Positions 1 to 64,000 of a DNA stretch of 64,000 nucleotides are shown piece after piece (position 1 is the stretch's first letter; the number at the start of each line of letters is the position of its first letter). Source of the DNA: Arion vulgaris (taxonomy: Eukaryota; Mollusca; Gastropoda; Stylommatophora; Arionidae); NCBI GenBank assembly GCA_020796225.1, contig CM036753.1, forward strand, positions 2,604,001-2,668,000, in the 5' to 3' direction. A model generated the notes under the pieces. The model did no database searches, was not told the origin of the DNA, and saw nothing but the letters and a program-made list of their open reading frames with translations. Made by a program: the position numbers and the translations under genes.

Positions 1-223
1 CATATGTCCCTTAACAAAGATGAATGTAAGTCTGCCATTTGTTGACACTTGTAGTGATTCAGTCTGCGCACGGAACCAGCCTACACATTCTTAATCCAGA
101 CAATGATTAGTTTTAAGAACGCCAGGGAAACACTGGAGCCGATGAATATGATCAATATATAGACGGTGTACAAGTATTAGGGACTTCTGGGACAAAGCAA
201 CTTTTCAAACACCAGATTCAAAC

Positions 224-672
224 AACAATTGATGACGCCGTTTATGATAGACACAGTTGATGACGCTGTTTATGATAGACACAGCTGATGACACCGTTTA
301 TGAAAGACACAGTTGATGACACCGTTTATGATAGACACAGTTGATGACGCTGTTTATGATAGACACAGCTGATGACACCGTTTATGAAAGACACAGTTGA
401 TGACGCCGTTTATGATAGACACAGCTGATGACACCGTTTATGAAAGACACAGTTGATGACGTTGTTTATGAGAGACACAGTTGATGATGCTGTTTATGAG
501 AGACACAGTTGATGACGCTGTTTATGAGAGACACAGTTGATGACGCTGTTTATGAGAGACACAGTTGATGACGCTGTTTATGAGAGACACAATTGATGAC
601 GCCGTTTATGAGAGACACAGTTGATGACGCCATTATGAGAGACACCGTTGATGACGCCGTTATAAGAGACAC
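224..672. repeat. 28-bp tandem array, about 16 copies
   Basis: The unit is of the form gatgacgccgtttatgatag plus acacagtt. Early copies alternate between gatagacac and gaaagacac forms, and later copies carry gagagacac, so the array is divided into subfamilies. It decays at its right edge (gccattatgag, gccgttataag). Confidence 0.95.
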
Positions 673-735
673 GTCTCAGTAAAGCTCTTTTTAAAAAATT
701 AAAGCTGGTTGTGTTATTCAAAACGTTCGTATTGT

Positions 736-1036
736 AGATCTAGGCAATGGGTACCATAAGTTTGTCTGTAAAGCTAGGCCATGGGTAGAGCTAGGCAATG
801 GGTAAAGCTAGGCCATGGGTAGAGCTAGGCAATGGGTAGAGCTAGGCCATGGGTAGAGCTAGGCAATGGGTAGAGCTAGGCCATGGGTAGAGCTAGGCAA
901 TGGGAGAGCTAGGCAATGGGCAGAGCTGGCAATGGGAAGCTAGGCAATGGGTAGAGCTAGGCAATGGGCAGAGCTAGGCAATGGGTAGAGCTAGGCAATG
1001 GGCAGAGCTAGGCAATGGGTAGAGCTAGGCCATGCG
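736..1036. repeat. 17-bp tandem array, about 17 copies
   Basis: Unit gagctaggcaatgggta, with a caa/cca variant that alternates strictly from about 770 to 895 (a 34-bp dimer) and then changes to a gta/gca alternation. A few units have lost bases near 900-945. Confidence 0.95.
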
Positions 1037-1150
1037 TATTGTAAGAAATAAATATTTGTGGTTCGAATCCAATATTTGGTCATTTATTTTAACCGGAAGT
1101 CCCCAATACTTGATTCTTACTTGGTCTATACATTTTCCGAACCATACTTA

Positions 1151-2150
1151 ATGAATCATTCAGAATGCACGTGACATGAGTGTCAACAAGTGTTCTGGAA
1201 GAATCTACTGTATGTTTTTTATTTCTTGTTTTCATTACCTCATCTCATATTTTTGTCTGCGTCTTCATCTGACACAGTTACATGATGTTTTAGTTCTATC
1301 AACGCTGTTATTAATTACAGCAAAATCTAAATAAAAATATATGAAATACATCATGTTCAACTTTCCTCTTATATGATTGTACCCAACTTCCAACTAACTG
1401 AAATCTTCATGATAAACTTATATATAAAACTAAGGGATGTAACTGTAATATTTCTCAATTTCTATTTGAACTCACCCGCCTTATTTATGCATGATCGATC
1501 ACACGAAACTCTTGACATCTTTTAACCGATCTCTTCCCCGTTCTAGAATTCTGACTTCGATAGATGTTAGATATATTTCTACCTCTTTCTTTCTAGGCGG
1601 GTTTCAGTTCAGTGAATGTCTGGTTGTATTAGTATGTTTTTTAAAAGACTGTGTCTTATGAATCACACATATCTCGTCATAACTTTAGTTTAGTTGAGTA
1701 ATTTAGTCGTTGGATCATCATTTACACGTCCAACCAAATAGTCCATAAGTGTTCTGATCTCCCTCTTAGTTTGTCTCTCAGAGTGTGGCGTCTAACGACC
1801 CCGGTTCTTTGTTGATTTACTATTCTTCTTTGGCTACCGGCATAGTTTTACATTGTTAGCAAACATCACATAACTCTCTGGCATAATTGTATCAAAATGT
1901 AGTTTAAATTGTTAGCAAACATCACATAACTCTCTGGCATAATTGTATCTAAATGTAGTCCACATTAAACAATATTCTTATATATATATATATTACATAA
2001 TATATATATATATATAAGTCTGCATGAGAGTGCTGTGACCTTCACATTGTTACTTCTACTGACGTATCTCAAAATCATAATAAATCGCCTTTGGATCACC
2101 ACGAGAACGTCTTATCGCAATTTGTTATATTATTTGTTGTTAAAATTTGT
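1151..2150. other. Non-repetitive AT-rich intron-like DNA
   Basis: No gene or element recognised. There is a tandem duplication of about 56 bp around 1853-1960 (ttgttagcaaacatcacata in both copies) and an AT dinucleotide run at about 1980-2016. Confidence 0.6.
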
Positions 2151-2151
2151 A

Positions 2152-2720
2152 TACACATCATCATCATACACTAGCTTGTCCTGAACAAAAATCTCCCTTC
2201 CCCCCCAAACAGTTCTTCGAAGTTTCTCTTTCTCATAGGTCAGATGTTCCATCTCTGTAGCAGCCGTCATGCTCAAATCATCAGTTACAGCCTGAGTCCT
2301 TCTTCTACGTGGTTTTCCATCTTGCCGGGATGTCTCCTTCCATGATGATCTTCTTCAACCCTCCGTGTCTTCTTATATGTCTAAAATACCTTCTTTCTCA
2401 TTCTTATTTGTAACATCAGCCAGTTTTCTTTAATTTTGAGTTATTTCTGAATAGGTATATTTATTCTCTTCCATGGCATTCATATACAGAAGACTCTTCT
2501 GTAACACTTATATTTAAAAGCACATATATGTTTTTCTACTGTTATGCTAAATGTCCATGATTCACACCCATATGTTGCCATATGCATTCTGATCTTTGTT
2601 TTATTATCAGTTCCGTTCCATATTGTTTTTTAGTTGTTTAATTTGTTGTAAAGCCATATTTATTCTTCTTTACATTTCCGTCATCCAATTTGTTATCTCT
2701 TGTTAGCAGTGAATTGAGGA
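2152..2720 (-). mobile_element. LINE (RTE-like) 3' fragment, decayed
   Basis: The reverse complement encodes, with frameshifts and stops, the C-terminal part of a LINE reverse transcriptase: a KTKIRM..MATYG segment, a KHICAFKYKCYRRV segment and a KRKLR.F.HIKR-like segment. It ends at a (ATC)n tail at about 2154-2168. The same order, and nucleotide similarity along the whole length, is seen in the copy at 25624-26132. It is 5' truncated and non-functional. Confidence 0.8.
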
Positions 2721-2984
2721 GATATTCACAACTTATCATGTAAAATATCACATTCTGTCATCAAAGTTTTGAGCAGAAACGGATCAAATATTTTGTTGCA
2801 TTGTAATTTATTATACTTGTGAACAAAATCTCAGATATAACTAAAACATAATTACGATGTACATTGTTGACATTTCAGTTATTTATTTGAGTAACTTCTT
2901 CCTCGCACACCGGACATGTCCACACTTACTCCGATCTTCTCCTAACCATGTCTTTCAGTATGTTTAGACTAACAACTCTCCCTT

Positions 2985-3115
2985 CGTTGTCAGCAAGGCA
3001 AGCAAAGAATAGTAACACTGCGACCTATAAGACATGTCGTAAAAGGTGACTAAGGTAGGATTTGACGTGGAGCTGGCTATCATATCCTGTAGAAAAGTAT
3101 AGCCACATAATTCAA
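2985..3115 (+). mobile_element. SINE-like fragment (catgtcgtaaRaggYgacta family)
   Basis: A core of the form acatgtcgtaaaaggtgact is shared with the copy at about 47685-47725 (gcatgtcgtaagaggcgact). I recall this core as common in SINE-like elements of molluscs. The boundaries are uncertain. Confidence 0.5.
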
Positions 3116-3200
3116 CCAACCACGGACAAGTCAAATAGGAGATAGAATGACGTGGCATGAGTTGGTTGAGGGCATATACCACAAACGGAATTTAAAAGGC

Positions 3201-3202
<2 letters not shown>

Positions 3203-3237
<35 letters not shown>

Positions 3238-3260
3238 TGAGGGAGAGAGAGACACTAGCA
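3203..3260. repeat. GA microsatellite
   Basis: A nearly pure (ga)n run followed by interrupted GA-rich sequence, just before the 18/23-bp array. Confidence 0.9.
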
Positions 3261-3295
3261 ACTCCCCTTCTATGCTGGTTGATGAATCTACTGTG

Positions 3296-4690
3296 GTTTC
3301 TCGCATAGTATTCTCTTCTCGTCTCGCATAGTATTCTCTTCTCGTCTCGCATAGTATTCTCTTCTCGTCTCGCATAGTATTCTCTTCTCGTCTCGCATAG
3401 TATTCTCTTCTCGCATAGTATTCTCTTCTCGCATAGTATTCTCTTCTCGCATAGTATTCTCTTCTCGCATAGTATTCTCTTCTCGCATAGTATTCTCTTC
3501 TCGCATAGTATTCTCTTCTCGCATAGTATTCTCTTCTCGTCTCGCATAGTATTCTCTTCTCGTCTCGCATAGTATTCTCTTCTCGTCTCGCATAGTATTC
3601 TCTTCTCGTCTCGCATAGTATTCTCTTCTCGTCTCGCATAGTATTCTCTTCTCGCATAGTATTCTCTTCTCGCATAGTATTCTCTTCTCGCATAGTATTC
3701 TCTTCTCGATAGTATTCTCTTCTCGCATAGTATTCTCTTCCGTCTCGCATAGATTCTCTTCCGCATAGTATTCTCTTCTCGTTCTGCATAGTATTCTCTC
3801 TCTGCATAGTTCTTCTCTTTTCTCTGCATAGTATTTCTTCTTCTCTGCATAGTATTCTCTTCTCGTCTCGCATAGTATTCTCTTCTCGCATAGTATTCTC
3901 TTCTCGTCTCGCATAGTATTCTCTTCTCGCATAGTATTCTCTTCTCGCATAGTATTCTCTTCTCGCATAGTATTCTCTTCTCGCATAGTATTCTCTTCTC
4001 GCATAGTATTCTCTTCTCGCATAGTATTCTCTTTCTCGCATAGTATTCTCTTCTCGTCTCGCATAGTATTCTCTTCTCGTCTCGCATAGTATTCTCTTCT
4101 CGTCTCGCATAGTATTCTCTTCTCGTCTCGCATAGTATCTCTCTCGTCTCGCATAGTATTCTCTTCTCGCATAGTATTCTCTTCTCGCATAGTATTCTCT
4201 TCTCGCATAGTATTCTCTTCTCGCATAGTATTCTCTTCTCGCATAGTATTCTCTTCTCGTCTCGCATAGTATTCTCTTCTCGCATAGTATTCTCTTCTCG
4301 TCTCGCATAGTATTCTCTTCTCGCATAGTGTTCTCTTCTCGCATAGTATTCTCTTCTCGCATAGTATTCTCTTCTCGCATAGTATTCTCTTCTCGCATAG
4401 TATTCTCTTCTCGCATAGTATTCTCTTCTCGCATAGTATTCTCTTCTCGCATAGTGTTCTCTTCTCGCATAGTATTCTCTTCTCGCATAGTATTCTCTTC
4501 TCGCATAGTATTCTCTTCTCGCATAGTATTCTCTTCTCGCATAGTATTCTCTTCTCGTCTCGCATAGTATTCTCTTCTCGCATAGATTCTCTTCTCGTCT
4601 CGCATAGTGTCTCGTCTCGCATAGTGTTCTCTTCTCGCATAGTGTTCTCTTCTCGCATAGTATTCTCTTCTCGCATAGTGTTCTCTTCTA
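3296..4690. repeat. 18/23-bp tandem array, about 70 copies
   Basis: The basic unit is ttctcttctcgcatagta (18 bp); many units carry an extra cgtct between ttctctt and ctcgcatag, giving 23 bp. The two lengths occur in blocks. Because 18 is a multiple of three and the minus strand lacks stops, the array creates long artificial open frames of MREENT repeats. Units near 3710-3850 and 4130-4145 are damaged by small indels. Confidence 0.97.
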
Positions 4691-5125
4691 GCCGCACATG
4701 CAGTCGGCATGCATGGCTTATGTAGCTGAGATAAAGAATAAATACTGGTTATATTCTTATTTGAAATCTTCAGAGCGTATGTTTCCATCTCAACTTGTGT
4801 TAGCTAAAACGTAATTAAGTTGTGCATCATGTCTCCATATTATTGCAAGCTAAAACTAAAACATTGACATATTGATTACAACATAAGAAAAAATGTGTGA
4901 AATAGTTGAAGATAGGACATGTATCTATAACTGCCCCCGCCCCCCCCATCCTTTTCTTGAACCTCCGTACAAATATACAACACTTATCTTTTCTCTCGAC
5001 ACTCACGCATATATACACATACAAATCATTAATAACAAGTTCCGTTTTTGGCAATTTTCACCGCTCGCAATTTGTATATATGGTTGATAAATATGAGTGC
5101 ATATCACATCATCTCATTTCTTATG
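4691..5125. other. Single-copy spacer
   Basis: Mixed AT-rich sequence with a C-run near 4936. No gene, exon or mobile element recognised. Confidence 0.5.
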
Positions 5126-5129
5126 CCCA

Positions 5130-5622
5130 TATCACAGTATCATATTTCTTGTGTCACATTTCTTATGTCATATCACAGTATCACATTTCTTATGTCGTAT
5201 CACAGTATCATATTTCTTATGTCATATTTCTTGTGTCATATTTCATGTGAAATATTTCTTGTGTCATATTTCTTGTGTCACATTTCTTGTGTCACATTTC
5301 TTGTCTCACATTTCTTATGTCGTATCACAGTATCACATTTCTTATGTCATATTTCTTGTGTCATATTTCATGTGAAATATTTCTTGTGTCATATTTCTTG
5401 TGTCACATTTCTTGTGTCACATTTCTTGTGTCACATTTCTTATGTCGTATCACAGTATCACATTTCTTATGTCATATTTCTTGTGTCATATTTCATGTGA
5501 AATATTTCTTGTGTCATATTTCTTGTGTCACATTTCTTGTGTCACATTTCTTGTGTCACATTTCTTGTGTCACATTTCTTGTGCCCATATCACAGTATCA
5601 CATTTCTTATGTCATATTTCTG
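5130..5622. repeat. 14-bp array organised in 125-bp higher-order repeats
   Basis: The basic unit resembles catttcttgtgtca. A marker unit containing tcatgtgaaat recurs at 5243, 5368 and 5493, exactly 125 bp apart, so blocks of about nine units were copied as a whole. Confidence 0.93.
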
Positions 5623-5756
5623 CAGCCGAGACACGTACAAGATGATGCCCTGCTATTTGATTAATTCGTAGTTTATAAATTTCTCATTTTTAATATGGTT
5701 TCATTTACAACTTTAGCCAGTGGATAACGAGAATGGTTCATATCTGCGGAGAAGAA

Positions 5757-6160
5757 ATAAACAGAGAGAGAGAGATAAACAGAGAGATAAACAGAGATAA
5801 ACAGAGAGAGAGAGATAAACAGAGAAATAAACAGAGAGAGAGAGAAATAAACAGAGAGAGAGAGAAATAAACAGAGAGAGAGAGATAAACAGAGAGAGAG
5901 AGAGAGATAAACAGAGAGACAAACAGAGAGAAAGAGAGAGAGATAAACAGAGAGAAATCAACAGAGAGAAATCAACAGAGAGAGATCAACAGAGAGAGAT
6001 CAACAGAGAGAGATCAACAGAGAGAGATCAACAGAGAGAGATCAACAGAGAGAAATCAACAGAGAGAGATCAACAGAGAGAGATCAACAGTGACAGAGAT
6101 AAATAAATACACACATACGTAGAAAAAGAGAGAAATCAACAGAGAGAGAGAGAGAAGCAC
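5757..6160. repeat. Purine-rich array (agagataaac / agagatcaac units)
   Basis: Runs of agagagag separated by ataaac up to about 5950, then 13-bp agagagagatcaac units from about 5950 to 6090, then degenerate purine sequence. On the receptor gene's sense strand this is a polypyrimidine tract. Confidence 0.9.
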
Positions 6161-6284
6161 AGTGTGACACACATAAAACCAGATATTTAGTGCGACTCTC
6201 AGAGACAGAGAGACAGAGAAAGAGAAGACGAAGGCAGAGAAAGAAAGAAAATGATCCATAAAATAAAAAAATGTAAGAATCATT

Positions 6285-6550
6285 TCTCATACCATGAGGA
6301 GATATACTAGGTAATATGGTGTCGTCAGATTGGTATTTTTTCATTGACTGTCGTCGGTACACTACACTGAGTCATGTTGTCAACTTTCAGCCGGCCATCT
6401 TGACTTCTCTCAGTGCTTTTCCTTGTACCCAATTGAGGCTGGATCAACCTGAGTACCGTTACAGTCGGAAAACAATTTCCACTGTAGAATTGAACCCGGG
6501 TCACTCGTATAAGATGTGGGTTTACTAACCGCTATGCTATCAGTGCTCTA
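6285..6550 (-). mobile_element. tRNA-derived SINE, family C copy 1
   Basis: On the minus strand the head reads tagcatagcggttag (matches the RNA polymerase III A box) and then, about 35 bp later, gggttcaattc (B box). The body and the far end (gcttttccttgtaccc, cataccatgag) recur in the copy at 37268-37510 and in shorter form at 28358-28460. Confidence 0.75.
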
Positions 6551-6569
6551 ATGATATATTGAGAGTTAT

Positions 6570-7669
6570 AGATTCAGAGAGACACAGAGAAATATAAAAG
6601 CATACAGTAAGAAATATAGAAACACATAGAAAGAAATAGAGAGACAAATAGAAATGTTGAGATGAAAAGAGAGACATACAGAGATAAATAGTGATAGAGA
6701 GAGAGAAGTGAGAGGCAGAGAGATAACGAGAGAGAGATAGTGAGAGAGAGAGAGAGTAACGAGAGAGGCAGAGAGATAGTGATAGAGCGAGAGAGATAAC
6801 GAGAGAGAGAGAGATAGTGAGAGAGAGAGATAGTGATAGAGCGAGAGAGATAGTGAGAGAGATAGATAGTGAGAGAGAGATAGTGAGAGAGAGAGATAGT
6901 GAGAGAGCGAGAGATAGATAGATAGTGTGAGAGAGAGAGAGAGAGAGTAGTGAAGAAGAGATAGTAGGAGAGATAGTGAGAAGAGAGATAAGAGAGAGAG
7001 AGATAGTGAGAGAGAGATAACAGAGAGAGAGAGAGATAGTGAGAGAGAGAATGTAAAGAGATAGTGAAGAGAGATATGAGAGAGATAGTGAAGAGAGAGA
7101 GATAGTGAGGAGAGAGAGTGATGAGAGAAATAGTGAGAGAGATGGGAGAGAGAGATAGTGAGAGAAGAGAGAGAAGATGAAGTGAGAGAGAGAGAGATAG
7201 TGAGAGAGAAGGAGAGAAGAGATGGAGAGAGAGATAGTGAGAGAGAGATAGTGAGAGAGGAGATAGTAGAGGAGAGAGATAGTGAGAGAGAGAAGAGAGA
7301 GAGAGAGAGAGTAGATAGTAGAGAGAGAGATAGAAGAGATAGATAGGAGAGAGAGATAGTGAGAGAGAGAGAGATAGTGAGAGAGAGAGAGAGAATAGTG
7401 AAGAGATGAGAGAGAGAGATAGTGAGAGAGAGAGAGATAGTGAGAGAGAAAGGAGAGAGCGAGAAGATAGAGTGAGAGAGGAAGTAGAGAGAGAGAGAGA
7501 ATAGAGGATGATGAGAGTAGAGAGAGAGATGAGTAGAGATGAGAGAGAAGAAGAGAAGATAGTGAGAGAGAGATAGTGAGAGAGAGGAGAGAGAGAGATA
7601 GTGAGAGAGAGAGTGAGAGAGAAGATGTGAGAGAGAGAAGAAGTGAGAGAGAAGAGAGAAGGATGAGAG

Positions 7670-7706
<37 letters not shown>

Positions 7707-8024
7707 TAGAGAGAGAGAGAGATAGTGAGAGAGAGAGAGATAGTGAGAGAGAGAGATAGTGAGAGAGAGAGAGTAGGAGAGAGAGAAGATGAGAGAGAGA
7801 TAGAAGGATAGTGAAGAGAGAGATAGATGAGATGAGAGAGATAGTGAGAGAGAGAGAGATAGTGAAGAGAGAGATAGTGAAGAGAGATAGTAAGAGAGAT
7901 AGAGAGAGATAGTGAGAGAGAGAGAGATAGTGAGAGAGAGATAGTGAGAGAGAGAGATAGAGAGAGAGAGATAGTGAGAGAGAGATAGGAGAGAGAGAGA
8001 TAGTGAAGAGAGATAGAGAGAGAT

Positions 8025-8055
<31 letters not shown>

Positions 8056-10771
8056 GGTAGGAGAGAGAGAGATAAGAGAGAGAGATAGTGAGAGAGAGAG
8101 ATGAGAGGAGAGAGATAGTGAGAGAGAGAAGAGATAAGGAGAGAGAGAGATAGTGAGAGAGAGAGAGATAAGAGAGAGAGAGAGAGAGTGAGAGAGAGGA
8201 GAGAGATAAGAGAGATAGAGAGAGAGTAACGAGAGAAAGAGAGTAGTGAGAGAGATAACGAGAGAGAAGATAAGAGAGAGAGATAGTAGAGAGAGAGAGA
8301 TAACGAGAAGAGAGAGAGAAGTAGAGAGAGAGAATATGAGAGAGAGATAGAGAGAAGATAGAGGAGAGAGAGATAGTAGAGAGAGAAGTAACGGAGAGAG
8401 AGAGATAGTGAGAGAGAGAGATAACGAGAGAGAGAGAGATAGTGAGAGAGTAGTAGAGAGAGAGAGATAGAGGAGAGAGAGATAGTGGAGAGAGAGATAA
8501 CAGAAGAGAGAGAGAGATAGAGAGAGAGAGAGAAATAACAGAGAGAGAAGATAGTGAGAGAGAGATAACGAGAGAGAGAGATAACAGAGAGAGAGATAAC
8601 GAGAGAGAGAAACGAGAGAAAGAGAGAGATAACGAAGAGAGAGAGATAAAGAGAGAGAGATAAGAGAGAGAGAGAGATAGAGAGAGAGGATAACGAAAGA
8701 GAGAGAGAAAGAGATAACGAGAGAAAGAGATAGTGAGAGAGATAGATAGTGAGAGAGAGAGATAGTGAGAGAGAGAGAGATAGAGAGAGAGAGATAGTGA
8801 GAGAGAGAGAGAATAGACAGTGAGAGAGAGAGAGATAGTAGAGAGAGATAGTAGAGAGAGAGATAACGAGAGAGAGAGATAGTGAGAGAGAGAGATAACG
8901 AGAGAGAGAGAGAGATAGTGAGAGAGAGAGAAATAACGAGAGAGAGAAAGATAGAGAGAGATAGATAACGAGAGAGAGAGATAACGAGAGAGAGAAGATA
9001 ACGAAGAGAGAGATAACGAGAGAAAGAGAGAGAGAGATAACGAGAGAGAGAGATAACAAGAGAGAGAGATAACGAGAGAGAGAGATAACGAGAGAGAGCG
9101 ATAACGAAAGAGAGAGAGAGAAAGAGATAACGAGAGAAAGAGATAGTGAGACAGATAGATAGAGGAGAGAGATAGTGAGAGAGAGAGAGATAACGAGAGA
9201 GAGAGATAGTGAGAGAGAGAGATAGAGAGAAAGCGAGATAACGAGAGAGACAGATAGTGAGAGAGAGAGAGATAACGAGAGAGAGATAACGAGAGAGAGA
9301 GATAAGAGAGAGAGAGATGAGAGAAAGAGAGAGAGATAACGAGAGAGAGAGAGATTACAAGAGAGAGATAACGAGAGAGAAGATAACGAGAGAGAGGATA
9401 ACGAAAGAGAGAGAGAAAGAGATAACGAGAGAAAGAGATAGTGAGACAGATAGATAGTGAGAGAGAGATAGTGAGAGAGAGAGATAACGAGAGAGAGATA
9501 GTGGAGGAGAGAAGAGAGAAAGCGAGATAACGAGAGAGACAGATAGTGAGAGAGAGAGATATAACGAGAAAGAGATAACGAGAGAGAGGATAACTGAGAG
9601 AGAGAGATAGTGAGAGAGAGAGAGATAACGAGAGAGAGAGATAACGAGAGAGAGATAACGAGAGAGAGAGATAACGAGAGAGAGAGAGAGATAACGAGAG
9701 AGAGAGAGATAACGAGAGAGAGATAACGAGAGGGAGAGAGATAACGAGAGAGAGAGATAACGAGAGAGAGAGAGACAACGAGAGAAAGAGAGAGATAACG
9801 AGAGAGTGAGAGAGAGATAACAAGAGAGAGAGATAACGAGAGAGAGATAACGAGAGAGAGATAACGAGAGAGAGAGATAACGAGAGAGAGAGAACGAGAG
9901 AGAGAGAGAGATAACGAGAGAGAGATAGTGAGAGAGAGATAACGAGAGAGAGAGAGTGAGAGAGAGAGAGATAGTGAGAGAGAGATAACGAGAGAGAGAG
10001 AGATAACGAGAGAGAGAGATAGCGAGAGAGAGAGATAACGAGAGAGAGAGATATAACGAGAGAGAGAGAGAGATAACGAGAGAGAGATAACGAGAGAGAG
10101 AGATAACGAGAGAGAGAGAGAGAGAGAGATAACGAGAGAGAGAGAGAGAGATAACGAGAGAGAGAGATAACAGAGAGAGATAAGAGAGAGAGAGATAACG
10201 AGAGAGAGATAACGAGAGAGAGAGAGATAACGAGAGAGAGAGATAACGAGAGAGAGAGATAACGAGAGAGAGAGAGATAACGAGAGAGAGAGATAACGAG
10301 AGAGAGATAACGAGAGAGAGTAACGAGAGAGAGAGTGATAACGAGAAGAGAGAGATAACGAGGAGAGAGAAAGATAACGAGAGAAAAGATAACAGAGAGA
10401 GAGATAACGAGAGAGAGAGAGAGATAGTGAGAGAGAGAGATAACGAGAGAGAGAGATAGTGAGAGAGATAACGAGAGAGAGATAACGAGAGAGAGAGAGA
10501 TAACGAGAGAGAGATAACGAGAGAGAGATAGTGAGAGAGAGAGATAACGAGAGAGAGATAGTGAGAGAGAGATAACGAGAGAGAGAGATAACGAGAGAGA
10601 GAGATAACGAGAGAGATGAGAGAGAGATAACGAGAGAGAAGATAACGAGAGAGAGAGATAGAGAGAGAGAGATAGGAGAGAGAGAGATAACGAGAGAGAG
10701 ATAACAGAGAGAGATAACAGAAGATACGAGAGAGAGAGATAACAGAGAGAGAGATAACGAGAGAGAGAGAG

Positions 10772-10811
<40 letters not shown>
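6570..10811. repeat. 4.2-kb purine tract of gagagagagataacga and gagagagagatagtga units
   Basis: Almost no pyrimidines occur except inside ataacg and atagtg spacers that interrupt GA runs at about 12-18 bp spacing. The two spacers form separate domains: atagtg is frequent to about 8.8 kb and ataacg dominates afterwards. On the minus strand it is a polypyrimidine tract, with long artificial Leu/Ser frames. Between about 6950 and 8700 single-base losses are frequent. Confidence 0.97.
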
Positions 10812-10813
<2 letters not shown>

Positions 10814-10984
10814 ATGATTTTTCTCTTTAAGGTAGACCTATCATAACCTGGTGACCTTGACATTATGTAGAACAAACATTGATGTGAAAATTAATATGAA
10901 GTCTTCCAAATTGAGACACGGCTATTTCAACCATATACAGTATTATTTTTGATCACATGAAAATAAATATAATAAAAACAGAGA

Positions 10985-11640
10985 CAATGGCAATAAGTAG
11001 ACAACCAGAAAACCTTACAATAAAATTCCAGAACGTAGACATAAAATAAACAATTGAGGCCAAATACTTAAGCAATTTTCACAGCAGATGGAAGTATCGA
11101 TAGCGAAATCAGCAATCGTTGCACAAAAGCTAACCAAGCACTGGGACATTTAACATCACCGTTGTCACATAAAGAGATACCGCTAACAACTAAAGCAAAT
11201 CTCATAAGAACGATTTTCTGGCCAACACTATGTTACCAGTGTCAAACATGGCCAATAACAGCAGCAAATGAGCGGAAAATCATAACGACAGAGATGAGGT
11301 GTCTTAGAAGAGCTGCAGGTGTGACAATAAGAGACAAAATTAGAAATGAAGAAATCAGAAGAAGACTGGATAGGAAACCAGTTATGCCATTCATAAAAGA
11401 ACAACAGATTAAATGGTTTGGACACCTGGTCAGAATGCCCTGGTATCGCCTACCACAGAGAGCCACACAGAAAAAGTATAATGAGTACAAGGCAAGAGGA
11501 AGACCACGCAAAAGATAGAGAGACGGCATCAAGAACAGCCTTACGAACATGAATATCAGCTTACAAAGTGCCTTAAAAAAGCACACACAAGATCACTACG
11601 TTTCACCCCAACACTTCCATAAAGAAGTCAATGGTGGAAG
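10985..11640 (+). mobile_element. LINE 3' fragment (reverse transcriptase C-terminus), decayed
   Basis: An open frame at 11162-11518 encodes a LINE ORF2 C-terminus: TPLTTKANLIRTIF-like start, then MRCLRRAAGVTIRDKIRNEE, then IKWFGHLVRMP and GRPRKR. The usual Trp after the last motif is a TAG stop, and the frame would otherwise continue through the region where the 70-bp array begins. The same frame continues upstream to about 11080 (DGSIDSEISNRCTKANQALG), where a frameshift occurs. No reverse-transcriptase catalytic domain is left; 5' truncated and dead. Confidence 0.85.
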
Positions 11641-14110
11641 AGAAGAACAAGCACACACAAGATCACAACGTTTCACCCCAACACTTCCATAAGAAGTCAA
11701 TGGTGGAAGAAGAACAAGCACACACAAGATCTACGTTTCACCCCAACACTTCCATAAAGAAGTCAATAGTGGAAGAGAAGAACAAGCACACACAAGATCA
11801 CTACGTTTCACCCCAACACTTCCATAAAGAAGTCAATGGTGGAAGAGAAGAACAAGCACACACAAGATCACTACGTTTCACCCCCAACACTTCCATAAAG
11901 AAGTCAATGGTGGAAGAGAAGAACAAGCACACACAAGATCACTACGTTTCACCCCAACACTTCCATAAAGAAGTCAATGGTGGAAGAGAAGAACAAGCAC
12001 ACACAAGATCACTACGTTTCACCCCAACACTTCCATAAAGAAGTCAATGGTGGAAGAGAAGAACAAGCACACACAAGATCACTACGTTTCACCCCAACAC
12101 TTCCATAAAGAAGTCAATGGTGGAAGAGAAGAACAAGCACACACAAGATCACTACGTTTCACCCCAACACTTCCATAAAGAAGTCAATGGTGGAAGAGAA
12201 GAACAAGCACACACAAGATCACTACGTTTCACCCCAACACTTCCATAAAGAAGTCAATGGTGGAAGAGAAGAACAAGCACACACAAGATCACTACGTTTC
12301 ACCCCCAACACTTCCATAAAGAAGTCAATGGTGGAAGAGAAGAACAAGCACACACAAGATCACTACGTTTCACCCCAACACTTCCATAAAGAAGTCAATG
12401 GTGGAAGAGAAGAACAAGCACACACAAGATCACTACGTTTCACCCCAACACTTCCATAAAGAAGTCAATGGTGGAAGAGAAGAACAAGCACACACAAGAT
12501 CACTACGTTTCACCCCAACACTTCATAAAGAAGTCAATGGTGGAAGAGAAGAACAAGCACACACAAGATCACTACGTTTCACCCCCAACACTTCCATAAA
12601 GAAGTCAATGGTGGAAGAGAAGAACAAGCACACACAAGATCACTACGTTTCACCCCCAACACTTCCATAAAGAAGTCAATGGTGGAAGAGAAGAACAAGC
12701 ACACACAAGATCACTACGTTTCACCCCCAACACTTCTATAAAGAAGTCAATGGTGGAAGAGAAGAACAAGCACACACAAGATCACTACGTTTCACCCCAA
12801 CACTTCCATAAAGAAGTCAATGGTGGAAAGAAGAACAAGCACACACAAGATCACTACGTTTCACCCCAACACTTCCATAAAGAAGTCAATGGTGGAAGAG
12901 AAGAACAAGCACACACAAGATCACTACGTTTCACCCCAACACTTCCATAAAGAAGTCAATGGTGGAAGAAAAGAACAAGCACACACAAGATCACTACGTT
13001 TCACCCCAACACTTCCATAAAGAAGTAAATGGTGGAAGAAGAACAAGCACACACAAGATCACTACGTTTCACCCCAACACTTCCATAAAGAAGTCAATGG
13101 TGGAAGAGAAGAACAAGCACACACAAGATCACTACGTTTCACCCCAACACTTCCATAAAGAAGTCAATGGTGGAAGAGAAGAACAAGCACACACAAGATC
13201 ACTACGTTTCACCCCCAACACTTCCATAAAGAAGTCAATGGTGGAAGAGAAGAACAAGCACACACAAGATCACTACGTTTCACCCCAACACTTCCATAAA
13301 GAAGTCAATGGTGGAAGAGAAGAACAAGCACACACAAGATCACTACGTTTCACCCCAACACTTCCATAAAGAAGTCAATGGTGGAAAGAAGAACAAGCAC
13401 ACACAAGATCACTACGTTTCACCCCAACACTTCCATAAAGAAGTAATGGTGGAAGAGAAGAACAAGCACACACAAGATCACTACGTTTCACCCCAACACT
13501 TCCATAAAGAAGTCAATGGTGGAAGAGAAGAACAAGCACACACAAGATCACTACGTTTCACCCCAACACTTCCATAAAGAAGTCAATGGTGGAAGAGAAG
13601 AACAAGCACACACAAGATCACTACGTTTCACCCCAACACTTCATAAAGAAGTCAATGGTGGAAGAGAAGAACAAGCACACACAAGATCACTACGTTTCAC
13701 CCCAACACTTCCATAAAGAAGTCAATGGGGAAGAGAAGAACAAGCACACACAAGATCACTACGTTTCACCCCCAACACTTCCATAAAGAAGTCAATGGTG
13801 GAAGAGAAGAACAAGCACACACAGATCACTACGTTTCACCCCCAACACTTTCATAAAGAAGTCAATGGTGGAAGAGAAGAACAAGCACACACAAGATCAC
13901 TACGTTTCACCCCCAACACTTCCATAAAGAAGTCAATGGTGGAAGAGAAGAACAAGCACACACAAGATCACTACGTTTCACCCCAACACTTCCATAAAGA
14001 AGTCAATGGTGGAAGAGAAGAACAAGCACACACAAGATCACTACGTTTCACCCCCAACACTTCTATAAAGAAGTCAATGGTGGAAGAGAAGAACAAGCAC
14101 ACACAAGATC
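11586..14110. repeat. 70-bp tandem array, about 36 copies, grown from a LINE 3' end
   Basis: The unit includes tggtggaagagaagaacaag, cacacacaagatcactacg and tttcaccccaacacttccat. The first copy is continuous with the LINE ORF terminus at 11520-11585. Copies are very similar and differ mainly by a 4C/5C homopolymer and single-base deletions, indicating recent spread. The last unit degrades at 14100-14150. Confidence 0.96.
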
Positions 14111-14149
14111 TACACTTTCACAACACTTATAAAGATGTCAGATTGAGAA

Positions 14150-14467
14150 AGTATTACACTACACACAAGATAGTTACTACAAGAACTTGCATCACTAACG
14201 AGCAGATAGTTACTACAAGAACTTGCATCACTAACGAGCAGATAGTTACTACAAGAACTTGCATCACTAACGAGCAGATAGTTACTACAAGAACTTGCAT
14301 CACTAACGAGCAGATAGTTACTACAAGAACTTGCATCACTAACGAGCAGATAGTTACTACAAGAACTTGCATCACTAACAAGAAGATAGTTACTACAAGA
14401 ACTTGCATCTCTAACGAGCAGATAGTTACTACAAGAACTTGCAACACTAACAAGCAGATAGTTACTA
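14150..14467. repeat. 36-bp tandem array, left part
   Basis: About eight copies of a unit containing atagttactacaagaacttg and catcactaacgagcag. The first copy begins acacacaagata, resembling the preceding 70-bp unit. The array is interrupted at 14467 by a DNA transposon and resumes at 16667. Confidence 0.95.
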
Positions 14468-14474
14468 TATAATA

Positions 14475-14580
14475 TAATCTGTCCATTAATTCGTGAGCAC
14501 GTTCGAAATTGATTTTCTCGAAAACTGCCTGTTGGATCTCAGTGATTTTTGCAAGCAGCCTTAGAATATCCATGACGCTA
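14475..14580 (+). repeat. Left terminal inverted repeat of the Sailor-like element
   Basis: The inverted partner is at 16560-16666. The match runs from taatctgtccattaattcg to tccatgacgcta with about six mismatches and one length change in a T run. Confidence 0.93.
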
Positions 14581-14859
14581 GAGAAATATTTTTTTCCAAG
14601 AAAATTTGATGTAGTTTGAAATATTTCTTCTTCAGGTTATATTAAAATCAACCTCACCGGATTGTACACAATAGTAACAGATCTACGGTACACAGACGCG
14701 TTGTTCTAAAAATACATTATGGTAACATTGAAATATCGTGAGTAAACAACAATTTCACGAATTCCCGTGCACCTAACCCAGTCGACTTTGAAAGCGGAAA
14801 GCATATGACGTTATAATTGGGATACCGTTGTTTAGTTATAGGTGTATCTCGCTATTTGT

Positions 14860-16188
14860 ATGAAGCTATTGTATCATATTTGTTGGCTTATCAAAACTGA
14901 CATTGATATCACATTCATAATGAGTCTGAAGTGCACATTTATAACAATGCAGAAGGTTACAGTTTTACTATACCAACACTTCCGTAGGGAATCTAAGAGA
15001 GGTCATCTATATTGCGATATTCATAACCCTGAGAAACGAACGCAACTGGCGCTTGGTCTGAATAGAGAATCCTTTTCCCAATGGATTAAACAGGACACAA
15101 AGTGCATTAATATCAAGCAAGGAAGGAAAAGAACAATTGACGACTTTGACATAGATGTCATAAGACGGGAGCTCTTGAAAATGTTTGCGACAAATCAACT
15201 TGTAACTCTCAGGAAACTGAAATTAAAACTGCAATCAGATTGCAGCATAGACATTTCTAAAAGTACTCTATGGAAAATTATAAGAGCCGCCGGCTTCACC
15301 TTCAGAAAAACTATAGGCGGCAGGAATATTATTTGTGAAAAGCCACATTTAATTGCTGCCCGAAGTAAATACCTGAGGCAGATCCGTGAGCGGCGGAGGC
15401 AAGGCTATGATATTGTATATTTGGACGAATCCTGGGTCAATGCTCACCACACCAATGCTAAAGAATGGCAATCAGTAGACGGTGAACAGAAAAGAAAAAT
15501 ACCAAGCAGCAAAGGTCAGCGTATTATACTAACACATGCAGGAAGCAGTGAAGAAGGTCTTGTCCATGACGCTGGACTTATTTTCCAATAAAAAAGTACC
15601 GACTGTAGGGACTACCACACAGAAATGAATGGACATATTTTCAGGCACTGGATGGAGAAAGATCTACTTCCAATTCTAAACAGACCATCATGCTTGGTAA
15701 TGGATAACGCATCCTATCACAACGCAGTATCAGCGGAAGACAAAGTACCAACTGCATCAAATACAAAAGATCAAATTAGGACTTGGCTTGCTAAGGAAAA
15801 TGTCAGCTTCGATGATACATATTTGAAACCCGAGTTGTTGCACCTGGTGAGGATGACAAATAAGACAAAGGTGTTTCATATTGACAAAATCATTGCGAAA
15901 TACGGCCACACGTCTTTGCGACTACCTCCATATCATGCTCCCCTCAATCCGATAGAGCGTGTCTGGGCTAAAGTAAAAGGGCAAGTTGCCGAACAGAACA
16001 GGACGTTTAAAATGTGTGATGTTGAAGTTCTGACACGTGAGTCCCTCTCAATGATAGACATGCAGTTCTGGAAGAAGTGTGCTGAACATGTGCTCCGAGA
16101 GGAAGACGAGTACTGGCACCGAGATGGATTACAATTTGTCCAGCCAGTAACAATTATCAACCTCATGGAATCGTCAGATTCGGGATGA
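14860..16188 (+). pseudogene. Transposase with DDE/D fold, one in-frame stop
   Basis: A single frame of about 443 codons is interrupted only by TAA at 15589-15591; frame is kept on both sides. The N-terminal part shows two helix-turn-helix-like regions (around RTQLALGLNRESFSQWIK and LRKLKLKLQSDCSIDISKS), as expected for the paired-type DNA-binding domain. Catalytic residues are visible: Asp in YLDESW (codon at 15424), Asp in LVMDNASYHN (15703) and Glu in PLNPIERVW (15955). There are 83 residues between the second Asp and the Glu, far more than the 34-41 of classical Tc1/mariner and close to the DD82E signature of the Sailor group. The ATG at 14860 is the first in frame; 14920 and 14947 are alternatives. 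The stop makes the copy probably inactive, though cleanly so. Confidence 0.9.
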
Positions 16189-16559
16189 TACAAATCATAT
16201 TTTGATTACAGACTGAGAAATAGCAACGTATACATTTCCATATCCAAATGCGTCTACCATCATACAATTTGTGGTGAAGTTAAGACACCCTGGGGTCTAA
16301 TGGTGACCGAAGGGGAGGACTAACTGTTGCATATTGTATCCAAGTTCACGATTGCACATAAAGGGCAACACACTTAATTACTTGACCTATCAAGTTAATA
16401 TGGAGATACACCTATGAATAGAATTGACATGGACAAATTCTAGGGATTACTGTAAAATCTAAAATTTGAGCCCCGTATTTGCAATTGTCATAAAAGATCA
16501 AAGGAATTCGCCGATGTGCAAAATCCGTAGCATCTATGGACTACTGGTTAGCTTTATTT

Positions 16560-16666
16560 TAGCGTAATGGATATTCTAAGGCTGCATGCAAAAAATCACT
16601 GAGATCAAACAGGTAGTTTTCGAGAAAATCAATTTCAAACGTGCTCACGAATTAATGGACAGATTA
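16560..16666 (-). repeat. Right terminal inverted repeat of the Sailor-like element
   Basis: Inverted copy of 14475-14580, followed directly by the TA target dinucleotide at 16667-16668 and the resumed 36-bp array. Confidence 0.93.
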
Positions 16667-16768
16667 TACAAGAATTTGCATCACTACATCACTAACGAGT
16701 AGATAGTTACTTCAAGAACTTGCATCACTAACAAGAAGATAGTTACTACAAGAACTTGCATCAAGTCG
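16667..16768. repeat. 36-bp tandem array, right part
   Basis: It resumes in mid-unit with tacaagaatttgcatcact and contains about 2.5 further copies before ending at about 16768. It is the displaced continuation of 14150-14467. Confidence 0.93.
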
Positions 16769-17654
16769 AACTAAAAAGACAACAATCTGCGAGAAATTAA
16801 CCTATTCCATGACTTGCTCTTCTTGAATAATGTTACAAGCTAAGACAAACGTACAGACACAGATTATATTTCTTCTTTCCTTAGAATGTGTTCACATTCA
16901 GCAAAATTAGCAAGAAAGTTGCTAAAGCACGTAGGTATGCATAGACAAACTTCTCTCCCTGTGTTTCTGCCCACGACGCTTTTCTTCGTCATTTTCTTAC
17001 AGAGATCAACATTTTCCTGACAAAAATATCGCAGAATCACGTGCATACACATAACATTCTTTCTCCATTTTCTCTTTTATCTTTCTGTTGATTTCTCTCT
17101 TGCGGACATTTACAAGACGAGCTCTGTGAAAGTGTCTGCCAAAGATAAGATTATTTATAGCTGCAGCAACATATTTTAATCTCGATCAGGTTCGGTAAGA
17201 AATTTCTGGACACAAAACTCTTCCATTTTGCCACAAGAATTCCAATATTACTCCTTTTTTTTTACATTTATGCTTGATTTATCATATAGATTTTCTATGT
17301 TTGTTGCCGTTTTGTGATTTATTTTCTGTTTGTTTCCGTTTTGTGATTTATTTCTACAATAAGTGCCAAATCTGAGCAACTTTTCCGATTCGTGAGAAAA
17401 ATTCTGGAGACAAAGTAAAGAATATTCTTACAATATCATTGTATCTGGTAGGTTGGTGTTCCATATACTGTCTGATAGTCTTATGGAATCCATCTTATGT
17501 TCCGTGTAATGTTTCTTTGTGTCCTTGTTTATGGTAAAGAAATGTTCCCTGCACGTTTTTTTTAACTCTACGAAGAAGCAGTGGGCATTCAATATGAAAG
17601 TGTGCAGTGAGAAGATATTCAACAGCTAATCATGAGTCACCCAGTTCAAAAGTA
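16769..17654. other. Single-copy AT-rich spacer
   Basis: No gene or element recognised. A short direct duplication (gttgccgttttgtgattta against gtttccgttttgtgattta) lies near 17300-17350. Confidence 0.5.
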
Positions 17655-19776
17655 ATGATTGGATTATGGCAATTTGAGACCTACTACAACCAAAAATAAA
17701 TCGTGAGAAGATTATAGTAACGATGCCTAGTACAGACATTATGATATGATTATAGTAACGATGCCTAGTACAGACATTATGATATGATTATAGTAACGAT
17801 GCCTAGTACAGACATTATGATATGATTATAGTAACGATGCCTAGTACAGACATTATGATATGATTATAGTAACGATGCCTAGTACAGACATTATGATATG
17901 ATTATAGTAACGATGCCTAGTACAGACATTATGATATGATTATAGTAACGATGCCTAGTACAGACATTATGATATGATTATAGTAACGATGCCTAGTACA
18001 GACATTATGATATGATTATAGTAACGATGCCTAGTACAGACATTATGATATGATTATAGTAACGATGCCTAGTACAGACATTATGATATGATTATAGTAA
18101 CGATGCCTAGTACAGACATTATGATATGATTATAGTAACGATGCCTAGTACAGACATTATGATATGATTATAGTAACGATGCCTAGTACAGACATTATGA
18201 TATGATTATAGTAACGATGCCTAGTACAGACATTATGATATGATTATAGTAACGATGCCTAGTACAGACATTATGATATGATTATAGTAACGATGCTAGT
18301 ACAGACATTATGATATGATTATGAGTTAACGATGCCTAGTACAGACATTATGATATGATTATAGTAACGATGCCTAGTACAGACATTATGATATGATTAT
18401 AGTAACGATGCCTAGTACAGACATTATGATATGATTATAGTAACGATGCCTAGTACAGACATTATGATATGATTATAGTAACGATGCCTAGTACAGACAT
18501 TATGATATGATTATAGTAATCTGAGACCTAGTACAGACATTATGATATGATTATAGTAATCTGAGACCTAGTACAGCAATTATGATATGATTATAGTAAT
18601 CTGAGACCTAGTACAGACATTATGATATGATTATAGTAATCTGAGACCTAGTACAGCAATTATGATATGATTATAGTAATCTGAGACCTAGTACAGACAT
18701 TATGATATGATTATAGTAATCTGAGACCTAGTACAGCAATTATGATATGATTATAGTAATCTGAGACCTAGTACAGACATTATGATATGATTATAGTAAT
18801 CTGAGACCTAGTACAGACATTATGATATGATTATAGTAATCTGAGACTTAGTACAGACATTATGATATGATTATAGTAATCTGAGACCTAGTACATAAAT
18901 TATGATATGATTATAGTAATCTGAGACTTAGTACATAAATTATGATATGATTATAGTAATCTGAGACTTAGTACAGCAATTATGATATGATTATAGTAAT
19001 CTGAGACTTAGTACAGCAATTATGATATGATTATAGTAATCTGAGACTTAGTACAGACATTATGATATGATTATGGTAATCTGAGACCTAGTACAGACAT
19101 TATGATATGATTATAGTAATCTGAGACTTAGTACAGCAATTATGATATGATTATGGTAATCTGAGACCTAGTACATACATTATGATATGAATATGGTAAT
19201 CTGAGACTTAGTACAGACATTATGATATGACTATGGTAATCTGAGACTTAGTACAGACATTATGATATGACTATGGTAATCTGAGACCTAGTACATACAT
19301 TATGATATGACTATGGTAATCTGAGACCTAGTACAGACATTATGATATGACTATAGTAATCTGAGACTTAGTACATACATTATGATATGACTATGGTAAT
19401 CTGAGACTTAGTACATACATTATGATATGACTATGGTAATCTGAGACTTAGTACAGACATTATGATATGACTATGGTAATCTGAGACTTAGTACAGACAT
19501 TATGATATGACTATGGTAATCTGAGACTTAGTACAGAAATTATGATATGACTATGGTTATCTGAGACCTAGTACAGACATTATGATATGATTATGGTAAT
19601 CTGAGACTTAGTACAGCAATTATGATATGACTATAGTAATCTGAGACTTAATACAGAAATTATGATATGACTATGGTAATCTGAGACTTAATACAGAAAT
19701 TATGATATGACTATGGTAATCTGAGACTTAGTACATAAATTATGATATGACTATGGTTATCTGAGACCTAGTACAT
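17655..19776. repeat. 38/40-bp tandem array with two sequence domains
   Basis: From about 17710 to 18515 the unit is 38 bp and contains gattatagtaacgatgccta. From there to the end it is 40 bp, with taatctgagacc in place of taacgatgcc. The diverged edge unit at 17661-17690 resembles the 40-bp type, so the very uniform 38-bp block probably expanded later within it. In 18511-18780 units alternate gtacagacat/gtacagcaat (80-bp dimers). Confidence 0.96.
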
Positions 19777-19964
19777 ATGTTTATATTTTATTCTGACTTC
19801 TAATTTCTTCATTTTTAAAGTTATCTTTCACTGTTACTCACGCAGCTAAGATATCACATCTCTTTTCTTATGATTGTCCATGATGAGCGACAATGTTTGA
19901 TATTGATAGTATAATGCTGGTAACAAAATGGATTTTATGAGATTTGATTTAATATTTACAATTA
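19777..19964. other. Short single-copy spacer
   Basis: AT-rich, nothing recognised. Confidence 0.5.
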
Positions 19965-20660
19965 TCTCTTTATGTATCAGGAGTGGATGCTTGTTGTCCA
20001 AGTATCTCTCTCTCTCTCTCTCTCTCTCTCCTCTCTCTTCTCTCTCTCAGAGTCCAAGTATCTGATTTGTCTTTGCTCACTGTCTGTTGATTTCTTTATC
20101 CACTTTATGTGTCAGGAGTGAATGCTTGTTGTCCAAGTTTCTGATTTGTCTTTGCTGACTGTCTGTTGATTTCTTTATCCACTTTATGTGTCAGGAGTGA
20201 ATGGCTTGTTGTCCAAGTTTCTGATTTGTCTTTGCTCACTGTCTGTTGATTTCTTTATCCACTTTATGTGTCAGGAGTGGATGGCTTGTTGTCCAAGTTT
20301 CTGATTTGTCTTTGCTCACTGTCTGTTGATTTCTTTATCCACTTTATGTGTCAGGAGTGAATGCTTGTTGTCCAAGTATCTGATTTGTCTTTGCTCACTG
20401 TCTGTTGATTTCTTTATCCACTTTATGTGTCAGGAGTGAATGCTTGTTGTCCAAGTTTCTGATTTGTCTTTGCTCACTGTCTGTTGATTTCTTTATCCAC
20501 TTTATGTGTCAGGAGTGAATGCTTGTTGTCCAAGTTTCTGATTTGTCTTTGCTCACTGTCTGTTGATTTCTTTATCCACTTTATGTGTCAGGAGTGAATG
20601 CTTGTTGTCCAAGTATCTGATTTGTCTTTGCTCACTGTCTGTTGATTTCTTTATCCATTA
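19965..20660. repeat. 79/80-bp tandem array, about 8 copies
   Basis: The unit includes ctgatttgtctttgctcact, gtctgttgatttctttatcc and gtgtcaggagtgaatgcttg. A CT microsatellite (about 20005-20048) sits in the first copy and is flanked by a duplicated gtccaagtatc. The parent sequence was not found elsewhere. Confidence 0.95.
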
Positions 20661-20959
20661 TTCCTTCTGAAGTGAATATCGTCCCTGTGATATTTGAACT
20701 CACTTGTTTGTGTGATATATATGTGTTGTTTAGTTTGAGTGAATGAGTTTCTAATTGTTTGTTTATCCCCATTGTGTCTCTGTTTTATTACTGTTTGCTT
20801 TCCTTATATATTCTTTCCATTTGATATTAATTTGATTCAGATGTTTCTGATGGGATTCATTGTTGTCTGTGCTATCAGTACTTGGTCATCGACAAAATAA
20901 CAGTGACGAAATATGATGATATTCTTCACTTCCTGTGTCACTGCTTATATTGTCAATTT
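20661..20959. other. Single-copy spacer
   Basis: T-rich on the plus strand; no gene or element recognised. Confidence 0.5.
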
Positions 20960-21014
20960 AAAAGTCAAGTACTGTAGTTTTACCAAAAACTATAACAATA
21001 CACAGCAACGTTTC

Positions 21015-24000
21015 AACCAAAAGGCATTTATCAAGTAAAGGATACAACTAAAAGGCATTTATCAAGTAAAGGATACAACAGAAGGCATTTATCAAGTAAA
21101 GGATACAACAAAAGGCATTTATCAAGTAAAGGATACAACAGAAGGCATTTATCAAGTAAAGGATACAACTAAAAGACATTTATCAAGTAAAGGATACAAC
21201 TAAAAGGCATTTATCAAGTAAAGGATACAACAAAAGGCATTTATCAAGTAAAGGATACAACAGAAGGCATTTATCAAGCAAAGGATACAACAGAAGGCAT
21301 TTATCAAGTAAAGGATACAACAAAAGGCATTTATCAAGTAAAGGATACAACTAAAAGGCATTTATCAAGTAAAGGATACAACAGAAGGCATTTATCAAGT
21401 AAAGGATACAACAAAAGGCATTTATCAAGTAAAGGATACAACTAAACGACATTTATCAAGTAAAGGATACAACAGAAGGCATTTATCAAGTAAAGGATAC
21501 AACTAAAAGACATTTATCAAGTAAAGGATACAACTAAAAGGCATTTATCAAGTAAAGGATACAACTAAAAGGCATTTATCAAGTAAAGGATACAACTAAA
21601 AGACATTTATCAAGTAAAGGATACAACAGAAGGCATTTATCAAGTAAAGGATACAACTAAAAGGCATTTATCAAGTAAAGGATACAACTAAAAGGCATTT
21701 ATCAAGTAAAGGATACAACAAAAGGCATTTATCAAGTAAAGGATACAACTAAAAGGCATTTATCAAGTAAAGGATACAACTAAAAGACATTTATCAAGTA
21801 AAGGATAACAAGCATTTATCTAAGAAAAAAGGCATTTATCAAGTAAAGGATACAACTAAAAGGCATTTATCAAGTAAAGGATACAACTAAAAGGCATTTA
21901 TCAAGTAAAGGATACAACTAAAAGACATTTATCAAGTAAAGGATACAACTAAAAGGCATTTATCAAGTAAAGGATACAACAAAAGGCATTTATCAAGTAA
22001 AGGATACAACTAAAAGGCATTTATCAAGTAAAGGATACAACTAAAAGGCATTTATCAAGTAAAGGATACAACTAAAAGGCATTTATCAAGTAAAGGATAC
22101 AACAGAAGGCATTTATCAAGTAAAGGATACAACAAAAGGCATTTATCAAGTAAAGGATACAACTAAAAGGCATTTATCAAGTAAAGGATACAACAGAAGG
22201 CATTTATCAAGTAAAGGATACAACAGAAGGCATTTATCAAGTAAAGGATACAACAGAAGGCATTTATCAAGTAAAGGATACAACTAAAAGGCATTTATCA
22301 AGTAAAGGATACAACAAAAGGCATTTATCAAGTAAAGGATACAACAGAAGGCATTTATCAAGTAAAGGATACAACAGAAGACATTTATCAAGTAAAGGAT
22401 ACAACTAAAAGGCATTTATCAAGTAAAGGATACAACAGAAGGCATTTATCAAGTAAAGGATACAACTAAAAGGCATTTATCAAGTAAAGGATACAACAGA
22501 AGACATTTATCAAGTAAAGGATACAACAGAAGACATTTATCAAGTAAAGGATACAACAGAAGGCATTTATCAAGTAAAGGATAACAAACTTATCAAAGGA
22601 TAAAAAAAGGCATTTATCAAGTAAAGGATACAACAGAAGGCATTTATCAAGTAAAGGATACAACAAAAGGCATTTATCAAGTAAAGGATACAACAAAAGG
22701 CATTTATCAAGTAAAGGATACAACTAAAAGGCATTTATCAAGTAAAGGATACAACTAAAAGGCATTTATCAAGTAAAGGATACAACTAAAAGGCATTTAT
22801 CAAGTAATGGATACAACTAAAAGGCATTTATCAAGTAAAGGATACAACTAAAAGGCATTTATCAAGTAAAGGATACAACTAAAAGGCATTTATCAAGTAA
22901 AGGATACAACTAAAAGGCATTTATCAAGTAAAGGATACAACTAAAGGCATTTATCAAGTAAAGGATACAACTAGAAGGCATTTATCGTAAGATACAACAA
23001 AGGCATTTATCAAAGGATACAAAGAGACTTTATCAAGTAAAGGATACAACAGAAGGCATTTATCAAGTAAAGGATACAACAAAAGGCATTTATCAAGTAA
23101 AGGATACAACAGAAGGCATTTATCAAGTAAAGGATACAACAGAAGGCATTTATCAAGTAAAGGATACAACTAAAAGACATTTATCAAGTAAAGGATACAA
23201 CAGAAGGCATTTATCAAGTAAAGGATACAACTAAAAGGCATTTATCAAGTAAAGGATACAACAAAAGGCATTTATCAAGTAAAGGATACAACAGAAGGCA
23301 TTTATCAAGTAAAGGATACAACAGAAGACATTTATCAAGTAAAGGATACAACAAAAGGCATTTATCAAGTAAAGGATACAACAGAAGGCATTTATCAAGT
23401 AAAGGATACAACAAAGACATTTATCAAAGGATCAAAAAAGGCATTTATCATAAAATACAACAAAAGGCATTTATCAAGTAAAGGATACAACTAAAAGACA
23501 TTTATCAAGTAAAGATAAGAGACTATCAAAGATAACAGAAGGCATTTATCAAGTAAAGGATACAACAAAAGGCATTTATCAAGTAAAGGATACAACTAAA
23601 AGGCATTTATCAAGTAAAGGATACAACAGAAGGCATTTATCAAGTAAAGGATACAACTAAAAGGCATTTATCAAGTAAAGGATACAACAGAAGACATTTA
23701 TCAAGTAAAGGATACAACAAAAAGGCATTTATCAAGTAAAGGATACAACTAAAAGACATTTATCAAGTAAAGGATACAACAAAAGGCATTTATCAAGTAA
23801 AGGATACAACTAAAAGGCATTTATCAAGTAAAGGATACAACTAAAAGGCATTTATCAAGTAAAGGATACAACAGAAGGCATTTATCAAGTAAAGGATACA
23901 ACTAAAAGGCATTTATCAAGTAAAGGATACAACTAAAAGACATTTATCAAGTAAAGGATACAACAAAAAGGCATTTATCAAGTAAAGGATACAACTAAAA

Positions 24001-25442
24001 GACATTTATCAAGTAAAGGATACAACAAAAGGCATTTATCAAGTAAAGGATACAACTAAAAGGCATTTATCAAGTAAAGGATACAACAGAAGGCATTTAT
24101 CAAGTAAAGGATACAACAAAAGGCATTTATCAAGTAAAGGATACAACTAAAAGGCATTTATCAAGTAAAGGATACAACAGAAGACATTTATCAAGTAAAG
24201 GATACAACTAAAAGGCATTTATCAAGTAAAGGATACAACAAAAGGCATTTATCAAGTAAAGGATACAACAGAAGACATTTATCAAGTAAAGGATACAACT
24301 AAAAGGCATTTATCAAGTAAAGGATACAACTAAAAGGCATTTATCAAGTAAAGGATACAACTAAAAGACATTTATCAAGTAAAGGATACAACAGAAGACA
24401 TTTATCAAGTAAAGGATACAACTAAAAGACATTTATCAAGTAAAGGATACAACAAAAGGCATTTATCAAGTAAAGGATACAACTAAAAGGCATTTATCAA
24501 GTAATGGATACAACTAAAAGGCATTTATCAAGTAAAGGATACAACAGAAGACATTTATCAAGTAAAGGATACAACAGAAGGCATTTATCAAGTAAAGGAT
24601 ACAACAGAAGGCATTTATCAAGTAAAGGATACAACTAAAAGGCATTTATCAAGTAAAGGATACAACTAAAAGACATTTATCAAGTAAAGGATACAACTAA
24701 AAGGCATTTATCAAGTAAAGGATACAACTAAAAGGCATTTATCAAGTAAAGGATACAACTAAAAGGCATTTATCAAGTAAAGGATACAACTAAAAGGCAT
24801 TTATCAAGTAAAGGATACAACAGAAGACATTTATCAAGTAAAGGATACAACAAAAGGCATTTATCAAGTAAAGGATACAACTAAAAGGCATTTATCAAGT
24901 AAAGGATACAACAGAAGACATTTATCAAGTAAAGGATACAACTAAAAGACATTTATCAAGTAAAGGATACAACTAAAAGGCATTTATCAAGTAAAGGATA
25001 CAACTAAAAGACATTTATCAAGTAAAGGATACAACTAAAAGGCATTTATCAAGTAAAGGATACAACTAAAAGGCATTTATCAAGTAAAGGATACAACTAA
25101 AAGGCATTTATCAAGTAAAGGATACAACTAAAAGGCATTTATCAAGTAAAGGATACAACTAAAAGGCATTTATCAAGTAAAGGATACAACTAAAAGGCAT
25201 TTATCAAGTAAAGGATACAACAAAAGGCATTTATCAAGTAAAGGATACAACTAAAAGGCATTTATCAAGTAAAGGATACAACTAAAAGGCATTTATCAAG
25301 TAAAGGATACAACAGAAGGCATTTATCAAGTAAAGGATACAACTAAAAGGCATTTATCAAGTAAAGGATACAACTAAAAGACATTTATCAAGTAAAGGAT
25401 ACAACAGAAGGCATTTATCAAGTAAAGGATACAACAGAAGTA
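21015..25442. repeat. 30/31-bp tandem array, about 145 copies, grown from a Penelope-like 3' end
   Basis: The plus-strand unit is ggcatttatcaagtaaagga plus tacaac and 3-5 further bases (agaa, aaaa or taaaa). In the single-copy relative (44373-44402) the equivalent segment is bounded by two GTTG direct repeats exactly 30 bp apart, which gives the period. Damaged units cluster near 21805, 22585, 22985-23030 and 23415-23535. Confidence 0.95.
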
Positions 25443-25623
25443 AAGAAACTCACTTCTTACACAGCACAGAACATATAGAATTAGACAATAAAGTCCTAAC
25501 GGATCTAAAATGAAAATCTGTGACTAAAGCAAATAACGAAATAAATGCAAAAAAGTATAAGTGGAAACAAGGAGATAAATAATAAAAATCAAATATATAT
25601 AAAATATATACATTTAACATATA

Positions 25624-26132
25624 TTTTACATATAAACAACTAAAAACAGTATGGAACGGAACTGATAAGAAAACAAAGATCAGAATACTAAGAGCATGCA
25701 TATTCCCAGTGGCAACGTATGGTGTGAAGCATGGTCATTTAATAAAGCAGTGGACAAAACATATATGTGCTTTTGAATATAAGTGTTACAGAAGAGTCCT
25801 CCGTATATCATGGACAGAGAAGAGAATAAATAGATCTATACAGAAAGAACTCAAAATCAAAGAAAACTGGCTGATACTACAAGTAAGAAAGAGAAAATTG
25901 AGATATTTTGGACATATAAAAAGACACGAAGGGCTGGAAAAGACCATCATGGAAGGAGGCATACCGGCAAAGAGAAGAAGAGAAGACCACGGAGAAGATG
26001 GATTCAGGATGTAACTGATGGTTTGAACATGATGGCTGCAGAGGCAGGACATCTGGCCTATGAGAGAGAGAAATTCCGAAGGACCTATGGGGTGGCAAAG
26101 TTCTGCTCAGGACAAACTATTTGATGATGATG
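25624..26132 (+). mobile_element. LINE (RTE-like) 3' fragment with perfect 16-bp target duplication
   Basis: The target-site duplication atacatttaacatata lies at 25608-25623 and 26133-26148. The insert ends with a (gat)n tail. An open frame at 25709-26014 encodes the LINE C-terminus (KRINRSIQKELKIKENWLIL, then RKLRYFGHIKRHEG and AKRRREDHGED). It is 5' truncated to about 0.5 kb, as usual for LINEs, and nested in the 3' UTR of the Penelope-like element. Confidence 0.9.
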
Positions 26133-26249
26133 ATACATTTAACATATACACATACAGGATATGAAGCATGATAAGAGAAAGTACTAAGAAGCATAGGAAT
26201 GTAGTGCGTTGAGTCCATGAGGTCGAAAGGTATTAGTCACAGATTTTAC

Positions 26250-26408
26250 CTTCTGTAAAACTCTGAGAAACTGTCTCTCTGTGTTGTCTGCACTGGGAGA
26301 GGATGGATTCGGAGTAAATTTGCGAGCAAACCTGGGCGATATTCCTCCATTCTCAGGTTGTTTATCAAAATCATATCTCGCATAGTAATCATTCTGTGGT
26401 ACAGGTTG
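26250..26408 (-). CDS. nAChR alpha-like: nAChR exon: cytoplasmic M3-M4 loop
   Basis: 53 whole codons. It begins QPVPQNDYYARYDFDK and ends in DNTERQFLRVLQK. The terminal ERQxLRVLQKV-type sequence is typical of the amphipathic stretch before M4 in molluscan and other protostome nicotinic subunits. The Ser/Pro/Asn-rich middle (TPNPSSPSADN) is the usual disordered, poorly conserved loop with candidate phosphorylation sites. The acceptor is a good pyrimidine tract ending tttgtttcag; the donor is AAG/gtaaaa, a weaker site. It starts in phase 0, matching the end of both M3 exons. The 3' remnant of a Penelope-like element begins only about 12-15 bp beyond the donor. The next expected exon (M4 and stop) was looked for down to position 1 and not found. 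Confidence 0.88.
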
Positions 26409-26615
26409 CTGAAACAAATAAAACACAACATTACGAATAAATAACGAAACTATTATTGTATTTGTGGCGAATTGGTGTATAGATTCTTCATCTTGGGACA
26501 AACAAAGAAGTTGTTAGGGACATGGAGGTACGAAGTTGTCTGGCTCCAACCTTATTCATTAACTTTCGTGTGTAACGAATGAGATATTATTTCAGTGATG
26601 TCTTCTCTAAATGTA
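26409..26615. other. Intron sequence before the loop exon, nothing recognised
   Basis: Contains the acceptor pyrimidine tract of the M3-M4 loop exon (26409-26425) and otherwise unassigned AT-rich DNA. Confidence 0.5.
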
Positions 26616-27085
26616 GTGGAGGTTGTGTTCCTAGTCCTATTGAACGACGGACAATCAAACAGCAGTCCCGTGTTAAAGTTAAATACACAAAATAATTCTT
26701 TTAAAAAAAAGTGAATGTAGATTTTGTTACTATCTCGAGGTATACTGGGGACAATAATGTTAGTCCCGCATTGAATTTGACCGTCGGCACAAGATGTGTG
26801 ATACGGTCAACATCACGTCGACCGCCTTTACTACCCAGTGCTTTTCCTTGTACCCACAATTGTGGCTGTGTCGACCTGAAAGTGGCTCTCTGTGGCCTAG
26901 AGGTTAGGTGCTTACTTCTGGTGCCAAAGGTACTCAGTTTCCAACCTTGTGGAGCCATAGGGATATTTTTCCAGAGATCTCTGATATCAGTGTAGGTGAG
27001 CTCGAGTTCCTAGTCCTATCGGAGACGGACAATGAAACGTAAGACCCGTGTTCAATTTGAGCACGTAAACTAACCCTTGACAGTT
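26616..27085 (+). mobile_element. Composite of tRNA-derived SINE fragments
   Basis: The segment ttcctagtcctatYg...ccgtgtt occurs near 26627-26683 and 27007-27062. A third related piece (gtcccgcattgaatttgacc) is at 26760-26785. tggcctagaggttaggtg at 26897-26915 fits an RNA polymerase III A box. The part around 26838-26870 (gcttttccttgtaccc) is shared with family C. Probably several SINEs inserted in one another; borders uncertain. Confidence 0.5.
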
Positions 27086-27174
27086 GAAAATCGAGAAGAG
27101 CAGGCTGGAAAGCCGCTGCCTGTGCATAATTCATTAGAAAAGATTAACAACAATTCCTACAAGATATTTTTACC

Positions 27175-28130
27175 ATCATCAAGGTGCGTATCGTTTATAG
27201 GACGTTGCTCTCTTTGCAGCACATCTGAAATTCACTCTGTCTCTAGCCAGTTCACCCACTTTGTCGATGGTCATGTTCATGGTTTCTTTAATATTTTGAA
27301 GCCATCTTCTTCTTGGTCTGCCTCTGCGTCCTGGGACCGTGCCCTCTAGTATTGTCCTTTCCAGGCCATCGTGACGCTAGATGTGACCAAAGTATGTAAT
27401 TTTTCTGTATAGTATGTTGTTTATCAGCCAATTCTCTTTAACATTTAGTTCTTTCAGGACATCAGTGTTCTGTCCATGGTATTCGTAGGATCTTTTTGTA
27501 GTATTTAGTTTCGAAGGACTGGATTTTTGTTCTTAATTTTTGTGTAATAGTCCATGATTCACAACCATAAGTAGCCACTGGGAAAATGCATGCTCTCAAT
27601 ATTTTTAATTTTAGTATTTTGCTGGTGCTTTGCCACATGTTCTTCATTGTGTTTAACTTCTTGATTGCTATTGCCAATCTTCTTGAGATCTCTTTGGAGC
27701 AGTCACCGTTATTGTTAATTATTGAGCCCAGATATTCGTAGCTCTCTACACATTGGAGTTCTTCATTGTTTACTTGGATGTTAGGTGAGCCTTTTGCTTT
27801 GTCAGTTGACATGATTTTTGTTTTTTGTGTATTCAAATATAGATTTGGTCTTCACTATGTTTCTTGGTCGTCATGATTAGGTTTTCCAAACCTTCTTTGC
27901 TGGTGGATAATAATACTGTATCGTCTGCATATCTAAGCTCTGGCATGAATTTACCACCTATAGTGAAGGGTCGTAATTCACATAGTTGGCATCGTCTTTT
28001 ACATTCCTCATGATGTTCTCCGCATATATGTTGAATAAGTATGGGGACAAAATACATTCCTGTCGTAACCCCTTTTGAATCTCGAAACATTCAGCTATTT
28101 CACCTCCTATTTTAATGGTTGCTTGTTGTT
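27175..28130 (-). pseudogene. LINE (RTE-like) reverse transcriptase remnant
   Basis: Minus-strand frames at 27833-28090 and 27462-27836 overlap with a frameshift. The first has LRYADDTVLLSTSKEGLENL with the YADD catalytic box of reverse transcriptase. The second continues with VESYEYLGSIINNNGDCSKE and ATYGCESWTITQKL. Further frameshifted C-terminal motifs (ENWLI, YFGHI, RRRW) follow down to about 27180. It is longer than the other LINE pieces here, 5' truncated and non-functional. It ends near a gatgatgg tail. Confidence 0.88.
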
Positions 28131-28149
28131 CGTGGTATAGAGATTCTAT

Positions 28150-28350
28150 ATATTATATTTTTACCATCTTCAAAAATTACATCGCGGACCGTCGCCGGTG
28201 CTACAGTTCGGGCGCTGCAGCTGAGATCTTATTGGGGAAGAAAGAGATCGGAGCACACATAGTCACTCACCGAAGTGCAATGATGATGGTCATATCAATC
28301 AATCAATCAGTCAATCAATCAATCAATCAGTCAATCAGTCAATCAATCGA
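28150..28350 (+). mobile_element. SINE-like element, family F copy 1, with (atca)n tail
   Basis: It runs from tttttaccatcttcaaaaatt through gcagctgagatctt and agatcggagcacacatag to gaagtgcaatgatgatggtc, ending in (atca/gtca) repeats at 28295-28345. Related copies lie at 28540-28720, 34540-34700 (minus strand) and 47900-48050. Confidence 0.8.
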
Positions 28351-28357
28351 ATTGAAA

Positions 28358-28460
28358 GTCGTTACGGTCGGAACAATATTCCACGCTCACTGTGAAATTG
28401 AACCCAAACCACACACATACAAAGCGAGCTCACTTACAACTAAGCAATTCTTGGCAGTTA
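28358..28460 (-). mobile_element. SINE family C fragment
   Basis: cgttacggtcggaacaatat and tgaaattgaaccc match the head region of family C at 6460-6505. Truncated. Confidence 0.55.
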
Positions 28461-28539
28461 AAAGTTGCTAAGAGTAGACTTCGGATAAGATAAGCTGATG
28501 TCCCGTAAACATTATTTCAAATAAATATGACAGTTCTAC

Positions 28540-28720
28540 ATATTTTCACCCCCTTAAAAACTGTATCGGGACACTAGCCAATGCTACGGAGTTCGTGCTC
28601 TATCGCTGAGATCTTTCTGTGTAACAAAGAGGTAAAAGCACAAGTGGTTATTCACCGACAATCAATGATAATGGTTCAATCAAATTATCAATCTATGAAT
28701 CAATCCAGCAATGACAAATA
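28540..28720 (+). mobile_element. SINE-like element, family F copy 2, diverged
   Basis: It shares tatcgctgagatctttctgt, the hallmark of the family, followed by a diverged aaagaggtaaaagcacaag and a caatcaa-type tail. Confidence 0.7.
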
Positions 28721-29265
28721 ATTGCAATTATTAAAAAAATGATGTGTGTAAGAGCACATTACGTGAGCGCTGTCAGAAAATAGATATGTAAGGAAACATA
28801 ACAATGTCAGAGAACGTGTAGTGTGTGTATGTGTGTTAAAATAACAACAAAGCAAACACTGTTGCTAATTTGTTTTCTTATGTCAACAACAAATAAACAA
28901 CAGGAAATAAAGAAAACAAACACAGACTTTATAATCGATTGTGTCGTGAAGTGTCTTGTACGTTGTAGGTGGGAAATAGACCTTGTACTGTACGATTACT
29001 CTTGTGATCGATTGAGATACAACAATACCGTTACAATTATACTAAAAGTAGATGAGTTTCTAATTCTTGTTCTAATTTCTTCTTCTTCTTCTTCTACTTC
29101 TTCTTCTTCACTGCTGTCAAACTTCCAAGCAAGTACCTTTGATAAATGTAGCAGTTTGCTCTAGACTCCCACTATTGCCATGATATTTTTTATGAAAGAA
29201 ATCAAAACATTATTTATGTCTTAGACTTTATATAACATATTTATTAATAAATCTTCATCAGGGTC
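28721..29265. other. Single-copy spacer
   Basis: AT-rich, with a (ttc)n run at about 29079-29112. A plus-strand frame (28823-29164) ends in poly-Ser coded by this run and looks spurious. Confidence 0.5.
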
Positions 29266-29269
29266 AAAT

Positions 29270-30662
29270 AATACACACACAGATACAGACACACACACAT
29301 ACAGACACACAATACAGAACACACAGATACAGACACACACACACATACAGACACACACAGATACAGACACACACACACATACAGACACACACAGATACAG
29401 ACACACAGATACAGACACACACAGATACAGACACACACACACATACAGACACACAGACACACACACAGATACAGACACACACAGATACAGACACACACAC
29501 ACACATACAGACACACACAGATACAGACACAAACACATACAGACACACAGATACAGACACACACACATACAGACACACACACATACAGACACACAGATAC
29601 AGACACACACATATACAGACACACACACATACAGCCACACACAGATACAGACACACACACATACAGACACACACATATACAGACACACACACATACAGAC
29701 ACACACACATACAGACACACAGATACAGACACACAGATACAGACACACACAGATACAGACACACAGACACACACATACAGACACACAGATACAGACACAC
29801 ACAGATACAGACACACACACATACAGACACACACAGATACAGACACACACACATACAGACACACACAGATACAGACACACACACAGATACAGACACACAC
29901 ACATACAGACACACAGATACAGACACACACAGATACAGACACACACACATACAAACAGAACGACACACAATACAGACCACAACAGCACACAATACAGACA
30001 CACACACATACAGACACACACAAATACAGACACACACACATACAGACACACACAGATACAGACACACACAATACAGACACACACACATACAGACACACAC
30101 ATACAGACACACACACACAGACACACACAGATACAGACACACAGATACAGACACACACAGATACAGACACACACATACAGACACACACACAGATACAGAC
30201 ACACACACATACAGACACACACACATACAGACACACACAAATACAGACACACACAGATACAGACACACACAGATACAGACACACACACACACAGACACAC
30301 ACATACAGACACACACAGATACAGACACACACACACATACAGACACACACACGATACAGACACACACACATACAGACACACACAGATACAGACACACACA
30401 ATACAGACACACACAGATACAGACACACACAAATACAGACACACACACAGATACAGACACACACACATACAGACACACACATACAGACACACACATACAG
30501 ACACACACAGATACAGACACACACAATACAGACACACACATACAGACACACACATCAGCACACACAGATACAGACACACACAGATACAGCACACACAATC
30601 AGACACACACATACAGACACACACACAGATACAGACACGCACACAGATACAGACACACACGG
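29270..30662. repeat. CA-rich tandem array (acagacacacacagat-type units)
   Basis: Units of about 12-18 bp built from acagacacac plus acacagat or acacat, with variable CA length. All three minus-strand frames are open and rich in Cys/Val, an effect of composition. A short disturbed patch lies at about 29950-30000. Confidence 0.96.
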
Positions 30663-30965
30663 CCGTGCTATGATACAGAGAGGCGGGCTCAGCAGGCGGC
30701 ACCGTAATGGGGTGGCATAAGCAGCCAAATCAAAACCACAGTTGAAGGTTATTTTAAAGAAAAAAAAACATTTAAGAGACGGCATTTGGAAGACTTGCAT
30801 CATACTGAGAAAATATACCGCACGGTCCTGTACACACATATACTCACGCATACACACACCTTTACAAACACATACACATGCACGCGCATACACACACATT
30901 TGATAATGAAAATACGAAATATGGAATGTAAATCATAACAAACATTCTTCTTCTGTTGTCATACG
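30663..30965. other. Single-copy spacer
   Basis: Includes a short GC-richer patch (30663-30720) and a CA-rich tail near 30830-30900. Nothing recognised. Confidence 0.5.
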
Positions 30966-32312
30966 TGTAAGACATCCACCAAGGAAGCAGACATGCTCAT
31001 GAAGACATCCACCAAGGAAGCAGACATTCTCATGAAGACATCCACCAAGGAAGCAGACATTCTCATGAAGACATCCACCAAGGAAGCAGACATTCTCATG
31101 AAGACATCCACCAAGGAAGCAGACATTCTCATGAAGACATCCACCAAGGAAGCAGACATTCTCATGAAGACATCGTGTACGACATCCACCAAGGAAGCAG
31201 GCAACTGTGAGCAAACATTCTCATAAAGACATCCACCAAGGAAGCAGGCAACTGTGAGCAAACATTCTCATGAAGACATCCACCAAGGAAGCAGGCAACT
31301 GTGAGCAAACATTCTCATGAAGACATCCACCAAGGAAGCAGGCAACTGTGAGCAAACATTCTCATGAAGACATCCACCAAGGAAGCAGGCAACTGTGAGC
31401 AAACATTCTCATTAAGACATCCACCAAGGAAGCAGGCAACTGTGAGCAAACATTCTCATAAAGACATCCACCAAGGAAGCAGGCAACTGTGAGCAAACAT
31501 TCTCATAAAGACATCCACCAAGGAAGCAGACATTCTCATGAAGACATCCACCAAGGAAGCAGGCAACTGTGAGCAAACATTCTCATAAAGACATCCACCA
31601 AGGAAGCAGGCAACTGTGAGCAAACATTCTCATGAAGACATCCACCAAGGAAGCAGGCAACTGTGAGCAAACATTCTCATGAAGACATCCACCAAGGAAG
31701 CAGGCAACTGTGAGCAAACATTCTCATAAAGACATCCACCAAGGAAGCAGGCAACTGTGAGCAAACATTCTCATAAAGACATCCACCAAGGAAGCAGGCA
31801 ACTGTGAGCAAACATTCTCATAAAGACATCCACCAAGGAAGCAGGCAACTGTGAGCAAACATTCTCATGAAGACATCCACCAAGGAAGCAGGCAACTGTG
31901 AGCAAACATTCTCATAAAGACATCCACCAAGGAAGCAGGCAACTGTGAGCAAACATTCTCATAAAGACATCCACCAAGGAAGCAGGCAACTGTGAGCAAA
32001 CATTCTCATGAAGACATCCACCAAGGAAGCAGGCAACTGTGAGCAAACATTCTCATGAAGACATCCACCAAGGAAGCAGGCAACTGTGAGCAAACATTCT
32101 CATGAAGACATCCACCAAGGAAGCAGGCAACTGTGAGCAAACATTCTCATGAAGACATCCACCAAGGAAGCAGGCAACTGTGAGCAAACATTCTCATGAA
32201 GACATCCACCAAGGAAGCAGGCAACTGTGAGCAAACATTCTCATAAAGACATCCACCAAGGAAGCAGGCAACTGTGAGCAAACATTCTCATAAAGACATC
32301 GTGTAAGACACA
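30966..32312. repeat. 33/47-bp tandem array, about 29 copies
   Basis: All units contain aagacatccaccaaggaagc and cattctcat. The first block (30966-31180) is 33 bp per unit. Later units carry a 14-bp insertion (ggcaactgtgagca) making 47 bp, with one 33-bp unit embedded near 31505-31540. Both edges carry gtgtaagacat-type half units. It lies in the intron after the second M3 exon. Confidence 0.96.
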
Positions 32313-32458
32313 TACCTTTATGTTGTTGAACCTCATGCAACAACTAGATTTTATATGTCAAATTTAAACATAGAAGAAATATTCAATATTCAACTAGCTT
32401 TCAATGTTTTCATTAAATCTGATTTATCTCTTAACACTCATCTGGATCACCTACTCAC

Positions 32459-32673
32459 CGCTCCTTTGGGCCCCCGGTTCTTTTTATGGCTGGGGGTTAT
32501 TTCCTCCAGATCCAAGTTCAGAAAAAGAATTTTGGCCAACACGCCAAAGAAAATCTTTTTGAGAAGTCTGGGTACTTCACGTCCTCGGGAGCCTTTGTAG
32601 TGTACATTGAGAACAACAGCTGTCATTGCGGTGGCGGAGGATACAATGGCGATTGTGATGCCATAATACAAAC
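32459..32673 (-). CDS. nAChR alpha-like: nAChR alternative exon M3, copy 2 (downstream in the transcript)
   Basis: 215 bp: two bases plus 71 codons. LYYGITIAIVSSATAMTAVV followed by LNVHYKGSRGREVPRLLKKI is a second, intact M3 segment. The exon ends HKKNRGPKGA, a shorter and more basic tail than its twin. Acceptor ttcttacag, donor GCG/gtgagt; both splice sites are well formed and there is no stop or frameshift, so the copy appears to be under selection rather than decaying. Start and end phases equal those of the exon at 32802-33028. Alternatives are a recent duplicate not used in mRNA, or one used only in certain tissues. Confidence 0.92.
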
Positions 32674-32801
32674 CTGTAAGAATGTGACGAAAAATAAACA
32701 TATAACAACATACATTTACATACATTGTAAGCCTGTTTGACATCACTTTGAAGAAGCTGTAGACGTTTGAAGTTTAAAACAAACATATTAGTGCTACTTA
32801 C
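32674..32801 (-). other. 128-bp intron between the two M3 exons
   Basis: This intron is far shorter than any other in the gene, free of tandem repeats, and runs from gtaagt to ttcttacag in the minus direction. Its size may leave little room for a full spliceosome across it, one known way to make neighbouring exons mutually exclusive. That is inference from length; no branch-point experiment is available. Confidence 0.75.
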
Positions 32802-33028
32802 CATTCCTTTAACTCCTTTAGAACCACGACCTTGTTTAGAGGCTGCGCTCGGAACTTCTTCCAAATCCAGAGATATAAAAAAGATTTTGGCCACAACACC
32901 AAAGAAAATCTTTTTGGTTAATTTGGGTATCTCTCGTCCACGTGATCCCTTGTGATGAATGTTGAGAACAAAAACTGTCATGGCAGTGGCGAAGGATACA
33001 ATGGTCATGGTAATACCATAGTACAGAC
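32802..33028 (-). CDS. nAChR alpha-like: nAChR alternative exon M3, copy 1 (upstream in the transcript)
   Basis: 227 bp: two bases completing the Gly codon, then 75 codons. LYYGITMTIVSFATAMTVFV plus LNIHHKGSRGREIPKLTKKI is segment M3 and the start of the cytoplasmic loop; the exon ends SKQGRGSKGVKGM. Acceptor ttattccag, donor ATG/gtaagt. A second M3 exon of the same phase begins 128 bp downstream. By hand count the two share about 43 of the first 57 residues. They differ within M3 (MTIVSFATAMTVFV against IAIVSSATAMTAVV) and are unrelated in the last 15-18 residues. Skipping or using either keeps the frame, but both together would not. Confidence 0.93.
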
Positions 33029-33590
33029 CTGGAATAATTTCGTGGGAAAATGTCCAGAACTAAACATACAACGTTGACTGTTTCATTCTCTGTAGCTGCT
33101 GCCGTGCGCTCGTGTCCGTCCTATTTTACTTACATTTTAAAATATAATTATATTTTGTTTTTCAACTAAAGTTTCCGTGAGTTAAATCTATAATTTTGTT
33201 TTACATTGATTACTAAATGAGATTTCAAACAGTTAATAGCTAGTGATAAAAATGTTAAACAAAACTGAGGGATTTGGGAGGAGGAGGGTGTTAACTTTGG
33301 AATAACATGTTAAAAATACTTATAAATGTGATGTTAATATTTAAAGAGAAATATGAAATTAACGATGTTAGTTGCAAACAGTGTTAAATTCAAGCTTTGT
33401 TATTTGGCACTGTAAGAGAAATGTTGGAAGACAATTTATACACAAGTCACACTGTCTGTGCTATTTGGCAGGTTGTGAGTAAGATAAAGCGTGTGTATGC
33501 ATAGCTTTCTGCAGGTAGGGAGATGTCAAATATTGACACCGGTAGCGAAGGATATAGTAATGCATACTTTAATAGTCCCCAAATGAATGT
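33029..33590. other. Intron sequence upstream of the first M3 exon
   Basis: AT-rich with a G-rich patch near 33270-33290. No other exon or element recognised. Confidence 0.5.
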
Positions 33591-34290
33591 GATAGTGCAG
33601 CAGCAATTATTGGTGCACCCATTAATGCGGAATTATTGGTGTACACTTTAATCTACGAGTCGCTAATGCCTGTGACAGTGCACCAAATATTTGTGCAATC
33701 TTTACTGCACAAAGTATTTAGTGTACACTTTACTGCAGCAACTATCAGTGCACACATCATTAAAGCAACTATTCGTGCACACTTTACTAAGCAAATACGG
33801 TGCACAGTTTCGGCAACTATTGGTGTACACTGTACAGAGCAAATATTCGTGCACATGTTACTTGCAACTATTGGTGCAAATTGAAGCGCAGTTGCTGGTA
33901 CACACTTTACTGCAGCAGCTACTGGTGCAACTTTACTGCGCAACTACTTGTTCACACTTTACTGTAAAAATATTGTTGCACATTTCATTCATCATAGGTG
34001 CACATTTCATTATCATATTTGGTGCACATTTCATTGTATCATATATTGGTGCACATTTCATTGTATCATATATTGGTGCACATTTCATTGCATCATATAT
34101 TGTTGCACATTTCATTGCACCATATATTGGTGCACACATTTTATTGCAGTAAATATTGGTACTCATTACTTATAGTAACTGTTGATACACAATTTATTAC
34201 AAAAACTATTGCTGCACAATCACAGCTGGAGTCGCTATTGCACACACCAGTGCATCACAAAATGTGCATATTCGCAATGACAGTTGACAT
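33590..34290. repeat. Old, degenerate ~27-30-bp tandem array
   Basis: Successive copies of a ggtgcacactttactgcagc aactatt-like unit, strongly diverged on the left and better kept at 33995-34130 (ggtgcacatttcattgtatc). It is much older than the other arrays in the window. Confidence 0.85.
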
Positions 34291-34539
34291 TTCTGCATAA
34301 ATCGCTGATCAAACAGTGTTAGGGAGCACGTCACAGCAGCAACTACGGCAAAATAAAAATTTCACAGCAAATACAAATAAACTGAATAAAAAATAACATA
34401 ACATTATTAACAACATTTATATAAATTAACATTAGAATTGACTACAATGTTATATCAAGAAGGAAATCAATCAAGAGACATCGAGCACAACATACAATCA
34501 CACACAGATAACAGCTAGGATAAGTAGCAACAGTAATAG

Positions 34540-34700
34540 ACTGATTGAGTGATTGATTGATAGGACCATCGTCATTGCACTTCGGTGCACTTCGATCTCT
34601 TTCTAACACAGGAATATCTCAGCTACAGTGCACTAGAGGGTCACCGATGTAATTTTGATAATGGTGGAGATATTTTTTTAGAAATTTTATTTTAAATCTT
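34540..34700 (-). mobile_element. SINE-like element, family F copy 3
   Basis: The reverse complement shows gtagctgagatattcctgtg, then agaaagagatcgaagtgcac, gaagtgcaatgacgatggtc and a tcaatcaatcac tail. Same order as copies 1 and 2. Confidence 0.8.
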
Positions 34701-34979
34701 TTGGAACTACCAAGTGTTGTTTTACGTGTTATTTTTGTTACGTAATGTAGAGCCGTAAATGATCAAGGTAGACGTTACGGGAAAGTGGAGAAGAGGAAGT
34801 CCAAGGTAAAGATGATTGTAAGATGTGATAACTGATTTAAATATGTCAGCAACAGAGAAGTGGCACTGCTTATTTTACAGAGAAATGCCGAAGAATTGTT
34901 CTAGTAGTAACTTTTAGAGCTAATGATGTGATGGTGTCAATTTATCAAATTTATCAAATTTTGTTGACTAAAAGAGTTG
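34701..34979. other. Single-copy spacer
   Basis: A stretch at 34760-34890 (ggtagacgttacgggaaagtg, tgatggtgtc) faintly recalls LINE 3' ends but is too short to assign. Confidence 0.35.
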
Positions 34980-35205
34980 AAATGTGAAGGATTGACGTCA
35001 TTGTACCGGGTTCCCTCATATGGCTTCGTCCCTATCGCGAGTGGAGCACCAAGTGCGAGCTCCGTATCTCCAGCAACACTCCTTGAGATATCATGAAATA
35101 ATTGCCCATGTGACTAGGTCCGAGTTCTAACACACAACCTTCAGAACGGCAGGCAAGCGTTGTAACCACTTCGCCACAGATACGCTCGTATAGATTTCTA
35201 ATGTT
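34980..35205 (-). mobile_element. tRNA-derived SINE, family B copy 1
   Basis: On the minus strand, tggcgaagtggttacaacgc fits an A box and ttagaactcgg is a decayed B box. The body ends in gggaacccggtacaatgacg, shared with the copy at 39335-39560. Confidence 0.72.
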
Positions 35206-35232
35206 GATGTTAATATTGTTGTATCAAAGATG

Positions 35233-36115
35233 TTGTAGTTGAGCACATATACGAACTAAACAAACAAGCACATGTACGAACTAAACAAATGAGCACATGT
35301 ATGAACTAAACAAACAAGCACATGTACGAACTAAACAAACAAGCACATGTACGAACTAAACAAACAAGCACATGTACGAACTAAACAAACAAGCAGATGT
35401 ACGAACTAAACAAACCAGCAGATGTACGAACTAAACAAACCAGCAGATGTACGAACTAAACAAACAAGCACATGTACGAACTAAACAAATGAGCACATGT
35501 ATGAACTAAACAAACCAGCAGATGTACGAACTAAACAAACAAGCACATGTACGAACTAAACAAACAAGCACATGTACGAACTAAACAAACAAGCAGATGT
35601 ACGAACTAAACAAACCAGCAGATGTACGAACTAAACAAACAAGCAGATGTACGAACTAAACAAACCAGCAGATGTACGAACTAAACAAACAAGCACATGT
35701 ACGAACTAAACAAATGAGCACATGTATGAACTAAACAAACCAGCAGATGTACGAACTAAACAAACAAGCAGATGTACGAACTAAACAAACAAGCAGATGT
35801 ACGAACTAAACAAACCAGCAGATGTACGAACTAAACAAACAAGCAGATGTACGAACTAAACAAACCAGCAGATGTACGAACTAAACAAACAAGCAGATGT
35901 ACGAACTAAACAAACCAGCAGATGTACGAACTAAACAAACCAGCAGATGTACGAACTAAACAAACCAGCAGATGTACGAACTAAACAAATGAGCACATGT
36001 ACGAACTAAACAAACCAGCAGATGTACGAACTAAACAAATGAGCACATGTACGAACTAAACAAACCAGCAGATGTACGAACTAAACAAACCAGCACATGT
36101 ACGAACTAAACAAAC
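35233..36115. repeat. 25-bp tandem array, about 35 copies
   Basis: Unit acgaactaaacaaac plus aagcacatgt. Four variant forms (aagcac, aagcag, ccagcag and tgagcac) recur in blocks. Confidence 0.96.
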
Positions 36116-36467
36116 AACTTTGTTATAACAATATTGTCAGGTTGCTCTAATATTATACTGATTATTCTGTACAATATATATTGAAGACAATTTAGAGTTG
36201 ATAATAACAAACACAGAATACTGAAAAGAGTACACCAAGATATGACCAGAAAGTTATGCACAGTAAAACAAAATTAAGAAAAAAAACACCAACAACCACA
36301 TAATAGCAATATCAGCCAAAATAAAAACATTGAGCGTCAGTCATGGAAAAGACATCACAATTGAATACATGCACAACTGAAGATATTTTATATAATTAAA
36401 TAAGCTTAACGATATCAATTCTAACCAAATAATTGATATAATACTAGCCACATATATATAAATGAGT
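36116..36467. other. Single-copy AT-rich spacer
   Basis: Nothing recognised. Confidence 0.5.
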
Positions 36468-36795
36468 AGATGAACAAGAAACAAGGTGATGTTACAATGA
36501 CAAGATGAATAAGAAACAAGGTGATGTTACAATGACAAGATGAATGAACAAGAAACGAGGTGATGTTACAATGAGAAGATGAATAAGAAACAAGGTGATG
36601 TTACAATGACAAGATAAATAAGAAACAAGGTGATGTTACAATGACAAGATAAATAAGAAACAAGGTGATGTTACAATGACAAGATGAATAAATAAGAAAT
36701 AAAGTGATGTTACAATGACAAGATGAACAAGAAACAAGGTGATGTTACAATGACTAGATGAATGAACAAGAAACAAGGTGATGTTACAAACAAAT
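36468..36795. repeat. 35-bp tandem array with length variants, about 9 copies
   Basis: The unit contains acaaggtgatgttacaatga and caagatgaataagaa. Some units carry an added gaat/gaac (about 38-39 bp). Confidence 0.93.
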
Positions 36796-36893
36796 ACATA
36801 ATGATACGCACATTTCAAGTAGCAAATTAAATAGAGATGTGACAATTTAAGTGCATACTTTTGAGAAATCACAGACATAGATAGACGTAATAT

Positions 36894-37118
36894 TTATTGA
36901 CTGGCATCGACAGGGAAGTTGATAAGCGAGGTTGGGGAAGAGAACGAAACCAGAACAAGATAAACTGTAATGACGGAGTTGATGAAGATGGGACAAAATA
37001 GCAGTCGGTGCTGGAGTGTTCTAGTAACATTCTGTTTCATCTGATGATGATGATGTCTAAAATGACAAGTACTCTTCGTTTTCGGAGGAGCAAAGTCCCA
37101 TGGGTTTGTCCTTTCCAT
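36894..37118 (-). other. Small hydrophobic open frame with AATAAA at its stop (hypothetical)
   Basis: A minus-strand ATG frame of 74 codons lies in the intron between M2 and M3. Its second half (LLFCPIFINSVITVYLVLVS) is strongly hydrophobic and could span a membrane. The stop codon overlaps an AATAAA hexamer, and a potential acceptor (tctaag) just before the ATG would give a phase compatible with the M2 exon. These properties would suit an alternative 3' terminal exon, but a frame of this length can arise by chance in AT-rich intron DNA, and a short histidine run comes from a CATCATCATCAT repeat. No family recognised. Confidence 0.2.
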
Positions 37119-37267
37119 GTCTTAGACAAATCTTCTTTAAGCAAACCTTATAGTTGTTCAGCTTTTAAGTTGTTCAACCATTAAACCTCGGACATACACG
37201 AATTTGAATGAGAAACTTTACAAGTTTTTTGTCTATTGAGTTCAAGTAGTCAAGTAAATGAATCCAG

Positions 37268-37510
37268 TTTCATACCATGAGGTAAACTGGAGAAGACGGC
37301 CTTAGATCTGTATTTTTCATTGACCAAACGATGAGTGATGTCATCAACATTATATTAGCCGCCTGTACCGCCTGTACCGCCTGTACTACCATTGCTTTTC
37401 CAGTAACCAACTGAGGCAGCATGGTCAGATCGGGAAAAACAACACTTCTTCTACTGTGGAATTGAAACCGGACTAGACTAGTAAGAAGCGATTACACTAG
37501 CCAATGTACT
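37268..37510 (-). mobile_element. tRNA-derived SINE, family C copy 2
   Basis: Same order as copy 1: cataccatgaggtaaactgg, gatctgtatttttcattgac, gcttttccagtaaccaactg, ctactgtggaattgaaaccg. It has a local 9-bp triplication (gcctgtacc) at 37361-37390. Confidence 0.75.
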
Positions 37511-37989
37511 CTCTCGGCTTTCTGTTTTATTGTTGAGTAGCTAGGAATAGATGATGAACTAATATCAATTGTAAACAATGTAACACTGTGGGGATACTAA
37601 CACGTAACAAGATCTTCTTGTCTTGCTAAATCTATCTTTCATCAAGACAATGAGCACATCTAGACAAATATGCCGACTCACAAAGCAACAAAGTTACAAC
37701 AAAAATAATGAGTATGTCGAAGAGAAAATAAATTTTATAATATAGTTTAGACAGATTCTGCAGAAGCTGACTGGGAGATCATCTTCATCATTGCTTACTT
37801 GAGCTACAGAAGACAGTGAAGTTTATATAAGAGACAACATTGGATATATAGACAATATTTCAAGCAAACGAAAGAAAGGAAGGATCATTGCTTACAAGGA
37901 CACTCATGTTAACAAACGAAGGAAGAGTATTAAAACTGTAATCAAATGCCAACAAATATTTGTACAAGACTTTATCTTTCTGTTTCAAG
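37511..37989. other. Single-copy AT-rich spacer
   Basis: Nothing recognised; small open frames only. Confidence 0.5.
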
Positions 37990-38033
37990 TGAATAAGAAG
38001 TTGTAAGAACCCCAGGAAAGCACAAGTGCTAAT

Positions 38034-38350
38034 GAATATGTTAAATAAATAGTCAGTAAACAAATATTAAGGGCCTCTTGAAATGCTTTTTTTTTACCAA
38101 ATTCAGGATTGGAACTATAAACCTTTATTACTTATGGCACCATTTGCAAATTCCTAGAGATGAGAGTTTTTCTTAATTCAGAGCATAACATCAAAGTGCT
38201 AGCTAATCGTGTTATGAAAAGCGCTGCTCTGCAGGGCTAGGAAATGGAAACCGGAAGTAGTAAAGGTTTGTGCTTCGAATCCTGAATTTAGTAAAAAAAT
38301 ATGTCCGGAGGAGGTCCTTAATTCTTATTTACTGTCTATTTATTTAACAT
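38034..38350. mobile_element. Fold-back (inverted-repeat) element
   Basis: atgttaaataaatag at 38037-38051 through aaattcaggattggaac and attcctag is mirrored on the other strand by ctaggaaat ... cttcgaatcctgaattt and ctatttatttaacat (to about 38346). Arms are about 120 bp with several mismatches around a short centre near 38190. The arms match the inverted ends of the element at 100-1150, including aagtattRggg-like and gaatcc motifs. Confidence 0.75.
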
Positions 38351-38504
38351 ATCTTTCTGTTTGTCAAGGACATTGTGCTCTTCTAGCTCACGGGAACAAA
38401 CTATAGAACATGTTCTACACACACTTTTATCTGTACAGACATTATTCAAAGTAATACTGATCTAATTTAGTCAAAAACATTACAGAAACAAATATAAAAA
38501 AACA

Positions 38505-38628
38505 ACAACTTAGAAACAAACAATAGGGTAGTCCATCATGAGATCAAATAATATAGTGTAAACAACTTAGAAACAAACAATAGGGTAGTCCATCATGAGA
38601 TCAAATAATATAGTGTAAACAAGTTAAG
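38505..38628. repeat. Two-copy tandem duplication, ~60 bp
   Basis: aacaacttagaaacaaacaa and tagggtagtccatcatgaga occur twice in succession with no visible difference, so the duplication is recent. Confidence 0.93.
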
Positions 38629-38786
38629 CAATCACATTACCATTACCAATATGTGTACATAATTACCAATATTAATAGTTATATCAACGTTACAGTTACA
38701 TTACTGAAATATTATTTTGATTGTAATCACTATCTTGAGCCTCGTTGATAACACTTTGATGACAAACATAAGGTATGACAACTTAC

Positions 38787-38897
38787 CTACAAGAGGTAAA
38801 TCTTCAGATGTTGGCGGCATTTTGTCAGCGACTATCATTAAAAAAACAGTCATAGACAGCAGTGTTGTGATTCCCATAGCTATCTTCTCTCCAGAGT
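38787..38897 (-). CDS. nAChR alpha-like: nAChR exon: pore-lining segment M2
   Basis: 111 bp (2 + 36 codons + 1). The translation [19 protein letters not shown] followed by [18 protein letters not shown] is the complete M2 pore helix and M2-M3 linker. Numbered in the standard way, -1' is Glu, 0' Lys, 9' Leu (the gate) and 20' Asp, giving a cation-selective pore. Position 2' is Ala rather than the common Thr/Ser, which lines the narrowest part of the pore. The acceptor (cttgaacag) has a weak pyrimidine tract; the donor is GTAG/gtaagt, a strong site. The final split codon G+GT joins correctly to either of the two M3 exons. No minisatellite borders this donor. Confidence 0.94.
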
Positions 38898-39334
38898 CTG
38901 TTCAAGTGAACGTATACAAGATTGAGAGATAACAGTCCATTAGTTTCTCAGTTTGTTAGTGTAAGCACGGCAGTGTGTCATTGAAAGGAAATTCAGATAT
39001 TAGTAAACAAATGACACCAAGAGAAAGAAATGAGAACAAGAGAAAGAAATGAGAACAAGAGAAAGAAATGAGGACATCAGTATCATAGAAATGTGTCAAA
39101 CTATCAACTATCTATTCATTTTGTTGTCTGTGTCCTGTTTGTACATCAGTATCATAGAAATGTGTAAACTATAAACTTCTACTATCACTCAACTTCAACT
39201 ATAGTATCAACTATCTATTCATTTGTTGGTTCCTGTTTTGTGTTACAATTATGTGGGTTCTTGTCCTGTAGTTCCATGTAGTCCTAGGATCCATGAGCTG
39301 CTACTGATTAATGTCCTAAAAAGGGTACAAAGGC
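38898..39334. other. Intron between M1 and M2 exons, small repeats only
   Basis: It has three copies of an 18-19-bp unit (gagaacaagagaaagaaat) at 39015-39070, and a near duplication around tcagtatcatagaaatgtgt at 39078 and 39146. Confidence 0.6.
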
Positions 39335-39560
39335 GAAGGATTAACTTCGTTGCGCCGGGTTCCCCTATATAGCTCTGTCCCAGTCGGCAGAGATGGCATG
39401 ACACCTGTCGACAGCATTGCACGAACTCCGTAACTCTGGCAGAAATTCTAGAGATCTCATGAAAAAGATGCATATGTGTTTCGGAATAGATTCGAACCCA
39501 CAGCGCTCAGTATGGTTCAGAACGGATTAATATGCTTTAGTACAGGCATTGCATTTCTTT
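39335..39560 (-). mobile_element. tRNA-derived SINE, family B copy 2
   Basis: The minus strand has gggttcgaatctattccg (good B box) and a body with gtgcaatgctgtcgac, ending gggaacccggcgcaacgaag. Collinear with 34980-35205. Confidence 0.72.
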
Positions 39561-39707
39561 TATTGTAAGTAAGCAAATGAGACTATAAATTCGTTCTTAA
39601 TTTCTCTCTCCCCCTCTTTCTGTCTCTCTTTCTCTCTGTATATATATAAATATATGACATGCTAATTTCTACCTAATCTGAAAACATGTTCAATTATCAA
39701 TTTATTC

Positions 39708-40374
39708 CTGACAGTAAAACATAAAATTAATTTCTTGCTGATAGTAAAGCATAAAATTAATTTCTTGCTGATAGTAAAACATAAAATTAATTTCTTGCTG
39801 ACAGTAAAACATAAAATCAATTTCTTGCTGACAGTAAAACATAAAATTAATTTCTTGCTGACAGTAAAACATAAAATTAATTTCTTGCTGACAGTAAAAC
39901 ATAAAATTAATTTCTTGCTGACAGTAAAACATAAAATCAATTTCTTGCTGACAGTAAAACATAAAATTAATTTCTTGCTGACAGTAAAACAAAAAATTAA
40001 TTTCTTGCTGACAGTAAAACATAAAATCAATTTCTTGCTGACAGTAAATCATAAAATCAATTTCTTCCTGACAGTAAATCATAAAATCAATTTCTTGCTG
40101 ACAGTAAAACATAAAATTAATTTCTTGCTGACAGTAAAACATAAAATCAATTTCTTGCTGACAGTAAATCATAAAATCAATTTCTTCCTGACAGTAAATC
40201 ATAAAATCAATTTCTTGCTGACAGTAAATCATAAAATCAATTTCTTGCTGACAGTAAATCATAAAATCAATTTCTTGCTAACCTGAAGGCATATAAAATC
40301 AATTTCTTGCTGACAGTAAAACATAAAATCAATTTCTTCCTGACAGTAAAACATAAAATCAATTTCTTGCTAAC
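39708..40374. repeat. 30-bp tandem array starting at the M1 exon donor, about 22 copies
   Basis: The plus-strand unit is ataaaatcaatttcttgctg plus acagtaaaac. Two units at the exon side carry aacctgaaggcat in place of the usual tail: one is the exon end and donor itself, the other an exact copy at 40277-40300. The array touches the exon without a gap. Confidence 0.96.
40277..40300 (-). promoter_or_regulatory. Duplicated (decoy) 5' splice site of the M1 exon
   Basis: On the minus strand, tatgccttcag/gttagcaag is an exact repeat of the real exon-intron boundary at 40375. A splicing machine choosing it would add about 98 bases of array to the mRNA. Confidence 0.7.
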
Positions 40375-40525
40375 CTGAAGGCATATAAAATCCGAGAAGA
40401 GCCACAAGCGTGATAAGGATGCATGGAAAAACCATGTTGAAAACATAGAATAGTGGTCGTCTTTTAATCCGTATGTGGTTTTTTATAAACACATAGGGTA
40501 CTGGACAACAGGAGAACGTAACCAC
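40375..40525 (-). CDS. nAChR alpha-like: nAChR exon: loop C vicinal cysteines and transmembrane segment M1
   Basis: 50 codons plus one base. VVTFSCCPVPYVFIKNHIRI contains the adjacent Cys pair that defines alpha subunits and contacts agonist. The Pro/Tyr pattern after it is kept, although the usual CCPEPYPD is altered to CCPVPYVF. Next come KRRPLFYVFNMVFPC and ILITLVALLGFYMPS, the classical M1 helix with its conserved Pro-Cys. The split codon G+AC joins to the M2 exon as PSDSGEK, exactly the family sequence. Acceptor ctattccag, donor CAG/gttagc. Beyond the donor lies a 30-bp minisatellite that carries one exact extra copy of the exon end and donor (40277-40300). An altered residue pattern near the agonist site could affect pharmacology; that is inference. 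Confidence 0.94.
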
Positions 40526-40857
40526 CTGGAATAGATCACAACATGATCAACTTTATAATAGTAAAATGAACATGATGTTAGCTACTCAGTTAGTTAGTTA
40601 CTTAGCTAGGGGTTATCTGCAGCTATTGTTACTGGAACCACTAGTGTGTCCTACTCTCAGTCAATGCTTCGGACGGTCCGTCTAAAATAGCAAGTTGCGG
40701 TATCAGTGAATGTTGGTCACCAAAGTTTTCAGTCTCCAGAGTCTTGTGCGAATTTACTGTTCTGGACATGCGGATGTTGGCGGCAGTGAGACTCAAGGAA
40801 ATGCACTTTAACAGTACAGATTGTGGGGATGTTGAAGATGAACAAGGCGTGATGATC
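40526..40857. other. Intron sequence upstream of the M1 exon
   Basis: Contains the acceptor tract of the M1 exon (40526-40545). No further exon recognised. Confidence 0.5.
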
Positions 40858-41578
40858 TTTGTTTTCTCGAGAAGCACTTCACGAATGCGGCACACTACAA
40901 TTGATGTTTTCTCGAGAAGCACTTCACGAATGCGGCACACTACAATTGATGTTTTCTCGAGAAGCACTTCACGAATGCGGCACACTACAATTGATGTTTT
41001 CTCGAGAAGCACTTCACGAATGCGGCACACTACAATTGATGTTTTCTCGAGAAGCACTTCACGAATGCGACACACTGTAATTGATGTTTTCTCAAGAAGC
41101 ACTTCACGAATGCGGCACACTACAATTGATGTTTTCTCGAGAAGCACTTCACGAATGCGGCACACTACAATTGATGTTTTCTCGAGAAGCACTTCACGAA
41201 TGCGGCACACTACAATTGATGTTTTCTCGAGAAGCACTTCACGAATGCGACACACTGCAATTGATGTTTTCTCAAGAAGCACTTCACGAATGCGGCACAC
41301 TACAATTGATGTTTTCTCGAGAAGCACTTCACGAATGCGACACACTACAATTGATGTTTTTAAGAGAAGCACTTCACGAATGCGACACACTACAATTGAT
41401 GTTTTCTCGAGAAGCACTTCACGAATGCGGCACTACAATTGATGTTTTTAAGAGAAGCACTTCACGAATGCGGCACTACAATTGATGTTTTCTCGAGAAG
41501 CACTTCACGAATGCGGCACACTACAATTGATGTTTTTAAGAGAAGCACTTCACGAATGCGGCACTACAATTGATGTTT
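40858..41578. repeat. 45-bp tandem array, about 16 copies
   Basis: The unit includes gttttctcgagaagcacttc, acgaatgcggcacactacaa and ttgat. Most units contain CTCGAG. Variants cgaatgcgac and tttttaagag recur at intervals. As 45 is a multiple of three, open frames of the array on both strands are artefacts. Confidence 0.96.
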
Positions 41579-42300
41579 TTTAAGAATTCTAATTCAAAGA
41601 AGTTAGCAATTACAAATCGTACAAGTAGAACTGGAATGGGGAGCAGCAATATAAGAGTATGTTTAACCAGTGAGTCACAGAAACCATCAGCATGCATACC
41701 CACAGACATCTGCTGGAGAAGACTAAGCGCCTATAGGTCTACTAGGAATGCTTTGATGTGATTTCAGAAACCAGTAACTTGCAGATTCTTGAAACTAATT
41801 GAGATATTCATTTCGGTTCTTTCTTTTCGCCATTTTCCCTGTTCATTTCATTTTCCATGTTCATTTTTGGTCAATATTTACAAAACCTGGTCTTGTTTCA
41901 TTGACACGCCAGTTTGAAATTAATGGACACATAAACTAAAGACACATACACTAACTAATCTGGTTCTGGTTGGCCCATTTCCGTTTTTGCCGACGCTAGT
42001 ATGTCATCTGTGCTCTAAAGAGGCCCGAGTTAGCATTAAAATCCATGTCAATGACACATACCACGATCAAGATCTGTCTGCGACTAGAGCAGTCTTCCAC
42101 AAATGTTCCATGATATTTCACGAACATTGTTACCTTCTAGTGTATTCAAGTAGACTTTCAACGTTTCATGTTTATATATACAAACGTTTCTCCATGCTTC
42201 TCTAGTCTATTCATGATTCACTCCGGGCCTTGTATTCACTGCTATCCGTTATCTAATATTACCAAAGGAGATCAGTTTCAACGAATATTCCAGACTGATC
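41579..42300. other. Single-copy spacer
   Basis: Two modest plus-strand open frames (41570-41761, 41987-42205) show no family resemblance. Nothing else recognised. Confidence 0.45.
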
Positions 42301-42419
42301 TCTGTTGACGTCATACTTACCCTCTCCCTTCTCTTCTGAAGGACGTCATACCTACCTCTCTGTCTCTCCTATATGAATTCACACATTTCTCTCTTCTATA
42401 TAACTTCATACCTACCTAC

Positions 42420-42464
<45 letters not shown>

Positions 42465-42466
42465 TA
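42300..42466. repeat. CT-rich degenerate repeats and CT microsatellite
   Basis: Diverged units such as ttcatacctacctacctatc and gtcatacctacctctctgtc, then a pure (ct)n run at 42426-42462. They resemble the CT-rich array at 44580-46530, suggesting the Penelope-like element was inserted into one larger array. Confidence 0.7.
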
Positions 42467-42677
42467 ATGACTTTATAAGATACATCGATGACTGTATTAA
42501 CATTACTGATATGCCTGAAGCTGATTTGTCACGCTTCATAAATTTCATTAATGTTTTCAACCTTGCTATTCAATTCACCTCTCACATCTCCACTTCTTGT
42601 GTCAACTTTCTTGACATCACTATCACTATCAACCTATCCATCATCACAACATCAGTTTATTATAAGCCTACTGATAA
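42467..42677 (+). pseudogene. Penelope-like reverse transcriptase fragment, part 1
   Basis: FIRYIDDCINITDMPEADLS contains the (Y/F)IDD catalytic motif in the Penelope-type setting. INFLDITITI and SVYYKPTD follow, equivalents of the family's NFLDVT and YxKPTD blocks. It stops at the junction with the RTE insert. Confidence 0.85.
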
Positions 42678-43345
42678 TAATAATAATTCCTCTCGTACCG
42701 TTATACGTTACATAGGGTGTGCAAGTAATTTCTCCATACCCCTCTATCCTGGGCAACTCGCTCAATTTCCTCCATGGAACTGAGACCGATATTTATTGCC
42801 TCTCTCAGCACAGTTCGTTTCAGGGTCTCCTTAGGTTGTCCTCTCTTTCTTGAACCCTTTGCATCCCACTCCAATGCCTGCTTTGATATTTGTTGATCAT
42901 TTCTCCTCAAGGTGTACCCAACATATCTCCATCTTCTCTTTCTTATAACAGTTGTCACTAGTGGTTGACCAGACATTTCTCTGATTTCATCACTTCTCCT
43001 GAATTCGTTCCATTTTATATTCATTATTTTTCGCAGACATCTATTTTCAAATGCATTCAACTTGCTTTCTATATCTTTAGTCATTTTCCAACTCTTGCTG
43101 GCATATCTTAGGATTGATACAACATTTGAATTGAAAATGCGTAATTTAGTTTTAATACTATATAATTTGCAGTTCATATTTTATTTAGACTTTTAAAAGC
43201 TGATGTTGCTTTGCCAATTCGTATGATAATTTCTTTTTTAACATTTTCATTTTAGATTCAGGGTGATATCTGCATTACTTGCCATAGGTGTCTTCATTAT
43301 ATTTGTTTTTTAAACCTATCAATGCACATAGTTTTCTCCTTTATA
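42678..43345 (-). mobile_element. RTE-like LINE 3' fragment nested in the Penelope-like element
   Basis: The minus-strand frame 42701-43177 is an almost intact RTE ORF2 C-terminus: LRIFNSNVVSILRYASKSW, then NRCLRKIMNIKWNEFRRSDE, RKRRWRYVGYTLRR and RVAQDRGVWRNY before the stop. Farther upstream, RIGKATSAFKSLNKI is visible after a stop. The 3' end is an (att)n tail (42675-42690). The related decayed copy is at 47020-47500. Confidence 0.9.
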
Positions 43346-44160
43346 CTTTTTTCCCATCCCCAGGCTTGTTCTGATTCTTTGCCATTCTCCCAACTTATGC
43401 GCCTTCGTCGCCTTTGTAGCGAGGACGATGATTTTCTTGGTAGAGCTCGCGATATGCTTGATTTCTTCCGCAAGCGCCTATACCCGGAGAAGGTGCTTGT
43501 ATCTGCGATGCATCGAGTTCAGAAATATACTCGCCAGGAGGCTTTTACCAACCAACATAGAACTTCCAACTCTGACAGGGTTAAACGTATCTTAACTTTC
43601 CACCCTCATAGTTCACTGGTGAAAAATGTTTTATTCTGTTATCTGTCTATCCTTTATTCAGATCCTGAGACACGTTCAGTCTTCCATAACTATCATTTGG
43701 TGGATTACAGACGGGACAGAAGTGTTGGTACATAGTCGCCTCAAGTCCAATGTCCAGAGTCATTTTGGCACCGTCCAGTGTGGCCATCGACGTTGAAATA
43801 CGTGTGCTTATGTGATACAGATCCGTACTGTATCTTTTCCTAAAGCCACGTTTGTTATTGAAGATGGTTTCGCATGCGAGTCCCGCAATATAATCTACGC
43901 CATCAATTGCAAGCGGTGTGACAAGGCACATATCGGCGAAACAGGCAAAAATGCTTAGTGACCGTTTCGGCCAACACTTGAGCGATGTACGCCAATGCTC
44001 TGTGAACCCTGTAGCCACTCATTTCAATGGAACTGACCATTTGGGAGCTCGCGACGTCCAGGTCCCGGCCATCCGATCATGTACCTCTGATGATCGTAGT
44101 CGATGTGCTCTGGAGAATCGTTTTATTCGTTATATGGTACCTTGACCTCATGGACTCAAT
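43346..44160 (+). pseudogene. Penelope-like ORF, part 2: thumb/linker and GIY-YIG endonuclease
   Basis: Frame one (43346-43735) has LPFSQLMRLRRLCSEDDDF, then VKRILTFHPHSSLVKNVLF and SDPETRSVFHNYHLVDYRRD, all standard Penelope blocks. After a TAG and a frameshift come IIYAINCKRCDKAHIGETG (the GIY-YIG endonuclease start, in divergent form) and MLSDRFGQHLSDVRQCSVNP, ending PHGLNA. Dead through one stop and at least two frameshifts. Confidence 0.88.
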
Positions 44161-44372
44161 GCCTCATTTCATGCTTCTTAGTACTTTCTCTTCTCATGCT
44201 CCATATTCTATATGTGTATATGTTCAATGTATATAGTTATTATTTACTTGATTTTTATTGTTTCTCTCTTTCCCACTTCTAGTTTTTCGATTATTAGTTA
44301 TTATTTTAGTCACAGATTTCATTTTATGTGATATCTGTGTTGTCTAAAAGTAGTTGTTGAAATTCGTAGCCT

Positions 44373-44460
44373 GTTGTATCGCTTGCTTGATAAGGCCTTT
44401 TAGTTGAAACTTGTGCATATTGTCATTGTTTTGTATTTTTTAAACTACAGTATTTGTTAT
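44373..44460 (+). other. Penelope-like 3' tail with ribozyme-like core
   Basis: gttgtatcgcttgcttgata, aggcctttta and gttgaaacttg resemble the layout of hammerhead ribozymes reported in Penelope-like elements (CUGAUGA, a short stem-loop, then GAAA). Here the core is UUGAUAA, so catalysis is doubtful. The two GTTG repeats bounding the segment at 44373 and 44403 are exactly 30 bp apart. Confidence 0.4.
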
Positions 44461-44579
44461 ATTGTCCGCCATTATAGTGACTGCGGTCTCCACCTTTATC
44501 GAGTTATGACCTTGCTCATATCTAGTCATGTTTCTCTGTCATATTGTATAACTGCATACTTTGTATCTTCTTCTCTGTC
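44461..44579. other. Spacer between Penelope-like tail and CT-rich array
   Basis: No element recognised. Confidence 0.4.
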
Positions 44580-44794
44580 CAGATTATTATACGTCTCCAC
44601 TCTCTCTCTATTCTGTATGACTTGATACTATCTCCACGTTTCTCTCTTCTTCTGTATGACTTGTTACATACTCCTCTCTCTCTCTCTCTCTCTCTTTCTG
44701 TATGACTTGATACATACTCCTCCATTCTCTCTCTTTCTGTATGACTTGTTACATACCCTCCACTCTCTCTCTCTCTTGTATGACTTGTTACATC

Positions 44795-44826
<32 letters not shown>

Positions 44827-45564
44827 TCTGATACTTTTACATACTCCCTCCACTCTCTCTCTCTCTTCTGTATGACTTTGTACATACCCTCCACTTCTCT
44901 CTCTCTTCTGTATGACTTGTTACATACTCCTCCACTCTCTCTCTCTCTCTCTCTTTCTGTATGACTTGTTACATACCCCCTCCACTCTCTCTCTCTCTCT
45001 TCTGTATGACTTGTTACATACTCCCTCCCCTCTCTCTCTCTCTTCTGTATGACTTGTTACATACTCCCTCCACTCTCTCTCTCTCTTCTGTATGACTTGT
45101 CCCTCACTCCCTCCATCACACCTCCACTCTCTCTCTCTCTCTTCTGTATGACTTGTTACATACTCCCTCCACTCTCTCTCTCTTCTGTATGACTTGTTAC
45201 ATACTCCCTCCACTCTCTCTCTCTCTCTCTTCTGTATGACTTGTTACATTACCCTCTCTCTCGTTTTCACTCTCTCTCTCTCTTCTGTATGACTTGTTAC
45301 ATACACCCTCCACTCTCTCTCTCTCTTCTGTATGACTTGTTACATACTACCTCCACTCTCTCTCTCTCTTCTGTATGACTTGTTACATACTCCCTCCACT
45401 CTCTCTCTCTCTTCTGTATGACTTGTTACATACCCCCTCCACTCTCTCTCTCTCTCTCTTCTGTATGACTTGTTACATACCCCTCCACTCTCTCTCTCTC
45501 TCTGTATGACTTTTACATACCCCTCCACTCTCTCTCTCTTCTGTATGACTTGTTACATACTCCC

Positions 45565-45599
<35 letters not shown>

Positions 45600-46530
45600 G
45601 TATGACTTGTTACATAACCCCTCCACTCTCTCTCTCTCTTCTGTATGACTTGTTACATACTCCCTCCACTCTCTCTCTCTCTCTTCTGTATGACTTGTTA
45701 CATACACCCTCCACTCTCTCTCTCTCTTCTGTATGACTTGTTACATACTCCCTCCACTTCTCTTTCTCTTCTCTTCTGTATGACTTGTTACATACTCCCT
45801 CCACTCTCTCTCTCTCTTCTGTATGACTTGTTACATACCCCTCCACTCTCCTCTCTCTTCTGTATGACTTTTACATACCCCTCCACTCTCTCTCTCTTCT
45901 GTATGACTTGTTACATACTCCCTCCACTCTCTCTCTCTCTCTCTCTCTCTTCTGTATGACTTGTTACATACCCCCTCCACTCTCTCTCTCTCTCTTCTGT
46001 ATGACTTGTTACATACTCCCTCCACTCTCTCTCTCTCTTCTGTATGACTTGTTACATACTCCCTCCACTCTCTCTCTCTCTCTGTATGACTTGTTACATA
46101 CTCCCTCCACTCTCTCTTTCTCTCTCTCTTCTGTATGACTTGTTACATACTACCTCCACTCTCTCTCTCTCTTCTGTATGACTTGTTACATACTCCCTCC
46201 ACTCTCTCTCTCTCTCTCTTCTGTATGACTTGTTACATACTCCCTCCACTCTCTCTCTCTCTCTCTTCTGTATGACTTGTTACATACCCCTCCACTCCTC
46301 TCTCTCTTCTGTATGACTTGTTACATACTCCCTCCACTCTCTCTCTCTCTCTCTCTTCTGTATGACTTGTTACATACTCCCTCCACTCTCTCTCTCTCTC
46401 TTCTGTATGACTTGTTACATACTCCCTCCACTCTCTCTCTCTCTCTCTTCTGTATGACTTGTTACATACTCCCTCCACTCTCTCTCTCTCTGTCCACTAA
46501 CTAGATACCTACCTCCCTCTCTCTGTCCTC
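44580..46530. repeat. CT-rich ~45-50-bp tandem array, about 42 copies
   Basis: The unit is tctgtatgacttgttacata plus ctccctccact and a (ct)n run of variable length. The last two units before the LBD exon have the form ccactaactagatacctacc plus tccctctct, the sequence of the exon's own donor. On the receptor's sense strand the array is GA-rich. Confidence 0.95.
46494..46528 (-). promoter_or_regulatory. Duplicated (decoy) 5' splice site of the LBD exon
   Basis: GGAG/gtaggtatctagttag on the minus strand repeats the genuine boundary at 46557 with about 14 bases of exon end, 44 bp further into the intron. Confidence 0.65.
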
Positions 46531-46556
46531 TCTCTACCCACTAACTAGATACCTAC

Positions 46557-46697
46557 CTCCCTCTCTTGTCCGAAACTAACGAGCTCCCATTCTGTACTAT
46601 TCTTATAGTTCGAAATATCCCCATCTTCCCCGCCCATCAGCACCAAGTTCAATCCATTATCATCATACGTCCAGGAAGCAAACTCCAGAATACAATG
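46557..46697 (-). CDS. nAChR alpha-like: nAChR exon: second Cys of the Cys-loop to the strand before loop C
   Basis: This is 47 whole codons, phase 0 at both ends. It opens HCILEFASWTYDDNGLNL, the usual C-(S/T)-(M/L)-(K/E)-F-(G/A)-S-W-(T/S)-Y segment that closes the Cys-loop. Exactly 13 residues separate its Cys from the Cys of the previous exon, as in all nicotinic receptors. It continues through ISNYKNSTEWELVSFGQERE, matching the strand-9 region with the WEL motif. NST is a potential N-glycosylation sequon. The acceptor is tttatttcag and the donor is GAG/gtaggt. The last 14 or so exon bases, with the donor, are duplicated 44 bp further into the intron (46494-46528), where a CT-rich minisatellite starts. 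Confidence 0.92.
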
Positions 46698-47019
46698 CTG
46701 AAATAAATGTGGGCATACATACAGTCAATGAGAACGTGGACACAACTGTATGATAAAATCTGATTAAAACATCGACATGACTGTGTGATATATACATCTG
46801 ATTTATATATCTGTAGAAATGCATCTTTCAATGTCAACCGGTACGACTGCTAGTCGTAAACTTGAAGCAATATTCCGGAACAAGATATTCTTGTGTGAAC
46901 ATGCAACTTTTTAAATAACGGATTTGAAAGGCAAAACAGAGTTCAAGGCCGTGTACATTTCTTGTTAATTAACACAATATTTTGATATTAATTTCTTCTC
47001 ATATACATAAATAATATAT
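46698..47019. other. Intron sequence upstream of the 46.6-kb exon
   Basis: AT-rich, holds the acceptor tract. Nothing else recognised. Confidence 0.5.
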
Positions 47020-47500
47020 TATATTTGATGTACAAGCAATTTCAGAATACAGAGCGATTTACTGGACAATAAAATTTGTTTAATCTCTTCTATGGAAGTC
47101 AGACAAATATTTTGCTCCTCTCTGAGATAAATTATTTTCTGGTTGTCCTAGGGCATCATTTCTTTTTGAAACAATTGCTCACAACTTCAATGTCTTTTTT
47201 GTGATTCTTTGATCATTGACATTCTCAGAGTATGTCCAACATATTCTTTCTTTTATAACAGGGGTTATTAGTGGTTGACCAGACATATCTCTGATTTCAT
47301 CACTTCTTCTGAATTCCTTTAATGTGATGTCAATGTTAATGTGATGTCAATGTTAATGTGATGTCAATGTTTGTTCGCAGACACTTATTTTCAAATACAT
47401 TTCACTGACTTTCTATATCGTATTTTCTCCAACTCTCGCTGACATATTGAGGGTTCTGTTTTGCATTGTTTTGCAATTCTAATTACATTTAATTAACAAA
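47020..47500 (-). mobile_element. RTE-like LINE fragment, heavily decayed
   Basis: Nucleotide similarity with 42720-43160 is clear (tagtggttgaccagacat, tctgatttcatcacttctt, ttcgcagacaYYtattttcaaa). A local triplication of a 17-bp unit (aatgtgatgtcaatgtt) lies at about 47318-47371. Confidence 0.8.
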
Positions 47501-47624
47501 TCTTCCTCAACTTTATTGACAATCACATGTTGAGAAATAATTTTCTGTTTGTCTGAATTCATTACAAAAGTGGGAAAAATGAGAGAAAGAGAAGATAAAT
47601 GCAAGAATAATTGTAACCAGCGAT

Positions 47625-47727
47625 ACTTGAAACATTCGCCGAGTGGTTACCTGGGCCCAAATTTGGGGTGTAAAGAATAGAACCACTGTTGCCTGCCACG
47701 CATGTCGTAAGAGGCGACTAAGGAGGT
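47625..47727 (+). mobile_element. SINE-like fragment with tRNA-like head
   Basis: tcgccgagtggttacctggg resembles an A box; gcatgtcgtaagaggcgact is the shared core seen also near 3030. The 3' border is unclear. Confidence 0.55.
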
Positions 47728-47899
47728 TTGGCTGAAATCGGATGCATGTGTCCTAAACGTGTAGAAGTCTATGCGTTTAGGGGCCTACAAAACCAATGTG
47801 CAACGTATACACGTTCTTGGCAAAGATCAAACATATCACAAAGAGTGATTAAAATTGGTCGTAAAGAACGAACGCAAAGAAGAAGAAGAAGAAGACTTG

Positions 47900-48050
47900 A
47901 AACATTAATCAAGACAAATAATAGCAAAACGGGAACATTGCTTAGTGTATTTGAGGACCTCGTCGTTGCTACAAAGTTCGTGCACTGCCGCTGAGATCTT
48001 TCTGTGTAAGAATGAGATCGGAGCACACATAGTTACTTACTGAAGTGCAA
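47900..48050 (+). mobile_element. SINE-like element, family F, seed of the 46-bp array
   Basis: tcgttgctacaaagttcgtg and ccgctgagatctttctgtgt match family F. The next part, gtaagaatgagatcggagca, is already the first unit of the array. The normal 3' continuation (atgatggtc and atca tail) is replaced by the tandem copies. Confidence 0.85.
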
Positions 48051-51000
48051 TGTAAGAAAGAGATCGGAGCACACATAGTTACTCACTGAAGTGCAATATA
48101 AGAAAGAGATCGGAGCACACATAGTTACTCACTGAAGTGCAATGTAAGAAAGAGATCGGAGCACACATGGTTACTCACTGAAGTGCAATTAGAAAGAGAT
48201 CGGAGCACACTAGTTACTCACTGAAGTGCAATGTAAGAAAGAGATCGGAGCACACATAGTTACTCACTGGTCAATGTAAGAAGAGATCAGGACACACATA
48301 GTTACTCACTGAAGTGCAATGTAAGAAAGAGATCGGAGCACACATAGTTACTCACTGAAGTGCAATGATAAGAGATCGGAGCACACATTGTTACTCACTG
48401 AAGTGCAATGTAAGAAAGAGATCGGAGCACACATGATTACTCACTGAAGTGCAATGTAAGAAAGAGATCGACACACATGGTTACTCACTGAAGTGCAATG
48501 TAAGAAGAGATCGACACACATAGTTACTCACTGAGTACAATGTAAAAAAGATCGAGCACACATATTGCTCACTGAAGTGCAATGTAAGAAAGAGATCGGA
48601 GCACACATGAGTTACTCATGAAGTGCAATGTAGAAGAGATCGGAGCACACATAGTTACTCACTGAAGTGCAATGTAAGAGAGTCGGAGCACAATAGTTAC
48701 TCACTGAAGTGCAATGTAAGAAGAGATCGAGCACATGTTACTCACTGAAGTGCAATGTAAAAGAGATCGGAACACTAATTTACTCACTAAGTGCAATGTA
48801 AAAGAGATCGAGCACACATAGTTACTCACTGAAGTGCAATGTAAGAAGAAGTCAGAAGAGACACTGATAGTTACTCACTGAAGTGCAATATAAGAAAGAA
48901 TCGAGCACAATGGTTACTCACTGAGTGCAATGTAAGAAGAGATCGAGCAACAATATTCTCACTGAAGTGCAATGTAAGAAAGAGATCGGAGCACACATGA
49001 GTTACTCACTACGAATGCAATGTAAGAAAGAGATCAGGATCACAAGTTACTCACTGAAGTGCAATGTAAGAAGAGATCGGAGCAACATAGTTACTCACTG
49101 AAGTGCAATGTAACTAAAGAGATCGGAGCACACATGTTACTCACTGAAGTGCAATGTAGAAGAGATCAGGACACATGTTACTCACTGAAGTGCAATGTAA
49201 GAAAGAATCGAGCACACATGTTACTCACAAAGTGCAATGTAAGAAGAATCGGAGCAACATAGTTACTCACTGAAGTGCAATGTAGAAAGAGATCGAGCAC
49301 ACATAGTTACTCACTGAAGTGCAATGTAAGAAAGAGATCGGAGCACACATGGTTACTCACTGAAGTGCAATGTTAGAAAGAGATCGGAGCACACATAGTT
49401 ACTCACTGAAGTGCAATGTAAGAAAGAGATCGGAGCACACATAGTTACTCACTGAAGTGCAATGTAAGAAAGAGATCGGAGCACACATGGTTACTCACTG
49501 AAGTGCAATGTAAGAAAGAGATCGGAGCACATAGTTACTCACTGAAGTGCAATGTAAGAAGAGATCGGAGCACACAAGTTACTCACTGAAGTGCAATGTA
49601 GAAGAGATCGGAGCACACATTGTTACTCACTGAAGTGCAATTTAAGAAAGAGATCGGAGCACACATTGTTACTCACTGAAGTGCAATGTAAGAAAGAGAT
49701 CGGAGCACACATAGTTACTCACTGAAGTGCAATGTAAAAGAGATCGAGCACACATGTTACTCACTGAAGTGCAATGTAAAGAGAGATCTGAGCATACAGT
49801 TACTCACTGAAGTGCAATATAAGAAAGAGATCGGAGCACACATAGTTACTCACTGAAGTGCAATGTAAGAAAGAGATCGGAGCACACATTGTTACTCACT
49901 GAAGTGCAATGTAAGAAAGAGATCGGAGCACACATAGTTACTTACTGAAGTGCAATGTAAGAAAGAGATCGGAGCACACATAGTTACTCACTGAAGTGCA
50001 ATGTAAGAAAGAGATCGGAGCACACATAGTTACTCACTGAAGTGCAATGTAAGAAAGAGATCGAGCACACATTGTTACTCACTGAAGTGCAATGTAAGAA
50101 AGAGATCGGAGCACACATAGTTACTCACTGAAGTGCAATGTAAGAAAGAGATCGAGCACACATTGTTACTCACTGAAGTGCAATGTAAGAAAGAGATCGG
50201 AGCACACATAGTTACTCACTGAAGTGCAATGTAAGAAAGAGATCAGGAGCACACATAGTTACTCACTGAAGTGCAATGTAAAAGAGATCGGAGCACACAT
50301 TGTTACTCACTGAAGTGCAATGTAAGAAAGAGATCGAGCACACATTGTTACTCACTGAAGTGCAATGTAAGAAAGAGATCGGAGCACACATAGTTACTCA
50401 CTGAAGTGCAATGTAAGAAAGAGATCGGAGCACACATAGTTACTCACTGAAGTGCAATGTAAGAAAGAGATCGGAGCACACATGTTACTCACTGAAGTGC
50501 AATGTAAGAGATGCAAGAGATCGAGAGTCACACATGGTTACTCACTGAAGTGCAATGTAAGTAAGAGATCGGAGCACACATAGTTACTCACTGAAGTGCA
50601 ATGTAAGAAAGAGATCGGAGCACACATAGTTACTCACTGAAGTGCAATGTAAGAAAGAGATCGGAGCACACAGAGTTACTCACTGAAGTGCAATGTAAGA
50701 AAGAGATCGGAGCACACATAGTTACTCACTGAAGTGCAATGTAAGAAAGAGATCGGAGCACACATAGTTACTCACTGAAGTGCAATGTAAGAAAGAGATC
50801 GGAGCACACATAGTTACTCACTGAAGTGCAATGTAAGAAAGAGATCGGAGCACACATTGTTACTCACTGAAGTGCAATGTAAGAAAGAGATCGGAACACA
50901 CATAGTTACTCACTGAAGTGCAATGTAAGAAAGAGATCGGAGCACACATGGTTACTCACTGAAGTGCAATGTAAGAAAGAGATCGGAGCACACATGTTAC

Positions 51001-54000
51001 TCACTGAAGTGCAATGTAAGAAGAGATCAGGCACACATGAGTTACTCACTGAAGTGCAATGTAAGAAAGAGATCGGAGCACACATAGTTACTCACTGAAG
51101 TGCAATGTAAGAAAGAGATCGGAGCACACATAGTTACTCACTGAAGTGCAATGTAAGAAAGAGATCGGAGCACACATAGTTACTCACTGAAGTGCAATGT
51201 AAGAAAAAGATCGGAGCACACATTGTTACTCACTGAAGTGCAATGTAAGAAAGAGATCGGAGCACACATGGTTACTCACTGAAGTGCAATGTAAGAAAGA
51301 GATCGGAGCACACATAGTTACTCACTGAAGTGCAATGTAAGAAAGAGATCGGAGCACACATGGTTACTCACTGAAGTGCAATGTAAGAAAGAGATCGGAG
51401 CACACATAGTTACTTACTGAAGTGCAATGTAAGAAAGAGATCGGAGCACACATAGTTACTCACTGAAGTGCAATGTAAGAAAGAGATCGGAGCACACAGA
51501 GTTACTCACTGAAGTGCAATGTAAGAAAGAGATCGGAGCACACATAGTTACTCACTGAAGTGCAATGTAAGAAAGAGATCGGAGCACACATAGTTACTCA
51601 CTGAAGTGCAATGTAAGAAAGAGATCGGAGCACACATAGTTACTCACTGAAGTGCAATGTAAGAAAGAGATCGGAGCACACATAGTTACTCACTGAAGTG
51701 CAATGTAAGAAAGAGATCGGAGCACACATAGTTACTCACTGAAGTGCAATGTAAGAAAGAGATCGGAGCACACATAGTTACTCACTGAAGTGCAATGTAA
51801 GAAAGAGATCGGAGCACACATAGTTACTCACTGAAGTGCAATGTAAGAAAGAGATCGGAGCACACATTGTTACTCACTGAAGTGCAATGTAAGAAAGAGA
51901 TCGGAGCACACATAGTTACTCACTGAAGTGCAATGTAAGGAAGAGATCGAGCACACATTGTTACTCACTGAAGTGCAATGTAAGAAAGAGATCGGAGCAC
52001 ACATTGTTACTCACTGAAGTGCAATGTAAGAAAGAGATCGGAGCACACATAGTTACTCACTGAAGTGCAATGTAAGAAAGAGATCGGAGCACACATAGTT
52101 ACTCACTGAAGGTGCAAATGCTAAGAAAGAGATCGGAGCACACATGGTTACTCACTGAAGTGCAATGTAAGAAAGAGATCGAGAGCAGTACTACTGAGGC
52201 ATGGAGAGATACATGACTCACTGAAGTGCAATGTAAGAAAGAGATCGAGCACACATAGTTACTCACTGAAGTGCAATGTAAGAAAGAGATCGGAGCACAC
52301 ATAGTTACTCACTGAAGTGCAATGTAAGAAAGAGATCGGAGCACACATAGTTACTCACTGAAGTGCAATGTAAGAAAGAGATCGGAGCACACATGGTTAC
52401 TCACTGAAGTGCAATGTAAGAAAGAGATCGGAGCACACATTGTTACTCACTGAAGTGCAATGTAAGAAAGAGATCGGAGCACACATAGTTACTCACTGAA
52501 GTGCAATGTAAGAAAGAGATCGAGCACACATGGTTACTCACTGAAGTGCAATGTAAGAAAGAGATCGGAGCACACATTGTTACTCACTGAAGTGCAATGT
52601 AAGAAAGAGATCGGAGCACACATAGTTACTCACTGAAGTGCAAGAAGAAAGAGATCAGCACACTGTTACTCACTGAAGTGCAATGTAGAAAGAGATCGGA
52701 GCACACATGGTTACTCCATCAATGAAAGATGCAATTATGTAAGAAGAGATCGGAGCACAAATAGTTACTCACTGAAGTGCAATGTAAGAAAGAGATCGGA
52801 GCACACATAGTTACTCACTGAAGTGCAATGTAAGAAAGAGATCGGAGCACACATAGTTACTTACTGAAGTGCAATGTAAGAAAGAGATCGGAGCACACAT
52901 AGTTACTCACTGAAGTGCAATGTAAGAAAGAGATCGGAGCACACATAGTTACTCACTGAAGTGCAATGTAAGAAAGAGATCGAGCACACATGGTTACTCA
53001 CTGAAGTGCAATGTAAGAAAGAGATCGAGCACACATAGTTACTCACTGAAGTGCAATGTAAGAAAGAGATCGGAGCACATATTGTTACTCACTGAAGTGC
53101 AATGTAAGAAAGAGATCGAGCACAATAGTTACTCACTGAAGTGCAATGTAAGAAAGAGATCGGAGCACACATAGTTACTCACTGAAGTGCATGAAGAATC
53201 GCCATAGTTATCTGAAGTGCAATAAGAAGAATCGGAGCACACATTGTTACTCACTGAAGTGCAATGTAAGAAAGAGATCGGAGCACACATGAGTTACTCA
53301 CTGAAGTGCAATGTAAGAAGAGATCGGAGCACACATGGTTACTCACTGAAGTGCAATGTAAGAAAGAGATCGGAGCACACATAGTTACTCACTGAAGTGC
53401 AATGTAGAAGAGAAGAGATCGAGAGCACACATGTTACTCACTGAAGTGCAATGTAAGAAAGAGATCGGAGCACACATTGTTACTCACTGAAGTGCAATGT
53501 AAGAAAGAGATCGGAGCACACATAGTTACTCACTGAAGTGCAATGTAAGAAAGAGATCGGAGCACACATAGTTACTCACTGAAGTGCAATGTAAGAAAGA
53601 GATCGGAGCACACATTGTTACTCACTGAAGTGCAATGTAAGAAAGAGATCGGAGCACACATAGTTACTCACTGAAGTGCAATGTAAGAAAGAGATCGGAG
53701 CACACATGGTTACTCACTGAAGTGCAATGTAAGAAAGAGATCGGAGCACACATAGTTACTCACTGAAGTGCAATGTAAGAAAGAGATCGGAGCACACATG
53801 GTTACTCACTGAAGTGCAATGTAAGAAAGAGATCGGAGCACACATAGTTACTCACTGAAGTGCAATGTAAGAAAGAGATCGGAGCACACATAGTTACTCA
53901 CTGAAGTGCAATGTAAGAAGAGATCAGAGCACACATGGTTACTCACTGAAGTGCAATGTAAGAAAGAGATCGGAGCACACATGTTACTCACTGAAGTGCA

Positions 54001-57000
54001 ATGTAAGAAAGAGATCAGGAGCACATAGTTACTCACTGAAGTGCAATGTAAGAAAGAGATCGGAGCACACATGGTTACTCACTGAAGTGCAATGTAAGAA
54101 AGAGATCGGAGCACACATAGTTACTCACTGAAGTGCAATGTAAGAAAGAGATCGGAGCACACATAGTTACTCACTGAAGTGCAATGTAAGAAAGAGATCA
54201 TGAGCACATAGTTACTCACTGAAGTGCAATGTAAGAAAGAGATCGGAGCACACATAGTTACTCACTGAAGTGCAATGTAAGAAAGAGATCGGAGCACACA
54301 TGGTTACTCACTGAAGTGCAATGTAAGAAAGAGATCGGAGCACACATAGTTACTCACTGAAGTGCAATGTAAGAAAGAGATCGGAGCACACATAGTTACT
54401 CACTGAAGTGCAATGTAAGAAAGAGATCGAGCACACATAGTTACTCACTGAAGTGCAATGTAAGAAAGAGATCGGAGCACACATTGTTACTCACTGAAGT
54501 GCAATGTAAGAAAGAGATCGAGCACACATAGTTACTCACTGAAGTGCAATGTAAGAAAGAGATCGGACACACATGTTACTCACTGAAGTGCAATGTAAGA
54601 CGGCACAGCTCATGAGTCAGAGAAGATCAGCACACAGTTACTCACTGAAGTGCAATGTAAGAAAGAGATCGGAGCACACATAGTTACTCACTGAAGTGCA
54701 ATGTAAGAAAGAGATCGAGCACACTAGTTACTCACGAGAAGTGCAATGTAAGAAAGAGATCGGAGCACACATGGTTACTCACTGAAGTGCAATGTAAGAA
54801 AGAGATCGGAGCACACATAGTTACTCACTGAAGTGCAATGTAAGAAAGAGATCGAGCACACATAGTTACTCACTGAAGTGCAATGTAAGAAAGAGATCGG
54901 AGCACACATGGTTACTCACTGAAGTGCAATGTAAGAAAGAGATCGGAGCACACATAGTTACTCACTGAAGTGCAATGTAAGAAAGAGATCGGAGCACACA
55001 TAGTTACTCACTGAAGTGCAATGTAAGAAAGAGATCAGAGCACACATAGTTACTCACTGAAGTGCAATGTAAGAAAGAGATCGGAGCACACATAGTTACT
55101 CACTGAAGTGCAATGTAAGAAAGAGATCGAGCACACATAGTTACTCACTGAAGTGCAATGTAAGAAAGAGATCGGAGCACACATAGTTACTCACTGAAGT
55201 GCAATGTAAGAAAGAGATCGGAGCACACATAGTTACTCACTGAAGTGCAATGTAAGAAAGAGATCGGAGCACACATTGTTACTCACTGAAGTGCAATGTA
55301 AGAAAGAGATCGAGCACACATAGTTACTCACTGAAGTGCAATGTAAGAAAGAGATCGGAGCACACAAAGTTACTCACTGAAGTGCAATGTAAGAAAGAGA
55401 TCGGAGCACACATTGTTACTCACTGAAGTGCAATGTAAGAAAGAGATCGGAGCACACATAGTTACTCACTGAAGTGCAATGTAAGAAAGAGATCGGAGCA
55501 CACATAGTTACTCACTGAAGTGCAATGTAAGAAAGATCGGAGCACACATGTTACTCACTGAAGTGCAATGTAAGAAGAGATCGGAGCACACATAGTTTCA
55601 CTGTCAATGAAGAATTCTCAATGCAGTAAGAAAGAGATCGGAGCACACATAGTTACTCACTGAAGTGCAATGTAAGAAAGAGATCGGAGCACACATGTTA
55701 CTCACTGAAGTGCATATGAAGAGAGATCGGAGCACACATAGTTACTCACTGAAGTGCAATGTAAGAAAGAGATCGGAGCACACATAGTTACTCACTGAAG
55801 TGCTATGTAAGAAGAGATCGGAGCACACATGGTTACTCACTGAAGTGCAATGTAAGAAAGAGATCGAGCACACATAGTTACTCACTGAAGTGCAATGTAA
55901 GAAAGAGATCGAGCACACATAGTTACTCACTGAAGTGCAATGTAAGAAAGAGATCGGAGCACACATGGTTACTCACTGAAGTGCAATGTAAGAAAGAAGA
56001 TCAGGAGCACACATAGTTACTCACTGAAGTGCAATGTAAGAAAGAGATCGAGCACACATAGTTACTCACTGAAGTGCAATGTAAGAAAGAGATCGAGCAC
56101 ACATAGTTACTCACTGAAGTGCAATGTAAGAAAGAGATCGAGCACACATTGTTACTCACTGAAGTGCAATAAGAAAGAGATCGAAGCACACATTGTTACT
56201 CACTGAAGTGCAATGTAAGGAAGAGATCGAGCACACATTGTTACTCACTGAAGTGCAATGTAAGAAAGAGATCGAGCACACATAGTTACTCACTGAAGTG
56301 CAATGTAAGAAAGAGATCGAGCACACATAGTTACTCACTGAAGTGCAATGTAAGAAAGAGATCGGAGCACACATAGTTACTCACTGAAGTGCAATGTAAA
56401 AAAGAGATCGGAGCACACATAGTTACTCACTGAAGTGCAATGTAAGAAAGAGATCGGAGCACACATAGTTACTCACTGAAGTGCAATGTTAGAAAGAGAT
56501 CGGAGCACACATAGTTACTCACTGAAGTGCAATGTAAGAAAGAGATCGAGCACACATAGTTACTCACTGAAGTGCAATGTAAGAAAGAGATCTGAGCACA
56601 CATAGTTACTCACTGAAGTGCAATGTAAGAAAGAGATCGGAGCACACATAGTTACTCACTGAAGTGCAATGTAAGAAAGAGATCGGAGCACACATTGTTA
56701 CTCACTGAAGTGCAATGTAAGAAAGAGATCGAGCACACATTGTTACTCACTGAAGTGCAATGTAAGAAAGAGATCGGAGCACACATTGTTACTCACTGAA
56801 GTGCAATGTAAGAAAGAGATCGGAGCACACATAGTTACTCACTGAAGTGCAATGTAAGAAAGAGATCGGAGCACACATAGTTACTCACTGAAGTGCAATG
56901 TAAGAAAGAGATCGAGCACACATTGTTACTCACTGAAGTGCAATGTAAGAAAGAGATCGGAGCACACATAGTTACTCACTGAAGTGCAATGTAAGAAAGA

Positions 57001-57190
57001 GATCGAGCACACATAGTTACTCACTGAAGTGCAATGTGAAGAGATCTACACAATAGTTACTCATAAGTGCAATGTAAGAAAAGATCGACATACATGTTAC
57101 TCACTGAAGTACAATGTAAAAAATGGCACATAGTTACTACTGAAGTGCAATTAAGAAAAGATCTACATACTATGTTATACTGAAGTGAAA
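47985..57190. repeat. 46-bp tandem array, about 195-200 copies, grown from a SINE
   Basis: The unit is gtaagaaagagatcggagca plus cacatagttactcactgaag and tgcaat. The main variable position gives catagtta, cattgtta or catggtta. The array runs over 9.2 kb in the intron between the two Cys-loop exons. Units at 48180-49260, 52090-52230, 52640-52740, 53190-53240, 55590-55640 and from 57030 have many single-base losses. No copy of the SINE's 3' tail is found at the right end. Confidence 0.97.
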
Positions 57191-57194
57191 AAAA

Positions 57195-58105
57195 CTAATA
57201 TTATTGTCTATTAAAAAAACTATATATGTGTACTATTAAAAACTATATATGTGTACTATTAAAAAAACTATACTATGTGTACTATTAAAAAAACTATACT
57301 ATGTGTACTATTAAAAAAACTATATATGTGTACTATTAAAAAAACTATACTATGTGACTATTAAAAAAACTATATTATGTGTACTATTAAAAAACTATAC
57401 TATGTGTACTATTAAAAAACTATACTATTGTACTATTAAAAACTATATATGTGTACTATTAAAAACTATACTATGTGTACTATTAAAAAACTATACTATG
57501 TGTACTATTAAAAAACTATACTATGTGTACTATTAAAAAACTATATATGTGTACTATTATAGAAAAAACTATATATGTGTACTATTAAAAAACTATATTA
57601 TGTGTACTATTAAAAAACTATACTATGTGTACTATTAAAAAACTATACTATGTGTACTATTAAAAAACTATACTATGTGTACTATTAAAAAACTATACTA
57701 TGTGTACTATTAAAAAACTATATTATGTGTACTATTAAAAACTATACTATGTGTACTATTAAAAACTATACTATGTGTACTATTAAAAACTATACTATGT
57801 GTATATTAAAAACTATACTATGTGTACTATTAAAAACTATATTATGTGTACTATTAAAAAACTATACTATGTGTACTATTAAAAACTATACTATGTGGTA
57901 TATTTATAAAAACTATACTATGTGTACTATTAAAAACTATACTATGTGGTATATTTATTAAAAAACTATACTATGTGTACTATTAAAAAAACTATACTAT
58001 GTGGTATATTTATAAAAAAAACTATACTATGTGTACTATTAAAAAAACTATACTATGTGGTATATTTATAAAAAAAACTATACTATGTGGTATATTTATA
58101 AAAAT
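57195..58105. repeat. AT-rich ~25-bp tandem array, about 36 copies
   Basis: Unit actatactatgtgtactatt plus an A run of 4-7. From about 57895 a longer variant (gtggtatatttata) alternates with it. Confidence 0.95.
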
Positions 58106-58130
58106 CCAGAGATATGTCACACGATGAAGA

Positions 58131-58270
58131 AAATAATGTTCAGATTATAAAACTGAACAAACAGATGCGCTTATTTCATCTTTCAAAGTAATTAAATATC
58201 AAATAATGTTCAGATTATAAAACTGAACAAACAGATGCGCTTATTTCATCTTTCAAAGTAATTAAATATC
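58131..58270. repeat. Two-copy 70-bp tandem duplication
   Basis: Copies at 58131-58200 and 58201-58270 appear identical, with the start of a third (aaataatgtt) at 58271. The unit includes cagattataaaactgaacaa. Confidence 0.95.
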
Positions 58271-58660
58271 AAATAATGTTCATGAGAAAATGAAAGTAGT
58301 CAACCTTGTCTGAGATTAATAAATGAAAGTGATGATGAGATAGACCATCTTAAGTTAAATGTACTTCATTCCTCTTCGTTCCTGTTCCTCCTCTCCTCTT
58401 CGTTCCCGTTCCTCCTCTCCTCTTCGTTCCCGATACTTCATTCATAAACCTCCAGACAGGAACTGGATTGAAACTGACAGATGAATAGTCAAAATAGCGG
58501 TCGAGAACTGGAGACGAAGAACAGAATAAAAGAATGTTAGTGAAACTGAAACATCGTTTATGGATCTCATTAAGACTGTTGCGATAGGTAGTTGCAGTCA
58601 TGTGCTCCACAGGGAATCATAAAGACATGCATATAGTATGCAACTAAGCCGATTATAAGG
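58271..58660. other. Spacer with a small 24-bp triplication
   Basis: Units of cctcttcgttcccgttcctc lie at 58373-58432; the rest is unassigned. Confidence 0.55.
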
Positions 58661-58662
58661 AT

Positions 58663-59106
58663 TTGTGTCAGCCTACCTGTGTATGCAACTATGCAGAATA
58701 CAACGACATATGTCAGTCTACCTGTGTATCCAATACAACGATATATGTCAGCCTACCTGTGTATCCAATACAACGACATATGTCAGCCTACCTGTGTATC
58801 CAATACAACAACATATGTCAGCCTACCTGTGTATCCAATACAACGACATATGTCAGCCTACCTGTGTATCCAATACAACGACATATGTCAGCCTACCTGT
58901 GTATCCAATACAACGACATATGTCAGCCTACTTGTGTATCCAATACAACGACATATGTCAGCCTACCTGTGTATCCAATACAACGACATATGTCAGCCTA
59001 CTTGTGTATCCAATACAACGACATATGTCAGCCTACCTGTGTATCCAATACACCGACATATGTCAGCATACCTGTGTATCCAATACAACGACATATGTCA
59101 TCTTAC
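58663..59106. repeat. 35-bp tandem array made of splice-donor copies, 12 copies
   Basis: The plus-strand unit is caatacaacgacatatgtca plus gcctacctgtgtatc. On the receptor's sense strand each unit reads gatacacag/gtaggctgac, the last 9 exon bases plus a good 5' splice site. The real boundary at 59107 is the right-hand end of the series. Array and exon are joined without a gap. Confidence 0.96.
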
Positions 59107-59239
59107 CTGTGTATCAAAAGGGAAATACTTGACATCAATGGCACATGAACTTTTGAAGATGACCATCGCTAGCCACATGACATCTCCGGTAGATTTGAGT
59201 ATCACGTTTGTACTCACAGACTCGGATGTGATATGTGCA
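59107..59239 (-). CDS. nAChR alpha-like: nAChR exon: ligand-binding domain, first half of the Cys-loop
   Basis: One carried-over base plus 44 codons. The translation ends in [15 protein letters not shown], the family signature holding the first Cys of the Cys-loop and the FPFD motif. Before it, [20 protein letters not shown] matches the beta strands that precede the loop in nicotinic subunits. The acceptor is a pyrimidine/AT stretch ending tttcag at 59240-59245, and the donor is CAG/gtaaga (gt at 59105-59106). The exon ends in phase 0 directly before the second half of the Cys-loop, which is encoded by the exon at 46557-46697. The donor is immediately followed, in transcript direction, by a 35-bp minisatellite made of copies of this same exon-intron boundary. 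Identification rests on hand translation. Confidence 0.93.
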
Positions 59240-59470
59240 CTGAAATATATCACGTTGATAAGTGGTGTGTGCTTTATAGAGTGGTGATTGCAGTGATGTT
59301 TAATTGTAGAGTGGTTATTGTAGTGATGTTACTTTGTAACAAAAGAGAGGTAAGGTACAGCTGTGTTGTCGGTTAGACAATAGTTACACATCTGTTTTGT
59401 CGCTAGGATTATAGTGACACAGTTGTGTGTAGTAGCTCCTAGTATTAGTAAATATTAGAAAGGGAGAAAA
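59240..59470. other. Intron sequence upstream of the 59.1-kb exon
   Basis: Holds the acceptor of that exon and a near duplication (gagtggtgattgcagtgatg / gagtggttattgtagtgatg) at 59279-59330. Confidence 0.6.
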
Positions 59471-59499
59471 AGTCAACACATGATGGAGAGTGAAAGAAT

Positions 59500-62400
59500 A
59501 TTAGAAACTATTGGAAAATAATAAACTAAGATAGAGACAGTAAACAATGTGAGGAATTGATGCAAATAATAAACTAAGATAGAGACAGTAAATGTAAAAA
59601 TGTCATGAACAATGTGAGGAATTGAAGTAAATTCATACAACTTTGAAATGTCATGAACAATGTGAGAAATTGAAGTAAATTTATACAACTTTGAAATGTC
59701 ATGAACAATGTTAGGAATTGAAGTAAATTTATACAACTTTGAAATGTCATGAACAATGTGAGGAATTGAAGTAAATTTATACTACTTTGAAATGTCATGA
59801 ACAATGTGAGGAATTGAAGCAAATTTATACAACTTTGAAATGTCATAAACAATGTGAGAAATTGAAGTAAATTTATACAACTTTGAAATGTCATGAACAA
59901 TGTGAGAAATTGAAGTAAATTTATACAACTTTGAAATGTCATGAACAATGTGAGGAATTGAAGTAAATTTATACAACTTTGAAATGTCATGAACAATGTG
60001 AGGAATTGAAGTAAATTTATACAACTTTGAAATGTCATGAACAATGTGAGGAATTGAAGTAAATTTATACAACTTTGAAATGTCATAAACAATGTGAGGA
60101 ATTGAAGTAAATTTATACAACTTTGAAATGTCATGAACAATGTGAGAAATTGAAGCAAATTTATACAACTTTGAAATGTCATGAACAATGTGAGGAATTG
60201 AAGTAAATTTATACAACTTTGAAATGTCATGAACAATGTGAGGAATTGAAGTAAATTTATACAACTTTGAAATGTCATAAACAATGTGAGGAATTGAAGT
60301 AAATTTATACAACTTTGAAATGTCATAAACAATGTGAGAAATTGAAGTAAATTTATACAACTTTGAAATGTCATAAACAATGTGAGGAATTGAAGTAAAT
60401 TTATACAACTTTGAAATGTCATGAACAATGTGAGGAATTGAAGCAAATTTATACAACTTTGAAATGTCATGAACAATGTGAGAAATTGAAGTAAATTTAT
60501 ACAACTTTGAAATGTCATGAACAATGTGAGAAATTGAAGTAAATTTATACAACTTTGAAATGTCATGAACAATGTGAGAAATTGAAGTAAATTTATACAA
60601 CTTTGAAATGTCATGAACAATGTGAGAAATTGAAGTAAATTTATACAACTTTGAAATGTCATGAACAATGTGAGAAATTGAAGTAAATTTATACAACTTT
60701 GAAATGTCATGAACAATGTGAGGAATTGAAGTAAATTTATACAACTTTGAAATGTCATGAACAATGTGAGAAATTGAAGTAAATTTATACAACTTTGAAA
60801 TGTCATGAACAATGTGAGAAATTGAAGTAAATTTATACAACTTTGAAATGTCATGAACAATGTGAGAAATTGAAGTAAATTTATACAACTTTGAAATGTC
60901 ATGAACAATGTGAGAAATTGAAGTAAATTTATACAACTTTGAAATGTCATGAACAATGTGAGAAATTGAAGCAAATTTATACAACTTTGAAATGTCATGA
61001 ACAATGTGAGGAATTGAAGTAAATTTATACAACTTTGAAATGTCATGAACAATGTGAGGAATTGAAGTAAATTTATACAACTTTGAAATGTCATGAACAA
61101 TGTGAGGAATTGAAGCAAATTTATACAACTTTGAAATATCATGAACAATGTGAGAAATTGAAGTAAATTTATACAACTTTGAAATGTCATGAACAATGTG
61201 AGAAATTGAAGTAAATTTATACAACTTTGAAATGTCATGAACAATGTGAGAAATTGAAGTAAATTTATACAACTTTGAAATGTCATGAACAATGTGAGAA
61301 ATTGAAGTAAATTTATACAACTTTGAAATGTCATGAACAATGTGAGAAATTGAAGTAAATTTATACAACTTTGAAATGTCATGAACAATGTGAGGAATTG
61401 AAGTAAATTTATACAACTTTGAAATGTCATGAACAATGTGAGGAATTGAAGTAAATTTATACAACTTTGAAATGTCATGAACAATGTGAGGAATTGAAGT
61501 AAATTTATACAACTTTGAAATGTCATGAACAATGTGAGGAATTGAAGTAAATTTATACAACTTTGAAATGTCATGAACAATGTGAGGAATTGAAGTAAAT
61601 TTATACAACTTTGAAATGTCATGAACAATGTGAGGAATTGAAGTAAATTTATACAACTTTGAAATGTCATGAACAATGTGAGAAATTAAAGTAAATTTAT
61701 ACAACTTTGAAATGTCATGAACAATGGAGAATTGAAGTAAATTTATACAACTTTGAAATGTCATGAACAATGTGAGAAATTGAAGTAAATTTATACAACT
61801 TTGAAATGTCATAAACAATGTGAGGAATTGAAGTAAATTTATACAACTTTGAAATGTCATAAACAATGTAGAATTGAAGCAAATTTATACAACTTTGAAA
61901 TGTCATAAACAATGTGAGGAACTGAAGTAAATTTATACAACTTTGAAATGTCATGAACAATGTGAGAAATTGAAGTAAATTTATACAACTTTGAAATGTC
62001 ATGAACAATGTGAGGAATTGAAGTAAATTTATACAACTTTGAAATGTCATGAACAATGTGAGGAATTGAAGTAAATTTATACAACTTTGAAATGTCATGA
62101 ACAATGTGAGGAATTGAAGTAAATTTATACAACTTTGAAATGTCATGAAAAATGTGAGGAATTGAAGTAAATTTATACAACTTTGAAATGTCATAAACAA
62201 TGTGAGAAATTGAAGTAAATTTATACAACTTTGAAATGTCATGAACAATGTGAGAAATTGAAGTAAATTTATACAACTTTGAAATGTCATGAACAATGTG
62301 AGGAATTGAAGTAAATTTATACAACTTTGAAATGTCATGAACAATGTGAGGAATTGAAGTAAATTTATACAACTTTGAAATGTCATAAACAATGTGAGGA

Positions 62401-64000
62401 ATTGAAGTAAATTTATACAACTTTGAAATGTCATAAACAATGTGAGAAATTGAAGTAAATTTATACAACTTTGAAATGTCATAAACAATGTGAGGAATTG
62501 AAGTAAATTTATACAACTTTGAAATGTCATGAACAATGTGAGAAATTGAAGTAAATTTATACAACTTTGAAATGTCATGAACAATGTGAGAAATTGAAGT
62601 AAATTTATACAACTTTGAAATGTCATGAACAATGTGAGAAATTGAAGTAAATTTATACAACTTTGAAATCTCATGAACAATGTGAGAAATTGAAGTAAAT
62701 TTATACAACTTTGAAATGTCATGAACAATGTGAGAATTTGAAGTAAATTTATACAACTTTGAAATGTCATGAACAATGTGAGAAATTGAAGTAAATTTAT
62801 ACAACTTTGAAATGTCATGAACAATGTGAGGAATTGAAGTAAATTTATACAACTTTGAAATGTCATGAACAATGTGAGAAATTGAAGTAAATTTATACAA
62901 CTTTGAAATGTCATGAACAATGTGAGGAATTGAAGTAAATTTATACAACTTTGAAATGTCATGAACAATGTGAGAAATTGAAGTAAATTTATACAACTTT
63001 GAAATGTCATGAACAATGTGAGAAATTGAAGTAAATTTATACAACTTTGAAATGTCATGAACAATGTGAGAAATTGAAGTAAATTTATACAACTTTGAAA
63101 TGTCATGAACAATGTGAGGAATTGAAGTAAATTTATACAACTTTGAAATGTCATGAACAATGTGAGAAATTGAAGTAAATTTATACAACTTTGAAATGTC
63201 ATGAACAATGTGAGAAATTGAAGTAAATTTATACAACTTTGAAATGTCATGAACAATGTGAGAAATTGAAGTAAATTTATACAACTTTGAAATGTCATGA
63301 ACAATGTGAGAAATTGAAGTAAATTTATACAACTTTGAAATGTCATGAACAATGTGAGAAATTGAAGCAAATTTATACAACTTTGAAATGTCATGAACAA
63401 TGTGAGGAATTGAAGTAAATTTATACAACTTTGAAATGTCATGAACAATGTGAGGAATTGAAGTAAATTTATACAACTTTGAAATGTCATGAACAATGTG
63501 AGGAATTGAAGCAAATTTATACAACTTTGAAATATCATGAACAATGTGAGAAATTGAAGTAAATTTATACAACTTTGAAATGTCATGAACAATGTGAGAA
63601 ATTGAAGTAAATTTATACAACTTTGAAATGTCATGAACAATGTGAGAAATTGAAGTAAATTTATACAACTTTGAAATGTCATGAACAATGTGAGAAATTG
63701 AAGTAAATTTATACAACTTTGAAATGTCATGAACAATGTGAGAAATTGAAGTAAATTTATACAACTTTGAAATGTCATGAACAATGTGAGGAATTGAAGC
63801 AAATTTATACAACTTTGAAATGTCATGAACAATGTGAGAATTGAGCAAATTTATACAACTTTGAAATGTCATGAACAATGTGAGGAATTGAAGTAAATTT
63901 ATACAACTTTGAAATGTCATGAACAATGTGAGGAATTGAAGCAAATTTATACAACTTTGAAATGTCATGAACAATGTGAGGAATTGAAGCAAATTTATAC
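59500..64000. repeat. 48-bp tandem array, over 90 copies, runs past the window end
   Basis: The regular unit, from about 59600, is aaatgtcatgaacaatgtga plus ggaattgaagtaaatttata and caactttg. The left edge (59500-59600) holds a partial duplication of aataataaactaagatagag. Variant positions are gRgaattg/gagaaattg, aagtaaat/aagcaaat and catgaac/cataaac. Since 48 is a multiple of three and the minus strand has no stops, about 700-residue artificial frames result. Confidence 0.97.

Follow-up and report, generated by a model that had tools for sequence, protein, structure and literature searches.

A minisatellite that repeats an exon–intron boundary of a nicotinic-type receptor gene in Arion vulgaris

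Introduction

Turri, Cuin and Porter are said to have described, in 1995, a minisatellite of the human gene IFI6 (6-16) that gives rise to multiple splice donor sites. According to the accessible part of PMC4526556, two downstream repeat units of this gene serve as donors, yielding three mRNA species. The closest described systems are the 'mirages' of amphioxus, minisatellites that repeat exon–intron boundaries. In the portions of the two reports available to us, they are found in Adh3 and in globin genes (PMC3087553) and in the genes for troponin C and PGBD5 (PMC3902484). Their units are 10–72 bp long in Adh3 and about 150–160 bp long in the globins, many units carry AG/GT, and both donor and acceptor boundaries are hit, an acceptor-side mirage being that of the globin BflGb6 (PMC3087553). 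The Adh3 data and globin RT–PCR suggest that regular splicing is undisturbed at these sites (PMC3087553), and the accessible text of neither report mentions aberrant mRNAs or interference with regular splicing (PMC3087553, PMC3902484). Intron gain from mirages has been proposed in the part of PMC3087553 that is accessible. Related proposals, from sources likewise accessible in part, are the Rogers model, in which introns are gained via tandem genomic duplication of AGGT (PMC3087553; PMC4974935, PMC3443670), and the formation of novel introns in human paralogues, to which repeats at exon–intron boundaries may contribute (PMC2812944).

Here we analyse a 64,000-nucleotide stretch of the A. vulgaris genome (the window), in which a 35-bp minisatellite starts within the last bases of a receptor exon. 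The initial annotation knew of no described system of this kind; the amphioxus mirages and the human minisatellite of 1995 had in fact already been published. A literature search by title and start of abstract, directed mostly at papers outside subscription, found no boundary minisatellite in a mollusc, and the accessible parts of PMC12783039 (earthworm metallothionein), PMC2576457, PMC3045353 and PMC2812944 contain no boundary repeat. The locus described here adds a mollusc to amphioxus and human as a source of minisatellites at exon boundaries, and a single gene carries three of them.

The receptor gene

Exon A (59107..59239, minus strand) is 133 nt long, encodes a Cys-loop and ends in ...FPFDTQ at the donor CAG/GTAAGA. 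It belongs to a gene for a nicotinic acetylcholine receptor (nAChR)-type, alpha-10-like receptor: the exon matches Neur_chan_LBD (Pfam PF02931) with 44 bits (cut-off 26), and PDB nAChR subunits match it from E = 1.7e-10 (47-amino-acid query; among the matches listed, the best stretch starts at least at residue 7). These matches bear out the annotation of a Cys-loop receptor exon directly before the array. The highest identity among the tblastn matches covering exon A belongs to P0079 of Candidula unifasciata, a stylommatophoran land snail (91.8% over 49 residues, 59253-59107, the match reaching a few residues beyond the upstream end of the exon). Protein similarity thus points to a land snail as the probable host. 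Among the matches listed, the exon A segment ends in FDxQ in all seven relatives, as FDTQ in two (Candidula P0079 and Bulinus P0005), FDSQ in three, FDEQ in one and FDAQ in one. We take the intron position at this exon end to be an old one in nAChR genes.

The exons that follow, all on the minus strand, were located by motif search and tblastn with 13 of the best 120 of 154 relatives; ranked by E-value, these best 120 are headed by five molluscs, with Elysia chlorotica at the top (76% identity) and one of the five a bivalve. Exon B (HCILEFASWTYDD...GQERE; 46557..46697) is the next exon and is separated from exon A by an intron of 12,409 nt (intron A). Exon C (40375..40525) encodes TM1, ends with GFYMPS plus one nucleotide and has the donor CAG/GTTAGC. 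It is followed by exon D (TM2; 38787..38897), by two versions of the TM3 exon, E1 (32802..33028) and its tandem duplicate E2 (32459..32673), and by exon F (M3–M4 loop; 26250..26408). AG and GT flank each of the seven exons, and a single open frame results from joining A-B-C-D-(E1 or E2)-F. No TM4 exon was found within the window by tblastn at E values up to 1. The compatible phases and open frames of E1 and E2 make them candidate mutually exclusive exons.

Anatomy of the 35-bp array

The array, the existence of which is beyond doubt, occupies 58663..59106 on the minus strand, with the remainder of copy 0 first and then the 12 downstream copies; TRF reports a period of 35, 12.0 copies and 96% matches for 58697-59115. 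It had been annotated as beginning exactly where the exon ends. Instead, copy 0 starts at 59115, 9 nt inside exon A, and the last nine nucleotides of the exon, GATACACAG (59107..59115, minus strand), are also the first nine of copy 0, as both the TRF array edge and the unit listing show. Each unit is composed of these 9 exon nucleotides and 26 intron nucleotides of the exon A boundary; thus, the array is a tandemly repeated exon–intron junction. The shared nonamer encodes D-T-Q. It is the coding sequence of the conserved FDxQ motif, which points to copying from the exon into the array. All blastn matches of the exon A boundary within the window, 11 in number, lie in its own array.

The motif TACACA[AG]GT occurs 13 times, once at the true boundary and once in each of the 12 copies, with a spacing of 35 nt eleven times and of 45 nt once, so that the annotated row of donors every 35 nt is regular except at one place. 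The true donor is CAG/GTAAGATG, with GTAAGA at 59101..59106 (minus strand). Beside it, 12 decoy donors of the form ACACAG/GTAGGC had been annotated. Twelve copies are indeed present, of which only eight read CAG/GTAGGC; one has GTATGC, one GTAGAC, and two have AA/GT in place of AG/GT (59001 and 58931), leaving ten copies with AG/GT. Reading through the true donor gives ...FPFDTQVR, that is, V-R and then a stop, in agreement with the expectation that use of a decoy would bring in a premature stop.

Donor strength, RNA structure and conservation of the copies

Pairing with the 5′ end of U1 was modelled. The modelled duplex has an energy of −11.0 kcal/mol at the true donor and of −10.7 kcal/mol at eight copies, which puts eight of the 12 within 0.3 kcal/mol of the true donor; two further copies reach −8.0 and −7.2, and the two AA/GT copies −4.2. 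Such strength is rare: pairing as good as that of the eight copies is predicted at 0.12% of the 8056 other GT sites of the window, both strands included. The same 12.4-kb intron also contains 183 exact copies of TCA/GTGAGTAA, derived from a 46-bp array, with a modelled U1 pairing of about −7.3 kcal/mol, and the 35-bp copies are therefore not the only donor-like sites of intron A.

The predicted fold of the array RNA is more stable than that of 100 of 100 shuffles (z −2.81). The unit contains a self-complementary decamer, GACATATGTC, with ten exact matches, which could explain the stable folding. The possibility that RNA structure hides the copies was considered and rejected: in the predicted structure, the true donor is unpaired at a mean fraction of 0.38, a value inside the range of 0.11–0.74 covered by the copies. 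The true donor would thus be no more accessible than its copies, and structure would not set it apart from them.

We compared differences from the unit consensus inside and outside the donor, copy 0 being omitted throughout. Copies 1–11 show seven differences at six positions, and four of the seven fall in the nine donor nucleotides, against 1.8 expected if differences were uniform. When copy 12 is added, 4 of 14 differences fall in the donor, against 3.6 expected, the seven contributed by copy 12 all lying outside it. The four donor differences are contained in the slice whether it is taken as CAGGTAGGC or shifted to ACAGGTAGG; copies 3 and 5 have one of them in common, so the number of independent events may be smaller. 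The donor nucleotides are no better conserved than the remainder of the unit, and maintained decoys are not indicated. If the array is young, homogenisation among its units would account for the donor strength that the copies retain.

Repeats at other boundaries of the gene

Two further repeats, both detected by TRF and blastn on the minus strand, straddle exon ends of the same gene. At the donor of exon B lies a repeat with a 44-bp unit (46484..46571), which has one downstream copy of AGAGAGGGAG/GTAGGTATC that includes 10 exon nucleotides. At the donor of exon C lies a 30-bp array (39696..40392), which starts with the exon-derived GATTTTAT. A faithful copy at 40300-40269 reproduces the last 18 nucleotides of the exon and the donor exactly; the donor is kept in one of the 22 downstream units, and the remaining 21 have no GT. 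A third AGGT near this array (39674) falls in degenerate sequence just outside the limit set by TRF and was excluded from the units. Read-through at the donors of exons B and C leads to early stops. The repeat units at the three donors are unrelated to one another.

The repeats at exons A, B and C resemble mirages in three respects. At all three, the unit takes in bases from both sides of a real exon–intron boundary and is arranged head to tail with a minisatellite-sized period (35, 44 and 30 bp; at exon B in only about two copies). AG/GT is found in many units and not in all of them: in 10 of 12 at exon A and 1 of 1 at exon B, and in only 1 of 22 at exon C.

Directly after the exon B repeat follows a GA/CT-rich array with a 43-bp unit (44600-46535), perhaps a decayed boundary repeat. 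The resemblance of this GA-rich unit to the exon B boundary is weak and is equalled by 37 of 1000 shuffles.

The frequency of such repeats was assessed by blastn with 40 nt on each side of the 14 exon boundaries, scoring a straddling tandem copy at a distance of up to 500 nt. Straddling copies were found at three of the seven donors (11 copies at A, one at B and one at C) and at none of the seven acceptors; exons D, E1, E2 and F had none. Random positions outside array interiors gave a straddling copy in 239 of 3000 cases (8%). Against this empirical rate of 0.080, P = 0.014 for the donors and 0.095 for all 14 boundaries, and the comparison of donors with acceptors (3/7 versus 0/7) gives a one-sided Fisher value of 0.096. 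An analytic null of 0.045 per boundary (39 hand-merged TRF arrays, periods below 10 dropped) was superseded by the empirical rate, which is less favourable to enrichment. Because TRF arrays make up 64% of the bases of the window and 8% of random positions are straddled, seeding of repeats at boundaries is to be expected here. Boundary arrays are thus only mildly unexpected in this window; a donor bias is hinted at, and to settle it is beyond the power of one gene.

Intron A contains an array in which a 46-bp unit is repeated about 200 times (48005..57163, minus strand; TRF); the sense strand of this unit, CTCTTTCTTACATTGCACTTCAGTGAGTAAC, has a pyrimidine-rich acceptor-like stretch overlapping a donor-like GTGAGT site. 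An AG-rich tract of 4.1 kb lies at 6696-10808, and a 48-bp array of 4.4 kb runs off the window end at 64000. A Tc1/mariner-type transposase is present at 14842-16188 on the plus strand in two pieces of reading frame with a stop between them; the second piece matches DDE_3 (6.7e-13), and the first has a weak Tc3-type HTH match below cut-off. Searches of the window with Rfam (at the gathering threshold) and ARAGORN gave no match.

Origin of the array and alternative explanations

We consider it very probable that the array is a mirage, that is, a tolerated, neutral tandem duplication of the exon A boundary, the copies of which descend from the donor and have not been selected as decoys. A tandem duplication would have captured the last 9 nt of exon A together with the first 26 nt of the intron, and the duplicate would then have expanded to 13 copies as minisatellites ordinarily do, presumably through slippage or unequal exchange. 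On this account, the copies look like donors through descent, not through selection for decoys, and they are tolerated since they sit in the intron, downstream of an intact donor, and contribute nothing when the true donor is used. By analogy with amphioxus, the first donor, which is intact, is probably the one used in most transcripts, and the copies would leave with the spliced-out intron. What stands against the mirage is that eight of the 12 copies keep near-full modelled U1 pairing (−10.7 versus −11.0 kcal/mol) and that the donor of copy 12 is unchanged.

The same pairing is the principal argument for functional decoys, in which the copies, as binding sites for U1 or competitors of the true donor, would tune receptor output through unproductive splicing, the stop after two extra residues leading to mRNA decay. 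The immediate stop on read-through suits such a role, and in human IFI6 the accessible text does describe repeat units used as donors, with three resulting mRNAs (PMC4526556). The initial annotation had likewise suggested that the array could act as a U1 sink, protect or weaken the true donor, or produce unproductive mRNA. The sink and the protection or weakening of the donor find no support in our results: the donor nucleotides show no higher conservation than the remainder of the unit, the exon C array has lost its donor in 21 of 22 units, intron A also contains 183 unrelated TCA/GTGAGTAA sites, and the true donor does not stand out from the copies in predicted RNA structure. For the amphioxus mirages, moreover, neither aberrant mRNAs nor splicing interference is reported in the accessible portions of the papers (PMC3087553, PMC3902484). 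We therefore regard functional decoys as unlikely. Some transcripts may leak into unproductive mRNA.

Each CAG/GTAGGC unit also places an acceptor-like AG next to a donor, and the units could accordingly be imagined as zero-length exons in recursive splicing or as the tandem-AGGT raw material of a new intron, the latter in keeping with the intron gain proposed for mirages in the accessible part of PMC3087553. The pyrimidine fraction before the AG lies at 0.47–0.53 in three units, like that of the real acceptors of exons A and D (0.53); however, the real acceptors of exons B, C, E1 and E2 are richer in pyrimidines (0.65–0.76), and the site is an existing exon end and not an exon interior. Recursive splicing or intron birth is, in our estimate, very unlikely. 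Tandem arrays are prone to misassembly, and the copy number or even the array itself might be artefactual, collapsed or expanded. The seven differences at six positions in copies 1–11 and the divergent distal copy are as in real arrays, however, and the same architecture recurs at three different donors, which makes an assembly error very unlikely.

A mirage, then, remains the explanation that we prefer, and the array is most likely a side product of a genome rich in minisatellites and not a new device. The excess at donors and the donor-side bias hint at something beyond random seeding. If the bias is real, it might arise because copies downstream of a donor would be cheap, whereas copies upstream of an acceptor would offer extra acceptors before the true one; the acceptor-side mirage of BflGb6, seen in the accessible part of PMC3087553, argues against tolerance of mirages being confined to donors as a rule. 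One could go further and suppose that minisatellites in the repeat-rich genomes of snails originate preferentially at donors rather than acceptors, copies behind a working donor being neutral to splicing and those ahead of an acceptor not, that these donor-born arrays seed much of intron expansion, and that some of them, the present one included, retain enough donor strength to divert a measurable share of receptor transcripts to unproductive mRNA. We offer this wider picture as a long shot.

The value of the array lies mainly in being explained. It allows one to ask, genome-wide, whether donors are starting points of minisatellites more often than acceptors are, and it poses the question of how the splicing machinery selects the first of a dozen near-identical donors.

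Comparison with known systems

Intron gain by AGGT duplication resembles the present case in that the tandemly duplicated segment contains AG/GT. It differs in that here an existing exon–intron boundary has been duplicated, and no new intron is seen within coding sequence. In IFI6, as here, a minisatellite provides several splice donors to one transcript, a likeness of arrangement; there, downstream units are reported to be used, with three mRNAs as the result, whereas here use of a unit would give an immediate stop. Mirages as a class have a copy number that is unstable between alleles, whereas the array described here is known from one sequence. The amphioxus mirages occur at donors and acceptors; here, one gene carries repeats at three of its donors, and none of the acceptors tested has one. 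In its essential architecture, the A. vulgaris array is like the amphioxus mirages: a tandem minisatellite that repeats an exon–intron boundary and carries AG/GT in many of its units.
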